Assembly: GCA_004195045.1 (NCBI GenBank) | Contig: SGBC01000001.1 | Location: forward strand, 124,001-188,000 | Origin: Candidatus Acididesulfobacter guangdongensis | GTDB taxonomy: Bacteria; SZUA-79; Acidulodesulfobacterales; Acidulodesulfobacteraceae | Length of the DNA: 64,000 nucleotides | Reading direction: 5' to 3' | Shown: positions 1 through 64,000 of the stretch, one piece after another | Layout: every line of letters begins with the position of its first letter | Numbering within the stretch: the first letter of the stretch is position 1 | Translations under genes and position numbers: made by a program | Notes under the pieces: model-generated | Told to the model about the DNA's origin: nothing | What the model saw: only the letters and a program-made list of their open reading frames with translations | The model's database searches: none

Positions 1-1017
1 TATATCTTTAATGTTTATCAGCTCGGGAATATCGTGCTTCAGAGCCTCTTCTATCTCTCCTGCGCCCTCTCTCAGTTCAGGCGGAATAAACTGCATATTA
101 AAAACATTATAAAAATCTTTTTCATCTGCAACTATTATTTTATTATATTCCGTCTTGTAAATTCCATATTCATTTATTTTATAACCGTGTTTTTTTTCAC
201 GGCTTCTCAATTCTTCATTGTGAAGTTTTGAACCTGTAAAATGATGCAGGGCGTATATATAATCTTCCGGCGGTACTATCCTTAAATCAACACGCATACC
301 GTTTTCCAGTACAATGCTTATTTTTGTATCTCCGTTAGATTCAATATGCGCTATTTTATCGTATTTTAAAAAGACTTCCGCTATTGCCGAAGATTTTGAT
401 GCAATTACGATATCTATATCGCCTACTGTTTCCAATTTCCTTCTTAATGAACCGGCTATTTCAATGTTTGATATTAAACTGCCGGCTGCTTCTAATAAAT
501 ATGAAATAATCAGACCTGCTTCCAGCTGCGCTTCTGGATACAAATATCTTTCTTTAAAGTTATTATATTCTTTTATAGATTCGGTTAAATTGCTTACGGT
601 TTTTTCTCCAAATCCATCGAGATAGAGTAATTTTTTATCTTCAAGCGCCGTTTTTAAATCCGCAATATTTTTTATTCCTAATTTTTCATATAAAATCTTA
701 GTTTTTTTTGGACCGAGTCCTCTTAATTTTAACAATTCAAAAATACCTTCAGGCACAGATTTTTTTAGCTCTTCATAATAAATCAGCCGTCCTGTTTTAA
801 CTAATTCTTCAATTTTAGAGGCAATATCTTTGCCTATTCCGGGAATTTTTGACATTTCGCCTTTCAAAACTGCATCTTCAATATTTCCGGGAAATTGGCT
901 TATAACACGTGATGCGTTTAAATATGCCCTTATCTTAAAAAGATTATCGCCTTTAATTTCAAGCAATTCAGAAATTTTTTCAAATATTTCAGCAATTTTT
1001 TCTTTGTTTATGCTCAT
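1..1017 (-). CDS. polX: DNA polymerase X family (PolX), 3' part cut by window edge
   Basis: Open from an ATG at 1017 through to base 1 with no stop, so 339 residues of the N-terminal part are visible. Two helix-hairpin-helix segments are seen (GIGKDIASKI near residue 60, LRGLGPKKTKILY near 100), followed by a Pol-beta-type nucleotidyltransferase signature (AGSLRRKLETVGDIDIV, about 185-205) with the metal-binding D-x-D, and a palm/thumb segment FTGSKLHNEELRSR. These are typical of bacterial PolX, a gap-filling repair polymerase. Family members usually continue into a C-terminal PHP phosphoesterase domain, which would lie outside the window. No strong Shine-Dalgarno (SD) sequence precedes the ATG. 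It is divergent from yggT. The family call is secure; the presence of the PHP domain is inferred. Confidence 0.88.
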   Translation of the reverse strand, partial: MSINKEKIAEIFEKISELLEIKGDNLFKIRAYLNASRVISQFPGNIEDAVLKGEMSKIPGIGKDIASKIEELVKTGRLIYYEELKKSVPEGIFELLKLRGLGPKKTKILYEKLGIKNIADLKTALEDKKLLYLDGFGEKTVSNLTESIKEYNNFKERYLYPEAQLEAGLIISYLLEAAGSLISNIEIAGSLRRKLETVGDIDIVIASKSSAIAEVFLKYDKIAHIESNGDTKISIVLENGMRVDLRIVPPEDYIYALHHFTGSKLHNEELRSREKKHGYKINEYGIYKTEYNKIIVADEKDFYNVFNMQFIPPELREGAGEIEEALKHDIPELINIKDI

Positions 1018-1351
1018 TTTTTAATCAGTTTTTTAATTAGAGACAAAGACTTATTTATTTATTATTAATTCTTCACATTAGCCAATATGCAATAAAATTT
1101 CTATTACTGCTATAATTTATCGTATAATTATACTATATTATCACATTATATTATAATTTATAATGCCCGTGTGATATAATTAATTACAGATATAATGCCG
1201 ATAGAAATTCAATTAGTTAAAAAAAATAGCAGAAAAATGACAAAAAATTAAATTATAGCAAAAGGCGTAATGTCAATAATAATTAAAATAAATAATTAAA
1301 ATAAATAATTCATTAACAATGATTAACAATTAAATCAGCGGGAGAATATTA
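1018..1351. other. Intergenic region between divergent polX and yggT
   Basis: An A+T-rich spacer that must hold promoters for both divergent genes. A short repeat of AATAATTAAAATAAAT is seen near 1277-1311. A GGGAG SD sequence lies just before the yggT ATG. No RNA gene or conserved ORF was recognised. Confidence 0.5.
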
Positions 1352-1663
1352 ATGGGATTTTCATTGAATCTAGTTTTTTTTATTTTTAATATTATAAACA
1401 TAATTCTTCAGGCTTATATGTGGATAATAATTATCAAGGCATTAGTTTCTTGGGTTAATCCCGACCCGTATAATCCTATTATAAGATTTCTTAACGATAT
1501 AACCGAACCTGTCCTCCGAAAGGTAAGGGCGGTAATTCCTATCGGCAATATCGGAATAGATTTATCACCTATAATTGTTATTTTTGCAATTTATATATTG
1601 CAAATGCTTCTTGCCTATTTACAGAATGACTTGGTAAGCTATTTAATCAGCATGAAAATTTAA
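1352..1663 (+). CDS. YggT family membrane protein
   Basis: A 103-residue protein with two hydrophobic helices (about 5-30 and 65-95) joined by a polar loop. The motif ALVSWVNPDPYNPIIRFLNDITEP is characteristic of the YggT family, with the NPDP-type turn and the TEP-x-LRK-x-R segment after helix 1. The role is poorly defined; family members are linked to osmotic tolerance and to cell-division/shape loci. It has a good SD sequence and sits 124 bp upstream of a DivIVA-domain gene, a common pairing in bacteria. The length is normal for single-repeat YggT proteins. The family assignment is secure; the function is not. Confidence 0.9.
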   Translation: MGFSLNLVFFIFNIINIILQAYMWIIIIKALVSWVNPDPYNPIIRFLNDITEPVLRKVRAVIPIGNIGIDLSPIIVIFAIYILQMLLAYLQNDLVSYLISMKI

Positions 1664-1787
1664 CTTAAGCTTATTCAATTTCAATATTTAAAATTATAAA
1701 TTAAAATTATAAATTTGACATTTTATATATATCTAATTAAAATAATTATTAAGATAATAATTTATTCAGATAAGGAGCATTTTATAT

Positions 1788-2663
1788 ATGGAACTTTCAC
1801 CATTGGAGATTAAATCTCAGAAATTTTCACGCAGACTTAAAGGCTATGACACTACAGAGGTTGATAATTTTTTAGAATTGATAGCCAAAGACTTGGAAAA
1901 ACTTTACGGCGAATTTTATAATCTCAAAGAAGAAATTGTAAAAAAAAATCAAGAAATTAAAGAATTTAAAGAAAAAGACAAAATGATAAGCGACGCCGTA
2001 TTAATGGTAAGGTCTATAGGCGACGAAATTAAAACAGCCGCCAAAAGCGAAGCCGAGTCAATAAAAAATAATGCAATCATGGAAGCCAAAAGAATTACCG
2101 ATGAGGCGTACGCTAAATATTCTGAAATATACCTCAGCGCAAATGAACTCTTAAATAAAAGAGTTCTGATACTAAATTCTATGAAAAATCTGCTTTCTAC
2201 AAATATTGATCTGGTTAACGTAGAAGAATCTAAAAAACTTGAATTATCTTTGTCCGTTAAAGATAAAAAAATTGTAGATAATCTTGCAGACGCCTTAAAG
2301 ACCGATAAGAATCGCTCTAAAATAAACGATGATAAAGAAAACGAAAATGGCGCATCATCCCACACATCCTACACTGAAACAAAAGAAAAAGCGCAGGAAA
2401 ATAATAAAATAAATAATAATTTACCGACGTCGGATAATATGCAAGATAGGAATGAGAATATAACTGAAAAAAAAATTGAAGACGGGCATAACACTAACGA
2501 TGCTGCCGAAGTCCATATTCCCCGCACAGAATCTGATAAAGCCCTAAAAAATGAAGCTGACAGCAGTAATAAAAGTCAAGCAGATAATAATAGCGACGGC
2601 GTCGATATAGACAGCGAAGAACTGGAAAAATTGTTAGGCGACGTCAATAAGTTCACGTTTTAA
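1788..2663 (+). CDS. DivIVA-domain protein with long acidic/Asn-rich tail
   Basis: The N-terminus (residues 1-60: MELSPLEIKSQKFSRRLKGY, then DTTEVDNFLELIAKDLEKLY) is the DivIVA/GpsB lipid-binding and coiled-coil module, including the family's F-x-x-x-x-x-GYD-x-x-EVD-x-FL signature. A coiled coil runs to about residue 150. From about 165 the protein is a hydrophilic low-complexity tail rich in Asn, Lys, Glu, Asp and Ser, ending in SEELEKLLGDVNKF, which looks like a short amphipathic helix that could dock a partner. It is preceded by AAGGAG and follows yggT. Such proteins localise to curved membrane or division sites; the role in this Gram-negative is inferred. Confidence 0.85.
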   Translation: MELSPLEIKSQKFSRRLKGYDTTEVDNFLELIAKDLEKLYGEFYNLKEEIVKKNQEIKEFKEKDKMISDAVLMVRSIGDEIKTAAKSEAESIKNNAIMEAKRITDEAYAKYSEIYLSANELLNKRVLILNSMKNLLSTNIDLVNVEESKKLELSLSVKDKKIVDNLADALKTDKNRSKINDDKENENGASSHTSYTETKEKAQENNKINNNLPTSDNMQDRNENITEKKIEDGHNTNDAAEVHIPRTESDKALKNEADSSNKSQADNNSDGVDIDSEELEKLLGDVNKFTF

Positions 2664-2860
2664 ACCGTTTAATTCATTATTTGACCGAAGTCATATCTAT
2701 CTATGTTATATATATATTATGTTATATATATGCGCTCTGTATGTGCAGCAAACATACTAAAATTTTAATTTTATTCAATTAATTTCATCTGCTGATTGCG
2801 GTGTTATCTGTATAATTTATTTTGATTACTATATTAAATAGGCTAATGATACAAATATAA

Positions 2861-2899
2861 AAAAGATGACAATAAACTGACGGTTTATTATCATCTTTT
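2861..2899 (-). terminator. Rho-independent terminator hairpin
   Basis: The arms 2861-2877 and 2882-2899 pair over about 17 bp with one mismatch and a four-base loop. On the minus strand the hairpin is followed by TTTTTTATATTT, so it should end a leftward transcript. It overlaps the stop codon of the mini-ORF at 2891-2968. On the plus strand the T-run is short, but it could also end the divIVA-domain transcript. Confidence 0.6.
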
Positions 2900-2968
2900 A
2901 CGTTCATGTTCGATATTCTTAAGTATGATTGCTATATATTTTTTTAAAGGATGCAATATATAGACCAT
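2891..2968 (-). CDS. Candidate 25-residue peptide, unknown
   Basis: ATG at 2966-2968, stop TGA at 2891-2893. An AGGAGG (2973-2978) lies 4 bases before the ATG, one of the best SD matches in the window though closely spaced. The predicted peptide starts MVYILHPLKKYIAIILKN and ends in a basic tail (HERKR), so it is a short hydrophobic-then-cationic peptide. It is followed directly by an intrinsic terminator and preceded by a plausible promoter. No homologue is recognised. Type I toxin-like or regulatory-leader peptides have this general look, but nothing proves translation. Confidence 0.3.
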   Translation of the reverse strand: MVYILHPLKKYIAIILKNIEHERKR

Positions 2969-3106
2969 ACTCCCTCCTAAAGGCAAAACTGATAATACAT
3001 ATTACATAATCATAATTTTTATCAATTTTAGCAGTTATGCTTCTTTTTTGCTTCTTTTATTTTCTTCCTTTGCTTCTTTTCAAAATAATCATATTGAATA
3101 GACCAA

Positions 3107-3134
3107 TATATAACGGTATAACGGTCAATATCAA
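3107..3134 (-). promoter_or_regulatory. Candidate sigma70-type promoter (minus strand)
   Basis: The minus strand reads TTGATA (3134-3129), a 16-bp spacer, then TATATA (3112-3107). The -35 box lies inside the 26-bp palindrome, which would let a dimeric regulator compete with RNA polymerase. The expected transcript would run leftward over the mini-ORF to the hairpin at 2861-2899. Confidence 0.3.
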
Positions 3135-3147
3135 TTGATATTGACCG
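3122..3147. promoter_or_regulatory. 26-bp perfect palindrome (operator or terminator stem)
   Basis: The sequence reads CGGTCAATATCAA followed by its exact reverse complement. It sits 15 bases downstream of the stop of the outer-membrane gene ending at 3163. It could be the terminator stem of that gene, though no T-tract follows, or a dimer-binding operator over the -35 box of the mini-ORF unit. Confidence 0.5.
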
Positions 3148-3162
3148 AATGTTGTAGCTATA

Positions 3163-4179
3163 TCAGAACGTCATTATTAAACCAACCTGACTGTAAAATC
3201 CGTCAGGACCGTTATCGCCATGCAAATCTCTAAGAACACGAGCGTCTAACATAACATTTTTTATATGATAGTCAATACCGAAGCCGGACGCAACATCTTT
3301 ATAGCCGTTATTTATCTGCATATATACAGGCGCGTTTTTTCCAGAATATCCATTATTAGCACCCTGATTCACATAAGAAGTTTCATTATAAATATCCAAA
3401 GCAGGCGTTATATAATAATTTAGAAAAATATCGGCAAAGAAATTATTTCCCGGATTTGTAATACTTGCTCCGCCGCTTTTAACCTCTGCCATATTAATTG
3501 CAGAATGCCCCTCGTTGTAACTGTAACCGATTGCATAATCTAACTTTAATGCCATGTTCGACGGCAAATTATACGCAAATTCTCCGGTTAGTGTGGGCAT
3601 TATCTGCCATTCATCCCCGCCTAAGTTTACAGTAGAATCGTTATTCCAGCTGCCTGCCGGAACCGTAAAACTAACCTGCGGAAAAATATTTGCCGATAAA
3701 TTTCCGTCTGAATATGTTTTACTGGATACCCCTTCATAAACTAAAATATCGCCTAATCCTGTGCTTGAATTTTCATACTGTGATGACGGATTACTGAGAT
3801 GCTGGGTCGCCTGCCCAAAAGGGACTATAACTTCAAACAGATTAGTCGCATTTGAATTAAGCAGGCTGTTTGTCCATATAAATTCCGGCAGATAAACGTA
3901 TCTCGTGACACTGGCAGGCAGATTTTTAACGGAGCCTGTATTTGTAAATACCGAACCGAAAGCTTCATATGTCATCATCTGATATGTTATAAATTTGTTT
4001 GCGGGCGGAGTTCCGAACGCAAAAGAACCTTTATAAAAAAAATTATTTCCAGCCCCGTCAGGGTCTGCAAACGCCCTGCGTACAAGACTTAATTTTACAA
4101 ACATACTTGATGAAATTACTAAAATAAAAAATAGTAAAATTTTTAAGAAACTTTGATGTTCCATTGCAGTCTTTTTCAT
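3163..4179 (-). CDS. Outer-membrane channel-like protein (Phenol_MetA_deg-type barrel)
   Basis: The start is placed at the ATG at 4179 (MKKTAMEHQSF) because GGGGGATAG precedes it and a normal signal peptide follows (LKILLFFILVISSSMFV); an upstream ATG at 4233 would overlap the previous gene. The mature part has alternating polar/hydrophobic strands, Gly/Asn-rich turns and a C-terminal VGLIMTF ending in Phe, as outer-membrane barrels do. It resembles the 'transporter/MetA-pathway' family of small-molecule outer-membrane channels, with the NSST-GLGDI-x-VYEG strand typical of that family. It is downstream of and co-oriented with a TDT transporter, suggesting a joint export or uptake route. The substrate is unknown. 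Confidence 0.7.
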   Translation of the reverse strand: MKKTAMEHQSFLKILLFFILVISSSMFVKLSLVRRAFADPDGAGNNFFYKGSFAFGTPPANKFITYQMMTYEAFGSVFTNTGSVKNLPASVTRYVYLPEFIWTNSLLNSNATNLFEVIVPFGQATQHLSNPSSQYENSSTGLGDILVYEGVSSKTYSDGNLSANIFPQVSFTVPAGSWNNDSTVNLGGDEWQIMPTLTGEFAYNLPSNMALKLDYAIGYSYNEGHSAINMAEVKSGGASITNPGNNFFADIFLNYYITPALDIYNETSYVNQGANNGYSGKNAPVYMQINNGYKDVASGFGIDYHIKNVMLDARVLRDLHGDNGPDGFYSQVGLIMTF

Positions 4180-4223
4180 TCTATCCCCCATTTTGATTAG
4201 ATTTTTATAATAAATTTTATATA

Positions 4224-5390
4224 TCATGCGCAATCTTTTGATTCATCCGGCAATCCTGTTTCAGTCGATAGACACGGGGCTTTAAACAGATATCCATGCC
4301 ACATGCCGTGCAGCGTTTTTGTAGTTACGACGGTCCAGAACATTGCCAGCATCGCAACAAAAACAGCACCGGCAACCCTGAACAATTCAAGGTCGGTTAC
4401 TCTATACAGGATAATAGTAGCGGCGGTGTATACCCCAAGAGGGAATGTAAACCCCCACCAGCCCATATTGAAAGGCAAATCCTCTTTCATATACCTGAAT
4501 GTCAGCAGTATTGCCATGACAAGCCACCAAAATCCAAACCCCCAGATAACCAAACCCCCTATCGGTCCAAAAGCATAAGCTTCTTTCGCATAAACATAAA
4601 GTTTAGTTCCGATGAACGCACGCGGCGCATCGCCGCCTAAAAGAAGCAATCCCATGCTGCCTGTGCCTATAGGTCCTAAAGTAAGCCACGTTGACACAGC
4701 CATATCTCTATGCGGCAGTTTGTGCCATGCAAGGCGTAAAAATAAAATAACAAGAACGCCGAAGGCTAACGGTACGGAAAATGCCCACAATGCGTAACCT
4801 AAAATCACGATATGTCTCGCTAAAGCGGGTGCAACATGCTGCGCAAGAAACCCCGCCGATGCCGCAGCAACCTCTGCGGGAACTATCGGCAGCAGCCAAA
4901 TAGCCGTCATATCTTCTATACTGTGTCTTTGATTCGTAAACATATAGAAAGGTACTAACAAACCTATTACTACTGAAATAAAGGCGTCAAACCACCATAG
5001 GTTTAAAGCAATATTTACTCCTTTGGGCGCATCAAAAATTAAAAAACCGTTTATAATTGTTACCAGACCCATAGGAATAGCTCCAAGGAACATGGATTGA
5101 ATGGGATGGGTCAATAGTTTTTTTGCCGAATCAAAATAAAATGTAAATCTGCTTATAAATAAAATACTGAATATTATAAAAAGAATAATATTAATTACCC
5201 ATAACGTTTCCGCTGCAATCTGAAGACCCGGTACAGGATAAGGAAACGCCGCTAGCATAAGCGACAGAATGCCCGTTCCCATATTCATAGTAAACCAGTT
5301 AGGAGTAAACTGTTTTATGATATCGCTAGGTTTATTCATCTGTTTTAACGGCCGCAGATTATTAGCAAATGAATTAATTTTTTTTTTCAT
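4224..5390 (-). CDS. TDT-family transporter (tellurite-resistance/dicarboxylate, Ssu1/Mae1/SLAC1 type)
   Basis: A 388-residue protein with about ten hydrophobic segments. It opens with the family signature FTPNWFTMNMGTGILSLML (residues about 29-47) and continues with HPIQSMFLGAIPMGL. The conserved GPIGTGSMGLLLLGGDAPRAF region and the MGWWGFTFPLGVYT segment are typical of TDT channels, which move C4-dicarboxylates, sulfite or other anions. In a sulfur-metabolising cell sulfite export is attractive, but the sequence alone does not choose a substrate. The outer-membrane barrel gene starts 44 bp downstream, so the two are probably one transcript. The length is normal. Confidence 0.88.
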   Translation of the reverse strand: MKKKINSFANNLRPLKQMNKPSDIIKQFTPNWFTMNMGTGILSLMLAAFPYPVPGLQIAAETLWVINIILFIIFSILFISRFTFYFDSAKKLLTHPIQSMFLGAIPMGLVTIINGFLIFDAPKGVNIALNLWWFDAFISVVIGLLVPFYMFTNQRHSIEDMTAIWLLPIVPAEVAAASAGFLAQHVAPALARHIVILGYALWAFSVPLAFGVLVILFLRLAWHKLPHRDMAVSTWLTLGPIGTGSMGLLLLGGDAPRAFIGTKLYVYAKEAYAFGPIGGLVIWGFGFWWLVMAILLTFRYMKEDLPFNMGWWGFTFPLGVYTAATIILYRVTDLELFRVAGAVFVAMLAMFWTVVTTKTLHGMWHGYLFKAPCLSTETGLPDESKDCA

Positions 5391-5923
5391 GATTTTCCAA
5401 TTTTATGTTTTATGTTTAATGTTTAAATATGATAACGCAAAAGGGATTTTAATTTTAAATAATTAAAAAACGCGGCGGCGTACTGCATAACATAGTTACA
5501 TCATATCCACACACAATATATATATAAAATGTGTCTAAAAACTTTATAATCTAAATTATATAACGTAATTATAAACTGCTTAATAAAGCATGTTTGAAAT
5601 ATATCATTTTTTTAATATAAAGTCAATAAAATAAATTATAAAATATAATAATGTTATATTTTATAATTTATTACGATGTTCTGAAATATTTATATATTTT
5701 AAATAAATTTGAGTAATTCGAAAATTAGTAATCGGATTATTAATTGAGTAAGGAAATTAATTTTTAATATTTAATATATATTTAATATAAATATAAAACA
5801 GTTTTATAGAAATAATAATTTAGTCATAAATAAGTTTCATTAAAAAAATTTATAAAGAATTAAAGATAATGTAAAAATTAAAAAATTATAATACAATTTA
5901 AAATTAAAATTATTAACGAAATT
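5391..5923. other. A+T-rich intergenic region
   Basis: 533 bp upstream of the TDT gene and downstream of dnaB. Apart from the perfect inverted repeat at 5630-5672 only homopolymeric A/T tracts are seen; no ORF with a ribosome-binding site and no RNA gene were recognised. Confidence 0.5.
5630..5672. repeat. Perfect 19-bp inverted repeat, all A/T
   Basis: The arms 5630-5648 and 5654-5672 are exact reverse complements around the loop TAATG. The stem is 100% A/T. It lies between the end of dnaB and the start of the TDT gene, both leftward. It could stop or protect transcripts, or be a protein-binding site; the composition makes a strong terminator unlikely. Confidence 0.5.
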
Positions 5924-7414
5924 TCAAAAATTTTCAGAAACTTCATTGGAAGGATTTTCAAAAGATGTAATTCTGTCAACATAGGTTAAATTTACTATTC
6001 CTGTTGGACCGTTTCTCTGTTTTCCTATTATTATTTCTGCAACGCCTTTTTTGTCCGTATCTTTTTTATATACATCTTCACGATAAATAAACAATATTAC
6101 ATCAGCATCCTGTTCTATAGCTCCGGATTCTCTTAAATCAGCCAGTTGAGGTCTTCTGTCTGAGCGGGATTCTACAAGCCGGTTTAATTGAGACAGCGCA
6201 ATTATAGGTATTTTAAGTTCTTTTGCAAGGGCTTTCATAGAACGGGAAATATCAGCTATTGCCTGTTCTCTCGATTCTATATGGGAAGGAGCTTTCATAA
6301 GCTGAAGATAATCGACTACAACAAGCCCGATATTTTTTTCCATTTTTAACCGTCTTGTTTTGGCTCTTAGTTCCATAACGGAAATACCTGCGCTATCATC
6401 AATATAAATAGGGACATTTTCCAAGATAGCCATGGCGCGCTGAAGTCTTTCAATGTCGGGATTGTGAAGTTTTCCGCGTCTTAGCTGCGAAGAGTCTATT
6501 CTGGAAACCTGAGAGATAAGTCTTGTAACCAACTGTTCTTTTGACATTTCAAGAGAAAAAAAAGCCATAGGAATTTTAAATCCTGCCGATACATTCTTTG
6601 CTATAGATAAAGCAAATGCAGTTTTACCCATAGAAGGTCTCCCCGCAATAATAATCAGATCTGAGGGCTGGAATCCGTTTGTCATAGCATCTAACTCCCT
6701 AAAGCCGCTATGAACACCGCTTATATCCTTATCGTCAGTTTTTGAGGTTAATTTCTTAAAATAGTCAAGAACTAACGGATACATCTCGTAATATGACTTG
6801 GTTGTATTTTTTTCGGTAACGTCAAATACAGTTTTCTCGGTAAAATCAAGAACATCTTCTAATAAATCTTTTTGTTCATAACATTTTCTCTGAATTTTAT
6901 GAGCAGCAGCTATTAACCGTCTCAATATAGATTTTTCTTTAACAATTTTAGCATACTGGTCGACATTCAACAGACCGGCAGGCAATTCCATAAGACCCGT
7001 CAAATATTCAGCCCAATCAAAAGACGACAGGTCCTGTGATTGCATATCAATAGCGTCAGGCAGCAAATTACTGAAAGCTGACGAGTCCTTTTTATTCGAA
7101 TAAGATTTTCGGCGACCTTCGCTTTCATTAAGCAGACCTCCGGACAAAACATTGTTAAGGGTAACAATATCGATAGGTTCCCCTTTTTCCGTCAATATAG
7201 TAATCGCCTTAAAGGCTTTATAATTGACAATATCGTAAAAATCTTCCGGAGCAACTAATTGAATGGCCGAATTTACCTGAGAATTGTCAATTATTATAGA
7301 GGATATTAAAGCACGTTCCGCATCTATAGACCTTGGAGGCATCAGTAATCCGATAGAATCCGGACTACCGAAGCTTCCCGCAGCATTATCCTGTATGGAG
7401 GTTTTTTTTCTCAT
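5924..7414 (-). CDS. dnaB: Replicative DNA helicase DnaB
   Basis: Hexameric fork helicase of about 496 residues. The N-terminal primase-binding domain begins around RSIDAERALISSII. The RecA-like core has Walker A GRPSMGKT (about 259-266), the segment AFFSLEMSKEQLVTRL, the Walker B-like VVVDYLQLM, SQLNRLVESRSDRRP and the arginine-finger region DLRESGAIEQDADV. A stretch of roughly 40 residues (about 92-135, LNESEGRRKSYSNKKDSS onward) inside the N-terminal domain is not usual and looks like a low-complexity insert. It is the last gene of rpsF-rpsR-yybS-rplI-dnaB, 24 bp after rplI, with a weak SD sequence, so translation probably depends on the upstream genes. Confidence 0.97.
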   Translation of the reverse strand: MRKKTSIQDNAAGSFGSPDSIGLLMPPRSIDAERALISSIIIDNSQVNSAIQLVAPEDFYDIVNYKAFKAITILTEKGEPIDIVTLNNVLSGGLLNESEGRRKSYSNKKDSSAFSNLLPDAIDMQSQDLSSFDWAEYLTGLMELPAGLLNVDQYAKIVKEKSILRRLIAAAHKIQRKCYEQKDLLEDVLDFTEKTVFDVTEKNTTKSYYEMYPLVLDYFKKLTSKTDDKDISGVHSGFRELDAMTNGFQPSDLIIIAGRPSMGKTAFALSIAKNVSAGFKIPMAFFSLEMSKEQLVTRLISQVSRIDSSQLRRGKLHNPDIERLQRAMAILENVPIYIDDSAGISVMELRAKTRRLKMEKNIGLVVVDYLQLMKAPSHIESREQAIADISRSMKALAKELKIPIIALSQLNRLVESRSDRRPQLADLRESGAIEQDADVILFIYREDVYKKDTDKKGVAEIIIGKQRNGPTGIVNLTYVDRITSFENPSNEVSENF

Positions 7415-7438
7415 TAAAACAAATTTACCAAATAAAAA

Positions 7439-7885
7439 TTAAACTTCAGGAATGACATTTACATGAAGTTCGGCAATTACTTCCGAATGTAGTTTTATTT
7501 TTACACTGTGCATTCCAAGGTCTTTAATGGGCTCGGCAAGCATAATTGTTTTTCTGTCAACGTTAAAATCAAGTTCCTTTAATTTTTCGGCAATATCCAT
7601 TGAAGTTATAGAACCAAACATTTTTTCGTATTCCCCGACTTTAACCGGAATAGAAATAGATAATGCTTCCAATTTTTTCTTAAGGTCATCAAAACCGGAA
7701 ATTAATTTTTCTTTTCTTTTTTCAATTAATTTTTTTTCATGTTCCACTAATTTAATATTTGTTTTTGAAGCCGGTATAGCAAGATTTTTAGGCAACAGGA
7801 AATTTCTTCCGTAACCGTCTGCCACAATAACAGTATCCCCCATATCGCCAAGATTTTCTACATTTTCTTTCAGAATTATTTTCAC
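7439..7885 (-). CDS. rplI: 50S ribosomal protein L9 (GTG start)
   Basis: The start is set at GTG 7885-7883 because AGGAGG (7894-7899) lies 8 bases upstream. The resulting protein begins MKIILKENVENLGDMGD, the canonical L9 N-terminus, and its 148 residues match the family length; an ATG further upstream would include the SD sequence itself. L9 binds 23S rRNA at the base of the L1 stalk. It shows the N-domain GYGRNFLLPKNLA, the long charged connecting helix and the C-domain ending LHVNVIPEV. It is in the conserved S6-S18-L9 operon. Confidence 0.97.
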   Translation of the reverse strand: MKIILKENVENLGDMGDTVIVADGYGRNFLLPKNLAIPASKTNIKLVEHEKKLIEKRKEKLISGFDDLKKKLEALSISIPVKVGEYEKMFGSITSMDIAEKLKELDFNVDRKTIMLAEPIKDLGMHSVKIKLHSEVIAELHVNVIPEV

Positions 7886-7910
7886 GACTTTTTCCTCCTG
7901 CAATTATTTT

Positions 7911-8903
7911 TTATTTTAATTTAATACCGTTAACTTTCCTGAAATCGAACCATTCGTCAAATATTCCTAACATTACAATAAATATTAAAAAAGGATTGCT
8001 GAATAATAAAATGAGCGCATAAGCAAAAAATCTCAAAATTTTATTCACATTATTCTTTTTAAAGTAAAAAGATAATATTGTCAAGCCTTGTACAAAAAAA
8101 ACCGAAGCTAAAATAATAATTATATTATAGCCTATAAATTTATATAATCCGTTAGCAAATACTATAATAATTAAACCAATTATCAATCCGATAATTAAAA
8201 AATCTGACGCTTTCCAATTCAGTAAATTTTCATCAGTTCTAAAAAAACTATTATTACCGTCGTCCTTTGAAATTCGATTTTTAAGAACAATGAAACAAAG
8301 CCATAAAGAAAACCATGAAAAAATTATCAGAATAGACGGGGTAAGCAAAAATATATCTTTAAGTATTATAATCAATTCAGGTTTAAACTTGGCTATCAAC
8401 GTATCAGATATACCCATTTGCTTATAAATATTTATTACTTTAATTATTATCACGCCTGCATATTTATTTAAATAGCTGCCAAGGTCAGAATACAGGTACG
8501 CATTATTATAGTAAACATATGCGGCAAAAAATAGAAATAACAAGGAATAAATACTTAATACGGAAAAAGAAACAGCTTTGGCTAAACTTAATTTTTTATT
8601 GTATAAATAGGAAAATGCATACGGAATAACAACAAATATTAAAATGACAGATAAAATTTCTATACTTCTGCTATAATTTATATAATTATATACGGACATA
8701 ATTCCCGCAAAACAAACTATAGCGGCAGGAAGTATTGAAGCGCCTTTATAATTTTTAAAATACCAGATAATAATAAAACTGAAAAACAAATAAAAAAGGG
8801 GATTAGCAAAACTATAATAACCGGCTGCCAAACAGTCGGTTATTAAAAGATACAGCAAAAAAGTAATAAAAAAAATAGATAAAAATTTCTTAAATTTATA
8901 CAT
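7911..8903 (-). CDS. yybS: YybS/DUF2232-like multi-pass membrane protein
   Basis: 330 residues with about eight hydrophobic helices and the C-terminal segment [21 protein letters not shown]2232 (YybS) proteins typically sit between rpsR and rplI in many Firmicutes and delta-type proteobacteria; this position and the topology support the call. The family's D-x-W-x-DFR-like ending, seen here as DEWFDFR, is a good marker. Its start overlaps the rpsR stop by 8 bases, so it is translationally coupled. The function is unknown; some relatives resemble ECF-type substrate-binding membrane components. Confidence 0.8.
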
Positions 8904-9180
8904 TTAAAGAAATATAAGGCATTATTGCAATATTTCTGGATGCCTTTATAGCTTTTGCAATTTTTCTTTGATGGTAAGCGCAATTGCCTGTTACCCTTCT
9001 CGGCATAATTTTGCCTTTTTCAGTTACAAAATTTCTCAAAAGACGCGTATCTTTATAATCAATTTTTAAATTCTTGTCTGCGCAGAATCTGCACATTTTT
9101 TTTCTTGTAAATGGTCTATGAGAAAAGTTTGCATTTGCTGCCGGTCTGCTTGCAGACGTTCTTTCAAATTTTTTAAACAT
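8896..9180 (-). CDS. rpsR: 30S ribosomal protein S18
   Basis: 94 residues. The core is [27 protein letters not shown] followed by [17 protein letters not shown], the S18 signature; S18 binds S6 on the 30S platform. The N-terminal half carries CRFC, and a later Cys/His pair (NCAYH) completes a likely zinc-binding C+ version. GGGAGGAA lies in the 3' end of rpsF, and the two genes overlap by 8 bases. N-terminal extension [13 protein letters not shown] is slightly longer than average. Confidence 0.97.
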
Positions 9181-9535
9181 TGACGGCTTCCTCCCTTGAA
9201 GACTCTAAATCATTTGTGAATAATACGGTTTGATACCTAAGGCAATCTTCTATATTTCTTAAATTTCTTTCCAACTCGGCTACAACATTGCTTTTAGCCG
9301 AATAATGAATAACGATATAACGTCCTTTGCCGGTTTTTTTAATTTCATACGAAAGCTTTCTTAATCCCCAATCGCTTACGCTTATAATTTCGCCGCCTTC
9401 TTTAGCAATAATTCCTTTAATTTTTTCTACAAACTGATTATATTGCGAATCATCGAAATCAGGATTGACTATTATAACAGTTTCATACTTTCTAAAAAAA
9501 TTATGGTTAATGTCTGAAAATATATCGATTTTCAA
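9173..9535 (-). CDS. rpsF: 30S ribosomal protein S6 (TTG start)
   Basis: The start is TTG at 9535-9533 with AGGAGG 5 bases upstream (9541-9546). The S6 core begins at [13 protein letters not shown], about 14 residues after the start, so this S6 has a short N-terminal extension ([14 protein letters not shown]). The rest follows the family: [29 protein letters not shown] and [16 protein letters not shown]. It is the first gene of the S6-S18-YybS-L9-DnaB operon. The rare start codon may tune expression. No other in-frame ATG fits better. Confidence 0.96.
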
Positions 9536-9717
9536 AATTCCTCCTCTTTTAATCGTTTTTTAGTTACTTAATTATTTACTTTTTATCTGTTTATTTATCT
9601 TATCGCTCTTATCGCTCATTATTACATACCGATATTAATTATATATTATTACCATACCGTATTATAATTTTATTCCATAAGGTTAAGAAAGATATTATAA
9701 ACGCACATACAAAAATT

Positions 9718-9857
9718 TGCAATAATTTTTTTATTTATTTTTTTATTTTACAACTGCTAACGGTTTTGCAATAATTTTTTTATTTATTTTATTTATTTAT
9801 TTTATTTTATTTTATTTTATTTATTTTTTTATTTATTTTACAACTACTAACGGTAAT
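9718..9857. repeat. T-rich repeat including a copy of the next gene's 3' end
   Basis: Runs of TTTA/TTTTA fill 9721-9840. ATTTTACAACTGCTAACGGT (about 9745-9764) is a near-copy of ATTTTACAACTACTAACGGT at 9835-9854, which forms the last codons of the radical SAM gene; the block GCAATAATTTTTTTATTTA also occurs twice (near 9718 and 9768). It looks like a local duplication of the gene end with slippage between the copies. Confidence 0.6.
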
Positions 9858-11260
9858 GTATAAGTGGACGGCGTTGAAATGCATTTCATAGATCTTTTTA
9901 ATTTAATCATATGGTCCAAAGACATTTTACCCATCATCATATATTTAATAACAAACAATACATCGTTTGCCCTCAAGTTTAATTTTTTATATGACGTTTT
10001 ATAAAGATTTGAAAATTCTTTAAAAAATTCTGTAGTCGGTAAAAGAGTATCTAATACAGGATGAAACAAATCATAATAGGAATAATCGGTAATAGTCAGC
10101 TTGCTCTTTAATTCATTAAATAATTTAGTTCCGGGAAGCGGCGTAAGAACAGAAAAAACAGGCACGCTTATTTTTAGCCTTTTAACGAAATTCATTAATT
10201 TTTCAAAATCAATCTTAGAAAAACTTGGCGATACTATAAAAGATGCCGTAACGGCAACGTCGTGTTTCTTTGCAATATAATAAGCTCTCTCATTCATTTC
10301 TGATGAGTTATCCTTATGAATATCATTTAACGTTTCATCGTCCACACTCTCAAACCCTATAAAAATATTGGATAGACCTATCTCTTTCCATTGTTTTATA
10401 AGTTCAGGATGCTTAACAATGGTATCGCTCCTTGCCTGAATTGTATAAAGTTTCTTTATCTTTGCTTTTTTTACAAGTTCGCCGATAGCTTTTGCTCTTC
10501 TGACATCGCTGAAAAAATTATCGTCCGTTACTAAAATATAGTCCTCTTTTATAGATTTTAATTCGGCAACAACCCTTTCCGGAGATTTAGATCTGTAAGT
10601 TCCTCTATAAAAATTCCATACACTGCAAAAATCACATTTAAAAGGGCAGCCTCTGGCTGTTTCAAGACACGCTAACGATGTTCTTATGCCGAGATAATAT
10701 TTTTTTCTGTATTCTGCAGTTAAATGCCTGGCAAAAAAAGGAGCCTCGTTAATATTTTTTATTAAACTTCTCTGTTTTGTTTTAATCTGCTGTCCGGTAT
10801 CGCTGTCGCAATAGGCAATGCCGTCAACATTTGCAAGAGGCTTTCCGGCAGAATAGGCCCGCAAAAGCTCAACAACGGTCACTTCTCCTTCACCTATAAC
10901 AACGGCATCAATTTCTTTTATATTAAAATCAATGTGATAAACGGAAACGTGATGTCCCCCGACAAAAACAAACTTTGCCCCGTAGTTATTTTTAACCTTC
11001 TTTGCAAGTTCAATCACTCTATAAACATCCGGAGTAAAAGAGCATGAAAAACCGTAGGCATCCGGTTTAAAATCTTTTATGGCATTGTCTAAATATTTAT
11101 CCGGGTCCTTCCCCACAGCTCTTAAATCGACTATTTTAACATTGTGTTTGTCATTTAAAAGGCTTCCGCCTATGGCTTCCAGCCCTGTAGGCTCAATTAA
11201 AGCAACGTTATTTAAACCTACCGTATTTTTATTATCTGGTTGAATAAGCAAAATCTTCAT
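9833..11260 (-). CDS. B12-binding radical SAM protein, hopanoid C-3 methylase (HpnR)-like
   Basis: ATG at 11260 is chosen over an upstream in-frame GTG (11269) because AAAGGG lies 8 bases before it. Residues 1-135 form a cobalamin-binding domain (PTGLEAIGGSLL, FVFVGGHHVSV). The radical SAM cluster motif is C-x3-C-x2-C in ARGCPFKCDFCSVWNFYRGTYR; next come VTDDNFFSD and a TIM-barrel segment IGFESVDDETLNDIHK. The motif order, including C-terminal YYDLFHPVLDTLLPTTEFF, resembles HpnR-type enzymes that methylate hopanoids at C-3, but other B12 radical SAM methylases share much of it. No other hopanoid gene is in the window. The gene stands alone between A+T-rich spacers. Confidence 0.75.
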   Translation of the reverse strand: MKILLIQPDNKNTVGLNNVALIEPTGLEAIGGSLLNDKHNVKIVDLRAVGKDPDKYLDNAIKDFKPDAYGFSCSFTPDVYRVIELAKKVKNNYGAKFVFVGGHHVSVYHIDFNIKEIDAVVIGEGEVTVVELLRAYSAGKPLANVDGIAYCDSDTGQQIKTKQRSLIKNINEAPFFARHLTAEYRKKYYLGIRTSLACLETARGCPFKCDFCSVWNFYRGTYRSKSPERVVAELKSIKEDYILVTDDNFFSDVRRAKAIGELVKKAKIKKLYTIQARSDTIVKHPELIKQWKEIGLSNIFIGFESVDDETLNDIHKDNSSEMNERAYYIAKKHDVAVTASFIVSPSFSKIDFEKLMNFVKRLKISVPVFSVLTPLPGTKLFNELKSKLTITDYSYYDLFHPVLDTLLPTTEFFKEFSNLYKTSYKKLNLRANDVLFVIKYMMMGKMSLDHMIKLKRSMKCISTPSTYTLPLVVVK

Positions 11261-11269
11261 AATCAACAC

Positions 11270-11801
11270 CCTTTATTTATATTTTTTATATTTTCATATT
11301 ATATTATATAGTATGTCAACATCACTATCATTATATTAAATATACCACATAAATATAAATTAAAAAAGATTTAAAAATAAAAATATCTTAATTTTATTTA
11401 TATGTTATTTACAATATCAAAAATATTAATTTATTTATATTTTTTGATATTTTTGATTTTTTATATTTTCGATATTTTTTATTGACAAACTTAAATAAAT
11501 ATAATAAATTAATTCCATATAGTTGACTATTTTAGTAATGTATTATTTTACATTTTTTATAATTTTTTTGTATCAATATGACTTAGCTTCGTTATATAAT
11601 TATACAATTAGCCTGCTGTATCAAAATTAAATAATTAAATAATTAAAAATTTAAATAATTAAATTAATTAATTAATTAGAATAGACAAACAAATCTGAAA
11701 ATTAAGGCTAACATTACATAAATAAAAATAATAAGAAGTATAAAAACTAAATTAAAATTTTAGAATTTTCATTATTATTTATAATAATGAAAATAAATTA
11801 G
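11270..11801. other. A+T-rich intergenic region between divergent genes
   Basis: 530 bp between the radical SAM gene (leftward) and the Nramp-like gene (rightward). It contains an imperfect inverted repeat AATATCAAAAATAT / ATATTTTTTGATATT near 11415-11454. A TTGACA near 11483 has a poor TAAATT -10 match 17 bp on, and is only a weak promoter candidate for the transporter. No ORF with a ribosome-binding site was seen. Confidence 0.4.
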
Positions 11802-13208
11802 ATGAATAAACATCATTCAGAAAAAAATAATTATAAAAAAAGCAACAAATTATTTAAATCTGAAAACTCGGAAAATTTTAAGAAAAAATACATAACAAGC
11901 AACGATGAATCTGAAATTCAGGTTCAAAAAAGGAATAGAAACAGATACGGAAAAGATAAAAAATATAGGGACAAATTTAAAAGAGTTGCATATAAATGGC
12001 TGCATTTTTTTAAGGTATTAGGTCCAGGTTTTATTGTAATGGTAGCAGATATGGACGCCGGTTCTGTCACTACCGCCGCAGTTTCTGGAGCGCAGTGGGG
12101 TTACAAATTAGTGCTGATGCAGATAATCCTCATTCCTTTTTTATATCTTATTCAATCAATGACTTCAAGACTCGGGTGCGTGACAAGAAAAGGGCACGGT
12201 GAACTAATAAGGGAATATTACGGTTCAAAATGGGCTGCTTTTTCGACTGCCCTTTTATTTTTGACGGTTTTTGCAGCATTATTAACAGAATTTTCAGGAA
12301 TAGCGGCAAGCGGTGAAATATTTAATATTCCTAAAATATATTCTATCGGATTCAGCGTTCTAATCTTACTCATTGTTGTTTTTAGGGGAAGCTATAAAAA
12401 AGCGGAAAATATAGCGCTTATTTTTGCATTGTCCGGTTTTGTTTTTATTCCTGCCGCAATTTTTGCCCATCCGGATTTACATAAATTAGTATTTAGCGGT
12501 CTTATAGGCTCTCAGCCGATCTTTAACAAAAATTATGCCTTTTTAATAGCGGCTAATGCGGGCGCAGTTATAATGCCATGGATGATATATTATCAGCAGA
12601 GCGCTACCGTTGACAAAAATTTATGCAAAAATGATGTTAAATTAGCAGCTGCAGATACGTTAGTCGGCAGTATAGCAACACAGCTTCTTATGATTGCGGT
12701 AATAGTGATGACCGCAGCTACACTATACACACATCATATAATTCCTTCATCCGCTAAAGCAATAGGTCAATCTCTTATTCCTCTTGCGGGAAAATATGCC
12801 GGACTTCTTTTTGCAGTTGGATTATACAGTTCAAGCGTTCTCGCCGCTTTTGTCGTATCCATGGCTTTTGCGTGGGCAGCCGGTGAAACATGGGGATTTA
12901 AACATAGTTTAAATAATAAATTCAAGGAATCAAAAATGTTTCATTTTTTATATATGGCGCTAATTATTATGGCTGCATTAATAGTGCTTGCTCCTAACAT
13001 ACCTCTGGTAACTCTGATGGTGGACGTTGAAGCATTTAACGGTTTTGTTCTTCCGATTGTACTTGTGTTTTTAATATTGCTTGCCGGCAATAAGAAGATT
13101 CTTGGCGAACATGCCTACTCAAAAGCAAAATTGGCTATAGTAGCGTTGGTAGGTTTAATAATGGTTGTTCTTGGAATAATTACGGTACTTCCTCAAAATT
13201 GGCTTTAA
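11802..13208 (+). CDS. Nramp-related metal transporter with non-canonical metal-site motifs
   Basis: 468 residues: a 45-residue Lys/Asn-rich cytoplasmic N-terminus, then about eleven membrane helices. TM1 reads GPGFIVMVADMDAGSVTTAA, followed by SGAQWGYKLVLMQ as in Nramp proteins, but the canonical DPGN is D-A-G-S here. The TM6 equivalent is ANAGAVIMPWMIYYQQSA, where classical Nramps have MPH followed by a Ser; the Met is kept but His is Trp. It therefore belongs to a divergent Nramp-like branch whose ion preference (Mn, Fe, Mg or other) cannot be read from sequence. It is convergent with the ROK kinase gene, with only 14 bp between stops. Confidence 0.82.
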   Translation: MNKHHSEKNNYKKSNKLFKSENSENFKKKYITSNDESEIQVQKRNRNRYGKDKKYRDKFKRVAYKWLHFFKVLGPGFIVMVADMDAGSVTTAAVSGAQWGYKLVLMQIILIPFLYLIQSMTSRLGCVTRKGHGELIREYYGSKWAAFSTALLFLTVFAALLTEFSGIAASGEIFNIPKIYSIGFSVLILLIVVFRGSYKKAENIALIFALSGFVFIPAAIFAHPDLHKLVFSGLIGSQPIFNKNYAFLIAANAGAVIMPWMIYYQQSATVDKNLCKNDVKLAAADTLVGSIATQLLMIAVIVMTAATLYTHHIIPSSAKAIGQSLIPLAGKYAGLLFAVGLYSSSVLAAFVVSMAFAWAAGETWGFKHSLNNKFKESKMFHFLYMALIIMAALIVLAPNIPLVTLMVDVEAFNGFVLPIVLVFLILLAGNKKILGEHAYSKAKLAIVALVGLIMVVLGIITVLPQNWL

Positions 13209-13222
13209 TTCACGCAATATAA

Positions 13223-14221
13223 TTATTTTATTTGCGATTTCGCAACCATAGCAGCCCCTATTAATCCTGCGGATTCGCCAAATTCTGATTTAATAATTTT
13301 CAAAGAATCCACCGACACTTTCAGCGCCCTTTTTCTTATTTCTTTTTCTGCTATTTCGACTAAATCAGGTATACCGTCAATAACTCCTCCGCCAAGAACA
13401 ATCATGCACGGATTTAATAAATTTACGACGCTTATAATGCCGTCGGCGATATAACCCGCCGTTATATGCACAAGTTCTTTTGCTGCTTCATCCTCTAGCA
13501 TATAGGCTTTGCTGATTGATTCGGATGAAATATTATTTACGCCGCCGGATGATAATTCTATCAGCATTTTATATTTTTCAGGATTTCGAACTGCTTTTTC
13601 CACGGCTATTTCTGCAATCCCCCAGCCTCCTGCGTACGCTTCAAAACATCCGTTATTTCCGCAATGACATTTTCTTCCGCCAGACACTATAACAGCATGC
13701 CCTATTTCACCTGCCGAACCGTTACAACCTTCAATAAGCCTGTTGTTAATAATCAACCCTGAACCGATACCCGTCCCTATAAAAATACATACCAAGTTTT
13801 TAAAGCCTTTACCGGCACCAGTTTTCCACTCTCCATAGGCTATTGCATTCACATCGTTCTCGATGAAAACAGGGGTATTAAATAAATTTTCAAGTTCTTC
13901 TTTTATACGAACATTTCTCCAATTAAGATTAGGAGAATATATAATAACGCCGCTCCTTCTGTCTATTTGTCCCGCAGCGGCAATTCCGACAGCTTTTATA
14001 TTTTTTATACCTGTATTTTTTGTGTCATAATCTTTACGTTGCTCAATTAATCTTTTTATAAATGTTTTAATCTGCCCTATAGCTTTATCTGCAGACTGTT
14101 CAATAGGCATCGAATTAAAACTTAACAGTCTGCCTCTTGCATCTACCATGCCGAATCTTATATTCGTCCCGCCGATGTCAATACCCAGATATTGACCGAT
14201 TTTATCTATATTTTTATTCAT
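13223..14221 (-). CDS. ROK family sugar kinase (glucokinase-like)
   Basis: 332 residues. The phosphate-1 loop GIDIGGTNIRFGMVDARG starts at about residue 14. END-VNAIAYGEW holds the catalytic Asp, and FIGTGIGSGLIINNRLIEG is the second phosphate loop. EIGHAVI plus CHCGNNGCFEAYAG form the ROK zinc site (His and three Cys), and a late GGGVIDG adenosine segment is present. ROK members include glucokinases and N-acetyl-sugar kinases; with HTH absent this is a kinase, not a repressor. AAGGAT precedes the ATG. It lies next to no sugar pathway gene, so the substrate is open; glucokinase is most usual. Confidence 0.92.
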   Translation of the reverse strand: MNKNIDKIGQYLGIDIGGTNIRFGMVDARGRLLSFNSMPIEQSADKAIGQIKTFIKRLIEQRKDYDTKNTGIKNIKAVGIAAAGQIDRRSGVIIYSPNLNWRNVRIKEELENLFNTPVFIENDVNAIAYGEWKTGAGKGFKNLVCIFIGTGIGSGLIINNRLIEGCNGSAGEIGHAVIVSGGRKCHCGNNGCFEAYAGGWGIAEIAVEKAVRNPEKYKMLIELSSGGVNNISSESISKAYMLEDEAAKELVHITAGYIADGIISVVNLLNPCMIVLGGGVIDGIPDLVEIAEKEIRKRALKVSVDSLKIIKSEFGESAGLIGAAMVAKSQIK

Positions 14222-14263
14222 TCTTATCCTTCTGAATTAAAATGAACTGCCGCCGTCTTTTCG

Positions 14264-14320
14264 GACGGAAACTTCTCACAATATTAGTTAAATCTAATTT
14301 ATTAATTGAGGCGCTGCTGC
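14264..14320. repeat. Dispersed repeat, copy 1 (CGGAAACTTCTC / GGCGCTGCTGC)
   Basis: Contains CGGAAACTTCTC, ACAATATTAGTTAAAT and, at 14310-14320, GGCGCTGCTGC. The same words occur at 42249-42343 with the order of the GGCGCTGCTGC block reversed. Both copies lie just upstream of leftward gene starts (ROK kinase here, AddA-like helicase there). Confidence 0.55.
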
Positions 14321-14550
14321 TATATTGTTATATATAAAATTATAATCCATCAACTTATTCTTATTCTATTATATTTTTTCTTATATTTATATATTATTTT
14401 AATACACAAGTTAGGCGGATTTAAAAAAAATGCAGCTGCAGACACAGGCAATAATAAAACCTATGTCATACAGCTGCATCTATAGCCATTAATCTACTCA
14501 GCCTAATCAAAAATTTAAATTGATATTAAATTCATTAAATAAATAAATGT

Positions 14551-14647
14551 TTAGGAAAAGGTGTCAGATTTTATTTTTTTGCATATGGAGTAGTTCAATT
14601 AACAAAGAAGATATTTGCAAAAAAATTAATCTGACACCTTTTCCTAA
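14551..14647. repeat. Palindromic repeat family, copy R1 (GGAAAAGGTGTCAG hairpin)
   Basis: The ends TTAGGAAAAGGTGTCAGATT and AATCTGACACCTTTTCCTAA are exact inverted repeats, and the interior (TTTTTTTGCATATGGAGTAG on one side, TATTTGCAAAAAAATTAAT on the other) extends the stem imperfectly. It matches copies at 32770-32860 and 49842-49932, with the interior in opposite orientation here. It ends 15 bases from the stop of the propeller gene at 14663, so it may also act as a transcript 3' end. Confidence 0.85.
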
Positions 14648-14662
14648 TAGAGCAATAAAATT

Positions 14663-16024
14663 TTATAATGCTGAAAGCGGGATAGCATTAATCCAGCCGA
14701 AATTGGTTCCTATTATCATAGTTTTACCTATAATAACGGCGTCCTGCGGTCCATATCCTCCGTTATGCGCATTATATTTGCTTATTATATGCCCGTTATT
14801 TTTGTTTAATACAAATATAGTTCCGTTACCGGTCGGGAAATAAACCTTGTATCCGAGCAATACAGGCGCTGCTTTCATTCTGATAAGTTTCTTGCTCCAT
14901 AATATCTTGCCTGTTTTCAGATTAATAGCATATGCTTTTTTTGTAACAGGGCTGCCTGTATATATTATTCCTTTATGTATCATAGGAACAGCATCTTTGT
15001 TTCTTGGCGGCACAGTTCCGGAACCTAATATTTTTTTCCAAATAATGTGCCCGTTTCTTGCATTTAATGCAATTTCTTCGCTTCTTGAAGTTCCCGCCGT
15101 TAATCCCGGGATTTCAATCTGATTGACTTCAATACCGCTTTTTGATACGGCAGGAGAACCATCGCCGCTGCTTGATGAAAAACAATGAGCAGGTTTTACC
15201 TTCCATATTAATTTTCCCGTATTAGCATTAACGGCATAAAAATAATTAGGATGTGTACCGTTAGTCAATACAATATTTTTATATCTTGTGGCAGACGACA
15301 TACTGACAAACGATCTTATATATATCCTCCATAATAATTTGCCTGTCCTTGCATTTAAACCGTAAATATGCCCGTCACCGTTTCCAAAGATAAGTTTGTT
15401 ATGATAATATACAGGCGTTGGCATATCTTCGCCTTTTGTATGATATTCCCATATAAGTTTACCTGTTTTTGCGTTTAAAGCATAATATGCGCTTACGTCG
15501 ACGCCTCTGATGACGTGAGAATGAGGCTCCGCAAATTTTATGGCGTGCGAATAGGCAAAAACTGAATTGCCTGCCCCGATATAAACAATTCCATGAGCTA
15601 CGACAGGCGTACCCATAAGCTGATTTAACGCATTAAATTTCCAGATAAGTTTGCCGGTCTTTGCATTTAATGCATAGAGATAATCATTGTCGCTCGGCAC
15701 ATAAACAACTCCCCTGGCGACAGAAGCTCCTATAGGAATGCCCATAATATCTCTTACGGTTGTCGGATTAAAATACCGTTCCTTAAAAGCCCTCTTGGAC
15801 ATACGTGCAGAAATAGCTCCAGGAACTCCGACAGTCCAATATGCATCTAAATTGCTTCCGTTTTCGTACACAGGATTGTGGTCAGAATTCATAGCGTACA
15901 TCGTCCAATTTGCAGGATAAGTACCGGCAAAAGACTTAGACGTCACCATAAACGCCAATACCGCAAATACAAGCGCAAATACTAGGCTTATACGCAACAA
16001 TGACAAATTAATTTTTAACTTCAT
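14663..16024 (-). CDS. Secreted PQQ-type beta-propeller protein
   Basis: 453 residues beginning with a signal peptide (RISLVFALVFAVLAFMV, likely cleaved after SFA). At least six copies of a propeller blade motif follow, of the form YALNAKTGKLIWK (near residues 117, 181, 224, 265 and later). These PQQ-like/BamB-type repeats form an eight-bladed propeller. True PQQ dehydrogenases carry a Cys-Cys pair and metal ligands that I do not see, so this may be a non-enzymatic scaffold or an electron-transfer protein in the periplasm. GGGAGG lies just before the ATG. A repeat hairpin follows the stop codon. Confidence 0.85.
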   Translation of the reverse strand: MKLKINLSLLRISLVFALVFAVLAFMVTSKSFAGTYPANWTMYAMNSDHNPVYENGSNLDAYWTVGVPGAISARMSKRAFKERYFNPTTVRDIMGIPIGASVARGVVYVPSDNDYLYALNAKTGKLIWKFNALNQLMGTPVVAHGIVYIGAGNSVFAYSHAIKFAEPHSHVIRGVDVSAYYALNAKTGKLIWEYHTKGEDMPTPVYYHNKLIFGNGDGHIYGLNARTGKLLWRIYIRSFVSMSSATRYKNIVLTNGTHPNYFYAVNANTGKLIWKVKPAHCFSSSSGDGSPAVSKSGIEVNQIEIPGLTAGTSRSEEIALNARNGHIIWKKILGSGTVPPRNKDAVPMIHKGIIYTGSPVTKKAYAINLKTGKILWSKKLIRMKAAPVLLGYKVYFPTGNGTIFVLNKNNGHIISKYNAHNGGYGPQDAVIIGKTMIIGTNFGWINAIPLSAL

Positions 16025-16585
16025 TTGTTTCCTCCCTTTTTAGTTTATATTGATTTAATGATCTAATAACTAATTACTGCATAGCTGATAACTGTCTTTA
16101 AATTATTTACATTATGTTAACTGAAAAATTATAAAATAAAAAAATTAATTTATAACTTCGATTGAAAAATAATTTCTCAGTTTTAATAAAATTAAATTAA
16201 TTTAATGCAGCAAAGCATCACGAGCGATTAAACGTCGCGTTAATTAAAACAAGCGTAAAATTGAGAGTTTTTCTTCGTCTAGTTAAATACAGCAGAATAA
16301 AAAATTTAATAATTTAAATAATAAATACGATAGAATAATTTAAATAATTTATTTTTAAAAATAATTTTTTCTAACAATTAAACATCTTTACATCAGAAAT
16401 CTTTACATCAGAAATCTTTACATCAGAAATCTTTACATATATCAGAATGATTTAAATAGGTTAATAATTTATTTTTAAAAATAATTTAGTTAGCAATTAA
16501 CCGTCTTTCCATTATTATTTAATTATTATATCAAAAAAATAAATTTGTCAAGTATTTTATTGCCGAATATACATTATTTACTACG
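16025..16585. other. A+T-rich intergenic region with direct repeats
   Basis: Upstream of the propeller gene. It holds a 15-bp tandem repeat (16384-16450) flanked by two longer direct repeats (16331-16385 and 16449-16505). The segment 16205-16275 (CACGAGCGATTAAACGTCGC) is less A+T-rich than its surroundings, but no RNA family was recognised. Confidence 0.4.
16331..16505. repeat. Direct repeats flanking a 15-bp tandem array
   Basis: The word ATCTTTACATCAGAA is repeated three times plus a degenerate fourth copy (16384-16450). On both sides lies AATAATTTATTTTTAAAAAT followed by AATTT and an ACAATTAA/GCAATTAA word (16331-16385 and 16449-16505). The arrangement looks like a duplication with an expanded centre. 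Confidence 0.65.
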
Positions 16586-16670
16586 TGGTGCGAAAGGGGG
16601 GACTTGAACCCCCATGGATTACTCCGCTGGATTCTAAGTCCAGTGCGTATACCAATTCCGCCACTTTCGC
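16586..16670 (-). tRNA. tRNA-Leu (anticodon TAG)
   Basis: Reading the minus strand, acceptor GCGAAAG pairs with CTTTCGC, followed by A and an encoded CCA (16588-16586). The D-arm is GGCGGAATTGGTATACGC. The anticodon loop CTTAGAA gives TAG. A long class II variable arm and T-loop GGTTCAAGTCC follow. The length is 85 bases, right for leucine. Confidence 0.95.
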
Positions 16671-16996
16671 GATACTGTATGAACTTGCAGTTTTTATATC
16701 TATAATGACATATATTATATTACGTAAAAACCGAATAATAGATATAAATAAACAATATGCATTGCAAATAAATCTTTTAATTTATATAGGAAAATTGTTT
16801 TAAAATATTTTAAATTATATCAGAATAATTTGATAAATAAAAGATGTTAAATTTGTATTTGCTCTAATTGCGGAATTGCATTAACTGAACGTCATTGATG
16901 GACTAACTAATTAACATTGCGGAATAATAAGCAAGGCAGCAAATAAAAAAAATGAAAAGAAAAAACGTCTATACCCAATTTAAATAATTTTCTAAT
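16671..16996. other. Spacer between tRNA-Leu and tRNA-Asp
   Basis: A+T-rich. I see no ORF with a ribosome-binding site, no hairpin of note and no third tRNA. Confidence 0.4.
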
Positions 16997-17073
16997 TGGC
17001 GGGGCCGACGGGGATCGAACCCGCGACCTCCGGCGTGACAGGCCGGCGTTCTAACCGGCTGAACTACAGCCCC
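16997..17073 (-). tRNA. tRNA-Asp (anticodon GTC)
   Basis: Acceptor GGGGCTG pairs with CGGCCCC, with discriminator G and an encoded CCA (16999-16997). Anticodon stem CCGGC/GCCGG with loop CTGTCAC gives GTC. The T-arm contains GGGTTCGATCCCC. The length is 77 bases. Confidence 0.95.
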
Positions 17074-17637
17074 GCATTATAAAAATACACTATATTTGTG
17101 ATTATATAATTAAATTTTGACAATGTAAAGAAGTAATTATTTTTTATTTTTTTATCGTCGGTTCTGGAGCCCACCCATACACAATAGATAAATATTGGAA
17201 TTTTTTCCAAAATATTTAATAGCCGAATTCCTAAATATTTCCGCTTCATCATACTACAGTCTCATATTGACACCATGATAGCCGGTTTTATGTAATAATT
17301 TCATCTTTGTCCATTTTGAAATCAAGTTCCGCCTTGATTATCTGCTTTATAGATTCTATACTCAAATTGATATACTCTAATTGACGCACCTTCTTTTAAA
17401 AAAACCTATAAAATTCCCCATATATATTTTGGATATACAAGTCATATATTTTTTAAATTATCTCAAGTATTCACCTGAAAAAATAATCTAAAAAAATACA
17501 CCTCACGCTATTAATAGTTATATGTAGCATATATTTTTTAAAAAATATGTAAAGCATTTTTTAAAATTTATTTACAATTTATTAATAATTTTGTTAATAA
17601 TTCAAATTAAAATTTTAAGCCTTTTGAACCGATTTAT
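17074..17637. other. Intergenic region with possible decayed coding fragments
   Basis: Between tRNA-Asp and the outer-membrane gene. On the minus strand two short stretches read like protein: about 17255-17153 (containing AEIFRNSAIKYFGKNSN) and about 17395-17290 (containing INLSIESIKQIIKAELDF). They are in different frames, lack starts and are interrupted by stops, so they may be remains of a lost gene or chance. The part 17400-17637 is A+T-rich with nothing recognised. Confidence 0.25.
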
Positions 17638-18447
17638 TTAAAACATAAGCGAATAGCTTAGCATTATTCCCTGAGACGGGCTTTCGTTTGTAAAACCCTT
17701 TATATAAGTAACGCCTATCGTATTATTTTTTACCACCGTATAAATTGCAGACAGGTTTCCAGTTACAGTATCGTGCGTTCCCGATATAATTGCCTGCGAC
17801 CATGCTCCCGATATGGCGATAGAGAGGTTCTTCGTGATTAATTTACCCGCGCCTGCGTATGCAGAAAAAGGATTAGTAAGGCTGGCAATGTCCGAAGGTT
17901 TGCCTAAAACTGTATATCCGCCGTTTATAAAATAAAAATAAGATTTTATTAGCTGCGTAACACCAAATTGAAAACCATAATTTGCCTTTCCCGTTCCCAA
18001 GCCGTTAGATTCGCTGGCCGTGGGAAGGTCAACGAAAACAGTTGCCGTTAAGGTCGGAAGGGAAGGGTTTACTGTCTGATTTGTAATGTTATAATTTCCA
18101 GTCAAAACTATATCTCCCAAACCGCTTTCGGTGGTCGAAGTCGAAGCGCCCGCTTTTTGAACGGGTATATTGTTTACCAACACCGTCGATGTTTGCTTAT
18201 GAACCTGCATATAAGGTATAGTAGCTTGAAAATTAAAAGTTTTATCAGGGTAATAATTTATATTAAGCGGGATATAAATTAAAGATGTGGTATAATTCGT
18301 GCCGTATTTGCCCCATGTTTCGTTATAGCCCGTTCCTATCTGCAAACTTGGAGCGCTAAACGATTTGGATATATTGACATTTAAGGAAATTATTAAAAAA
18401 ACAAAAACAAAAAAAACGATATTTAATACTTTTATTTTTCTTATCAT
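17638..18447 (-). CDS. Outer-membrane beta-barrel protein, Phenol_MetA_deg-like
   Basis: 269 residues with a signal peptide (VLNIVFFVFVFLIISLNVNI, cleavage near SFSA). The mature chain has amphipathic strands with Tyr/Asn/Gly, contains STTESGLGDIVLTGNYNI (a motif shared with the barrel at 3163-4179 and the MetA-type channel family), and ends in ..IMLSYSLMF with C-terminal Phe. It probably forms a 12-strand-type channel, substrate unknown. AGGAGGAGG precedes the start. It lies 117 bp downstream of a secreted Gln/Asn-repeat gene; a stem-loop between the two suggests partly separate transcripts. Confidence 0.72.
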   Translation of the reverse strand: MIRKIKVLNIVFFVFVFLIISLNVNISKSFSAPSLQIGTGYNETWGKYGTNYTTSLIYIPLNINYYPDKTFNFQATIPYMQVHKQTSTVLVNNIPVQKAGASTSTTESGLGDIVLTGNYNITNQTVNPSLPTLTATVFVDLPTASESNGLGTGKANYGFQFGVTQLIKSYFYFINGGYTVLGKPSDIASLTNPFSAYAGAGKLITKNLSIAISGAWSQAIISGTHDTVTGNLSAIYTVVKNNTIGVTYIKGFTNESPSQGIMLSYSLMF

Positions 18448-18480
18448 TACCGAATATCCTCCTCCTTATTTTACTAAAAA

Positions 18481-18539
18481 AAAAATGCAAGCTAAGTTAC
18501 AATTATATTCAGGTATTTTTGCACTTAGCTTACATTTTT
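18481..18539 (-). terminator. Stem-loop between secreted-repeat gene and barrel gene
   Basis: AAAAATGCAAGCTAAGT (18481-18497) and ACTTAGCTTACATTTTT (18523-18539) are inverted repeats with one mismatch around a loop of about 25 bases. Read leftward it ends in a T-rich arm, so it can act as a terminator or attenuator after the gene ending at 18565. Confidence 0.45.
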
Positions 18540-18564
18540 ATATTGTTTATAGAAAATTAATTAA

Positions 18565-19404
18565 TTACCTGCCCATCATCTGCTGTTGCATATTATTAGT
18601 TTGTTGAATCTGCTGTTGCGTGTTGTTCATCTGCTGCATCTGCTGTTGCGTGTTGTTCATCTGCTGCATCTGCTGTTGCGTGTTGTTCATCTGCTGCATC
18701 TGCTGTTGCGTGTTGTTCATCTGCTGCATCTGTCTTTGTGTATTATTGACCTGATTCATCTGTCTTTGCGTATTATTTACCTGATTCATCTGGTTTTGCA
18801 AAATATGAGTTTTATAAACATTGCCGTTCTCGTTAGTCATATAATTTCCTAATTTTAAACTATGCGTCGTGTTCGGCGTGTTGACCTCAAGAGACAGGGC
18901 ATGATCAACGGTTACGCCGGTTTCAGTTTTATAGACCTCGTTTACCACCTTTAAGTTAACTGCGCCGTTCATTTCTTTAATTACATTTTTAACATTTACA
19001 TCGTTGCCGTTAAGCTGAGATATGGTATTGTTGTCCATCAAATATTTTTTGATAAAGTTTTTTACGTCTGTCTTGTTTACACTGTTAGTATTGTCTTCGA
19101 CTAACTTTATAAAAACGGCATTTCCAACTCCCATGCCTTTTTTCATATATAACTTTAATGCCGAGGGGCTTACCAGAAGCCTTTTTTCGATTTCTAGTGC
19201 CGCTTGTTTATTATTACCGACTTTATTAAGTATCTTTATGTATAACTTTATTAATTTTGCGTCATTATTAATTACCGTTTTGTGCGTAATTTGGGTCGAT
19301 GCCCCGTAAGACGCTCCTGCAAAAACGGACGCAAGTACTGCACTGCCGACTCCTAAAACAATAAAACCAATTAAAAAAACTTTTAAAAATTTTATAGCTT
19401 TCAT
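18565..19404 (-). CDS. Secreted protein with C-terminal Gln/Asn repeat domain
   Basis: 279 residues. The N-terminal membrane/signal segment is FLKVFLIGFIVLGVGSAVLA, with a likely cut after SYGA. Residues about 40-200 form an unrecognised globular domain with Asn/Lys-rich helices. From about 203 to the end the chain is built of a ten-residue repeat, MQQMNNTQQQ and variants (MNQVNNTQRQ), containing no Pro or charged residues except a few Arg. The DNA repeats are 30 bp and three copies are identical, so the array is young. AAAGGAG precedes the ATG. Fur-box-like sites lie in its promoter region. No family recognised; a sticky or fibre-forming domain is an inference from composition. Confidence 0.75.
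   Translation of the reverse strand: MKAIKFLKVFLIGFIVLGVGSAVLASVFAGASYGASTQITHKTVINNDAKLIKLYIKILNKVGNNKQAALEIEKRLLVSPSALKLYMKKGMGVGNAVFIKLVEDNTNSVNKTDVKNFIKKYLMDNNTISQLNGNDVNVKNVIKEMNGAVNLKVVNEVYKTETGVTVDHALSLEVNTPNTTHSLKLGNYMTNENGNVYKTHILQNQMNQVNNTQRQMNQVNNTQRQMQQMNNTQQQMQQMNNTQQQMQQMNNTQQQMQQMNNTQQQIQQTNNMQQQMMGR
18580..18800. repeat. 30-bp tandem repeat array in coding sequence
   Basis: The 30-base unit starting CTGCTGCATCTGCTGTTGCG is perfect at 18631-18660, 18661-18690 and 18691-18720, with degenerate copies on both sides. It encodes the ten-residue Gln/Asn repeat on the minus strand. Confidence 0.9.
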
Positions 19405-19705
19405 AATTGACTCCTTTTACTTTGTTAGTAATTTAAATCTTAATTTTAGTAAGAGAATAATTTTCATTACATCTTATTATAAACTGTTCTCTTTGTCAAT
19501 ACACTTTACTATAATTAAAATGATAATGAAAAAGAATTAAAAAAGGGAAGTAAGAAAATAAAAAATCGGTCTTGACAAATGGGGTGCAGTATAGTGACGG
19601 ATTTGTGACAAATATTATACAAATTTGTATCATTTACGGCGATTTTAACAAGTTTAGTGCGGAATGTCAAGAGGCTTGAAAGTGCTTATTTACTGCGTCT
19701 TTGAA
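19405..19705. other. Upstream region of the secreted-repeat gene
   Basis: Holds a promoter candidate with Fur-like sites (listed separately). Further up, 19616-19629 is a perfect 14-bp palindrome ATACAAATTTGTAT, and a TTGACA at 19575-19580 has no good -10. No gene was recognised. Confidence 0.4.
19453..19535 (-). promoter_or_regulatory. Candidate promoter with two Fur-box-like sites
   Basis: On the minus strand TTGACA (19499-19494), a 17-bp spacer and TAAGAT (19476-19471) form a promoter for the secreted-repeat gene starting at 19404. GAGAATAATTTTCATTAC (19453-19470), next to the -10 box, resembles the Fur consensus GATAATGATTATCATTATC at most positions. A second, weaker match AATGATAATGAAAAAG lies upstream (about 19519-19534). 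This suggests repression by iron; the regulator is not in the window. Confidence 0.35.
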
Positions 19706-19782
19706 TGGTAGGCGGAGCAGGGTTCGAACCTGCGACCCCCGGCTTGTAAAGCCGATGCTCTAACCGGCTGAGCTATCCGCCC
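19706..19782 (-). tRNA. tRNA-Val (anticodon TAC)
   Basis: Acceptor GGGCGGA pairs with TCCGCCT (one G-T), followed by A and an encoded CCA (19708-19706). D-arm TAGCTCAGCCGGTTAGAGC; anticodon loop TTTACAA gives TAC. T-arm CAGGTTCGAACCTG. The length is 77 bases. Confidence 0.94.
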
Positions 19783-19949
19783 ATATTATATTTATATTTT
19801 ATTCAACTATATAACATAACAACAACAGCAAACTACCTGCCGCTAAGGACGCAGCTTATTTTAATCCGTTATGACCTGTTGATTTATAAGGAACTTAGTT
19901 TTTACGCTACATCAGTTTCTAACGATGCGACTTTTTTGCTGGAAAACAA

Positions 19950-19981
19950 ACCCTCGTTCTTTTCACAAAGAATCGAGGGTC
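19950..19981 (-). terminator. Rho-independent terminator of hup
   Basis: ACCCTCGTTCTTT and AAAGAATCGAGGGT pair around TCAC with one bulge. Read leftward it is followed by TTTGTTTT, so it ends the hup transcript about 70 bases after the stop codon. Confidence 0.8.
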
Positions 19982-20050
19982 AAATTATGTAAGTAAACTA
20001 AACCATATTAACTGCTATATACGATTTATATGATTTAACTTGTTTTACGG

Positions 20051-20332
20051 TTATTTTCCGGCATTAACGGCTTCTTTAAAGGTCTTGCCGGGTTTAAATT
20101 TAGGAGATTTAGATGCTTTTATCTGAATCTCTTTACCGGTTTGAGGATTTCTGCCTTTTCTTGCGGCGCGTTTAACGACTTCAAAAGTTCCAAATCCGAC
20201 CAATCTGACGCTGTCACCTTTTTTAAGCGCAGCAACAACAGATTCTACCGCTGCATTTAATGCTTTTTCACTGTCAGCTTTAGTAAGTTTAGATGACTTT
20301 GCAATTGCATCTACTAACTCAGCTTTTGTCAT
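20051..20332 (-). CDS. hup: HU-family DNA-binding protein
   Basis: Start at ATG 20332 (MTKAELVDAIAKSSK) because AAGGAGG lies 5 bases before it; an in-frame ATG at 20347 would place the SD sequence inside the gene. 93 residues, the standard HU length. GFGTFEVVKRAARKGRNPQT is the DNA-contacting arm with the conserved Arg and the intercalating Pro, and FKPGKTFKEAVN closes the fold. HU bends and compacts DNA. It follows clpX on the same strand but has its own terminator and a 320-bp upstream region, so it is probably transcribed on its own. Confidence 0.97.
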   Translation of the reverse strand: MTKAELVDAIAKSSKLTKADSEKALNAAVESVVAALKKGDSVRLVGFGTFEVVKRAARKGRNPQTGKEIQIKASKSPKFKPGKTFKEAVNAGK

Positions 20333-20655
20333 AAATTCCTCCTTCATAAATTATAAAATGATTTGTTTAATTTTGCTTTCATGCTGAAGCTATTTTTCTT
20401 TTAAATGCTTCAACACCAGCATATTAATAAACTATTATTAATATATATATGTTTATTATAAATATGTCAATAAAAATCTTTAATTTTATAAAATTTTTTA
20501 TAAATTTAATAAAATATTATATACTATATAAATACTATTCAATTAACACGTCATTATAAATTGACTTAACAGCCGCCATTGCCGTCAATTTAGCCGGAAC
20601 TATACCTTATCCTCACTCTTTGCATGCCTTGCCAAACCAGAGCATTGCCGCCGAT
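20333..20655. other. hup upstream region with partial copy of the clpX end
   Basis: A GAAGC/GCTTC stem lies near 20384-20410. The segment about 20571-20603 (CCATTGCCGTCAATTTAGCC then GGAACTATACC) is an imperfect direct repeat of 20643-20674, which contains the clpX stop codon. The remainder is A+T-rich. Confidence 0.4.
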
Positions 20656-21999
20656 TCAGTTGGAACTAGACCCTGTTTTACCGGGCGAATCCATATCTTT
20701 TTCATAAAGAATAATCGGCATAGAGTTATTTAATATTACATCGTCATTAATTACGCATTCTTTAATAGTAGAATCGGTCGGGATTTCATACATTATATCA
20801 AGCATAATGGATTCTAGAATAGCTCTTAATCCTCTTGCTCCTGAACCATGTGTAATTGCCTGCTTAGTAATTTCTTTAATAGCCGAATCGGTAAACTTAA
20901 GTTTAACATTTTCCATATCAAATAGTTTCTGATACTGCTTGATTAAGGCATTTTTAGGTTTAGTTAAAATTTCTACCAGCGCTTTTTCATCAAGTTCTTC
21001 TAACGCTGCTATAACAGGAAGTCTGCCGATAAATTCAGGAATAAGTCCGAATTTAAGGAGATCTCTTGCCTCTACTTTCTTAATAATATCGTAAGAATGC
21101 GTTTGCTGTTTTTCTCTTTTAATATTTGCGGTGAACCCTATCGGCTGAGAATTCATTCTTGTTTCTATTAATTTATCAAGACCGGTAAAAGCGCCCCCGC
21201 ATATAAAAAGAATATTTGTAGTATCTATCCTTAAAAACTCCTGATGCGGATGTTTCCTTCCGCCTTTTGGCGGCACATTGGCAACAGTGCCTTCTATAAT
21301 TTTTAAAAGAGCCTGCTGAACACCTTCTCCTGAAACGTCTCTTGTGATAGAAACATTGTCGGATTTTTTTGCTATTTTATCTATTTCATCAATATATATT
21401 ATACCTTTTTGAGCCTTTTCAACATCATAATCGGCATTTTGCAGCAGCGATAAAATAATGCTCTCTACATCCTCGCCGACATAGCCGGCTTCTGTTAAAC
21501 TAGTTGCATCGGCAATAGCGAAAGGGAGTTCAAACATCCTCGCAAGAGTTTCTGCTAATAATGTTTTACCGCTTCCGGTAGGACCTATGAGAAGGATATT
21601 GCTCTTTTGCATTTCCACATCATGAAAAGGATTCCTGTCTTTCGATTCTTTTAACCCTTTATTTTTTTTTAAAGCTGCATTGTATTCAATTCTTTTATAA
21701 TGATTGTATACCGCAACGGAAAGTATCTTCTTAGCTTTGTCTTGACCTATTACATACTGGTCTAAAAAATTTTTAATTTCTGCCGGTTTGTAAATCCGTT
21801 CTTTATCATCTTTCGATTTTAATTCCGCAGCCTCAGGAATTTCTTCCGAAATAATGTCGTTACATAGCTCTATACATTCATCGCATATATAAACCGACGG
21901 ACCAGCTATGAGTTTTTTGACCTCATCCTGTGATTTTCCGCAGAAAGAACAATATAGCTCTCTGCCGCTGCTGTCATCATTATTATTTTTCTTAGCCAT
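20656..21999 (-). CDS. clpX: ClpX, ATP-dependent unfoldase of ClpXP
   Basis: 447 residues. The N-terminal C4 zinc-binding domain has [11 protein letters not shown] then [10 protein letters not shown] (residues about 16-45), which recruits adaptors. The AAA+ module has Walker [12 protein letters not shown], Walker [15 protein letters not shown], and the pore loop [10 protein letters not shown]. The sensor-2/arginine region is [13 protein letters not shown]. An IGF-type loop for ClpP docking is expected near [10 protein letters not shown]: the IGF tripeptide is visible. It lies 13 bp after clpP, in tig-clpP-clpX order. The C-terminal tail ([10 protein letters not shown]) is short and non-conserved. 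Confidence 0.98.
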
Positions 22000-22012
22000 T
22001 TTAATTACCTCT

Positions 22013-22630
22013 TTATTTTTTATCTTTACTATTTATTTCTTTATCTGCACCCTTTTTTTCAACCACTTTGTCTATAATACCGTATTCGACGCTTTGAGCC
22101 CCGCTCATGTAAAAATCTCTTTCTGCATCATCCTTGATTTTTTCAATAGACTGTGATGTGTGAAAAGATAAAATTGAGTTTAATTCTTCTCTCATTCTTA
22201 AAATTTCACGCGCCTGTATATCAATATCGGTAGCTTGACCTTGAAAACCTCCTGACGGCTGGTGAATCATTATCCTTGAATGAGGCAGCGCAAATCTTTT
22301 CCCCTTCGTCCCCGCAGCGAGCAGTACCGCTCCCATACTTGCGGCTTGCCCCATGCAAAGAGTCGAAACATCCGGTCTTATATATTGCATCGTATCGTAA
22401 ATAGCAAGCCCGGAAGTTATAACGCCTCCAGGCGAATTAATATAAATACTTATATCTTTTTCCGGGTCTTCCGATTCTAAAAATAAAAGCTGAGCTATTA
22501 TAAGATTTGCGAATGTATCGTCAATCGCTTCGCCTATAAAAATAATCCTATCTTTTAATAACCGCGAATATATATCGTAAGCTCTTTCACCTCTGTGTGT
22601 CTGTTCAACGACCATAGGGATTAATGACAT
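22013..22630 (-). CDS. clpP: ClpP, proteolytic subunit of Clp protease
   Basis: 205 residues. The catalytic triad is visible: Ser98 in [14 protein letters not shown], His123 in [11 protein letters not shown], and Asp172 in [26 protein letters not shown] is the strand/oxyanion segment. The N-terminal axial loop ([20 protein letters not shown]) matches usual ClpP, with a short propeptide at most. AGGAGA lies 8 bases before the ATG. It lies between tig (234 bp upstream) and clpX (13 bp downstream). Confidence 0.98.
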
Positions 22631-22726
22631 ATTTAGTTTCTCCTGATTTCTTAATTAATTTCTTAATTAATATTAATTCTTTTATAACTATTCGTTTTAT
22701 ATGTTACTCTTAATAGCTGCAGCAAA

Positions 22727-22836
22727 AGATGCTCGCCATGATTTAAATTGACGTCCGGAACAAAAAAAAGACGCTGAGTGCTGCTAAGCATCAAAAGACG
22801 TCCGTCCTGATTTGAATTGACGTCCGTCTCTAATTT
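22727..22836. repeat. Direct repeat in the tig-clpP spacer
   Basis: ATTTAAATTGACGTCCG (22741-22757) recurs as ATTTGAATTGACGTCCG (22810-22826), each preceded by a CATGATG/TCCTG word, about 69 bp apart. AAAAGACGTCCGTC and CGTCCGTCTC extend the similarity. Possible regulator-binding half-sites or a duplicated segment. Confidence 0.5.
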
Positions 22837-22864
22837 ATCACAATTTACCGCTTATTTATCTATA

Positions 22865-24142
22865 TTATACATAAGATATCTTATTTGCAATAATAAAATT
22901 ATATATTTTTTCTTCAAGCATATGATTTTTAAGATTTTCATAATTTTCTTTATCATTTGCATATAGTTTTTTGATTTCTTCAAATTCTAAACCCGACTCT
23001 TTAGACGTTTGGCGGTAAAAATCTTCTATGTCTTTATCGCCGACTTCAATTTTTTCTATCTTTCCTATGTTTTCTATTAAAAGATAAGAAATAATATCTT
23101 TTTTTGCCATAACTTTCAATATATTAAACATATCCTGTTTTTGCTTATCCGTCATTGAAGCATTTTTATATTTTTCGTCTTTCATTAAGTTGTCAAATCT
23201 GGCTCTTGCGTCCTGTTCAATCATACTTTCGGGTATTTCAACCGGATTATTTTTAATTAATTCTTGGGTTATTGCCTCAATGAGCTTCTGCTGCTGTTTT
23301 TTATCTTCATAAGTTTCCAGTTCCTCTCTCAATTTTTTCTTAAAATCTTCTACGCTTTCAAAATCTCCAAAATTTTTAAGTATATCTTCGTTTAAAACTG
23401 GCATAATCTTCTTTTCAATATTTTTAATTATGCCTTTTATAGTAACGCCTTTTTCTTTATCGTCAAATTCAAAACTGTCGCCTATTTTTTTACCGTTAAA
23501 TGACGACTCCAGGTCCTTTTCCGAAGCACCGGAATTGATATTTAACGTATAATCTTTTGCGCTGTCGATAGTATTGTTTTCAGAATCTACGGTAACATAA
23601 TCTATATGGACAAGATATCTGTCGTGTTCGTTAATGGTTTCATCGGCGTTCAATTTAACAGTTTCAGACATTCTTTCAAGAAGGTAGTTAATTTCATCTT
23701 CTAAAACCGCTTCTGTAATTTCTCTTTTTTCAATTTTTTTAATTTTCAAATCTAAATTAACGCTTGATATACTCGGGAGAACTTCAAATCCTATCTCATA
23801 GGTATCTGCCGATAATTCCCTGTCAACGGATGGATTGCCTGCCAGCATAATATTTTTATCGCTCACTAACTTTTTAAAGTCATCATTAAGCACATCCATT
23901 TTAGCTTCTTCTAAAAGTTCTGCTTCATGAAACTTTTTGATTACTGAAATTGGAGCTTTGCCTGGTCTAAAACCTTTTATATTCGCTTTCTTAGCAACTT
24001 CTTTTAATTTTGATTCAACAAGACTGTTGACTTTTTCAGTATCTATCTGTATTTTTACTTTTCTTTTGATAGGAGAAATTTCCTGCACTACAAGTAAATC
24101 TTTGTTCTGCGCTATATCGACATTCCCTGCGTTTTCTTCCAC
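22865..24142 (-). CDS. tig: Trigger factor (ribosome-bound chaperone), GTG start
   Basis: 425 residues. Start is GTG (24142-24140) with GGAGG 8 bases upstream. The ribosome-binding domain contains the signature NIKGFRPGKAPISVIKK (canonical GFRxGKxP), here about residue 54. A PPIase (FKBP-like) domain spans roughly 150-245 and is divergent. The C-terminal chaperone arms are Lys/Glu-rich helices ending with YNFIIANKISYV. There is an N-terminal extension of about 20 residues (NVDIAQNKDLLVVQE) before the usual start of the fold. First gene of tig-clpP-clpX. Confidence 0.95.
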   Translation of the reverse strand: MEENAGNVDIAQNKDLLVVQEISPIKRKVKIQIDTEKVNSLVESKLKEVAKKANIKGFRPGKAPISVIKKFHEAELLEEAKMDVLNDDFKKLVSDKNIMLAGNPSVDRELSADTYEIGFEVLPSISSVNLDLKIKKIEKREITEAVLEDEINYLLERMSETVKLNADETINEHDRYLVHIDYVTVDSENNTIDSAKDYTLNINSGASEKDLESSFNGKKIGDSFEFDDKEKGVTIKGIIKNIEKKIMPVLNEDILKNFGDFESVEDFKKKLREELETYEDKKQQQKLIEAITQELIKNNPVEIPESMIEQDARARFDNLMKDEKYKNASMTDKQKQDMFNILKVMAKKDIISYLLIENIGKIEKIEVGDKDIEDFYRQTSKESGLEFEEIKKLYANDKENYENLKNHMLEEKIYNFIIANKISYV

Positions 24143-24469
24143 TATTGAAACCTCCGGATAGTTATTCTTCGTTTAAATATACTTACTTATATTATAAGTT
24201 ATAGCTATTTGTACTTAATTGTACTTATTTGTATTTAGTTAAGTTTATTTGCATTTATTGATATATAGTTATACTTAATTAAATTTAATTGTATTTATTT
24301 ATACTTATTTGTATTTATTTGTGCTAAGTTATATTTACTTATCTTGCTACACTTATTTGTATTTATTTATACTAAGTTATATTTACTTATCTTGCTACAC
24401 TTATTTCTGCTTATTTTTATTTATTTAGTTATGTTTATTTATATTACGCTTATTTATGCTTATCGCTCG
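24143..24469. other. T-rich repetitive spacer between thrS and tig
   Basis: Built largely of ACTTATTTGTATTTATT-like words over 24170-24460, including a near-perfect 48-bp tandem duplication (24303-24398). No gene recognised; it includes the tig promoter region. Confidence 0.5.
24303..24398. repeat. 48-bp tandem duplication
   Basis: Copies at 24303-24350 and 24351-24398 begin ACTTATTTGTATTTATTT and end CTTATCTTGCTAC, with two mismatches. They lie within a larger T-rich repetitive spacer. Confidence 0.85.
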
Positions 24470-26434
24470 CTATCCGACAAATATCGGTCTTTTAGACAGC
24501 ATATCGGCAACGTTAAGATTTCTAAAAGGCAAATCTTTGGTCTGGTCTAAAATTTCTTTAACAAGCGCATCTTTGGTCATATTTTCAGTTTTTCTGTCTC
24601 GGTATCTGTTTCTTACGGATAATAAATTTGAGGTTTTTTCTTTTTCGCCTACAACCAAAATGTATGGAACCCAGTCCTCTTCCGCAAACATTATTTTTTT
24701 ACCCATGCTGAAATCTCTATCGTCAATATCAGTTCTTATTTTATACGAAGAAATATTTTTCATTAATTCCGCGCAATATTCCATATATTTTTCAGAGACC
24801 GGTATAATTCTGACCTGTGTGGTACTTAACCATAGAGGTAAAACAGGAATTTCCTTTTTAAGCGCTTCTTCTAAGAGCAGATACATCCAGCGTTCTATTG
24901 TTCCGACTGAAGAATGGCAGATTGTGCATCCCTCTTTTTCGCCTCTTTCATTTACAAAATTGATGCCGTATCTTTCCGCATCAATAACATCTAACTGAAC
25001 GGTTGAAAGCTGACACGAACCCCCGACGGAATCAATTCCTTGAAATTCGTGTTTTAATGCCCAGTAATGTTTCATTTTAGATAGATTTTCAATTAACGCC
25101 GGTTTTTTGGAATATTTTAAAAGGCTGACCAATTTGTCTTTGTATTTATCGTAATATTCCTTAACTATTCTGAATACCACGGCATACTCTATATTAATGG
25201 CATCTGCCAGGTCGGAATACTGTCTGTAAAGTTCCTGATATTCATCGAATCCTTCTTCAATATTGCTGCAAAAACTGTGTATGTCCGGCATCGTAAATGC
25301 CCTCAAACGTCTTAATCCTGAGAGTTCTCCGCTTCTTTCATATCTGAAACTTTTTGAATACTCATAAAATCTCAATGGCAGCTGTTTATAGCTTATCTTT
25401 GCATCTTTAATCATAGAAAATAAACCAAAATCTCCGGCAAATCGCAGCACGAATTCTTTTGTTCTGTCAAAAACAATTGACGCTGAGTCGTCTTTGATTT
25501 TTTCGTCAGGCACCATTATAGTATAATGCCTTTCATGGAAAGATTCGCCTTGTCCTTTGATATCGGGCTTGTTCCAATTATATATCAGAGGGGTTTCTAT
25601 CTCCATACATTTCAGTTTAACTAATGCAATCTCTTCAGCCCAGTCTGAAATAAGTTTATACAGCAAAGTTCCTTTAGGATAAAGCCTTAAATGCCCGGAG
25701 TCTGAATTATCTTCATGGTCGGCAATTTCAAGACGCCGCATCGCTTCGACTGAAGGAGGTTCTGCGCCTTCTTTTACCTTAAATTCTTCAAATGCTATAA
25801 ACTTTTTTAAAGAAGGGTATCTGTTTAATATTTCGCTGTCTAAAATATTTTTATCGTTAATATCTATTGGTATTTCACTGCCGTCCGGATTTAAAATAAA
25901 AAATTCGCTTTCTACCTCTTTTGCAATATCATCCCTGTTTTTAGATTTTGCAATTTTGTTATTAGCGGCATTAACATCCGATGCCCCTGTTCTATTTCCT
26001 GAAGAAGAGACTATATGCCTTGAAGATTCGCTCAGCGGATGACCTTTGCACGCGATAGAAAAACTTTTATACCATCCGAAAGGCGCTCGTTCTATTCGCA
26101 CATACGGCAGCGCATCCTGAAGTTTGTTTTTCAGTCCGTCCAATATTTTTATAGCGTCTGACGGTCTTCCCAAATCATTTGATAAGTGCGCATAAGGATA
26201 TATTATGATGGTAGGCGGTTTTAGTTCGTTGAAAAGTTTTTCGATTTCAATAAGAGCTAAATTTATAATATCATCAGGCTCTGAAGCGTCTGAGCTTTCT
26301 ATGGTGGAAAAAACTACCAATGAATCATTAAAGGTATTACTTTCATGAACACTTTCATCTATTTTCTCAGCCATCGGAGTTTTTCCGGTAAGCCCATAGC
26401 TGAAATTATCGGCGTGAATAAGGAGTAATCTCAT
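24470..26434 (-). CDS. thrS: Threonyl-tRNA synthetase, archaeal type
   Basis: 654 residues. The N-terminal domain starts MRLLLIHADNFSYGLTGKTP and contains IIYPYAHLSNDLGRPSDAIKIL and ERAPFGWYKSFSIACKGHPLSE: this is the archaeal editing domain related to D-aminoacyl-tRNA deacylase, not the bacterial TGS+N2 editing unit. Residues about 150-190 are a low-complexity insert. The class II core has LYPKGTLLYKLISDWA, GQGESFHERHYTIMV, RYERSGELSGLRRLRAFTMPD (motif 2), GGSCQLSTVQLDV and HSSVGTIERW (motif 3). The anticodon-binding domain follows (LPLWLSTTQVRIIPVSEKY). It charges tRNA-Thr and should clear Ser-tRNA-Thr with the archaeal-type domain. A single gene with its own upstream region. Confidence 0.93.
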   Translation of the reverse strand: MRLLLIHADNFSYGLTGKTPMAEKIDESVHESNTFNDSLVVFSTIESSDASEPDDIINLALIEIEKLFNELKPPTIIIYPYAHLSNDLGRPSDAIKILDGLKNKLQDALPYVRIERAPFGWYKSFSIACKGHPLSESSRHIVSSSGNRTGASDVNAANNKIAKSKNRDDIAKEVESEFFILNPDGSEIPIDINDKNILDSEILNRYPSLKKFIAFEEFKVKEGAEPPSVEAMRRLEIADHEDNSDSGHLRLYPKGTLLYKLISDWAEEIALVKLKCMEIETPLIYNWNKPDIKGQGESFHERHYTIMVPDEKIKDDSASIVFDRTKEFVLRFAGDFGLFSMIKDAKISYKQLPLRFYEYSKSFRYERSGELSGLRRLRAFTMPDIHSFCSNIEEGFDEYQELYRQYSDLADAINIEYAVVFRIVKEYYDKYKDKLVSLLKYSKKPALIENLSKMKHYWALKHEFQGIDSVGGSCQLSTVQLDVIDAERYGINFVNERGEKEGCTICHSSVGTIERWMYLLLEEALKKEIPVLPLWLSTTQVRIIPVSEKYMEYCAELMKNISSYKIRTDIDDRDFSMGKKIMFAEEDWVPYILVVGEKEKTSNLLSVRNRYRDRKTENMTKDALVKEILDQTKDLPFRNLNVADMLSKRPIFVG

Positions 26435-26770
26435 ATTTTTGCGTATTAATCTTTCATTATATTATACTGTTAAATTAGATTAAAATAAATATATTTTCCG
26501 GCGTTGCTAAGTTCTATAACATATAGGCTGCCAATGCAGCAGGTTTCATAAATATTATACTTATATAAAAAATAATTTGCAAATAAATTAAACTCAAAAA
26601 AAAATCCCGCCGTTTTTTTAAAACAGACGGGAATATTTAAAATTTATATTTATTCTATTATTATTTATATGAAGATATTTGACATATACCAGCATCCTCA
26701 TTGCTAAAACAAGGGGAGCGGTAAGCTGCTCTGCACATTATTGCTATCGATATCTGATAATATTTCAAAG
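26435..26770. other. Intergenic region between flxA and thrS
   Basis: Contains a strong leftward terminator-like hairpin (26595-26631). Its direction means it would end a leftward transcript entering from thrS's upstream side, or shield flxA; no gene with a ribosome-binding site was seen here. Confidence 0.4.
26595..26631 (-). terminator. Rho-independent terminator
   Basis: On the minus strand CCCGTCTGTTTT pairs with AAAACGGCGGG (26605-26631) and is followed by a run of nine T (plus-strand A-run 26596-26604). It lies about 140 bases past the flxA stop at 26771, so it most likely ends the hdr-flx transcript. Confidence 0.8.
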
Positions 26771-27592
26771 TTAAAAATCGTTAGGCATGGATTCAATCTC
26801 TTTTGCCGTGAAAACAGGTCCTTCTTTGCAGACATAAACGCTGCCTATGTTGCATCTTCCGCATTTTCCGATGCCGCATTTCATTCTGTTTTCAAGAGTT
26901 GTGATAATATCTTCTTTATTAAATCCCATTTTTTCTAAGGACTTTAAAACAAATTTTATCATAATAGGAGGACCGCAGACAACGGCTATTGCATTATTGC
27001 CTTTAACAGGCAGCTCTTCAAGTATAGTAGGAACAAAGCCGACTCTGCCTTTCCAATCAGGCGTTTCTCCCCCCGGGTCTACCGTAATTACAACATCGGT
27101 ATTGGCAAAAGATTTCCATTCTTCAATTGCGTTTTTATACATTAAATCCATAACAGTTTTTGCGCCGTATAATACCGTTATTTTCCCGTAATCATTTCTT
27201 TCGTCTAAGCAATACTCAAGAATTGATTTGACCGGCGCCATTCCGATGCCGCCTCCGATAAATATTATGTCTTTGCCTTTCATTTTACCGGTATCAAAAA
27301 AATTACCGTAAGGACCTCTAAAACCTATGCTGTCTCCAACATTCAAACTGTTGATGCCTGCAGTAGCTCTCCCCGATGTTCTGAAACTGAATTCAAAAAA
27401 TTCTTTTCTCAGGGAAGACGAGGCAAAACCGAATGTAGATTCCCCCTCTCCTACACAGGAAAATTCCCCGAACTGACCTGGCAGATAATCGATGCTCGCG
27501 CCGTCAACCGTGAGTCTAACCGTCTTTGTATCTGGAGTCTCTTGAATTATTTCTTTAATAACCGCCAGCTTAGGCAAATAAATGTTTTCCAT
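26771..27592 (-). CDS. FlxA-like FAD/NAD-binding electron-transfer subunit
   Basis: 273 residues of the ferredoxin-reductase/PyrK/hydrogenase-gamma family. LPGQFGEFSCVGEGEST is the FAD-binding region. IGFRGPYGNFFD follows, then GKDIIFIGGGIGMAPVKSIL, the NAD(P)-binding GGG-x-G segment. A [2Fe-2S] site ends the chain: CGIGKCGRCNIGSVYVC (C-x4-C-x2-C-x(8)-C). AsrB and SulfhydrogenaseG share the architecture, but the neighbours MvhD-like, FlxB/C and HdrABC make it the NADH-oxidising FlxA of a Flx-Hdr complex. Last gene of the cluster; about 140 bases later a terminator follows. Confidence 0.85.
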   Translation of the reverse strand: MENIYLPKLAVIKEIIQETPDTKTVRLTVDGASIDYLPGQFGEFSCVGEGESTFGFASSSLRKEFFEFSFRTSGRATAGINSLNVGDSIGFRGPYGNFFDTGKMKGKDIIFIGGGIGMAPVKSILEYCLDERNDYGKITVLYGAKTVMDLMYKNAIEEWKSFANTDVVITVDPGGETPDWKGRVGFVPTILEELPVKGNNAIAVVCGPPIMIKFVLKSLEKMGFNKEDIITTLENRMKCGIGKCGRCNIGSVYVCKEGPVFTAKEIESMPNDF

Positions 27593-27779
27593 TTCAAATC
27601 CTTATTAATTATATGTCTTAATTGATTTTAATTTAACTTAACTTGCTTTATATTCATTGCGTTATATCATCTATTAATATTTACTTTATAGTTATTGTAT
27701 TTACTTTAATTCTAGTTATTCTATATATTTAATAACATTCAAATCTGAATTATAATTAAACCTTACACGAATAAGATTA

Positions 27780-28874
27780 TTAATCCTCCGCTGAATTTTC
27801 CATAAGCGACAATTCTGAAGTTATTTCTCTCAAATCTATGTCTTCAGGACAGTTTCTTGAGCATCTGCCGCATCCCACGCATAAATATTTATTAAACTTT
27901 TCATTGTATATTTTAAATTTATGCATAAGTCTCTGCCTGTATCTGTCTCCCTGCGTCACTCTAGGATTGTGTCCCGACGTGTGCAGCGTGAATATTCCAA
28001 ACTGGCAGGAATCCCAGTTTCTTATCCTTTTACCCTTTTCGTTGGTTCCCTCATCCTGAATATCAAAACAATGGCATGTCGGGCAGGTATATGTGCATAT
28101 ACCGCATCCAATACACGATAAAAACTTTTCCTGAAAATAGCTGCTCGTAAAATTCTTATCAAGAAAACCTTGAGTTTTTTTAATGTCAAACGCAGCTTTC
28201 CAGTCTTTATCGGCAGGAAACGCTTCTTTTGAAATTTCTTTAAACAAACCGGCGTTTTCAGAAGTTGAATTTATAAGCTCCAATCCTTTCTCGGTCATTA
28301 CTTTGGCGTAATAGCCGCTGCCGCCTTTTTTAAGCAGAATATCGGAACCGTAGGAACTTTCCGGTGACAGCTGAGCTTCTGTGCAAAAGCAGTAATTATC
28401 CGGCTGAACGCATGCAATAGATATTATATATAAATTTTTAAATTTTTCATTAAAAAATTCGTCTTTATAGTCCCAGTTGAAAACTTTTTCCATAATAGGT
28501 CCTGCACCCGCATCGCACGGTCTTGAACCGAATATTATTCTCTTCCCGATTTTTTTGCCGCTGTTTCCGGTGCCACCGCTTCCGTTATTGATACCGCCAT
28601 CAGCGCCGGCATTTTCTAATGGGTCTATGATATTAATATTACTGCCCGAAATGGAGTATTCAAATAATGTTTCTGTTTTTGGAAGCAAATATTCTTTAAA
28701 AGACAGTTTAGGAAGCAGGATATTTAAATCTGCATCTTTAAAATCTGTTATTTTATCATAAAATGTATCGCCGTCTTTATCTTTCGGAGCTATTACTTCG
28801 TTATTCTGCACAACTAAATTATTTACAAATTTTTCTATGTTGTCCGAAGAAATTTCATAATATTTTTCTTCCAT
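27780..28874 (-). CDS. FlxB-like/AsrA-like iron-sulfur protein
   Basis: 364 residues. The N-terminal two-thirds resembles AsrA and hydrogenase beta/HydB-type proteins: FGSRPCDAGAGPIMEKVFNW, NLYIISIACVQPDNYCFCTEA. Two C-terminal [4Fe-4S] ferredoxin motifs are present: CIGCGICTYTCPTCHCF and CVGCGRCSRNCPEDID. These proteins relay electrons between the flavin subunit and others. A Gly/Asn-rich stretch (NAGADGGINNGSGGTGNSGK, about residues 85-104) is an extra low-complexity insert. It sits between flxA (187 bp) and flxC (159 bp). The subunit name rests on the cluster context. Confidence 0.82.
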   Translation of the reverse strand: MEEKYYEISSDNIEKFVNNLVVQNNEVIAPKDKDGDTFYDKITDFKDADLNILLPKLSFKEYLLPKTETLFEYSISGSNINIIDPLENAGADGGINNGSGGTGNSGKKIGKRIIFGSRPCDAGAGPIMEKVFNWDYKDEFFNEKFKNLYIISIACVQPDNYCFCTEAQLSPESSYGSDILLKKGGSGYYAKVMTEKGLELINSTSENAGLFKEISKEAFPADKDWKAAFDIKKTQGFLDKNFTSSYFQEKFLSCIGCGICTYTCPTCHCFDIQDEGTNEKGKRIRNWDSCQFGIFTLHTSGHNPRVTQGDRYRQRLMHKFKIYNEKFNKYLCVGCGRCSRNCPEDIDLREITSELSLMENSAED

Positions 28875-29033
28875 AAGCTGTTTTCTCCATCAAGAATATT
28901 AATTTACGGAATATTTCCGTATATATCTTTTATTTATGTTTGTTTATTTTAACTTAAATCTATCTAATTTAAATTTACCTAATTTAAACCTATATATTTT
29001 AATTCTTTATTCATTATTCTTAATTATTATTTA

Positions 29034-29933
29034 TTATTTTATAAATTCATTGAAATCATTAGCGTCAAATGTACCAAAAACCGGTTTAGCGTTTATATCT
29101 ACGCCTGATTTATAGCCAAATTTTTCAAAGACGTCTCTTGCCATTTTCTCATTTACAAGCATAAGAGGTATATTCACCGGACATGCTCTTTCGCATTCGC
29201 CGCAGCCGATACATCTGCCGGAAAGATGGTAAGCCCTAATCATATTCCACTGAGCGTTACCTGTTTCTTCTATATTAGTTTCAATCCATTGCGGTGTATT
29301 TTTTTCTACTATGCATCTTGTGCAGTAGCATAAGGGACAAGCCTGCCTGCATGCATAACATTTTATGCATTTCTCAAATTCTTTCTGCCAAAACATATTT
29401 CTGTCTTCAACACTCATGGCGTCAAGTTCTTCTATTTTTGCATAAGGCTTAATGTCTCCGTTTATTTCAAAAGCAGGTTCATCCGATTCGACAAGATAAT
29501 CATAAAGCAGAGGGGTATGTACCTCGCACGCTAAGCATTTATCGTAAACGGTAGATTGTTTAACAGAATCTTCTCCTCTGTCAGCCAAGTTTTGCTTCAC
29601 GACTCCGCGGCATTCAACCCCGATAATTTTTATGTTATCTCTTGAAAGCTGATATTCCTGAATTAAAGTATTGACCGCTTTTTCATCGCATCCTTTAACA
29701 ACGAGCCCGACTTTTCCGAATTTTTTTACTTCCGGTTTTTTTAAGAAAACAGCTAAATCCTGAACGCAGTGAGCATTGAAAGATAATTTAGATACATCGT
29801 TAGGGTCGGTTATAAAAACGGAACGCATTCTTAAAGGATTAGACCCTTTAGTAAAACCTATAATTAAATTTACTTCTTTATTTTCTAAAAGTTCTTTTGC
29901 GGTATTTTGCAGTTTATCATTCATTTTTTCCAT
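29034..29933 (-). CDS. FlxC-like [4Fe-4S] protein
   Basis: 299 residues. The N-terminal half resembles the coenzyme F420-hydrogenase beta-like/FlxC fold (IIGFTKGSNPLRMRSVFIT, KVGLVVKGCDEKAVNTLI, IIGVECRGVV), with isolated Cys in YDKCLACEVHTPLLYD. Two ferredoxin-type clusters follow: CIKCYACRQACPLCYCTRCI and CIGCGECERACPVNIPLML. It should bridge FlxB and the HdrA core. The start uses MEKMNDKLQ; an alternative ATG is the fourth codon. Spacers to neighbours are long (142 and 159 bp) and consist of TTATTGATTGCATTATTTA repeats. Confidence 0.82.
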   Translation of the reverse strand: MEKMNDKLQNTAKELLENKEVNLIIGFTKGSNPLRMRSVFITDPNDVSKLSFNAHCVQDLAVFLKKPEVKKFGKVGLVVKGCDEKAVNTLIQEYQLSRDNIKIIGVECRGVVKQNLADRGEDSVKQSTVYDKCLACEVHTPLLYDYLVESDEPAFEINGDIKPYAKIEELDAMSVEDRNMFWQKEFEKCIKCYACRQACPLCYCTRCIVEKNTPQWIETNIEETGNAQWNMIRAYHLSGRCIGCGECERACPVNIPLMLVNEKMARDVFEKFGYKSGVDINAKPVFGTFDANDFNEFIK

Positions 29934-30075
29934 AAGATATATCCTGTTTGGGCTGATGTTATATATTATTGATTGTATTATATATATTCCTATTTACTTT
30001 AGCTAAATTGCACAAGCTGATGTTATTTATATATATTATTGATTGCATTATTTATTGATTGCATTATTTATTTAA

Positions 30076-30576
30076 TTATTTTTTACTGAATATATCGCTG
30101 TTGTCCTGCAATGATTTTATTTTATCTGTAAATTCATTTATAACTGAAACCCATTTATTCCCCTCGGACGCGCTTATCCACGAGAATTCTACTCTGTTTA
30201 TATCAACTCCCAAATAGCTCAGTAAATCCCTGAATGCAGTATATTTCCTTCTTGAATGGTAATTACCGCTGGTATAATGGCAATCACCAGGATGACATCC
30301 TGAAACTAACACGCCCTTTGCGCCTTTTTTAAACGCTTCCACAACAAACAGCGGGTCTATTCTGCCTGTACACGGCAATTTAATTACCCTGACATTTTCA
30401 GCATATTTCATTCTGCTTGTTCCTGCCAGATCCGCCCCGTTGTAAGTACACCAGTTGCAGACAAAGGCAATTATGCGCGGCTCTTTATCTTTAGCTGTGC
30501 CCGCCGAATATTCTTTATTATTCCGGTCGTTCTGAACATCTTCGACTATATTGTTTTCCATGTAAATCTGCTCCAA
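30076..30576 (-). CDS. MvhD/FlxD-like delta subunit (iron-sulfur)
   Basis: 166 residues. PRIIAFVCNWCTYNGADLAGTSRM then RVIKLPCTGRIDPLFVVEAFKKGAKGVLVSGCHPGDCHYTSGNYH are hallmarks of the MvhD/FrhD family (CNWC, LPCTGR-x-D, GCHPGDCHY). The protein holds a [2Fe-2S] cluster and links the electron input module to HdrA. An N-terminal 30-residue extension (EDVQNDRNNKEYSAGTAKD) is extra. It is directly downstream of hdrA (132 bp), as in Flx-Hdr and Mvh-Hdr operons. Confidence 0.9.
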   Translation of the reverse strand: MEQIYMENNIVEDVQNDRNNKEYSAGTAKDKEPRIIAFVCNWCTYNGADLAGTSRMKYAENVRVIKLPCTGRIDPLFVVEAFKKGAKGVLVSGCHPGDCHYTSGNYHSRRKYTAFRDLLSYLGVDINRVEFSWISASEGNKWVSVINEFTDKIKSLQDNSDIFSKK

Positions 30577-30708
30577 TGTATGTTTAACAATTATTCAAAT
30601 ATATCAGTAAGGTATCAATTGTATATTTATTTATATTAACTATTAAATTTATTTATAAATATAACTCCTAATGTAATTTTAAATATATATTGCACGTTTG
30701 CGCACTCT

Positions 30709-32691
30709 TCAAACGGCAAGAGATTTTATCTCCGCAAAAATCTGCTCGTCTAAATAGCCTTTTAAGTCAATTGATTTAGAAAAACATGCATTTACGCAAG
30801 CGCCGCATCCTGCGCATAATCCTGAATTAACATTTGCGACAACCTTTAAAACATTGCCGTTTCTGTCCTTAATTTCTTCTTTGCTTATTGCGCTGTATGC
30901 GCAGACTCTCCTGCAGTAAAAACATCCCACGCACGTCGTCTTATTAACAGAAGCAATCGTTCCTTCAACTTCATACTCGCTTTTTGAAAATAGTCCAAGT
31001 ATTTTAGACGCTGCTGCAGAACCGGAAACAACCGATTCGGGAATATCGCGCGGACCCTGCGCCATTCCTGCAAGATATATGCCTGCAGTTGAAGACTCGG
31101 CGGGACGAAGTTTAGGATGAGATTCAGTATAAAAACCATATTTATCGTATGAGATACCGAGCATTTGCGCCATCTTATCGGAACCTTTTTTAGGTATAAC
31201 GCCGGTTGCAAGAACAACCATATCGGCAGCAATTTCAACCTGATTTCCGGACAGCGTATCCGCACCTTTGACAATCAGCTTTCCATTGTCTTCGTATATC
31301 TTGGAAACCCTGCCCCTTAAATATATAGCGCCTTCATTTTCCATCGTGCCTCTGACAAATTCTTCATAACCTTTGCTCGTTGCCCTTATGTCTATATAGA
31401 AAACATAGCTTTGAGAACCATGAACCTTGTGCGCAAATAATTTTGCGTGTTTAGCCGTGTACATGCAGCAAACTTTTGAACAGTAAGGAACGCCTTTTTC
31501 AGGGTCTCTTGAACCGACGCATTGAATAAAAACAATCGTCTCAGGTGTTTTGCCGTCTGACGGTCTTTTAACAACGCCTTCGGTAGGTCCGGAAGCCGAT
31601 AAAAGCCTTTCAAACTGCAGTCCTGAAATCACGTCTTTAAATTGACCATAGCCGTATTCGCCGTATAAAGAATTTTCCATTAAATCATAACCTGTTGCGG
31701 CAACAATAGCGCCTACTTTTTCTTCTATTATCTCATCCTGCAAATCAAAATTTATACATTTAGGTCCGCAGGCATCGTAACATTTTTGACATTTGCCGCC
31801 TTTTTTATAATGCAGGCAAACACTTCTGTCTATGACCGGAATTAACGGAACCGCTTGCGGAAACGGAACATAAATAGCAGTCCTTTCGGATAGATTAACA
31901 TTAAATTCACTTTTTACATTTTTATGCATAGGACAGATATTCCAGCAGTCTCCGCAGCCTGTGCAATCTTTTTCGACTATGCTTCTCGCCTTCTTTTTTA
32001 TTTTTACATTAAAATTTCCTATATAGCCGGAAACTTCTTCTAATTCGGAATATGTGTAAAGTTTTATATTGGGATGCTGATATACTTCTACCATTTTAGG
32101 AGTCATTATGCAGCTTGAGCAGTCGAGAGTAGGAAATGTCTCATCGAGCTGTATCATTTTCCCGCCGATAGAAGGCTCTTTTTCAACAAGAATAACCTCG
32201 ACGCCGCCGTTGGCAATGTCAAGTGCAGCCTGTATTCCTGAAATACCGCCGCCTATAACAAGCGCTTTTTTCGTTAGAGGGACCCTTACATCTTCAATAG
32301 GTTTGTTCTTCTTTACTTTTTCAACCATCATTTTCAAGAGGTCTATTGCTTTTTCCGTCGCCTTTTCTTTATCTTCATGCACCCATGAAACCTGTTCTCT
32401 GATATTTGCTATTTCAATAAAATAAGGATTAAGACCTTCTTTTACGGCAGCTTTCCTGAATGTATTTTCATGCATGTGCGGAGAGCAGGCGGCAAGAACG
32501 ACTCCCGTGAGATTTTTATCTTTAATCATTTTTCTCAAGGTATTTTGCCCAGGGTCGGAACACATATACTTGTAATCAACCGCTTCGACAACTCCCGGGA
32601 TTTTAGCAGCCTCTTCGGCTACTCTTTTAACGTCTACGGTTCCCGCAATATTAGAACCGCACCAGCAAACAAATACTCCTATTCGTGCCAT
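30709..32691 (-). CDS. hdrA: HdrA, flavin-containing bifurcating subunit of heterodisulfide reductase
   Basis: 660 residues. The N-terminal ferredoxin-like insertion domain starts MARIGVFVCWCGSNIAGTVD, containing Cys in CWCG; MCSDPGQ and ACSPHMHE follow. The FAD-binding fold begins at ALVIGGGISGIQAALDIANG. CIMTPKMVE and DCTGCGDCWNICPM add a [4Fe-4S] site in the middle. A second FAD segment is TGVIPKK ... ESSTAGIYLAGMAQGPRDI. C-terminal ferredoxin pair: CVGCFYCRRVCAYSAI and CAGCGACVNACFSKSI. The layout matches full-length bifurcating HdrA (about 650 residues). It is downstream of hdrB across a 290-bp spacer holding repeat R2. Confidence 0.95.
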   Translation of the reverse strand: MARIGVFVCWCGSNIAGTVDVKRVAEEAAKIPGVVEAVDYKYMCSDPGQNTLRKMIKDKNLTGVVLAACSPHMHENTFRKAAVKEGLNPYFIEIANIREQVSWVHEDKEKATEKAIDLLKMMVEKVKKNKPIEDVRVPLTKKALVIGGGISGIQAALDIANGGVEVILVEKEPSIGGKMIQLDETFPTLDCSSCIMTPKMVEVYQHPNIKLYTYSELEEVSGYIGNFNVKIKKKARSIVEKDCTGCGDCWNICPMHKNVKSEFNVNLSERTAIYVPFPQAVPLIPVIDRSVCLHYKKGGKCQKCYDACGPKCINFDLQDEIIEEKVGAIVAATGYDLMENSLYGEYGYGQFKDVISGLQFERLLSASGPTEGVVKRPSDGKTPETIVFIQCVGSRDPEKGVPYCSKVCCMYTAKHAKLFAHKVHGSQSYVFYIDIRATSKGYEEFVRGTMENEGAIYLRGRVSKIYEDNGKLIVKGADTLSGNQVEIAADMVVLATGVIPKKGSDKMAQMLGISYDKYGFYTESHPKLRPAESSTAGIYLAGMAQGPRDIPESVVSGSAAASKILGLFSKSEYEVEGTIASVNKTTCVGCFYCRRVCAYSAISKEEIKDRNGNVLKVVANVNSGLCAGCGACVNACFSKSIDLKGYLDEQIFAEIKSLAV

Positions 32692-32981
32692 AATATATTT
32701 ACCTCAGTATAAAGTATAAATAACAAACAAATTTAATTTCATAATACGCAATATATTTAATTTAATTTCGGAAAAGGTGTCAGATTAATTTTTTTGCAAA
32801 TATTTTCTTTGTTAATTGAACTACTCCATATGCAAAAAAATAAAATCTGACACCTTTTCCTTATATTTTGCTTAACCTAGCAAAGAAATACATAAATATT
32901 TTCTATTGCAGGATTAAGAATATAAAAACATAATAATAAATACCGGTATAGCGTATAATTAATAATAAAAAATAATAAAAC
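32692..32981. other. Spacer between hdrB and hdrA
   Basis: Filled for half its length by repeat R2 (32770-32917). The rest is A+T-rich. If hdrB and hdrA share a transcript, the hairpin is part of it. Confidence 0.6.
32770..32917. repeat. Palindromic repeat family, copy R2, inside the hdr-flx operon
   Basis: GGAAAAGGTGTCAG at 32770-32783 and CTGACACCTTTTCC at 32847-32860 are inverted, with an imperfectly paired interior carrying AATTGAACTACTCCATATGC. It continues through TTTTGCTTAACCTAGCAAAG and ends with TTTCTATTGCAGGATTAA (32900-32917), the right terminal repeat of the longer family elements. The left terminal repeat is missing. Confidence 0.85.
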
Positions 32982-33848
32982 CTACGATATTTTTTTCAGT
33001 ACTTTATCGGCATTTACCATATGTCCGCCAATAGCCAGTTCCTCCGGGGAAAAACCGAAAGCAAGCCCCAGAAGTTCAGTAATAAACAGAACAGGCAGCC
33101 CTATCCTTTCCGCATATTTTCTTTCTATCTCTCTCTGTCTGACATCAAGATTAGAATGACATAACGGACAGGCAACGACTACGAGGTCGGCGCCGTGTTC
33201 TTTAATATCATATAAAATCTTTCCTGTTAAAGCCATAACAACGTCAGGTTTTGACAGCGAATTAATAGCTCCGCAGCACTCTGTTTTGTAAGAATAGTCT
33301 ACCGGAACGGCTCCTGTTAAAGCTACTAATTCATCCATCGATGCCGGTCTGTCGGGGTCGTCAAACTTCATGACCTTAGGCGGTCTTACTAAAAGACATC
33401 CGTAATACGATGCGACTTTTAAACCTGACAGAGGTTTTTTAACCAGCGATTTTATTTTTTCTTTACCTGCCACGTTAATTAAGAACTCAAGCATATTAGA
33501 GATATTAAGGGAATTGCTGTAAGGCATTTCTAATGAATCCGTTATCTTCTTCTTTAGGATATCGTCTAAACCCATTTCATATTTTGCCGTTTTTAATCTG
33601 CTTGAACAGGCGGCGCAAGGCGCCAGCACTTCTTCAAAACCGTTGTTTTCGGCAATTGCAAGATTTCTTGCAGGAAGAGCTACGGACAAATTATGATTCA
33701 GACTATGCGCGGCGGAAGCTCCGCAGCAATTCCAATCGGGAATTTCCTGAATTTCAATATTTAATGCTTCTAATATTTTTAAAAGAGATACTTCATATTC
33801 AAATGATGTCCCTTTAAGACTGCATCCGGGATAATATGCAAGTTTCAT
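32982..33848 (-). CDS. hdrB: HdrB, disulfide-reducing subunit of heterodisulfide reductase
   Basis: 288 residues with two complete CCG domains. Domain 1: YYPGCSLKG (C9), WNCCGASAAH (C41, C42), APCAACSSR. Domain 2: YYGCLLVRP, KTECCGAINS, ACPLCHSNLDVRQ. These eight-plus Cys bind two noncubane [4Fe-4S] clusters at which a disulfide such as a CoM-S-S-CoB analogue is reduced. The length is standard. It is preceded by hdrC (234 bp) and followed by hdrA. A second HdrB-like protein is at 59100-59990 but belongs to the succinate/fumarate cluster. The physiological disulfide in bacteria is not known. Confidence 0.95.
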   Translation of the reverse strand: MKLAYYPGCSLKGTSFEYEVSLLKILEALNIEIQEIPDWNCCGASAAHSLNHNLSVALPARNLAIAENNGFEEVLAPCAACSSRLKTAKYEMGLDDILKKKITDSLEMPYSNSLNISNMLEFLINVAGKEKIKSLVKKPLSGLKVASYYGCLLVRPPKVMKFDDPDRPASMDELVALTGAVPVDYSYKTECCGAINSLSKPDVVMALTGKILYDIKEHGADLVVVACPLCHSNLDVRQREIERKYAERIGLPVLFITELLGLAFGFSPEELAIGGHMVNADKVLKKIS

Positions 33849-34082
33849 ATATTGTATTTTACGGTTAAGCTTCTAACTAAACCGTCCTCCGTTTATTTTA
33901 TAAAAATAGATACCAACCTGTTATTGATTGTGTGGTTTTTATTACATTTTGACTATTCTTATTTGCCATTAATTATTGCCTGTCGTTTGTCGCTTACCTG
34001 CCATTGTTAATTACTTATCGGCAATTAATTATTAATTATTAACCGTTAAGCTGTATAAGCCGTATTTTATTTAATTATTCAA

Positions 34083-34631
34083 TTATTCAAAATCTTTAAA
34101 TATTTTAGCAATCTGATTTATATCGGAAACTTTGTCGCTGTGCATTTTTAATTTTCCTTTTTCAATCATCTTTGGCGCAAGGAACATATCTCTGAAAAGA
34201 TGTTTAGTCTTCAGCTTATATTTTCCGACTAATTCAAGTTCAAAAATCCTGCCGTTAGATTTAACATTGTCTAAAAAAACTTCATGAAATGTTTGAACTT
34301 CTTTCTCCGTTTTTGATTCTATACCCCTGTTAACGGCAATCTCGCGCAGCACGTCCATTATGCCCGCCACTTCAAAACCTTTAGGGCATCTTGTAGAACA
34401 TGTATTGCAAGAAACACACAGCCATATAGTTTTAGAATTTAAAACCCTGTCTGCCATGCCCAGTTCCGTCATTTTAATAATCTGGTTCGGAGTAAAGTCC
34501 ATTTCAAAATTTACAGGGCATCCAGCAGAGCATTTTCCGCATTGATAACATTTTGCAAGCTTATCATGCAGTTTAGATTCTACTTCTCTTGCAAAATTTC
34601 TTCTTTCCTGTTCATTTATAACTGTTTTCAT
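34083..34631 (-). CDS. hdrC: HdrC, [4Fe-4S] ferredoxin subunit of heterodisulfide reductase
   Basis: 182 residues with two ferredoxin motifs: CYQCGKCSAGCPV (about 32-44) and CVSCNTCSTRCPKG (about 72-85), the HdrC pattern that passes electrons from HdrA to HdrB. The remaining C-terminal helices (EVFLDNVKSNGRIFELELVG) are typical. It is the first gene of hdrC-hdrB-hdrA-flxD-flxC-flxB-flxA, with a 190-bp A+T-rich upstream region that must contain the promoter. Length normal. Confidence 0.92.
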   Translation of the reverse strand: MKTVINEQERRNFAREVESKLHDKLAKCYQCGKCSAGCPVNFEMDFTPNQIIKMTELGMADRVLNSKTIWLCVSCNTCSTRCPKGFEVAGIMDVLREIAVNRGIESKTEKEVQTFHEVFLDNVKSNGRIFELELVGKYKLKTKHLFRDMFLAPKMIEKGKLKMHSDKVSDINQIAKIFKDFE

Positions 34632-34821
34632 AATATAATTTCCATTTTTTTTATTCTATTATTTTTTTACTTTTATCGTGCCGTGTTTTATTGCGCCGTC
34701 AACGTATTATTGTTTATTTGTAAATAAAATTATTGCTAAAATTAATACTAAAATTAATACGCTGTTTTAAAAAATGAAGTCTTTTTATTTTATTAGATTT
34801 AAAAACAATAGTCAAGTAATT

Positions 34822-37800
34822 TTAGTTGAAAATTTTTCCGCACAATAAAGAATAGGAACAGTACCCGCAGACTATATCGTCTGAATAATCAGGAACAAAA
34901 GGTTTTTCTTCGTCTGATATTTCTTTTATTATATTGGCTAAAGACGGCATAATGATATTTTCCATTATATCTGCGCCGTCGTTATTTTCTTTGTTCGCAT
35001 TAAACATATACTGCCTATATTTATCCTTACCTGTTCTGATGTCCTGAGACACCATGCCGAGACATGCATTGATTTTAGCGTAATCGCCGGCGCCGGCATT
35101 TCGGCAATCTTTTACCGGAGCTTTTTTATTATCCGCGTTCAGCACCGCCTGTTTGAATAAATACATATAGACCGGAAGCTGAAAAGATTTTATAAATTCT
35201 TTTATCTTGCTTCTGTCTGTCAGCGGTTTCCCGCCGCAATAATCGTTCAGCTTGTCTATATCCGGTTTTGCCGCATGTTTGCCGGTTTTGTAGTCTATAA
35301 TGATAAAACTTTCGCCGCTATCCAAGCTATTATAGTCACGTTCATGATTATAATTATTATCATTATTATCATTATTCTCGTTATTATTATCACCGGTGCA
35401 GTTATTTTTAAATTTGTCTATTCTGTCTATTATTCCAAAAAGTTTTACGGTTTTTTCACAATTTATTTTATCAGAATCTGCTTCGTATTTCCCGATATTA
35501 AACTCTGCTTCAATCCTGCGTTCTAATCCCAAAATTTCCCATCCTTTTTTATTAAGACAGTTGTTTGACAAATCATGCTTAATAAAATTAAATAGTAAAT
35601 TTTTGGACGTTTCTTTTACTAAAAAATCATCCGCTTCATTTTCGCATCCGTCAATTATTCCGTTTATTTTTTCTTTAATATAATTATCCAAAAAATTTTC
35701 ATCTGCAGCCGCACATGTCTTAATATGAATCTTCATACCCGTTTCCGTTTTCGCATCAGTATAGCTATCAGTAGTATTCGTGCAGGTATTTCTATTTTTA
35801 TTTATATCCGTATTTGTATTTGCATACATATTTATATTTGCGCTATTTGCGCAGTTTTTATTAAAATCTTTCGTCGTTAAAAAATCTTCATAAAATTTCT
35901 TAAGAACTCTGTGCTCAAATATTCCTACTCTATCAGCCCCCGCATAACCGGCTTTTATTGTATCGGCTTCGGAAAGCCCCGCTATATATTTATAGTAAAA
36001 TTGCACCGGACAATTTATGTATGTATCTATTGCGGTAATGGAAAGTTTTGTAAATATTTTATCTATTATTTCTAATATCGGTTTATTTTTTTTAATTTCA
36101 AAATCATTGCTGCTCTTTTGTAAAATATCAGTCTTAAAACTTAGTATATTTATATTTTTTATATCAAGTTTTTTTGCTTTTTTTTCTTCATCCCAAATAA
36201 TTTCTTCAATAAATCTGCTTCTTATCTTATTATCGTTTTTAATATAAATTATGTCGGCCTCGCGCGCTCCGAAAATTAATCTTCTGAAATAATATCTGTA
36301 TAACGCCTCATAGTCTGCATAACATAATACGCCTAATTTTTTTCTTAATGTATAAGGCAGCATCGGATCATATTTTTTTACTGGGGGCAAAATATCTTCA
36401 TTTGCATCAAATATTATAACCTTGTCGAACTGTAAAGCCCTTGTCTCAAGAAGACCCATAATTTGCAGACCTTTAAGGGGTATGCCTTTAAAAGCTGCAA
36501 ATTCATTATCTATATAATATTTAAATAATCTGAAGATTGATTTCTGCGTCATTGTTTCATTGCCGCAATAAGAATTTCCTAATATGTTAAGTATTTCTAT
36601 TATCTTTTCCGTAAATTCGGGAGCCGGTTTGTAATCTGCTGCAGCGCTGCTGCTATCGCTTTCACTAATTATTATTTTGTTAATTATTTCAGATATTTTA
36701 TTTGAAAAATTTTCTGGCGTAGTTTCATCTGCTTCAAAATTTATAAAAAATTGCTCATGAATTTTTTTAATAGCATCCGTAAGAATATTAACATCTGCAT
36801 CTTTATTTTCATTACTATTTTCATTACTATGCGGAGCATCAAAACTTAAGACCGAGTTTTCAATATCATTAAGCGCAATATAGCTGTAATTGTTTGAAAT
36901 TATATATTCTTCTGCAGCATCTGCCGCAGAAACAGCGCCTTCACCGCATAACATCTTAATATACGGATGCTTTAATAAATTAATATAATCTTTTGCAAAA
37001 TATCTATATTTATATTTATATTCGTGATTATTTTTCTTATTGCTATACTTATCTTCAGCATCTTCTGTGCTGCCATTTTTTATACTATTTCCATTTTTTT
37101 CCGGCAATTTTGTTCCTTGAACTTTAGACACAAGATCAAGCAATGAATAAAGCGGCGTTCGTTTTAAGGAATATCCCATAGTTATATTGTAATCGCAATC
37201 CATATAATTTATTACATGATACAGAAGCGGCATTAGTGTATTAGAATCCGGTAAAATAATAGCGCTGGTTTCCGGAACAAAATTGCTTTTATCTAAAATA
37301 TTTATATTTCTTTTTGATTCTAATTCAGAATGCACATCGAACCCTTCATGAAAATTTAAAACAGTTTCGGAAAAGCTATTCATACCATTGCTATCATTGC
37401 TATCATTGCCGTACTGCGGATTTTTCTGCATATTCTTTGAAAAAATACACTCAATTTCAGGATTACCCAGCGCATTAAGTAATTTTGAAACAATATAATC
37501 TTTTGAATATTCCTCTTTTTTTAAAGATTCAAATTGAGTATAAAATTCTGCGTCTCCGCTTTCAGCAAGGGTTTTAAAAATATATGCTTCGGTTTTATTG
37601 AGCGAGATAAATCCTGCAAAATATATTTTTTTGAATTCATTTCCAAAATCACTTATATTTTTACTTATATCTTCGCTTATATTTTTTGATAATATATTTG
37701 CGCCGCTCTTAATGTATTTTAAGGCATCAATATAGTCTAATCCTGGCGAAGACAGATTATTTTCGTACAATCTATTGTGAAAATTTTCGCGTATCACCGA

Positions 37801-38592
37801 CAGGCTGTTATAAAATCTGCGGATACTTTCAGGCATGTCAGGCAGATAAGATTTTAAAGATTTAAGCTCGCTATTTTCTACAGCTTCGGCGTCTAATTCG
37901 TTAATTACATTAAATAGCTGCAGCCCCCATGGAAAAAAATCGTCGAATTTTTTTATATTTCTAAAGCCGATATTAATATTTATATGGTCATTATTTTTCT
38001 CAATATTTTTGCTACCGCCGCCTGTGTCTGCAGCAACTGCCGGAGCAGCAGTATTTTTCTGATTTAGGGCATAACTTTCCGCTTTAAAAATATCCTTTGT
38101 AATATTATATAAAAACCAAACAGCATCAATAATGCTTATATCTTTTCGGACACCGCAAGATTTTTCGGCGATAAATTTAATAAATTCATTTATTGAAAAA
38201 ATATGCGGAGGTTCGCAAGGTGCACCTATTTTATCAGAAAGAATATTTTTTAAATATAAAGCAGGTCTTTTTCCTGCAAAAACTATAGCATATTTTGAAA
38301 AATCCCTGCCTGTTGTTTTACTGTTTTTTATATTATTTTTTATATATTTATTTTCGGCGTAATTATTATGTGCTCTGCCGCTATCGGTGCTGCAGCCGCT
38401 CTTATCGTTGTCATTGCCGTTATTTTTGCTGCCGGTATTGCCATTTATATTATTATTAAAATTATTAAAAGCTGCATTGCAACCTGCATTGCTGCCGTAA
38501 TTAACGTCATTAATCCCGTCAGTTTCGCCTATCAATTTTTCTGCTATATGTTCAATAATAGAGTCTTTATATGTCAGAGCATAAATTTTCAT
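34822..38592 (-). CDS. AddB-like PD-(D/E)XK nuclease with Fe-S cluster
   Basis: 1256 residues. The N-terminal helicase-like region lacks a Walker A, as in AddB. The C-terminal nuclease starts around TAIDTYINCPVQFYYKYIAGL (cluster Cys 1), contains FIIIDYKTGKHAAKPDIDKL (catalytic D-x-K of the PD-(D/E)XK type) and ends CGYCSYSLLCGKIF, giving C-x(n)-C-x2-C-x5-C for a [4Fe-4S] clamp. It processes DNA double-strand ends with the helicase upstream. Several long Asn/Asp-rich runs (residues about 30-90, and before the nuclease) are inserts encoded by microsatellite DNA. It is 121 bp downstream of the AddA-like gene. Confidence 0.85.
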   Translation of the reverse strand: MKIYALTYKDSIIEHIAEKLIGETDGINDVNYGSNAGCNAAFNNFNNNINGNTGSKNNGNDNDKSGCSTDSGRAHNNYAENKYIKNNIKNSKTTGRDFSKYAIVFAGKRPALYLKNILSDKIGAPCEPPHIFSINEFIKFIAEKSCGVRKDISIIDAVWFLYNITKDIFKAESYALNQKNTAAPAVAADTGGGSKNIEKNNDHININIGFRNIKKFDDFFPWGLQLFNVINELDAEAVENSELKSLKSYLPDMPESIRRFYNSLSVIRENFHNRLYENNLSSPGLDYIDALKYIKSGANILSKNISEDISKNISDFGNEFKKIYFAGFISLNKTEAYIFKTLAESGDAEFYTQFESLKKEEYSKDYIVSKLLNALGNPEIECIFSKNMQKNPQYGNDSNDSNGMNSFSETVLNFHEGFDVHSELESKRNINILDKSNFVPETSAIILPDSNTLMPLLYHVINYMDCDYNITMGYSLKRTPLYSLLDLVSKVQGTKLPEKNGNSIKNGSTEDAEDKYSNKKNNHEYKYKYRYFAKDYINLLKHPYIKMLCGEGAVSAADAAEEYIISNNYSYIALNDIENSVLSFDAPHSNENSNENKDADVNILTDAIKKIHEQFFINFEADETTPENFSNKISEIINKIIISESDSSSAAADYKPAPEFTEKIIEILNILGNSYCGNETMTQKSIFRLFKYYIDNEFAAFKGIPLKGLQIMGLLETRALQFDKVIIFDANEDILPPVKKYDPMLPYTLRKKLGVLCYADYEALYRYYFRRLIFGAREADIIYIKNDNKIRSRFIEEIIWDEEKKAKKLDIKNINILSFKTDILQKSSNDFEIKKNKPILEIIDKIFTKLSITAIDTYINCPVQFYYKYIAGLSEADTIKAGYAGADRVGIFEHRVLKKFYEDFLTTKDFNKNCANSANINMYANTNTDINKNRNTCTNTTDSYTDAKTETGMKIHIKTCAAADENFLDNYIKEKINGIIDGCENEADDFLVKETSKNLLFNFIKHDLSNNCLNKKGWEILGLERRIEAEFNIGKYEADSDKINCEKTVKLFGIIDRIDKFKNNCTGDNNNENNDNNDNNYNHERDYNSLDSGESFIIIDYKTGKHAAKPDIDKLNDYCGGKPLTDRSKIKEFIKSFQLPVYMYLFKQAVLNADNKKAPVKDCRNAGAGDYAKINACLGMVSQDIRTGKDKYRQYMFNANKENNDGADIMENIIMPSLANIIKEISDEEKPFVPDYSDDIVCGYCSYSLLCGKIFN

Positions 38593-38713
38593 TACAATTA
38601 CCTTGTATTTATTACAATGATGCTTATTATTGATTATTAGTTATTGATTATTGACCATTTTTTATGGCAATTCTTCCGCATCTATATTATTTATTTATTA
38701 ACTTATTTATTAA

Positions 38714-41700
38714 TTAATCAATGCTTATAACAACATTATCCTTAACATTCTTGCAGCTGCAGTCGTTACCGCTGCCGCCGTTAAAAAACAAATCTATTAA
38801 TCTATTTTTATGATTGCCTATTTTGGGCGGCAATAAAATATAAAGTTCATTTTCCGCTCTTGTCAGCGTTACATAAAAAAGATTTAATTCATCTATAAAA
38901 TTTAATGATTTTTGGCGTATATACGAAACTACAGATTTTACGGCAATATTTTCATCGTTTTTAATAATATCTTTGGCGATGCTTAATAAGAAATTCTGCC
39001 CTGTTTTATCTGCATAGTCAAGCGCAATGCCGCAGCTGGTATAATCGCCGCTCTCATTGCCGCCGGTGTTGTTTAGACTTAAATAATCAACTATTATTTT
39101 ATTCGGACTGTCAACTTTCAAACCTGCATAGGGAATAATAACTATCGGAAACTGCAAACCTTTAGATTTGTGCATAGTTAAAACATTCACGGCATCTTTG
39201 TCGGAATTAAGTTTAACTAAAAATAATTTTTCTTCAGATTTAACGTTTTCAAAAAAATCTATAAACGCTCCTAAGCTGCTTTCGCTTTCCTGTTCTCTGT
39301 TTTTTAAAAGTTCGAGCAGGTGCATAAAGAAACCGAGATTATTTTTAAAATTTTCATAAATATTAAATTTTTGATAAAATATACATACAAAATCGTAAGG
39401 CGGGTAATAGTCTGCGCTCTTTATTAAAGGTTCAAAATAATAATCCCAGATAACATTCTCTGTCTCATTAATATTCGTATTTTTTATATTGCTTGCGATA
39501 TTATTTGCGTTGCCTATATCGGTTATTCTATTTATCTTATTAAAATTATTTATATAAATCGTATTATCAAAACACTCATTCGGCAGTAATTCTTTAAACC
39601 ATTTTTTAAGATACGGATAAATAAACTTTTTATCTCTATTTTGCGCAACGAAATAATTGAGTTCATCTTTAAATTTTAAAACGGTGAAAGAATCCGGCAA
39701 TCCAAATATTGAAGCAAATATTGAACCGCTTATAAAATTAATCAGAGAAAGATTGTCGGAAGGTTTATTTATAAATTTCATAAAACTGATAACTTCTTTA
39801 ATCAGAGGGTTATTTCTTATATCGGCGTTCTGCTCCGATTCTGCCGGTATTCCGTCACGTTTCAATCTGAGAACTATATCGCTTGATTCTTGATTTGTGC
39901 GTGTCAAAATTGCAATATCTTTATATTTGTAATTTCTGTTCTTTATATCCTTTATCATATTTATAGTTTTTTCTAAGCATATTTCTTTAATTTTCTGAGA
40001 ATTTAGAGTTTCGTCAGAAAACATATCAGCGTTGTCATCGGTGTTGCCGCTATTATTGATGCCGTCATTAACCATATTATCATTATTATCATTATCATGA
40101 ATATATTTTTCTTCGCTGTTTTTATTGTATTCTGTATGTGTATAGCCAGTCTGCCTGCGTTCCGTCTGTTTGTACCCTGTCTGCTCATGTTCCGTCTGCT
40201 CACCGCACTCCGTCTGTTTGTACCCTGTCTGCTCACCGCACCCCGTCTGTTCCGGTCCGTCCTGTTTTTCTAAAATCCGCTCAATATAGATAAGCCCGCC
40301 GCCGCCGCTTTCCTTTCCGGCAGCTCCGTCGGGCGATTTCTGCGCATGGTCCTTATACACCGTATCTATAAGATGCTCAATATTTTTATTTACAAGACTA
40401 TCCATAGAATCGGCTGCATATAGCGAATCTGAACATGTAAAATCAGTAGAATTATTGGAATTGGATAATAAACGGGAAACTAAATTTTCAGGGCTGAAGG
40501 TTTGATTGAAAAAGTATATAAGTTCTTTTTTAGACCTGAAGTTATAAGAAAGTTTTTCTTCATAAAAATTATTTTCATCTATAATATTTTCGCTGCGGAA
40601 ATCGTCCATAACCTCATCGAATAAATCAGCATCCCCTCCTTTAAATCTATATATGGACTGTTTTTTATCTCCGACATAAAAAAATGTGCCTCCGTTTGCA
40701 ATGCTGTTCCCGACCAATGCTTTTATATTTTCCCATTGAAGCCTGTCAGTATCCTGAAATTCATCTATAAGATAATGATAAATTTTTTCTCCGATATTAA
40801 AATATATCTCAGGCACTCTATTATCTCTTATCAATTCATTTACTTTTATTTTTAATTCATCTATAAATATGTTTCCGTCGTTTTTAGATTTTTCCGCTAT
40901 AATTTTTTTTACTTCTTTTAATATTTTTATATAAGAATAAAATTTTATGCCGTTGGCGGTTAAAATAATATTTTTTATGCTTTCCCTTATGCTGTCCCAT
41001 GTCTGCTGAAGTCTGTTTAGAATAATTAAATTATCTAAACTCTCTAAACTTTTAGCATTTGTTATAAGTTGGCGTATATTATTTTTAAGAAGATAAGCCG
41101 AACTGAAATCCATTCTTGAAATTTTCGCTAATCCCTTTAATGCATTTTTATTTAAAGCTATTCCTTTAGATTTAGATTTAGATTTGGATTTAGATTTGGA
41201 TTTGGATTTGGATTTGGATTTGGATTTGGATTGAGAAGCCGTTTTTGCTTTTCCTGCCGGTTGCAATTCAGAATTATCCGATATATTTATATCTGCATCT
41301 GATGTACCTATATCATTGAAAGCGTCTATTAAATTAACCAATTCCTGCAATTTTCCGCCGCAATTGCGCACATCGTCTATTTCGAAAGGTCTCTCACATA
41401 TATTTTTAATATTTGTTTCTATATAATTATGCGATTTAATTAAATAATCTTCATCATTCGGGACTATGAAATATTTACCTTCCGTATTTTCAATATTTCT
41501 TAATTCTTTTATTGTTTCTACGATTGCCTTGCGCGGATTGAAGCTGCTTTTGCCCTCTATCACCGTGTAATTTTTAATAAATTCCCTGAACATATTTTTT
41601 ATTTCTCTGCCTTTGTTTCCGTTTGACCCGCCTGACACGTTTGACCATTCAGCCGAGCCTAATGCGCTTGGTGTGTCTAACGTGTCTGACGCCTCTAAAA

Positions 41701-42244
41701 GCAGACTGTCTAACGCATATTCTATATAAGACGTCGGATTCATAACTATATTAAACCCGGGTCTTATATCAGTCTCAAGTAAGGATGCTTTAATTATATC
41801 CGTTAAAAAACTGTCTATTGTTTTTACATTAAAATCTGAATAATTTTTAATGATGTTATCTACTATCGCCAGAGCTTTTTCTTGAATTTCTTGAATATTT
41901 TTTGAATTAGCGCAGCTGCCGATACCGGTACTTTCGCAATTTACGGCTATCACTTTTTTAATCTGTTCTATTGCGCGCTTATCCCCTATAGCAATAGATT
42001 TAAGAAGATTAAGAATGCGGTCCTTCATTTCTCCCGCAGCTTTGTTTGTAAATGTTATAGCTATAATATTATTTAAATTATTTGTTTTGGCATTATTTGA
42101 TTTTATTTCAGAAGACAAAAGAAACTGAACATACCTTAAGGAAAGATTATGCGTTTTACCGCTTCCAGCAGATGCGGACAGCTGGAAAATATGGGGAAAC
42201 TCAAGTTCTTTATCGTTTTTTAAAGGATTAGCGATATCGTTCAT
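38714..42244 (-). CDS. AddA-like UvrD/Rep-family helicase, no C-terminal nuclease
   Basis: 1176 residues. Walker A QLSASAGSGKTHNLSLRYVQ (about 22-41). Motif II is LIDEFQDTDRLQWENI, then motif III GDKKQSIYRFKGGDADLF. Motif V: VLTMHKSKGLQFPIVIIPY. Motif VI: LFYVTLTRAENELYILLPP. After motif VI only about 35 residues remain, so the RecB-type nuclease of classical AddA is missing and the partner must do the cutting. Low-complexity inserts: a Lys-Ser repeat (residues about 337-359) and a Gln-Thr-Glu/Gly repeat (about 660-702). Repairs DNA breaks with the AddB-like protein. Confidence 0.87.
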   Translation of the reverse strand: MNDIANPLKNDKELEFPHIFQLSASAGSGKTHNLSLRYVQFLLSSEIKSNNAKTNNLNNIIAITFTNKAAGEMKDRILNLLKSIAIGDKRAIEQIKKVIAVNCESTGIGSCANSKNIQEIQEKALAIVDNIIKNYSDFNVKTIDSFLTDIIKASLLETDIRPGFNIVMNPTSYIEYALDSLLLEASDTLDTPSALGSAEWSNVSGGSNGNKGREIKNMFREFIKNYTVIEGKSSFNPRKAIVETIKELRNIENTEGKYFIVPNDEDYLIKSHNYIETNIKNICERPFEIDDVRNCGGKLQELVNLIDAFNDIGTSDADINISDNSELQPAGKAKTASQSKSKSKSKSKSKSKSKSKSKSKGIALNKNALKGLAKISRMDFSSAYLLKNNIRQLITNAKSLESLDNLIILNRLQQTWDSIRESIKNIILTANGIKFYSYIKILKEVKKIIAEKSKNDGNIFIDELKIKVNELIRDNRVPEIYFNIGEKIYHYLIDEFQDTDRLQWENIKALVGNSIANGGTFFYVGDKKQSIYRFKGGDADLFDEVMDDFRSENIIDENNFYEEKLSYNFRSKKELIYFFNQTFSPENLVSRLLSNSNNSTDFTCSDSLYAADSMDSLVNKNIEHLIDTVYKDHAQKSPDGAAGKESGGGGLIYIERILEKQDGPEQTGCGEQTGYKQTECGEQTEHEQTGYKQTERRQTGYTHTEYNKNSEEKYIHDNDNNDNMVNDGINNSGNTDDNADMFSDETLNSQKIKEICLEKTINMIKDIKNRNYKYKDIAILTRTNQESSDIVLRLKRDGIPAESEQNADIRNNPLIKEVISFMKFINKPSDNLSLINFISGSIFASIFGLPDSFTVLKFKDELNYFVAQNRDKKFIYPYLKKWFKELLPNECFDNTIYINNFNKINRITDIGNANNIASNIKNTNINETENVIWDYYFEPLIKSADYYPPYDFVCIFYQKFNIYENFKNNLGFFMHLLELLKNREQESESSLGAFIDFFENVKSEEKLFLVKLNSDKDAVNVLTMHKSKGLQFPIVIIPYAGLKVDSPNKIIVDYLSLNNTGGNESGDYTSCGIALDYADKTGQNFLLSIAKDIIKNDENIAVKSVVSYIRQKSLNFIDELNLFYVTLTRAENELYILLPPKIGNHKNRLIDLFFNGGSGNDCSCKNVKDNVVISID
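40137..40262. repeat. Repeats encoding EQTGYKQTE-like units in the AddA-like gene
   Basis: The words TCCGTCTGTTTGTACCCTGT and CTGCTCACCGCACTCCGTCTG recur with variation. They encode a linker of Gln, Thr, Glu, Gly and Tyr in the middle of the helicase. The Cys-rich coding strand composition differs from the flanks. Confidence 0.6.
41166..41232. repeat. Hexanucleotide GATTTA/GATTTG repeat encoding (Lys-Ser)n
   Basis: About eleven units of GATTTA or GATTTG. On the minus strand they encode alternating Lys and Ser inside the AddA-like helicase. The unit count should vary between strains if slippage is active. Confidence 0.85.
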
Positions 42245-42248
42245 GTTT

Positions 42249-42343
42249 AGGCGCTGCTGCGATCAAGTTAATGTTCAACCATCGTGAAATACCCCGCTCT
42301 CACGAACGGAAACTTCTCGACAATAGACAATATTAGTTAAATA
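42249..42343. repeat. Dispersed repeat, copy 2 (GGCGCTGCTGC / CGGAAACTTCTC)
   Basis: GGCGCTGCTGC (42249-42259) lies 5 bases from the AddA-like start codon, followed by CCATCGTGAAATACCCCGCT and then CGGAAACTTCTCGACAATA and ACAATATTAGTTAAAT. The same words are at 14264-14320. The block is more G+C-rich than its surroundings. Confidence 0.55.
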
Positions 42344-42394
42344 TTAAATCTTACATTCAGGTTGTCCATAATTTATTTATTTAATTTAATTATT

Positions 42395-42515
42395 GGAAAA
42401 GGTGTCAGACACCTTTTCCTAGACACCTTTTCCTGCTACTTTCCTATAGGCATTTTTATTGCTCAAATAAATATAGCAATATTAATCTGTTGCTGATAAT
42501 TATGGTGAAGTTGGT

Positions 42516-42518
<3 letters not shown>
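42395..42518. repeat. Palindromic repeat family, copy R3
   Basis: GGAAAAGGTGTC A GACACCTTTTCC (42395-42419) is a perfect 12+12 hairpin with a one-base centre. A partial second copy of the right arm follows (42422-42434). The rest, CATTTTTATTGCTC to ATAATTATGGTGAAGTTGG (about 42450-42513), matches the right half of the element at 63669-63896. The end reaches the rimO stop codon. Confidence 0.8.
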
Positions 42519-44042
<1,524 letters not shown>

Positions 44043-44453
44043 ATTAATTTTTATTTTATTTCAATATATAAATAAATGTGAAATCGTGAATTTTTTATAT
44101 CGGTTTTTATTTTATTTTATGATTTTTATAATGTAAATAAAAAAATAAATTGTAAATAAGACTTGTTTATATTAAGTTTACAAAACCGCGCTATAATAAC
44201 ACCATATATCTTTAATCCTAGCAATAGAAAGTTATCTGCTCGGAAAAGGTGTCTGACACCTTTTCCTGGACACTTTTTCCTGCTATTTTGCTTAACCGAG
44301 CAAAGAAATGCAAAAATATTTTCTATTGCAGAATTAAGGTATATACTATGCCTACTATACGCTCTTTCAATATGCTATAATGCATATAATGCAGCAGATA
44401 AAACATTGTGAATAAAATCGGAAATTCAAATAGAAGAATAATTAAAAAATATT
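44043..44453. other. Divergent promoter region of rimO and tolC-like gene
   Basis: Contains repeat R4 (44212-44337), which therefore lies between two divergent promoters. The remainder is A+T-rich; no other gene or RNA was recognised. Confidence 0.5.
44212..44337. mobile_element. MITE-like element R4 (126 bp)
   Basis: Left end TTAATCCTAGCAATAGAAA and right end TTTCTATTGCAGAATTAA are near-perfect inverted terminal repeats. Inside are GTTATCTGCTCGG, the hairpin GGAAAAGGTGTC T GACACCTTTTCC (44242-44266), a second degenerate right arm, and TTTTGCTTAACCGAGCAAAG. No coding capacity. The same build is seen at 49812-50004. Confidence 0.75.
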
Positions 44454-46019
44454 ATGAAATCAACAGAGTCTAATTATACCAAATTTTTTACGTTATGTTC
44501 CTTTTTTTTAACCGGCATATTAATTTTTTCAGCATTATCTCCTGCCGTTTCATACGCCGGTACATTATTAAATAATCCGAAAAAAGCCGGTCAGACGAGT
44601 TATTTAAAAAAGACAGGGTATGCTCCTGCCGGACATTATGATAACAAAAGCAATATTAATATTGAAAATTATCTTATCCCTGTTTCCCAAACCGCGTTTA
44701 AAAAAACGTTTAATATTGCAAATAAAATAGCAAACATACATAACAGATATATCAGCCTTAAGCAGGCGCTGAAATTAGCGTTGACAAATTATCCGGGGAT
44801 ATTATCAGGCAAATATAATTATCTTAACTATGTCTATTTAAATAACGAATCGACCTATAAATATTATCCTCAAATTTCAGCTAATGCCGGATTCACCAAA
44901 GAAACCGTCATGAATGTAAATAACGCGGGAGAGGCTCAGACTATCGGGAACCAGGTGCTCATACATAACGTCAATCAAAATTATTTTGTAAACAATTACA
45001 GCGGGAGCATTAACGCTACATTGGAATTATATTCTTTCGGTTCGCGCTATTATAATTATCTTCAATCGAAATATAATATGCTGAGTCAGAAATATGCATA
45101 CAATCTTACTATTAATAACGATTTATACAATGTCATATTTGATTTCGAATCATATTTTGAAGATAAGCAGTTGGAAGAAGCCGACAGGGAAAATTTAAAA
45201 AATGATGAAATCCAGTATAAATCAGCTTATGCTTTTTATAAAGTAGGAACGGGAGACCTGCTTGACGCCGAAACCGCGAAAGCTGCTATGGAAACGGCTA
45301 AAGCATCTTATATAAATTCTACTTTTAATGTAAAAATAGCAAAACTTGCGCTTTTAAATTCTATTGGATTATCGCCTGAAAACGGTAAAAATAAGGTCAG
45401 ATACCATTTTGTAAATTCTGTGTCGTTTAAACCTTTTAAAACAAAATTAAAAAATCTGCTGTCAAAAGGACTGAAACATAATCCTCAGCTAAAGCAGGCG
45501 GCTTTTGCGGTTAAATCGTCTAACGCCTCGGTAAGGCAGGCTGTTTCGGGCTACTATCCTTCTTTAAGCGCAAGTTTTAATTATACCGGAGAAAATTCAT
45601 CTTTTCCTTTAGACAGAAATTACTCTGCGGGTATAGCCGTTAATATTCCTATATTTAACGGATTTTTGACGGAAAATCAGGTAGGAGCCGCAAAAGCTCT
45701 GCTAAATAGCAGCATCTGGAATAAACAGTTAGTTAAAAATAATCTTATATATGACGTTTCTAACGATTACTACAATATAATTAATCAATATTTGACGGCA
45801 AAGGCTCTGCGCCAATCTTTTGTATCTTCAAAACTGGCGTACAAACTGGCTCTTAAGAGCTATCAGGTAGGGGTAGGCTCAATGGTGCAGCTTGTAACCG
45901 CAAATTCCCAATACATAACGAGTAAAACAAATTATATAAATGCGGAATTCACATATTTTTATGAAAAAGCTAAACTGTATTCAGACCTCGGTCTGCTTAT
46001 ACATCATTATTTAAAATGA
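44454..46019 (+). CDS. TolC-family outer-membrane efflux protein
   Basis: 521 residues. Signal peptide FFTLCSFFLTGILIFSALSP, cut likely near SYAG. Two halves with the TolC repeat pattern: ISLKQALKLALTNYPGILSG ... and LLSKGLKHNPQLKQAAFAVK, each followed by a strand pair (YYPQISANAGF; YYPSLSASFNYTG) and the helix of a periplasmic tunnel. The first 90 residues before the first repeat are extra and unrecognised. First gene of a tripartite exporter: outer-membrane channel, adaptor, ATPase, permease. SD sequence weak. Confidence 0.9.
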   Translation: MKSTESNYTKFFTLCSFFLTGILIFSALSPAVSYAGTLLNNPKKAGQTSYLKKTGYAPAGHYDNKSNINIENYLIPVSQTAFKKTFNIANKIANIHNRYISLKQALKLALTNYPGILSGKYNYLNYVYLNNESTYKYYPQISANAGFTKETVMNVNNAGEAQTIGNQVLIHNVNQNYFVNNYSGSINATLELYSFGSRYYNYLQSKYNMLSQKYAYNLTINNDLYNVIFDFESYFEDKQLEEADRENLKNDEIQYKSAYAFYKVGTGDLLDAETAKAAMETAKASYINSTFNVKIAKLALLNSIGLSPENGKNKVRYHFVNSVSFKPFKTKLKNLLSKGLKHNPQLKQAAFAVKSSNASVRQAVSGYYPSLSASFNYTGENSSFPLDRNYSAGIAVNIPIFNGFLTENQVGAAKALLNSSIWNKQLVKNNLIYDVSNDYYNIINQYLTAKALRQSFVSSKLAYKLALKSYQVGVGSMVQLVTANSQYITSKTNYINAEFTYFYEKAKLYSDLGLLIHHYLK

Positions 46020-46043
46020 GTTATCGAATCAACTAATTAATTA

Positions 46044-46135
46044 ATTAGTTTGTAAGTTTGTTGAACAGTTTGTTCAAATAATTTAGTTAGTTTGTAAGTT
46101 TCTAAGTTTCTAAGTTTGTTAATTAGTTAATTAGT
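46044..46135. repeat. Short-unit repeat between tolC-like and macA-like genes
   Basis: AGTTTGTAAGTTTGTT, AGTTTGTAAGTTTCTAAGTTTC and TTAATTAGTTAATTAGTT words repeat imperfectly over about 90 bases. Noncoding. Confidence 0.5.
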
Positions 46136-46257
46136 TGAGTTATCAAATTTAAAATGATTTGGCTATTTATTTAATGAATTAATTAATTAATGTATTATTT
46201 ATGACCGGACAACTTATAATTTATATAAACTTATAATTTACGGAGATTTAAATTCTG

Positions 46258-47460
46258 ATGAAAAGCAAGAAAAAATTATACGCAGTTATCGTTATTCTTA
46301 TAATAGCTATCGGTTTAGCGGTATATTTGATAAAAAAAACAGGCGCGCCGTCATATTCTTATAATTTATATAGGATAAAACCTATAACTATTCAAAAATC
46401 AGTACTGACGACCGGCACGATAAATCCTGTTAACACAATAAATGTAGGAGCTCAAGTTTCAGGTCTTATCAGCAAACTTGACGTCTGGTATAACACCAGA
46501 GTAAAGAAAGGGCAGCTTTTAGCAGAAATAGACCCTACAACATTTATTGAAAGAGTAAATATGGATAAAGCGACATTATCATCGGCACAGGCAAATATTC
46601 AGAAACAGATTGCATTATTAAATTACGACAGATTAACCTATATCAGGGATAAAAAATTATGGGCGGAAAATTTAATATCCCATTCAACCGAACAAAATGC
46701 AAAAAGCGTTTATCTTCAAGACATAGCACAGCTAAAATATTTAAAAAGTATTGAGGCATCCGACGAATCCCAGCTAAAGATTGATGAAACAAATCTGTCA
46801 TACTGTAAAATATATTCCCCTGTTAACGGCGTTGTTATAAACGTTGCGGTAGCAGTCGGACAGACTGTCGCATCAAGTTTTCAGACGCCGACGCTTTTTA
46901 CGATTGGCGAAAATATAAGCAAAATGGAAATTGATACTACAACGAATGAAGCAGACCTCGGAGGGATAAAAAAAGGGGACAAGGTCTCATTCACGGTATA
47001 TGCGTATCCGGATAAAACATTTTACGGATATGTACATAACGTGCGAATTAATCCGACTACCGTTTCTGGTGTTGTAAGCTATAACGTTACTATTTTTTTT
47101 GACAATAAAAATCATTTACTTTTACCCGGTATGACCGCTATACCTAAAATCTATATTGAGAAAAAATCTGATGTGATTGCCGTGCCTAATACGGCATTGA
47201 GATTTGTTCCAACAAGCGAAAATAAATATATACTAAATAAAATTACCGATGAATTAAAATCAGGCGAGGGCGTAGTCTGGATTTTAGAGGAACACAAACC
47301 GGTTCCCGTCATTGTAAAATTAGGTATTAATAACAACAGCTACACAGAAGTAATTTCTAAAAAAATTAAAATAGGTTCGGAAGTTATTACAGGATTAAAT
47401 ATGCCGGGCAATTCACAAAATCAGCAGTTTCAAAGACCAAAAAGAAAAATGTTCTTTTAA
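46258..47460 (+). CDS. macA: MacA/HlyD-type periplasmic adaptor
   Basis: 400 residues. One N-terminal membrane anchor (YAVIVILIIAIGLAVYLI). The lipoyl half-motifs are INVGAQVSGLISKLDVWYNTRV and YSPVNGVVINVAVAVGQTVA, separated by a coiled-coil hairpin (about 90-160). A barrel domain follows, with a characteristic PGMTAIPKIYIE segment. The proximal domain contains VWILEEHKPVPVIVKLGINN. It links the TolC-like channel to a MacB-type permease. SD sequence GGAG about 12 bases upstream. Family secure, substrate unknown. Confidence 0.9.
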   Translation: MKSKKKLYAVIVILIIAIGLAVYLIKKTGAPSYSYNLYRIKPITIQKSVLTTGTINPVNTINVGAQVSGLISKLDVWYNTRVKKGQLLAEIDPTTFIERVNMDKATLSSAQANIQKQIALLNYDRLTYIRDKKLWAENLISHSTEQNAKSVYLQDIAQLKYLKSIEASDESQLKIDETNLSYCKIYSPVNGVVINVAVAVGQTVASSFQTPTLFTIGENISKMEIDTTTNEADLGGIKKGDKVSFTVYAYPDKTFYGYVHNVRINPTTVSGVVSYNVTIFFDNKNHLLLPGMTAIPKIYIEKKSDVIAVPNTALRFVPTSENKYILNKITDELKSGEGVVWILEEHKPVPVIVKLGINNNSYTEVISKKIKIGSEVITGLNMPGNSQNQQFQRPKRKMFF

Positions 47461-47595
47461 TTAAACATTTTTTTAATTAAATTAAATATTAAACAAAATA
47501 GTAATCAAAAAAATTAACTAAAATTAAAATAAATAAATAAGAGAATGCGCAAAATATTAACTAAACTAAATTAATTAAATATTTTTTCATTAAAA

Positions 47596-48291
47596 ATGGA
47601 CGGCAATATAAACAAAACGGTTATAAGACTTGAACATATAGGGATGATTTATAAAACCGGCGCTATTAATTACGAGGCTTTGAAAGATATTAATCTAACT
47701 ATATATAAAGGTGAGTTTTTTTCAATTATGGGTGCCTCTGGTTCCGGAAAATCAACATTAATGAATATTCTCGGCTGTTTAGACCAGCCTACTTCCGGAA
47801 AATATTTTCTTGAAGATGAGGATGTTTCCACGCTGAGCAAAGACCGTCTGGCTGATATAAGGAATAAAAAAATAGGCTTTGTATTTCAGGGTTTTAATCT
47901 TATTCAAAGACTTTCTATAATAGAAAATGTTGAATTGCCTCTGTTTTATGCCGGCGTAGCTCATAAAGAAGCCGTTATGGAAGCAAAAAAAGCTCTGAGA
48001 TTGGTAGATATTGCCGAAAGTAAAGAAAATAATTTCCCAAACCAGATATCCGGCGGAGAGCAGCAAAGAGTCGCCATTGCAAGAGCAATAGTTCACAACG
48101 CTTCGATAATTATGGCGGACGAACCGACAGGCAATCTTGATTCAGTGAGAAGCAACGAGCTTATGTCTTTTTTTAAAAAGATAAACGATGAGAGAAATGT
48201 CACAATAATACTTGTTACGCATGAACCGGATGTAGCCGCTTTCGCAAAAAAACATATAATAGTCAAAGACGGTCACATTGTTGACAATTGA
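47596..48291 (+). CDS. MacB/LolD-type ABC ATPase subunit
   Basis: 231 residues. Walker A MGASGSGKSTLMNILGCLD, Q-loop GFVFQGFNLI, signature NQISGGEQQRVAIARAIVH, Walker B IIMADEPTGNLDS, H-loop ILVTHEPDVAA. The DEPTGNLDS sequence and short length are typical of the LolD/MacB ATPase group. In classical MacB the ATPase and membrane domain are fused; here they are two genes, 288 bp apart. Energises mechanotransmission to the TolC channel. Confidence 0.95.
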   Translation: MDGNINKTVIRLEHIGMIYKTGAINYEALKDINLTIYKGEFFSIMGASGSGKSTLMNILGCLDQPTSGKYFLEDEDVSTLSKDRLADIRNKKIGFVFQGFNLIQRLSIIENVELPLFYAGVAHKEAVMEAKKALRLVDIAESKENNFPNQISGGEQQRVAIARAIVHNASIIMADEPTGNLDSVRSNELMSFFKKINDERNVTIILVTHEPDVAAFAKKHIIVKDGHIVDN

Positions 48292-48333
48292 TGATCAGAT
48301 AAAATTATCGACAAACACAATTTTCTTAAACTA

Positions 48334-48369
48334 ATTAAACTAATTAACCTAATTAAACTAATTAACCTA
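48334..48369. repeat. 18-bp tandem duplication
   Basis: ATTAAACTAATTAACCTA is present twice in a row (48334-48351, 48352-48369), in the spacer between the ATPase and permease genes. Noncoding. Confidence 0.85.
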
Positions 48370-48579
48370 ATAAATTGTAAATTAATATAAATTATGGACC
48401 GACACCATTTTATATATATTTTAATATTTTTTTAAATATAAATATATTATAGATAGCGGCAGATAAAAAATATAAATAAAAATAAATGAAATAATAATAT
48501 GCGCCAATAATATACACCAATGCTATGCGCTATAATTGGCGTCTATCGTAGTTAAATTAAAAAAAATGATAAAAAAATC

Positions 48580-49800
48580 ATGAAATTTCCCATTTTACTT
48601 GATATACAATCTGCGTTTAAAACTTTTACCAGAAATAAGGCGAGGTCTTTCCTTACGACGCTCGGAATAATTATAGGCGTTGCATCCGTCATTGCCACGG
48701 TCAGCATAGGTCAGGGCGCATCGGCTTCGATTCAGAACGCTATTAACGCTCTCGGCTCTAATCTCTTAATAATTCTTCCCGGTTCGTCTAATATCGGCGG
48801 AGTGCAGACCGGTTTCGGAGAACTGTCTACCTTGACTTTGCAGGATGCCAAGGCAATAAGGAAACTGCCTGCCGTAAAAACCGACGCGGCAAACATAAGA
48901 ATGAATGAACAGGTTATATGGAGGGGCAATAACTGGGGCACATCCGTTATGGGAACAAGTTCGACATTTCCCGTAATAAAAAATTGGCCTGTAACTAAAG
49001 GCGAGTTTTTTGATAAGCAGCAGGATAATACCGCCGCAAATGTAGCGGTAATAGGAACGACCGTTGCGACACAGCTTTTCGGTCTTATGAATCCTGTCGG
49101 TCATATCGTTTTAATACACAATGTGCCGTTTAAAATTATAGGCGAATTAAAGGCTATAGGATTCAACGCATTCGGTCAGGACCAGGATGATATAGTCGTT
49201 ATACCGGTGACTACAATGATGGAAAAAATAGCTGGCATATCATGGGTAAATATCATTATGGTATCGGCAAAATCTAAACAAGATACAGGGTTAGCTCAGA
49301 GCCAGATTACCGCCCTTTTAAGACAAAGGCATCATATCCCCCCTCATAACCCGAACGATTTTTATGTAAGAAATCTAACTCAAATTGCCCAGACGGCAGG
49401 CTCAAGCGCTCAGATATTTACAATACTTTTGGCAGCCGTAGCCGCCGTTTCTCTGTTGGTAGGAGGCATAGGAATTATGAATATTATGCTTGTATCCGTT
49501 ACCGAAAGAACAAAAGAAATAGGTATAAGAATGGCGGTAGGGGCAAAAAAGAACGATATACTGAAACAGTTTTTGATTGAATCGTCAGTTTTAAGTTTAT
49601 TCGGAGGAGTACTGGGAATAGGACTCGGCGTGGGTATATCCGATTTAATTTCGGTTGTCTCGCCGCTTCATACAATAATAACTATTGAACCTATTCTTAT
49701 ATCTATTGTATTTTCAGTGGCTGTAGGAGTATTTTTCGGCTTTTACCCCGCTTATAAGGCATCAAATTTGAATCCCGTCGAAGCCCTGAGATACGAGTGA
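48580..49800 (+). CDS. MacB-type ABC permease (FtsX family)
   Basis: 406 residues. N-terminal RNKARSFLTTLGIIIGVASVIATVSIGQGA is the TM1 region of MacB. The periplasmic domain follows (about 60-270, including SSNIGGVQTGFGELSTLTL). Three C-terminal helices contain the FtsX motif LVGGIGIMNIMLVSVTERTKEIGIRMAVGA, then GFYPAYKASNLNPVEALRYE. It is the permease partner of the separate ATPase. The whole tolC-macA-ATPase-permease set is co-oriented. Spacers up to 288 bp, wide for an operon. Confidence 0.94.
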   Translation: MKFPILLDIQSAFKTFTRNKARSFLTTLGIIIGVASVIATVSIGQGASASIQNAINALGSNLLIILPGSSNIGGVQTGFGELSTLTLQDAKAIRKLPAVKTDAANIRMNEQVIWRGNNWGTSVMGTSSTFPVIKNWPVTKGEFFDKQQDNTAANVAVIGTTVATQLFGLMNPVGHIVLIHNVPFKIIGELKAIGFNAFGQDQDDIVVIPVTTMMEKIAGISWVNIIMVSAKSKQDTGLAQSQITALLRQRHHIPPHNPNDFYVRNLTQIAQTAGSSAQIFTILLAAVAAVSLLVGGIGIMNIMLVSVTERTKEIGIRMAVGAKKNDILKQFLIESSVLSLFGGVLGIGLGVGISDLISVVSPLHTIITIEPILISIVFSVAVGVFFGFYPAYKASNLNPVEALRYE

Positions 49801-50116
49801 ACACGTTTTTGTTAATCCTGCAATAGAAAGGTTATCTACTCGGAAAAGGTGTCAGATTAATTTTTTTGCAAATATTTTCTTTGTTAAGTGAACTACTTCA
49901 TATGCAAAAAAAAATAAAATCTGACACCTTTTTCTACACCTTTTCCTTATAATTTTGCTTAACCAAGCAAAGAAATGCATGAATATTTTCTATTGCAGGA
50001 TTAAGGTTTGTATTTTTGCTATATTTTCGCCATACTGCTATGCTATGATTCCGGGGTTTTTTTTCAGGAACAGAACATTGCATTCCCCGTCGCTGTGCCG
50101 ACCATTCACCAAATAT
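49801..50116. other. Convergent spacer holding MITE-like element R5
   Basis: Between the permease gene and mtaB (convergent). Mostly occupied by R5 (49812-50004). The remaining 50005-50116 is unremarkable. Confidence 0.5.
49812..50004. mobile_element. MITE-like element R5 (193 bp), best-preserved copy
   Basis: Terminal repeats TTAATCCTGCAATAGAAA (49812-49829) and TTTCTATTGCAGGATTAA (49987-50004) are exact reverse complements. Inside: GTTATCTACTCGG, then GGAAAAGGTGTCAG (49842-49855) paired with CTGACACCTTTTTC and a further CACCTTTTCC, with the AAGTGAACTACTTCATATGC interior; then TTTTGCTTAACCAAGCAAAG. Noncoding, no target duplication obvious. Confidence 0.8.
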
Positions 50117-51631
50117 TCAAATTGCGGAAGCCCCTGTCTTTAGGCATGGGACTATAACATTCAAGTCGTCTTTTTTCATAAGTATACCTTCAAAAAAGGT
50201 ATTTGGCGGGATTTCTTGGGTATGCCGCATTCTATGTTTTTCATCATGTTTTGCATCATGTCTTTTTTCGGCAATTTTTCCGCCGTTTGCTTCGGCATTT
50301 ATTTTATAATAATCTTGTCCGGTTATTATTTTTTCGTCTGCGCAGCCGCCGTATATTATATTTCCTTTTATATAATTTGAGCTTATTGCCTGACTCTTTG
50401 AGAGACTTAGAAAATTTAGCGTCCTGCCGTAAAATTTTTTATGAAAAATATCTTTCTTGTTTGATGAAATATCTCTTAAGATTGCAGTCCTCTGTTTTAT
50501 TGTTTTCGGATTTATTTTAATTTTACTATCCATAAGAAACGCTTCTGTTCCTTTTCTGTCCGAATAAGAAAATATGTGCATATAATATATGTCCAATTTA
50601 TTCAGATTATTTAACGTTTCAGCAAAATATTCTTCAGTTTCTCCGGGAAAACCTGAAATGATATCGGTACCTATAGCAGCATCTTTAATTTTTGAATTTA
50701 TCTTATTTATTATAGTCAGATATTCTTCAAAAGTATAATTCCTTTTCATTGCTTTCAATATCTTATTTGAACCGCTCTGCAGCGGAATATGAAAATGGTT
50801 CTGTATTTTTTTACTATTTGCCAGAATATTTATTAAATCGTCATTGAAATGAATAGGGTCAATAGAACTGATTCTTATTTTTACCGGAATATCCAGCTCT
50901 TCTATGGCTATTAACAGGGAATTAAAATTCTTTTCCGATTGAGCGTTTGAACTGCCGTAAGAACCGATATTCATTCCAGATATAATAATTTCTTTAAATC
51001 CGGCTTCATAATATTCCCTTATAGAAGACAGAACCTCGCCGAACTTTAATGACCAGTGCGTCGGTCTTGCCTCAGGTATTATGCAGAATGAACATTTTAT
51101 ATCGCATCCTTCCTGTATTTTTAAATTGGCTCGTATTCTTTTTTGTGAAGAAATAAGCGTTTTCTTTGTATCTGCAATATTATTATTATGCTTGTCATTG
51201 CTATAATTTGTCAGAATATTCAGTTTGCTGACGTTATCTATTAATTTTATGCCTGAATTTCTATATTCGGCTTTAGTGTAAGTTTCTTTATTTAACTGGG
51301 CAAAACATCCCGTAAGGATAATAGCGCTCAGCGGATATTTATTTTTTATTCTGTTGAGCATTCTTTTTGTTTCATTATCTGCTTTTTCCGTAACGGAACA
51401 CGTATTGATAAGAAACAGGGGTATATGTATTTTATGTTCGTCAATTTTATGTATATTAGATGCATCTGCATCTACAATATTAAACCCGCGTTTTTTTAAT
51501 AATGATTCAAATTGACCTGCCTCGAATTGGTTTAATTTGCAGCCTGAAGAGATAACGGCACAGTTTGCTTCGCTACCGTTAGATTTAAGTTTTAATATTT
51601 CACCGTCTAAATAATTTAAAAAATCATCCAT
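50117..51631 (-). CDS. mtaB: tRNA t6A37 methylthiotransferase MtaB
   Basis: 504 residues. UPF0004 domain: VISSGCKLNQFEAGQFE (C30), FLINTCSVTEKADNETKRM, and ILTGCFAQLN. Radical SAM motif: EGCDIKCSFCIIPEARP. The GCK-x-N-Q-x-E and NTCSVTEKAD versions place it in the MtaB (e-MtaB/YqeV) group that makes ms2t6A, rather than MiaB or RimO. The C-terminal tail (about 60 residues, HDAKHDEKHRMRH) is unusually His-rich and hydrophilic. No partner genes in the neighbourhood, convergent with the exporter. Confidence 0.88.
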   Translation of the reverse strand: MDDFLNYLDGEILKLKSNGSEANCAVISSGCKLNQFEAGQFESLLKKRGFNIVDADASNIHKIDEHKIHIPLFLINTCSVTEKADNETKRMLNRIKNKYPLSAIILTGCFAQLNKETYTKAEYRNSGIKLIDNVSKLNILTNYSNDKHNNNIADTKKTLISSQKRIRANLKIQEGCDIKCSFCIIPEARPTHWSLKFGEVLSSIREYYEAGFKEIIISGMNIGSYGSSNAQSEKNFNSLLIAIEELDIPVKIRISSIDPIHFNDDLINILANSKKIQNHFHIPLQSGSNKILKAMKRNYTFEEYLTIINKINSKIKDAAIGTDIISGFPGETEEYFAETLNNLNKLDIYYMHIFSYSDRKGTEAFLMDSKIKINPKTIKQRTAILRDISSNKKDIFHKKFYGRTLNFLSLSKSQAISSNYIKGNIIYGGCADEKIITGQDYYKINAEANGGKIAEKRHDAKHDEKHRMRHTQEIPPNTFFEGILMKKDDLNVIVPCLKTGASAI

Positions 51632-51731
51632 TACGACCTATTAACCCTATTTGACCCATTGTGACTATATTTGAGCTATCAACTTTATTTAATAACCTAT
51701 ATTCAATAAGCCGTTCCTGCCTATTATCTGC

Positions 51732-51851
51732 TATCCGGTTGTATATTCGGCTTATGTACTGCAGGCAGAGACCTTAAAATATTCGGAAACTAACAAAATA
51801 TCTTTATTATCCGGTTGTATATTCGGCTTATTCACTGCAGAGACCTTAATT
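51732..51851. repeat. Direct repeat of the iscS-like gene end
   Basis: TATCCGGTTGTATATTCGGC, followed by TTATGTACTGCAGGCAGAGACCTTAA (51732-51777), recurs at 51808-51849 as the same word plus TTATTCACTGCAGAGACCTTAA. The second copy includes the stop codon and last codons of the cysteine desulfurase, so the gene end has been copied about 76 bp downstream. Confidence 0.75.
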
Positions 51852-53004
51852 TAAGCACGGATTTTTTTACAGCGTTCACCGCATATTCTATATCGTCTTC
51901 GGTCGTCCATCTGCCTATACTGAATCTTATAGCGGATTGAACCCTTGCGCCGTCGTATCCGTGAGCTTCAAGAACGTGGGATTTGACTAATGCGCCGGCA
52001 TTACACGCAGAACCTGCGGAGGCGCTAATGCCGTAAAGGTCAAGATTAAATAGAAGCGTCTCGGCTTTTATTCCGTCGATAGATATGTTTATAGTATTTT
52101 TGAGCCTATTTACAGGATGACCGTTTAATCTGACATTATCTACGGCAGAGAATAATTTATCTAAAAACATAGAACCCAAAAAATTTATTTTTTTAAGATT
52201 TTCTTCCGCATTATTTTTAACTATTTCTAAAGCCTTTGCAATAGAAACTATGCCTGCAGTGTTTTCCGTACCGCCCCTATAGCCGCGTTCCTGATGTCCC
52301 CCGTGTATTATAGGGTCAATTTTAATGCCCTTTTTAATATACAGCACGCCATTGCCTTTCATAGCATAAAATTTATGCCCTGAAAAACTGCACATATCTA
52401 AAGGCGTATCTTTCAGGGAAAAATAATGTTTTCCGATAACCTGCACTACATCGCTGTGTATTACAATATTTTCATTTATTTTTTTTATTTCGTTTATAAT
52501 ATTTTTTAACGGGAATATTGTCCCTGTTTCATTGTTTGCACCCATAATTGAAATCAAAACAGTATTTTCTTTGATTGACGACAATAAATCGTCAATGAGA
52601 AGCTCGCCGAAATTATTAATGCCTATATAAGTGGTTTCAATACCCTGAGTTTCTAAAAATTGAAAGGTATTTAAGACTGCATGGTGCTCTACCGCCGTCG
52701 TGATAATATGCAGTTTTCTGTCTTTATCTTTATTGACAGACATGAGACGATTAATATATCCTACAATAGCAAGATTAATAGATTCTGTTCCTGAAGATGT
52801 AAAAATCAATTCATCTTCAAAATTGGCATCTAAAAACAATTTAATAAATTGCCTTGAATCTTCTATTAAAATTCTTGCAGCCCTCCCTTCTTCATAAAGA
52901 CTGGAAGGATTTCCTGAAATATTTTTTAAAACATTGCACACGTCTTCCAAGACATCCGGGTCTAAGGGCGTTGTAGCGTTATAGTCTAAATAAATTCTTG
53001 GCAT
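51832..53004 (-). CDS. iscS: Cysteine desulfurase (NifS/IscS family)
   Basis: 390 residues. PLP-dependent removal of S from cysteine. YLDYNATTPLDPDVLE is the N-terminal signature; the PLP lysine is Lys211 in FSGHKFYAMKG; TTAVEHHAVLNT holds the PLP-stacking His. The catalytic Cys334 in SAGSACNAGA lies on the mobile loop. GYRGGTENTAGIVS and RFSIGRWTTEDDI are conserved. Supplies sulfur to MnmA and Fe-S assembly. Co-oriented with iscR and cysE upstream; isc genes such as iscU are not adjacent. Confidence 0.95.
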   Translation of the reverse strand: MPRIYLDYNATTPLDPDVLEDVCNVLKNISGNPSSLYEEGRAARILIEDSRQFIKLFLDANFEDELIFTSSGTESINLAIVGYINRLMSVNKDKDRKLHIITTAVEHHAVLNTFQFLETQGIETTYIGINNFGELLIDDLLSSIKENTVLISIMGANNETGTIFPLKNIINEIKKINENIVIHSDVVQVIGKHYFSLKDTPLDMCSFSGHKFYAMKGNGVLYIKKGIKIDPIIHGGHQERGYRGGTENTAGIVSIAKALEIVKNNAEENLKKINFLGSMFLDKLFSAVDNVRLNGHPVNRLKNTINISIDGIKAETLLFNLDLYGISASAGSACNAGALVKSHVLEAHGYDGARVQSAIRFSIGRWTTEDDIEYAVNAVKKSVLKLRSLQ

Positions 53005-53252
53005 TATTGTTATGTTTAAATTTATTTTTTATTTTATAATTTACTTACGTTTTACTTGTATGTTTTATTTGCAATTTACCTAAATTGCAAATAAATATAA
53101 TACAAAAAAACTTTATTGCCTTATTTCCATGCAGTTAAAGTTAATATCTCTACACTACAGCTGGCTAAAGTATGCAGCTCCAAGGCAGTTGTCGATAATT
53201 TATTATGCTTTATAAAGAGTTATATATTATTTATATATTATATTGTAATTAT

Positions 53253-53750
53253 TTACGATTTATTACAATTTTTATCGGCATTTTCTAAAGTCTCCTGCAG
53301 GTCATTGTTTTTAATATTATAATTATTCTTAATATTATACTCCGATATGACATCTGCAATAGAAATTGAATTAAGGAACTCTATAATTTTTGAAGATATG
53401 GAATTCCACATATCAAAAGCCAAACATATAGATTGCCTTTCGCATCCTTTTTTATTATGTTCTTTGCTGACGCAGCTGATGATATCAATGGGTTCAACCG
53501 AAGCAATAAGATCGCCTATAAATATTTTTGACGGATCCTGATTAAGGAGGTAGCCGCCGCCGGGACCTCTCAGGCTTTTAACTATTCCTGCCTTTTTCAA
53601 CGTAAAAAAAATCTGCTCTAAATATGTTAAAGATATAGATTCGCGCTTAGCAATATCTTTTAAACTGATAGGCACGCTATTATTCTTTGAATTGTATGCA
53701 AGGTCGATAATAGCTCTCACCGCATATTGACCCCTGGAAGATAATCTCAT
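53253..53750 (-). CDS. Rrf2-family regulator (IscR-like)
   Basis: 165 residues. The wing helix-turn-helix begins MRLSSRGQYAVRAIIDLAY and includes ISLKDIAKRESISLTYLEQIF and GIVKSLRGPGGGYLL, all standard for Rrf2. Three Cys in the cluster loop, C-x8-C-x5-C (SCVSKEHNKKGCERQSICLA), bind an Fe-S cluster as in IscR. It should sense Fe-S status and regulate iscS. It lies 249 bp upstream of iscS. C-terminal tail Asn/Lys-rich and non-conserved. Confidence 0.93.
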   Translation of the reverse strand: MRLSSRGQYAVRAIIDLAYNSKNNSVPISLKDIAKRESISLTYLEQIFFTLKKAGIVKSLRGPGGGYLLNQDPSKIFIGDLIASVEPIDIISCVSKEHNKKGCERQSICLAFDMWNSISSKIIEFLNSISIADVISEYNIKNNYNIKNNDLQETLENADKNCNKS

Positions 53751-53797
53751 ATTTTGTCAGTTTGAATTATTTAGCATCTGAATTATTTAACTTTGAA

Positions 53798-54454
53798 TTA
53801 TTTAACTTTTGAATTTGTATCCATATTTTTTATTTTATTTTCCAGTTCTGTAATTCTTTGTTTTAATGTTTCAATCTCATAATAATTGGGGTCAAAAAGT
53901 TTATGATGTTCAAGGTCAACATGGTCATGAACTTCAGATTCGTCTCTCTTGATAGATTTAGCAGGAACTCCCGCCACCGTAGAGTGAGGCGGAACGCCGC
54001 TGACAACAACAGAATTGGAACCTATTTTGCTGTCATGACCTACCGTAAACGGACCTAATATCTTTGCTCCTGCTCCTATCATAACATTATCTTCAATGGT
54101 CGGGTGCCTTTTTTCTTTTTTCCAGCTTATTCCTCCCAGCGTAACCCCGTGATATATTGTAACGTCATTGCCTATTTCAGCCGTTTCGCCTATTACCACT
54201 CCCATGCCGTGGTCTATAAAAAACCTTCTGCCTATTTTAGCTCCAGGATGAATTTCTATGCCGGTAACAAATCTTGCAAATTGCGATATCAGCCTTGCCG
54301 GCAATTTAACGTTATGAATCCATAAAAAATGCGATATTTTATGAAAATAGATAGCATGAAGCCCGGGATAGCAAAGCAAAACTTCTAAAGTGCTCCTTGC
54401 CGCAGGGTCCCTTTCAAATACTGAATCGATATCTTCTTTTATAATTTTAAACAT
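53798..54454 (-). CDS. cysE: Serine O-acetyltransferase CysE
   Basis: 218 residues. Left-handed beta-helix with hexapeptide repeats: [59 protein letters not shown] and [15 protein letters not shown]. The helical N-terminal domain contains [21 protein letters not shown], and the catalytic DHG and HGV sequences are present. First step of cysteine synthesis, supplying the substrate of the desulfurase downstream. Same strand as iscR (47 bp). Confidence 0.95.
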
Positions 54455-54806
54455 TAAGCTATATATATTTCTTAACGGTTTTAACGATATTGATAATTTT
54501 GATAATTCTAATAATTTTAATAATTTTGATAATTCTAATAATTTTAATAATTTTAATAATTTTAATAATTTTAATAATTTTTTTTTGAATTATTAGAATT
54601 ATGTTATATAATGAAAAAATCAAACTGACATACTACGATTATATCATTGTATTATTGCACAGTTATACTAATATAACAAATTTTATATCATTTTTAAATA
54701 TGATTATAAATAAGTCAGGCAAAACATCATCTTATATATATTAAGTGAAAGCTCGAAAAGAATACAAAAGAACCATAATACTAAAAAATTAGGAGAGAAA
54801 GAAAAA
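54455..54806. other. Divergent region with AATAATTTT microsatellite
   Basis: Between cysE and the small Trx-like gene. Bases 54488-54582 hold about ten copies of AATAATTTT/GATAATTCT-like units. No gene recognised; AGGAGAG precedes the next gene's ATG. Confidence 0.5.
54488..54582. repeat. AATAATTTT microsatellite
   Basis: Nine-base units of GATAATTTT, GATAATTCT and AATAATTTT in tandem, upstream of the cysE start. Confidence 0.85.
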
Positions 54807-55127
54807 ATGGAGAAAGTTATAGTTAAAATTATTACTAAAAATCCGCCTCACGGAAGGTGCAGGATGTACACTTCTATAGTATGGCTTATGATGAATTATT
54901 ATAAAAATGTTACAATAAACATTATACCTGAAATTTATAGAAACGCCGATGACCCTGATGCTCCATGCGTTATAGTCAACGGGAAACTCATAGAACCATC
55001 CAATACAATTTATGTTTCAGGAGAAGATTTAGTATCTGCTATGAATGGAGCAGGGGCAATATCATATGAAGAAATTCAACCCGATATTCTTAAATTTGAC
55101 GAAATTATTGAACAATGTCTGAGTTGA
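54807..55127 (+). CDS. Small thioredoxin-like protein, function unknown
   Basis: 106 residues. A beta-alpha-beta start (KVIVKIITKNPPHGRCRMYTS) with one Cys (C18) where thioredoxins have CxxC. APCVIVNGKLIEPSNTIYVS looks like the cis-Pro/second half of a thioredoxin-like fold, with a second Cys (C53-54) before the strand, and a third Cys near the end (C104). It stops 4 bases before the mnmA start codon, so the pair is surely translated together. A sulfur-relay or redox role for MnmA is an inference from position and Cys placement. Confidence 0.6.
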   Translation: MEKVIVKIITKNPPHGRCRMYTSIVWLMMNYYKNVTINIIPEIYRNADDPDAPCVIVNGKLIEPSNTIYVSGEDLVSAMNGAGAISYEEIQPDILKFDEIIEQCLS

Positions 55128-55131
55128 TAGC

Positions 55132-56361
55132 GTGCTATATATAAAAAATATTAAAAAAACCGTCGCCGTTGCCATGTCCGGAGGCGTGGACAGTTCTGTT
55201 AGCGCTATTATATTGAAAAATAGAGGGTTTAATGTAATAGGGCTCTCAATGCGTCTTATCGGAGATTTGAACAATAAAGAACCGGCTGAGAAAAGCTGCT
55301 GCTCCGTGTCAGACTTAATTGACGCAAAAAGAGTTTGCGTAAAATTAGGCATACCGCATTTTGTTATAAATCTTGAAGATGAATTTAAAAAAAATGTCAT
55401 TGATAAATTCACTAAAGAATATCTTGAAGGAAAAACACCAAATCCATGCATATTGTGCAATAAAATTTTAAAATTTGATATTTTACTGAAAAGAGCAGCT
55501 CAGCTTGGCGCTGATTATCTGGCGACCGGACATTACGCAAGGATAACAAAAAAATTAAACGGCGGATTTAATCTCATAAAAGCAAAAGACCCTTTAAAAG
55601 ACCAGTCGTACGTTTTATATAATTTAAATCAAAAATTACTAAGCAGACTAATCTTCCCCGTGGGCAATCTACATAAATCCGATATTAGAAAAATAGCGCT
55701 GGAAAATGGATTTAATGAAATTTCAAAAAAGAAAGACAGCGTTGAAATCTGTTTCATACCGGATGGGAATTATCATAAATTTATATTAAATCAATTGAAA
55801 TACTTCAATAAAAATGGCAGCGATGGCAATAATGACAGTAATGACAGCAACAACGGCAGCGATGGCAATAATGAATATAACCTTCATGAAACCGATAGCG
55901 GCTATAGCGGCTATATTAGAAATATGTCCGGCGAAATCCTCGGAAAACATAACGGAATATTTCAATATACCGTGGGGCAGAGAAAAAGGCTGGGAATATC
56001 GTCTGTCCGCCCCTTATATGTAATTAAAATAGATTCCGCTGCAAAAGATATATTTGTTGGAGATATAAATGAATGCTTCGGTTCGGAACTTTATATAAAT
56101 GACTTTAATTTTATAGATGACGGATATAAAAATATGCTTTCAAAATTAAACTTGACGGCAAAAATAAGATATTCTTCTTTAAATTACGAATGCTTTGCGG
56201 AAATTATAAATCATGAAATACCAAAAACAGCTAACATTACGGATAGGATAAAAATTACATTTAAAGAACCTGTCAAATTCATAACCCCGGGACAATCGGC
56301 AGTTTTATACAGCGGTATGAAAGTTATAGGCGGCGGAATAATCGGAATAATAGGGACATAG
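55132..56361 (+). CDS. mnmA: tRNA-specific 2-thiouridylase MnmA (GTG start)
   Basis: 409 residues from a GTG at 55132, whose SD sequence is weak; coupling to the upstream gene explains expression. PP-loop motif AMSGGVDSSVSA (about 14-25). Catalytic Cys109 (PCILCNKILKF) and Cys207 (VEICFIPDG). YTVGQRKRLGI and the C-terminal barrel are typical. It adds sulfur to U34 of tRNAs for Lys, Glu and Gln using a relay from IscS. A low-complexity insert of about 30 residues (227-258; SDGNNDSNDSNNGSDG) separates the catalytic domains. Confidence 0.95.
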   Translation: MLYIKNIKKTVAVAMSGGVDSSVSAIILKNRGFNVIGLSMRLIGDLNNKEPAEKSCCSVSDLIDAKRVCVKLGIPHFVINLEDEFKKNVIDKFTKEYLEGKTPNPCILCNKILKFDILLKRAAQLGADYLATGHYARITKKLNGGFNLIKAKDPLKDQSYVLYNLNQKLLSRLIFPVGNLHKSDIRKIALENGFNEISKKKDSVEICFIPDGNYHKFILNQLKYFNKNGSDGNNDSNDSNNGSDGNNEYNLHETDSGYSGYIRNMSGEILGKHNGIFQYTVGQRKRLGISSVRPLYVIKIDSAAKDIFVGDINECFGSELYINDFNFIDDGYKNMLSKLNLTAKIRYSSLNYECFAEIINHEIPKTANITDRIKITFKEPVKFITPGQSAVLYSGMKVIGGGIIGIIGT

Positions 56362-56415
56362 TTTTTTTCGCATAATTTACTATAATTAATATAATCAGGT
56401 ATAATTATTAAAAGT

Positions 56416-57219
56416 ATGATAAAATCTAATAAAACGGAAAAACTTATTGAAATGAACGACGATGCGCTGATTACCGATAGCGAAACATCACAGAATATAA
56501 CCGCTCTGTTAGATATAAACCAGATTAATACTATTGAAAAACTTATAGGCTATACATTTAAAAATAAAATATATTTAATTACGTCATTAATCCATAAGTC
56601 GTTTAATAATGAAATAAATTATGAACGGCTGGAATTTCTTGGAGATTCTGTAATAAATACAATTTATTCAGAGGTGCTATATAAATACTTTTCGTTGTAC
56701 AATGAAGGTGAATTATCAAAATTAAAAGCAATTCTGATAAGTTTGGATAATCTGGCTGAAATAGCCGGAAAATTAACAATCAACGATTATATTATTATGG
56801 AAAAAGGTGAACTTCTTACCGGAGGCAGAAACAAAAAAAGAATAATAGGCAATGTATATGAATCTGTTGCAGGGGCTATTTTTTTAGATTCTTCATACAA
56901 TACGGCAAAGACGGTACTGTTAAATCATTTAAAATACAGCAGCTATTTCTCAAGTCTTGTAAATGTTGACAATAAAAATGCAGATATTGCAACCGATCAC
57001 AAATCGGCATTGCAAGAACTAATCCAGAAAAAACATAACATCGTACCAAAATATTTTGTTTTAAACAAAGAGGGTCCGGACCACAAGAGTATATTTTCGG
57101 TATGCGTAAAAATCAATAATAAAATTTACGGCTACGGCAAAGGCGAAACAAAAAAGCAGGCTGAACAATCTGCCGCCTTAGCCGCATTAGACCGGTTATC
57201 AGAAGAAAATAATAAATAA
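56416..57219 (+). CDS. rnc: Ribonuclease III
   Basis: 267 residues. RNase III domain: YERLEFLGDSVINTIYSEVL is the signature with catalytic Glu/Asp residues; NEGELSKLKAILIS and YESVAGAIFLDSSYNTA follow, the second containing the second catalytic Glu. The dsRBD is HKSALQELIQKKHNIVPKYF then GYGKGETKKQAEQSAALAAL. There is an N-terminal extension of about 35 residues. Cuts double-stranded RNA in rRNA maturation. It is 54 bp downstream of mnmA and 17 bp before der. SD sequence weak. Confidence 0.95.
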   Translation: MIKSNKTEKLIEMNDDALITDSETSQNITALLDINQINTIEKLIGYTFKNKIYLITSLIHKSFNNEINYERLEFLGDSVINTIYSEVLYKYFSLYNEGELSKLKAILISLDNLAEIAGKLTINDYIIMEKGELLTGGRNKKRIIGNVYESVAGAIFLDSSYNTAKTVLLNHLKYSSYFSSLVNVDNKNADIATDHKSALQELIQKKHNIVPKYFVLNKEGPDHKSIFSVCVKINNKIYGYGKGETKKQAEQSAALAALDRLSEENNK

Positions 57220-57236
57220 GGAATTAGTAAAATAAT

Positions 57237-58583
57237 ATGAACAAAAATAAATTCATGACAATGCTTATAGGAAGACCCAACGTCGGCAAATCCACCATTT
57301 TTAATAAACTAATAGGTGCGAAAACTGCCCATACTTCCGATATTGCCGGAACGACTATTGATGTCAACACAAAAGAAATATCTTATATGAATATTGATTT
57401 CCTGCTCGCTGATTCAGGCGGTTTCAATCTGCACCCCGCTAACGAATTAGAAAAACAAATAATAAATATGGTGTTTAAATACGCGGAAAAGGTTGACCTT
57501 TTTCTGCTTGTAGTGGACTACAAAGCTGGGCTTATTCCCGAAGATATTGAAATCTACCGGAATTTTATTAAATACGGAGTTAATGTTTTTTTATTGATTA
57601 ATAAAGTTGATTCTATAAAAAATGTTGAAAATGCCCTGTCGGAATTCGGAAAAATAGGGATAGAAAATAAATTCGCTCTTAGCGCCGAAAATTCAATAGG
57701 TATTGACGATGTACTTGAATCAATCGTTGAAGAATTTAAATCTTCTAATCTCAAATGCAAAAAAGATAAAAATATTAATGAAACTATCAAAATTGCAATA
57801 GTCGGTAAACCTAACAGCGGTAAATCGACTTATATCAATACCGTATTAAAAGATAATCTGATACAAACCGGCGATAAACCTGGCACGACAAGGGATTCTA
57901 TAGATTCTGTATTTAATTATAAATGTAAAAAAATAATTTTAATAGACACCGCCGGCATCAGAAAAAAATCAAAACTTGATTTTAATTCCGCAAATTTTCA
58001 AAAACAGACAATTTCTTCAATTGAGAGGGCGGACATAGTATGCGTATTTATAGATATACAGCACGGCTTAACCCATGATGATTTGTCCCTGCTGAAATTG
58101 GTTACGGTAGAAAAAAAACAGTTTTTAATCGCCTTCACAAAATGGGACATTGTTAACATTGATTCGGAAAGCAATACAATTCAGGATATAAAAAATGAAA
58201 TAGAATTAAATCTGAAAGAATTCGCCGATTCGCACTATATTTTTATTTCGTCAAAAGAAAATAAAAATATATACAAAATAATAGATACCTGCATTGAAAT
58301 ATACGGTTCTAAAAATATAAAAATAAAAACTTCAGATATAAACGAATTTATATCTGTTCAAAAAAATAATTTGCTGAAAGGAAATATATTTAAACATATT
58401 GCATATGGAGTGCAGAAAAATACGGATGAAATCTTTATGCCTACTTTTATTTTTTTTACGGACAATAAGGGGAAAATCTTTAGCATGAAAGATATAAAGT
58501 TTATAAGAAATACAATTAAAACATATTTTAAAATAAAATCAAATGTTGAGGTCTTAATCGAATATAAAAATTATCAAAAATAA
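57237..58583 (+). CDS. der: Ribosome-associated GTPase Der (EngA)
   Basis: 448 residues with two G domains in tandem, unique to Der. First: G1 GRPNVGKSTIFNKL, G2/G3 AGTTIDVNTK and DSGGF, G4 NKVD. Second: G1 GKPNSGKSTYINTV, G2 PGTTRDSI, G3 DTAG, G4 TKWD. The C-terminal KH-like domain ends in EVLIEYKNYQK. Needed for 50S assembly. Length as in other Der proteins. Co-oriented with rnc. Confidence 0.96.
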   Translation: MNKNKFMTMLIGRPNVGKSTIFNKLIGAKTAHTSDIAGTTIDVNTKEISYMNIDFLLADSGGFNLHPANELEKQIINMVFKYAEKVDLFLLVVDYKAGLIPEDIEIYRNFIKYGVNVFLLINKVDSIKNVENALSEFGKIGIENKFALSAENSIGIDDVLESIVEEFKSSNLKCKKDKNINETIKIAIVGKPNSGKSTYINTVLKDNLIQTGDKPGTTRDSIDSVFNYKCKKIILIDTAGIRKKSKLDFNSANFQKQTISSIERADIVCVFIDIQHGLTHDDLSLLKLVTVEKKQFLIAFTKWDIVNIDSESNTIQDIKNEIELNLKEFADSHYIFISSKENKNIYKIIDTCIEIYGSKNIKIKTSDINEFISVQKNNLLKGNIFKHIAYGVQKNTDEIFMPTFIFFTDNKGKIFSMKDIKFIRNTIKTYFKIKSNVEVLIEYKNYQK

Positions 58584-58651
58584 TACCAAAAACAACAGAA
58601 ATTATCAAAAACAATAGAAGTTTGGCTTTTCTTACCTAAATTTTTAATAAA

Positions 58652-58743
58652 AGAAAAGCGCCGCTTAATAAACCAAAATATATGAAACCGGTAAACTAAT
58701 CATAAAAGGAATTTTTGGTAAAAAAAGCGCCGCTTAATAAACT
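58652..58743. repeat. Direct repeat AAAAGCGCCGCTTAATAAAC
   Basis: A 20-base word occurs at about 58652-58671 and 58724-58743 between convergent der and the small gene. The first copy follows a stem GCTTTTCTT / AAGAAAAGC near 58624-58660. Confidence 0.7.
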
Positions 58744-58769
58744 GCATTAAAAAAATATGTTATTGCTGC

Positions 58770-59066
58770 TTATTTTATTTTCTTACTCAATTCGTCAATT
58801 TTAGCTTCCAATTTTTGAATTTTTTTAGTTAATTCATCAATATCGTAAGTAGTGGCAAAGTTCATTTCGTCTAAAAGTATATCCGATACCTTTTCTTTTA
58901 GCCCGTGCAAAATAATGGAAGATTCATGCGTAACTATATCGATGATTTGTTCTGCCGATTCTTTACTTTCTTCGTCGGAAATATCAACATAATCGTCTAA
59001 TTTTTCTTGCGCGATAATCGAAAATCCCTTTAACGCTTTTAGGATTAAATCTATACTTTCAGACAT
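58770..59066 (-). CDS. Small helical protein in the SdhF position, unknown
   Basis: 98 residues, all helical by eye. Residues 1-30 are acidic and amphipathic (MSESIDLILKALKGFSIIAQ). The C-terminal part (ELTKKIQKLEAKIDELSKKI) is a coiled coil. It is the last gene after sdhA, sdhB and sdhE (33 bp after sdhE), with SD sequence GGAAGG. In type E succinate dehydrogenases a short amphipathic SdhF follows SdhE; the position fits. Homology was not visible, and a role in membrane attachment is inferred. Similar in size to phasin/UbiK-like proteins as an alternative. Confidence 0.65.
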   Translation of the reverse strand: MSESIDLILKALKGFSIIAQEKLDDYVDISDEESKESAEQIIDIVTHESSIILHGLKEKVSDILLDEMNFATTYDIDELTKKIQKLEAKIDELSKKIK

Positions 59067-59099
59067 ATCTATTTTCCTTCCTTTTAATTTTTATATAAT

Positions 59100-59990
59100 T
59101 TATTTTAATTTATTTTGTTTAATTTTAGACATTACCGCTCTGAAAGAAATATTATGTCTTGAAAAACCCATTTCCGCATAGCTGCCGCCAAGCGCAACAC
59201 CTATCAGCTGCGGCAGATGTAATACCGGAAGCGATAATTTCTTGTTTATATTCATAGCCGCCACACCTTGATATGTGTCTAAACTCAGATGGCATAAAGG
59301 GCACGGCGTAACCATGACATCTGCCTTGTTTTGCTGCGCCTCATAAATAGCATTTCCTGCCAAAGAAGTGGAAGTAACCTCGTTAACGAGTATAGTCTGA
59401 AATCCGCAGCATTTAGTTCTTCTTATATAAGAAACAGGCTCAGCGCCTAAAGCCTTTATCAATTCTTCAAATCCCGACGGGTTTTCAACATCGTCAAACT
59501 TGACAACGCTGCTTGGTCTCAATATGTGACATCCGTAAAAAGGAGCTACTTTAACACCGTCTAAAGTATAGGTAACGGCTTGTTTCAGTTTATCCAATCC
59601 TATTTCATCCCTGATTATGTAAAGCAAATGCTTAACTTTAACAGTACCGCTATATTTAAGCCCTATCTTGGAAAGATATGCATTCGTTTTTTCTAAGGAT
59701 TCAGGATTATTTATAAGTTCTTCATTGACTTCGCTTAATGTTAAAGTACAGGTATTACACACGGTTAAAATATCATATCCTAACTTTTCAGCCAAAGCTA
59801 ACGTTCTTCCATTGATATATAATTTTAAATTATGGTCAAATCCATCTACTACGCCTCCGCCGCAACAGGACGCCTCAGGCATATCAATTAAATTAATGCC
59901 AAGTTTTTTTGCAATAAACCTTGTAGAGTTATCTAACTCTTTTCCGCTTTCCTGCGCAACGCAGCCGGGATAGTATGCGTAATTAATCAT
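59100..59990 (-). CDS. sdhE: SdhE, HdrB-like subunit of a type E succinate/fumarate oxidoreductase
   Basis: 296 residues with two CCG domains, as HdrB: YAYYPGCVAQESG (C10), EASCCGGGVVDGF, NTCTLTLSEV; then FYGCHILRPSSV, RTKCCGFQTILVN, PCPLCHLSLD. It begins 8 bases before the end of sdhB, with GGAGGAAAAAC as ribosome-binding site, so the two are coupled. Type E SQR/QFR enzymes use such a subunit instead of haem-bearing SdhC/SdhD. Distinct from hdrB at 32982. Quinone and membrane binding not provable from sequence. Confidence 0.85.
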   Translation of the reverse strand: MINYAYYPGCVAQESGKELDNSTRFIAKKLGINLIDMPEASCCGGGVVDGFDHNLKLYINGRTLALAEKLGYDILTVCNTCTLTLSEVNEELINNPESLEKTNAYLSKIGLKYSGTVKVKHLLYIIRDEIGLDKLKQAVTYTLDGVKVAPFYGCHILRPSSVVKFDDVENPSGFEELIKALGAEPVSYIRRTKCCGFQTILVNEVTSTSLAGNAIYEAQQNKADVMVTPCPLCHLSLDTYQGVAAMNINKKLSLPVLHLPQLIGVALGGSYAEMGFSRHNISFRAVMSKIKQNKLK

Positions 59991-60981
59991 GTTTTTCCTC
60001 CAGATTTAAGTCTTTAAAGGCCACTCTGATATCTTCCATATCTTTTATAAGTTTAAGTCTGAGAGGAGGCATCTTGCCTTTAAGTCCGGCGCCTATAGCA
60101 ACAGGCAGGTCGTTTAAAATACCCGATATACCGACTGAATCTACCGCTACTTTGATTTCATCAAGTCTTCCCGTTTCCTGAATAGACCTTGCAATTCCGA
60201 TAATATGTTTTGCGCCTTTAGAAAAAGTTATGGAGTTTTTAATAGCTTTTTCGTGCATTCTGACAATCACTTTAACGGGCGAAATTCCTTTAGGGCAGAA
60301 TTCCTCGCATGCTTGACAATGAACGCAGTCAAACATTCCTGCCGGTTTTGACCCGTTCACAAGCCGAGAACCGTTTTTATCATTATCTCTCGGGTCTTCG
60401 CTATATCTGTATAATTTAGCAAGAGCGGCAGGTCCTAAATATTTTGAATTTGCTACAACGCCTCCGCATTCAGAATAGCAGCATTCGCACAATATACAAT
60501 TGGGGGTATCGTTGTTTCCCGTTAAATTTTGAAACTCAGTTTTATAATATACAGGCTGTTTGATTTTTTCGCCTTCTTTCAATGCTTTGAAATCATCGTC
60601 TATATGGTCTGTTTTACCAAGCAGATATGGCTTAATTTCTTTAATTTTATCAAAAAAGGTTTCCTGGTCAACTATGAGGTCTCTTATTATAGGCATATTA
60701 CCAAGAGGGTCCACTTTTATGACGCCGAATTTTTCAATTTCTGCGCTTACCTGCGTTTTGCACGCAAGTTTGGTAATACCGTTTATTTTCATTGCGCATG
60801 AACCGCAAATAGCGCTTCTGCATGACCTCCTGAAACTTAACGTTCCGTCAATCTCCGCCTTAACCTTCATTAACGCGTTTAAAACCGTCATACCCGGAAA
60901 ATCATTAAGTACATATTCCTTATAATACGGCTTTTCGTCAATCTCAGGATTAAATCTATAACTTTTAACTGTGAACTCCAT
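59983..60981 (-). CDS. sdhB: SdhB/FrdB iron-sulfur subunit, extended
   Basis: 332 residues, about 90 more than standard. [2Fe-2S]: CRSAICGSCAMKINGITKLAC. Middle cluster: CILCECCYSECGG. Third: FDCVHCQACEEFCPKGI, which has C-x2-C-x2-C-x3-CP, an extra Cys over the [3Fe-4S] motif of canonical SdhB, so a second [4Fe-4S] is expected as in type E/HdrC-like subunits. The C-terminal extension (GAKHIIGIARSIQETGRLDE onward) is shared with such enzymes. It sits between sdhA (128 bp) and sdhE (8-bp overlap). SD GGAG. Confidence 0.93.
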   Translation of the reverse strand: MEFTVKSYRFNPEIDEKPYYKEYVLNDFPGMTVLNALMKVKAEIDGTLSFRRSCRSAICGSCAMKINGITKLACKTQVSAEIEKFGVIKVDPLGNMPIIRDLIVDQETFFDKIKEIKPYLLGKTDHIDDDFKALKEGEKIKQPVYYKTEFQNLTGNNDTPNCILCECCYSECGGVVANSKYLGPAALAKLYRYSEDPRDNDKNGSRLVNGSKPAGMFDCVHCQACEEFCPKGISPVKVIVRMHEKAIKNSITFSKGAKHIIGIARSIQETGRLDEIKVAVDSVGISGILNDLPVAIGAGLKGKMPPLRLKLIKDMEDIRVAFKDLNLEEKHD

Positions 60982-61109
60982 TATTTGCGACTCCTTAAGC
61001 TATAATCTCCGATTAGTATCGATTAGTATCTATGTTATTATATTAGATGACGCAAGCTATGTCTGCGTATCCATAATTTTTTACGACTCGAATTTTTTTT
61101 TATAACCTG

Positions 61110-62783
61110 TTAATACGTTCTCGGCTGCGGTTTGAACTTTGTAATTTTTACAGGACTGAAATCAAAATCAATTCCGCCGCTTGCATTTAATTTTGCTATT
61201 GTATGTTTAAGCCATTTATCATCGTCTCTTTCGGGAAAGTCATTTCTATAATGGGCTCCTCTGGACTCCTGCCTCATTATGGCGCCTCTGGCTATAATTT
61301 CTGCTATAAGCAATATATTTTTAAATTCAAATGCTTCTACGATATCCGTATTGAAAAGATGCGATTTATCGTCAACTCCGATATTTTTTGCGCGTTCTTT
61401 AAGCTCTTCTATCTTTTCTATAGCTTTTTTCATAAGAGATTCTTCCCTGAACACGCCTACGTTTTTGCGCATATCCTCCTGCAGTTCTGCTTTAAGCAAA
61501 CCGTGTCTTTCCTTGCCAGCTGATTTCTTAATGTTTTCAAATATCTCTTCGTCCCTTCTCACTGCAGATTCGTCAAACTTGCCAAAATCAACATTTTTAA
61601 TATATTCTGCCATGTCTATTCCTGCCCGCCGTCCAAAAACTATAGTATCTAAAAGCGAATTTCCGCCCAATCTGTTTGCGCCGTGAACGCTGACGCAGGC
61701 GGATTCTCCAGCAGAATAAAAACCCTCTACCGTTGTTCTGCCGTTGTTGTCTGTTTTAATACCGCCCATAGAATAATGAACTCCGGGTCTGATAGGTATC
61801 GGCTCGTAAATGGGGTTGACTCCCTCAAAATCAATTGAAAGCTGCATAATCTGCGGCAATTTTTCCATTATTTTTTCTTTCCCCAGATGACGAACGTCAA
61901 GCAATATGGCTCCGTCAATGCCTCTTCCTTCATTAATTTCCGTCTGTTCGGCTCTTGCCACGACATCACGCGGGGCTAATTCCATTGCTTTAGGAGCATA
62001 TTTAGACATAAATCTGACTCCAAGCGAATTTAGAAGATAAGCTCCTTCGCCTCTTGCTCCTTCCGTAACAAGAATACCCGTACTTTTAAGGGTTGTAGGA
62101 TGAAACTGGACAAATTCCATGTCCATAAGAGGAACATCAGCTCTGATAGCAACCGACATGCCGTCGCCTGTATTTATTAAAGCGTTTGTATTGGATGAAT
62201 ACACCTGACCGTATCCGCCCGTTGCGAATAAGACAGACTTTGCAGCAATACCGTGAAACCTTCCCTCTCTTATATCATAAGCAACTACTCCGCTTATTTT
62301 TCCGTTATCTACAACCAAACTTGTGACAAAATATTCATATAGAATTTTCGTATTATATTTAAGAACATTATCAAACAATCCGTGAAGCATCATATGTCCT
62401 ACGGCATCGGCATAATAGCATGACCTTGGAAAGCTTTGCCCTCCGAACGGTCTTTGCGCAATACCGCCTCTATCATTTCTGTTAAATACTACTCCCATTT
62501 TTTGTAATTCAAGTATATTGCCCGGAGCTTCGCTCGTTAATATTTCAATAGCGTCCTGGTCGCCTATATAGTCGCTGCCTTTGACGGTGTCAAAAAAATG
62601 CGATTCCCACGAATCATTTTCGTCAAAAGCGGCATTAACCCCGCCCTGAGCAGCACCGGAGTGCGACCTTGTAGGATATACTTTACTTACTATTACTGCG
62701 TCTACGCCTCTTTTTCTGAGTTCGACGCATGCCCTCAGCCCTGCAAGTCCCGCACCAACTATAATAACATCATGTTTAAGCAT
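61110..62783 (-). CDS. sdhA: Succinate dehydrogenase/fumarate reductase flavoprotein SdhA
   Basis: 557 residues. FAD-binding IIVGAGLAGLRACVELRKRG; covalent-FAD region RSHSGAAQGGVNAAF with the His; substrate-binding RPFGGQSFPRSC; TEGARGEGAYLLNSLGVRF with conserved Gly/Glu; YSMGGIKTDNNGRTTVEGFYSAGE. The GHMMLHGLFDN segment is typical. Length is slightly below the 580-590 of E. coli SdhA. First gene of sdhA-sdhB-sdhE-small protein. GAGGA precedes the ATG. Works in succinate oxidation or fumarate reduction; direction cannot be read. Confidence 0.95.
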   Translation of the reverse strand: MLKHDVIIVGAGLAGLRACVELRKRGVDAVIVSKVYPTRSHSGAAQGGVNAAFDENDSWESHFFDTVKGSDYIGDQDAIEILTSEAPGNILELQKMGVVFNRNDRGGIAQRPFGGQSFPRSCYYADAVGHMMLHGLFDNVLKYNTKILYEYFVTSLVVDNGKISGVVAYDIREGRFHGIAAKSVLFATGGYGQVYSSNTNALINTGDGMSVAIRADVPLMDMEFVQFHPTTLKSTGILVTEGARGEGAYLLNSLGVRFMSKYAPKAMELAPRDVVARAEQTEINEGRGIDGAILLDVRHLGKEKIMEKLPQIMQLSIDFEGVNPIYEPIPIRPGVHYSMGGIKTDNNGRTTVEGFYSAGESACVSVHGANRLGGNSLLDTIVFGRRAGIDMAEYIKNVDFGKFDESAVRRDEEIFENIKKSAGKERHGLLKAELQEDMRKNVGVFREESLMKKAIEKIEELKERAKNIGVDDKSHLFNTDIVEAFEFKNILLIAEIIARGAIMRQESRGAHYRNDFPERDDDKWLKHTIAKLNASGGIDFDFSPVKITKFKPQPRTY

Positions 62784-62996
62784 TTACAGTCCTCTGTTTT
62801 TTATTCTTTTTTTTAGCAAGTTATAATTATTTTTCTAAATTCTTAATATTTTACAATAATTTTATTACAATATTCAATAAAAAAATAAGAAAGGCAATTA
62901 ATATAAAAATATTTCAACTTTTAATTATATAATTCAATTTCATAAATGCTAAGATATTTTATAATTAATATATGTGATAATTAAATAATTAATATA

Positions 62997-63500
62997 TTAT
63001 TTTTTAGCGTATTCATATATTCCGCTTTTCCCGCCTTCTTTCCTCAGCAGATAAATATCGGTTATCCTGATAGATTTATCAACAGCCTTAAGCATATCAT
63101 AAATGGTAAGAGCTGCTACGGAAACAGCCGTAAGACTTTCCATTTCTACGCCGGTTTTTCCGGAAATTTTTACTATTGATTTAATATTTATGCAATTTTT
63201 GGATTTAACGGGCTCAAATATTATATCGCAATTTTCGATATTTAAAGGATGGCATAAAGGAATAAGCTCCGATGTTTTTTTTGCAGCCATAATTCCTGCA
63301 ATCTTAGCGGTAGAAAAAACATCCCCTTTTTTACCTTCCCCTGTTATTGCAAGCTCAAACGCGTCCTGCGACATATATACGCTGGCGGCAGCAGTAGCAA
63401 TTCTGACAGTTTCGGTTTTAGACGAAACATCGACCATAGTTGGCATACCGTTTTCATCTAAGTGAGTCAATTTTTTTTCTTCTGATTTTAATCCGTTCAT
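62997..63500 (-). CDS. moaC: Cyclic pyranopterin monophosphate synthase MoaC
   Basis: 167 residues. LTHLDENGMPTMVDVSSKTE is the N-terminal signature; KIAGIMAAKKTSELIPLCHP and GVEMESLTAVSVAALTIYDM carry the catalytic residues (KKTSELIPLCHP is the conserved active-site stretch). KAVDKSIRITDIYLLRKEGGKSG is the end. It catalyses step 2 of molybdenum cofactor synthesis with MoaA, which is not in the window. The upstream sequence carries a 26-base duplication of the start region, so a short decoy ORF overlaps the true ATG. Confidence 0.95.
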   Translation of the reverse strand: MNGLKSEEKKLTHLDENGMPTMVDVSSKTETVRIATAAASVYMSQDAFELAITGEGKKGDVFSTAKIAGIMAAKKTSELIPLCHPLNIENCDIIFEPVKSKNCINIKSIVKISGKTGVEMESLTAVSVAALTIYDMLKAVDKSIRITDIYLLRKEGGKSGIYEYAKK

Positions 63501-63526
63501 TTTTCTTTAGATTTCAATCCGTTCAT
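63475..63526. repeat. 26-bp tandem duplication across the moaC start
   Basis: 63475-63500 (TTTTCTTCTGATTTTAATCC then GTTCAT, the first codons of moaC) and 63501-63526 (TTTTCTTTAGATTTCAATCC then GTTCAT) are 23/26 identical. The upstream copy gives a second ATG with a nine-codon ORF whose TGA overlaps the moaC ATG. Confidence 0.85.
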
Positions 63527-64000
63527 TATATTCATTATATTATATTGATTATATTAATTGCCTAAATTATATTAATTAACTGTTAACTGACTACACTCTG
63601 ACAACAACTCTCTATGTGCTGGTAGATTATATCATAAACAAAATAAAAATCAAGGATTTAGCAAAACCTTACTCCTGCAATAGAAAATATTTATGCAGTT
63701 CTTTGCTCAGTTAACCCAACTTCACCACTTTTATCATTCTAAAATTATAACCAATTGATATTATTATATTTTATTTTTTATTTTGTAGTCCTCATAGACA
63801 TTTTTATTACTCCATAAATATAATGCTATCAATGTGTTGCTGATAATTATGGTGAAGTTGGGTTAAGCAAAAGATAACTTTCTATTGCAAGATTAAAGCA
63901 AAACTTTAATATCCGATTTAATATTTTTATCGTTATGTTATTTTTGATATAACGTATTATCTTACATTTTTACATTGTAAATATACAATGTCAAGAAATT
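63501..64000. other. Terminal intergenic region with MITE-like element R6
   Basis: Bases 63669-63896 are element R6. The rest is A+T-rich. No gene start with a ribosome-binding site was seen to the window edge. Confidence 0.5.
63669..63896. mobile_element. MITE-like element R6 (228 bp), variant with TTCACCA core
   Basis: Left end TTACTCCTGCAATAGAAA (63669-63686), right end TTTCTATTGCAAGATTAA (63879-63896). Inside, CTCAGTTAACCCAACTTCACC on the left pairs with GGTGAAGTTGGGTTAAGC on the right (imperfect nested inverted repeat), replacing the GGTGTCAG hairpin. The middle contains ACATTTTTATTACTCCATAA, also found in R3. AGCAAAAC directly flanks both sides (63660-63667 and 63897-63904), consistent with an 8-bp target duplication. 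Confidence 0.8.

Follow-up and report, generated by a model that had tools for sequence, protein, structure and literature searches.

The sole threonyl-tRNA synthetase (ThrRS) of Candidatus Acididesulfobacter guangdongensis is of the rare archaeal form (ThrRS-R), and it very probably came from an archaeon carrying a subtype of that form with Asp at a zinc-ligand position (Asp-type), before the bacterial phylum of this organism diversified, with loss of the native thrS. ThrRS is a core gene that is often assumed to follow domain lines. The gene and the domains of its product occupy the following positions in the window, which is the whole stretch of 64,000 nucleotides that was analysed:

24470..26434, minus strand: thrS, encoding a ThrRS-R of 654 amino acids, the only ThrRS of the genome (ORF, Pfam, NCBIfam, AlphaFold2 model and Foldseek)
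26012..26434, minus strand: DTD-like N-terminal editing domain, residues 1-141 (Pfam and alignment)
24866..25462, minus strand: class II catalytic core, Pfam residues 325-523 (Pfam and alignment)
24545..24817, minus strand: C-terminal anticodon-binding domain, residues 540-630 (Pfam)

The open reading frame is intact and starts with ATG. Pfam placed the editing domain tRNA-Thr_ED (PF08915) with E=1.2e-41 and 142.5 bits, against a cut-off of 30.2, followed by PF00587 for the core and PF03129 for the anticodon domain; no Pfam match to TGS or tRNA_SAD was found in the window ThrRS. The NCBIfam model of archaeal-type ThrRS (NF003068) scored 638 bits with a cut-off of 484, and the general thrS model (TIGR00418) 381 bits, slightly under its cut-off of 383.65. 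The editing domain is closest to solved archaeal ThrRS N-terminal domains, such as that of M. jannaschii (4rrf, E=3.6e-30), and the closest solved structures for the remainder are bacterial ThrRS catalytic domains; the top Foldseek matches of a metal-free AlphaFold2 model (mean pLDDT 84) were likewise the catalytic domains of E. coli ThrRS. Our results confirm two readings of the first-pass annotation, namely an archaeal DTD-like editing domain, whose quoted motifs are present and with which the PF08915 and 4rrf matches agree, and a catalytic core of archaeal pattern, for which NF003068 lies far over its cut-off and a core tree groups the protein with archaeal ThrRS-R. Domain order, editing positions, catalytic motifs and single-copy state are those of the known ThrRS-R (NF003068; PMC3191353, PMC4427996), but these were described from archaeal lineages only, whereas the window gene is bacterial, fixed in its phylum and of the Asp subtype. 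Compared with the common ThrRS (TIGR00418; E. coli 1qf6), the class II core and the anticodon domain are homologous, whereas the window enzyme has another editing domain, no TGS match in Pfam and Asp in place of Cys334, and its gene falls on the opposite side of the ThrRS tree.

The genome (2.2 Mb in 5 contigs, 99.2% complete) contains one match to PF08915, and the only full-length match to TIGR00418 is the window thrS, the others being weak and partial, such as related class II synthetases would give. The TIGR00418 profile detected no bacterial TGS-type thrS in this genome, nor was a bacterial thrS found in six relatives, representing the other five genera of the phylum and a second genome of the same genus, where ThrRS-R is again the only full-length TIGR00418-type gene. 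In eight bacterial genomes whose only PF08915 matches are free or otherwise placed editing domains, the same search scores the bacterial thrS at 588-770 bits. The first-pass annotation had proposed that the archaeal gene replaced the native one and that a second thrS be sought; with none detected across all six genera, ThrRS-R being the only ThrRS found, the replacement stands. Across the phylum, Candidatus Acidulodesulfobacteriota (GTDB SZUA-79, six genera), 27 of 30 genomes have PF08915; these include every one of the 19 with a completeness of 90% or more, and the three that lack it are each 59-78% complete. The event thus spans the phylum, and calling the transfer old was justified. The phylum lives in acid mine drainage and in further acidic and marine settings (PMC11382960). 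A same-genus locus is that of Candidatus Acididesulfobacter diazotrophicus AP1, a genus which NCBI places in Candidatus Acidulodesulfobacteriota. In one phylum genome (G025), two contigs each carry a complete thrS locus with the same neighbours (L104, L105), which probably reflects a bin that combines two strains.

Around thrS, the window contains the following elements:

20656..22630, minus strand: clpX and clpP, conserved downstream neighbours
22865..24142, minus strand: tig, encoding trigger factor, conserved downstream neighbour
26554..26583, minus strand: sigma-70-like promoter TTTGCA-18-TATAAT upstream of thrS (consensus match only)
26771..33848, minus strand: conserved upstream cluster of NAD/FAD oxidoreductase, Fe-S and Hdr-like proteins

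In the loci fetched from six genera, followed to the contig ends, the order hdr/oxidoreductase cluster, thrS, tig, clpP, clpX, hup is constant, and the GC and GC3 of thrS are close to those of its neighbours. Together with the presence of the gene throughout the phylum, this shared order and composition indicate that the gene was acquired before the sampled members of the phylum diverged, and that we are dealing with one old, fixed replacement. The neighbours are bacterial, as had been noted (ClpX, ClpP, trigger factor and HU), but the description of the locus as an operon is not supported: 327 nt separate thrS from tig, and thrS has an apparent promoter of its own behind a terminator-like hairpin with a T-run, seen by eye near 26595-26632. 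An Rfam scan of the thrS locus gave no match to a leader or T-box. Further along the minus strand, at 18565-19404, the window encodes a secreted-looking protein of 279 amino acids with a C-terminal tandem repeat of the QQMQQMNNTQ type.

Phylogenetic analysis supported the archaeal origin put forward earlier, since both full-length and core-only trees place the gene within archaeal ThrRS-R and not among bacterial ThrRS. In an 83-row tree of full-length sequences the phylum forms one clade, joined by 15 archaea (a starred branch, 99), one of them named 'Thermoplasmata archaeon nzgw66' (G292/L128), and then by the archaeon L143. A 51-row tree recovers the phylum as monophyletic (100/100), joins it to 13 archaea (100/100) and then to L143 (98/95), and gives no resolved order inside the Asp-type clade. 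The core-only tree, rooted on bacterial ThrRS, shows the same grouping among archaeal ThrRS-R (starred, 100), and an editing-domain-only tree, built as a check for a chimera, holds too little signal to tell a separate history apart. In an aEF-2 tree, 15 of the 16 Asp-type archaea fall in a single Thermoplasmata-containing clade, L143 (named Thermoprotei, Asp-type) being placed outside it. That clade mixes Asp-type archaea with carriers of another ThrRS-R subtype, and at least five switches of ThrRS-R type are needed to account for its starred branches, meaning that the Asp subtype is patchy within it, as are the ThrRS homeoalleles of Andam and Gogarten (PMC3191353). The subtype of the window gene is therefore found elsewhere almost exclusively in the Thermoplasmata-containing archaeal clade (100/100, 98/95). 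Because the backbone inside the Asp-type subclade has no resolution, the donor can be placed only to that subclade and not exactly; if the direction of transfer is as we suppose, it was most likely a relative of Thermoplasmata.

Full-length ThrRS-R also occurs in six genomes of four families among the 261 bacterial genomes outside the phylum, and no bacterial thrS was found in those six. The genes of two families (f66 and f69) branch at other points of the archaeal tree, each close to different archaea, and those of the other two (f120 and f206) on a separate long branch; a single origin of the phylum gene with f66 and f69 was rejected (AU test, p=2.2e-5). These separate placements and the rejection lead us to conclude that ThrRS-R replaced bacterial ThrRS at least two times, and probably three. 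Genomes G148 and G285 (L223-L226, L230) carry, besides a full-length ThrRS-R, PF08915 fused to a SepRS-like synthetase (tRNA-synt_2d) resembling the published ED-SepRS, and G285 additionally has a free editing domain. Eight other genomes (G041, G255, G272, G200, G258, G076, G270 and G134; L227-L229, L231-L235) combine a bacterial thrS with short ORFs that match PF08915, most of them editing domains standing alone. Free archaeal ThrRS-ED and bacterial ED-SepRS fusions (PMC5424206, PMC8762117) share PF08915 with the window enzyme, which, unlike them, has the ThrRS core.

The four further bacterial families would fit a ThrRS-R that was ancestral in Bacteria, retained here and lost in others. The bacterial copies, however, do not form one clade with that of the phylum, the grouping of the phylum gene with f66 and f69 is rejected, and it sits within the Asp-type archaeal subclade, so that we regard such an ancestry as highly improbable. 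Transfer of the entire archaeal threonine identity set (thrS with a U73 tRNA-Thr), or its co-evolution, is also very unlikely. It finds support in the three tRNA-Thr genes of this genome, all U73 like the tRNA-Thr seen across the phylum, and in the reported reliance of archaeal editing on U73 (PMC8762117). But in our pattern survey about 140 of the 261 bacteria outside the phylum have a U73-CCA tRNA-Thr, only four of 20 others, chosen for lacking the exact U73-CCA pattern and without an editing-domain gene, carry A73 in any tRNA-Thr and the rest show U73, and the Pyrococcus editing domain removes Ser from E. coli tRNA-Thr (PMC4491819). A switch of tRNA-Thr identity through U73 was dropped as an explanation, U73 being widespread in bacteria; it is a permissive background and no mark of transfer. 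With tRNA-Thr that was already U73, as in most bacteria sampled, replacement of the synthetase required no redesign of the tRNA. The archaeal TyrRS and TrpRS of CPR bacteria offer a parallel case of archaeal-type synthetases in bacteria, but there the tRNA identity is archaeal too (PMC5370408), whereas the window ThrRS needed no such change. The tRNA-Gly and tRNA-Cys of this genome likewise have U73; given the U73 of tRNA-Gly, an editing domain that reads this base could in principle act on Gly-tRNA-Gly, which tethering to ThrRS may limit.

The direction of the transfer might also be the reverse, the Asp-type enzyme having been born in these bacteria and passed to Thermoplasmata-related archaea, since the phylum is perhaps sister to the 13-15 archaea and not nested among them (90 in the 83-row tree and 89 in the core-only tree, not resolved in the 51-row tree). 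We consider this unlikely, because the Asp-type archaeon L143 branches outside these bacteria and archaea together (98/95), the phylum genes are far less divergent among themselves than the archaeal ones, and the surrounding ThrRS-R tree is archaeal. Lastly, most genomes are MAGs, which raises the question of an archaeal contig introduced by assembly or binning. The thrS gene lies in a 906-kb contig amid bacterial genes with a GC near theirs, it occupies the same place in 27 genomes, and the gene order around it is alike in the fetched loci of all six genera; this synteny across the phylum refutes contamination, whose probability is practically negligible. Under the preferred reading, acquisition from an Asp-type archaeon, the gene would have been in place already in the common ancestor of all Ca. 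Acidulodesulfobacteriota, and the TGS-type thrS that it replaced would have been lost. The acquired enzyme is predicted to charge the three tRNA-Thr isoacceptors with threonine at its class II site, and its archaeal DTD-like domain to clear mischarged Ser-tRNA-Thr in cis.

The window protein also carries the residue that gives its subtype its name:

25424..25453, minus strand: residues 328-337, FVLRFAGDFG, with D335, the Asp-type signature (alignment)

D335 aligns with Cys334 of E. coli ThrRS, whose zinc ligands are C334, H385 and H511 (PMC4041444), and the local sequence reads LRFAGDFGLF against the usual LRFAACFGQF. In place of the Cys/His/His ligands expected of a ThrRS, the window protein has D335/H386/H507, the two His positions being kept. 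All 28 phylum sequences have RFAGDF, the archaeal subclade has RFA[GAS]DF with Asp in 16 of 16 archaea, and almost all other ThrRS-R, like bacterial ThrRS, have Cys at the equivalent position. About 30 positions distinguish the Asp subtype from other ThrRS-R, and the Arg of motif 2 (R364, R376) and motif 3 (R515) are invariant throughout the aligned sequences. Asp also occupies the zinc-ligand position in the archaea L304 and L311 and the bacteria L223 and L225, in differing contexts (LRFSADFGQF, LRYASDPLGF), which suggests that the Cys-to-Asp exchange probably occurred more than once. Residues 503-507 read CTICH; Cys503 is found in 14 of the 16 Asp-type archaea and in the whole phylum, Pro being found there in other ThrRS-R, and Asp-type enzymes often also have Cys506, adjoining H507, with a possible effect on the metal site.

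As this is the only ThrRS, threonine charging must be able to proceed with Asp at this position, and, judging from the alignment, the metal that reads threonine would be bound by D335/H386/H507 and not by Cys/His/His. That Asp-type ThrRS-R form a distinct functional class, with an Asp/His/His metal and possibly a changed metal or selectivity, is a tentative proposal that we consider less likely than not. The editing residues named in Pyrococcus act with a catalytic group given by the tRNA, the side chains being largely dispensable (PMC4491819), and P80, A82, H83, Y120, K121 and E134 of the P. abyssi domain correspond to P80, A82, H83, Y122, K123 and E136 in the window ThrRS. Editing by bacterial ThrRS needs C182, which is oxidised by air and H2O2 (PMC4041444), and Acidulodesulfobacterales in acid mine drainage express oxidative-stress genes (PMC6776010). 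A fitness gain from ThrRS-R under oxidation is a reasonable but speculative idea, and one that is weakened for the zinc site by the resistance of E. coli C334 to oxidation (PMC4041444). Should the class be real, its Asp site combined with Cys-free editing catalysis would make a ThrRS of little thiol chemistry that is spread in archaea related to Thermoplasmata and has become fixed in a bacterial phylum whose acid habitats are oxidising and rich in metals. A natural Cys-to-Asp swap at the threonine-reading zinc site is directly testable.

In published trees every bacterial ThrRS is of the common form and ThrRS-R occurs in archaeal lineages only (PMC3191353, PMC4427996), which makes the phylum a genuine exception. 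It is apparently an unreported one, a provisional statement, as in the open-access papers that our search covered we found neither the Asp variant nor a bacterium described as using ThrRS-R for its threonyl-tRNA synthesis. What is new here is the Asp subtype with its donor subclade, the Cys-to-Asp exchange at a zinc ligand and the replacement in four other bacterial families. A published argument for genes from pre-LUCA lineages draws on how narrowly ThrRS-R is distributed among archaea, and an exception that spans a bacterial phylum, along with those in other families, alters the distribution on which that argument is based.
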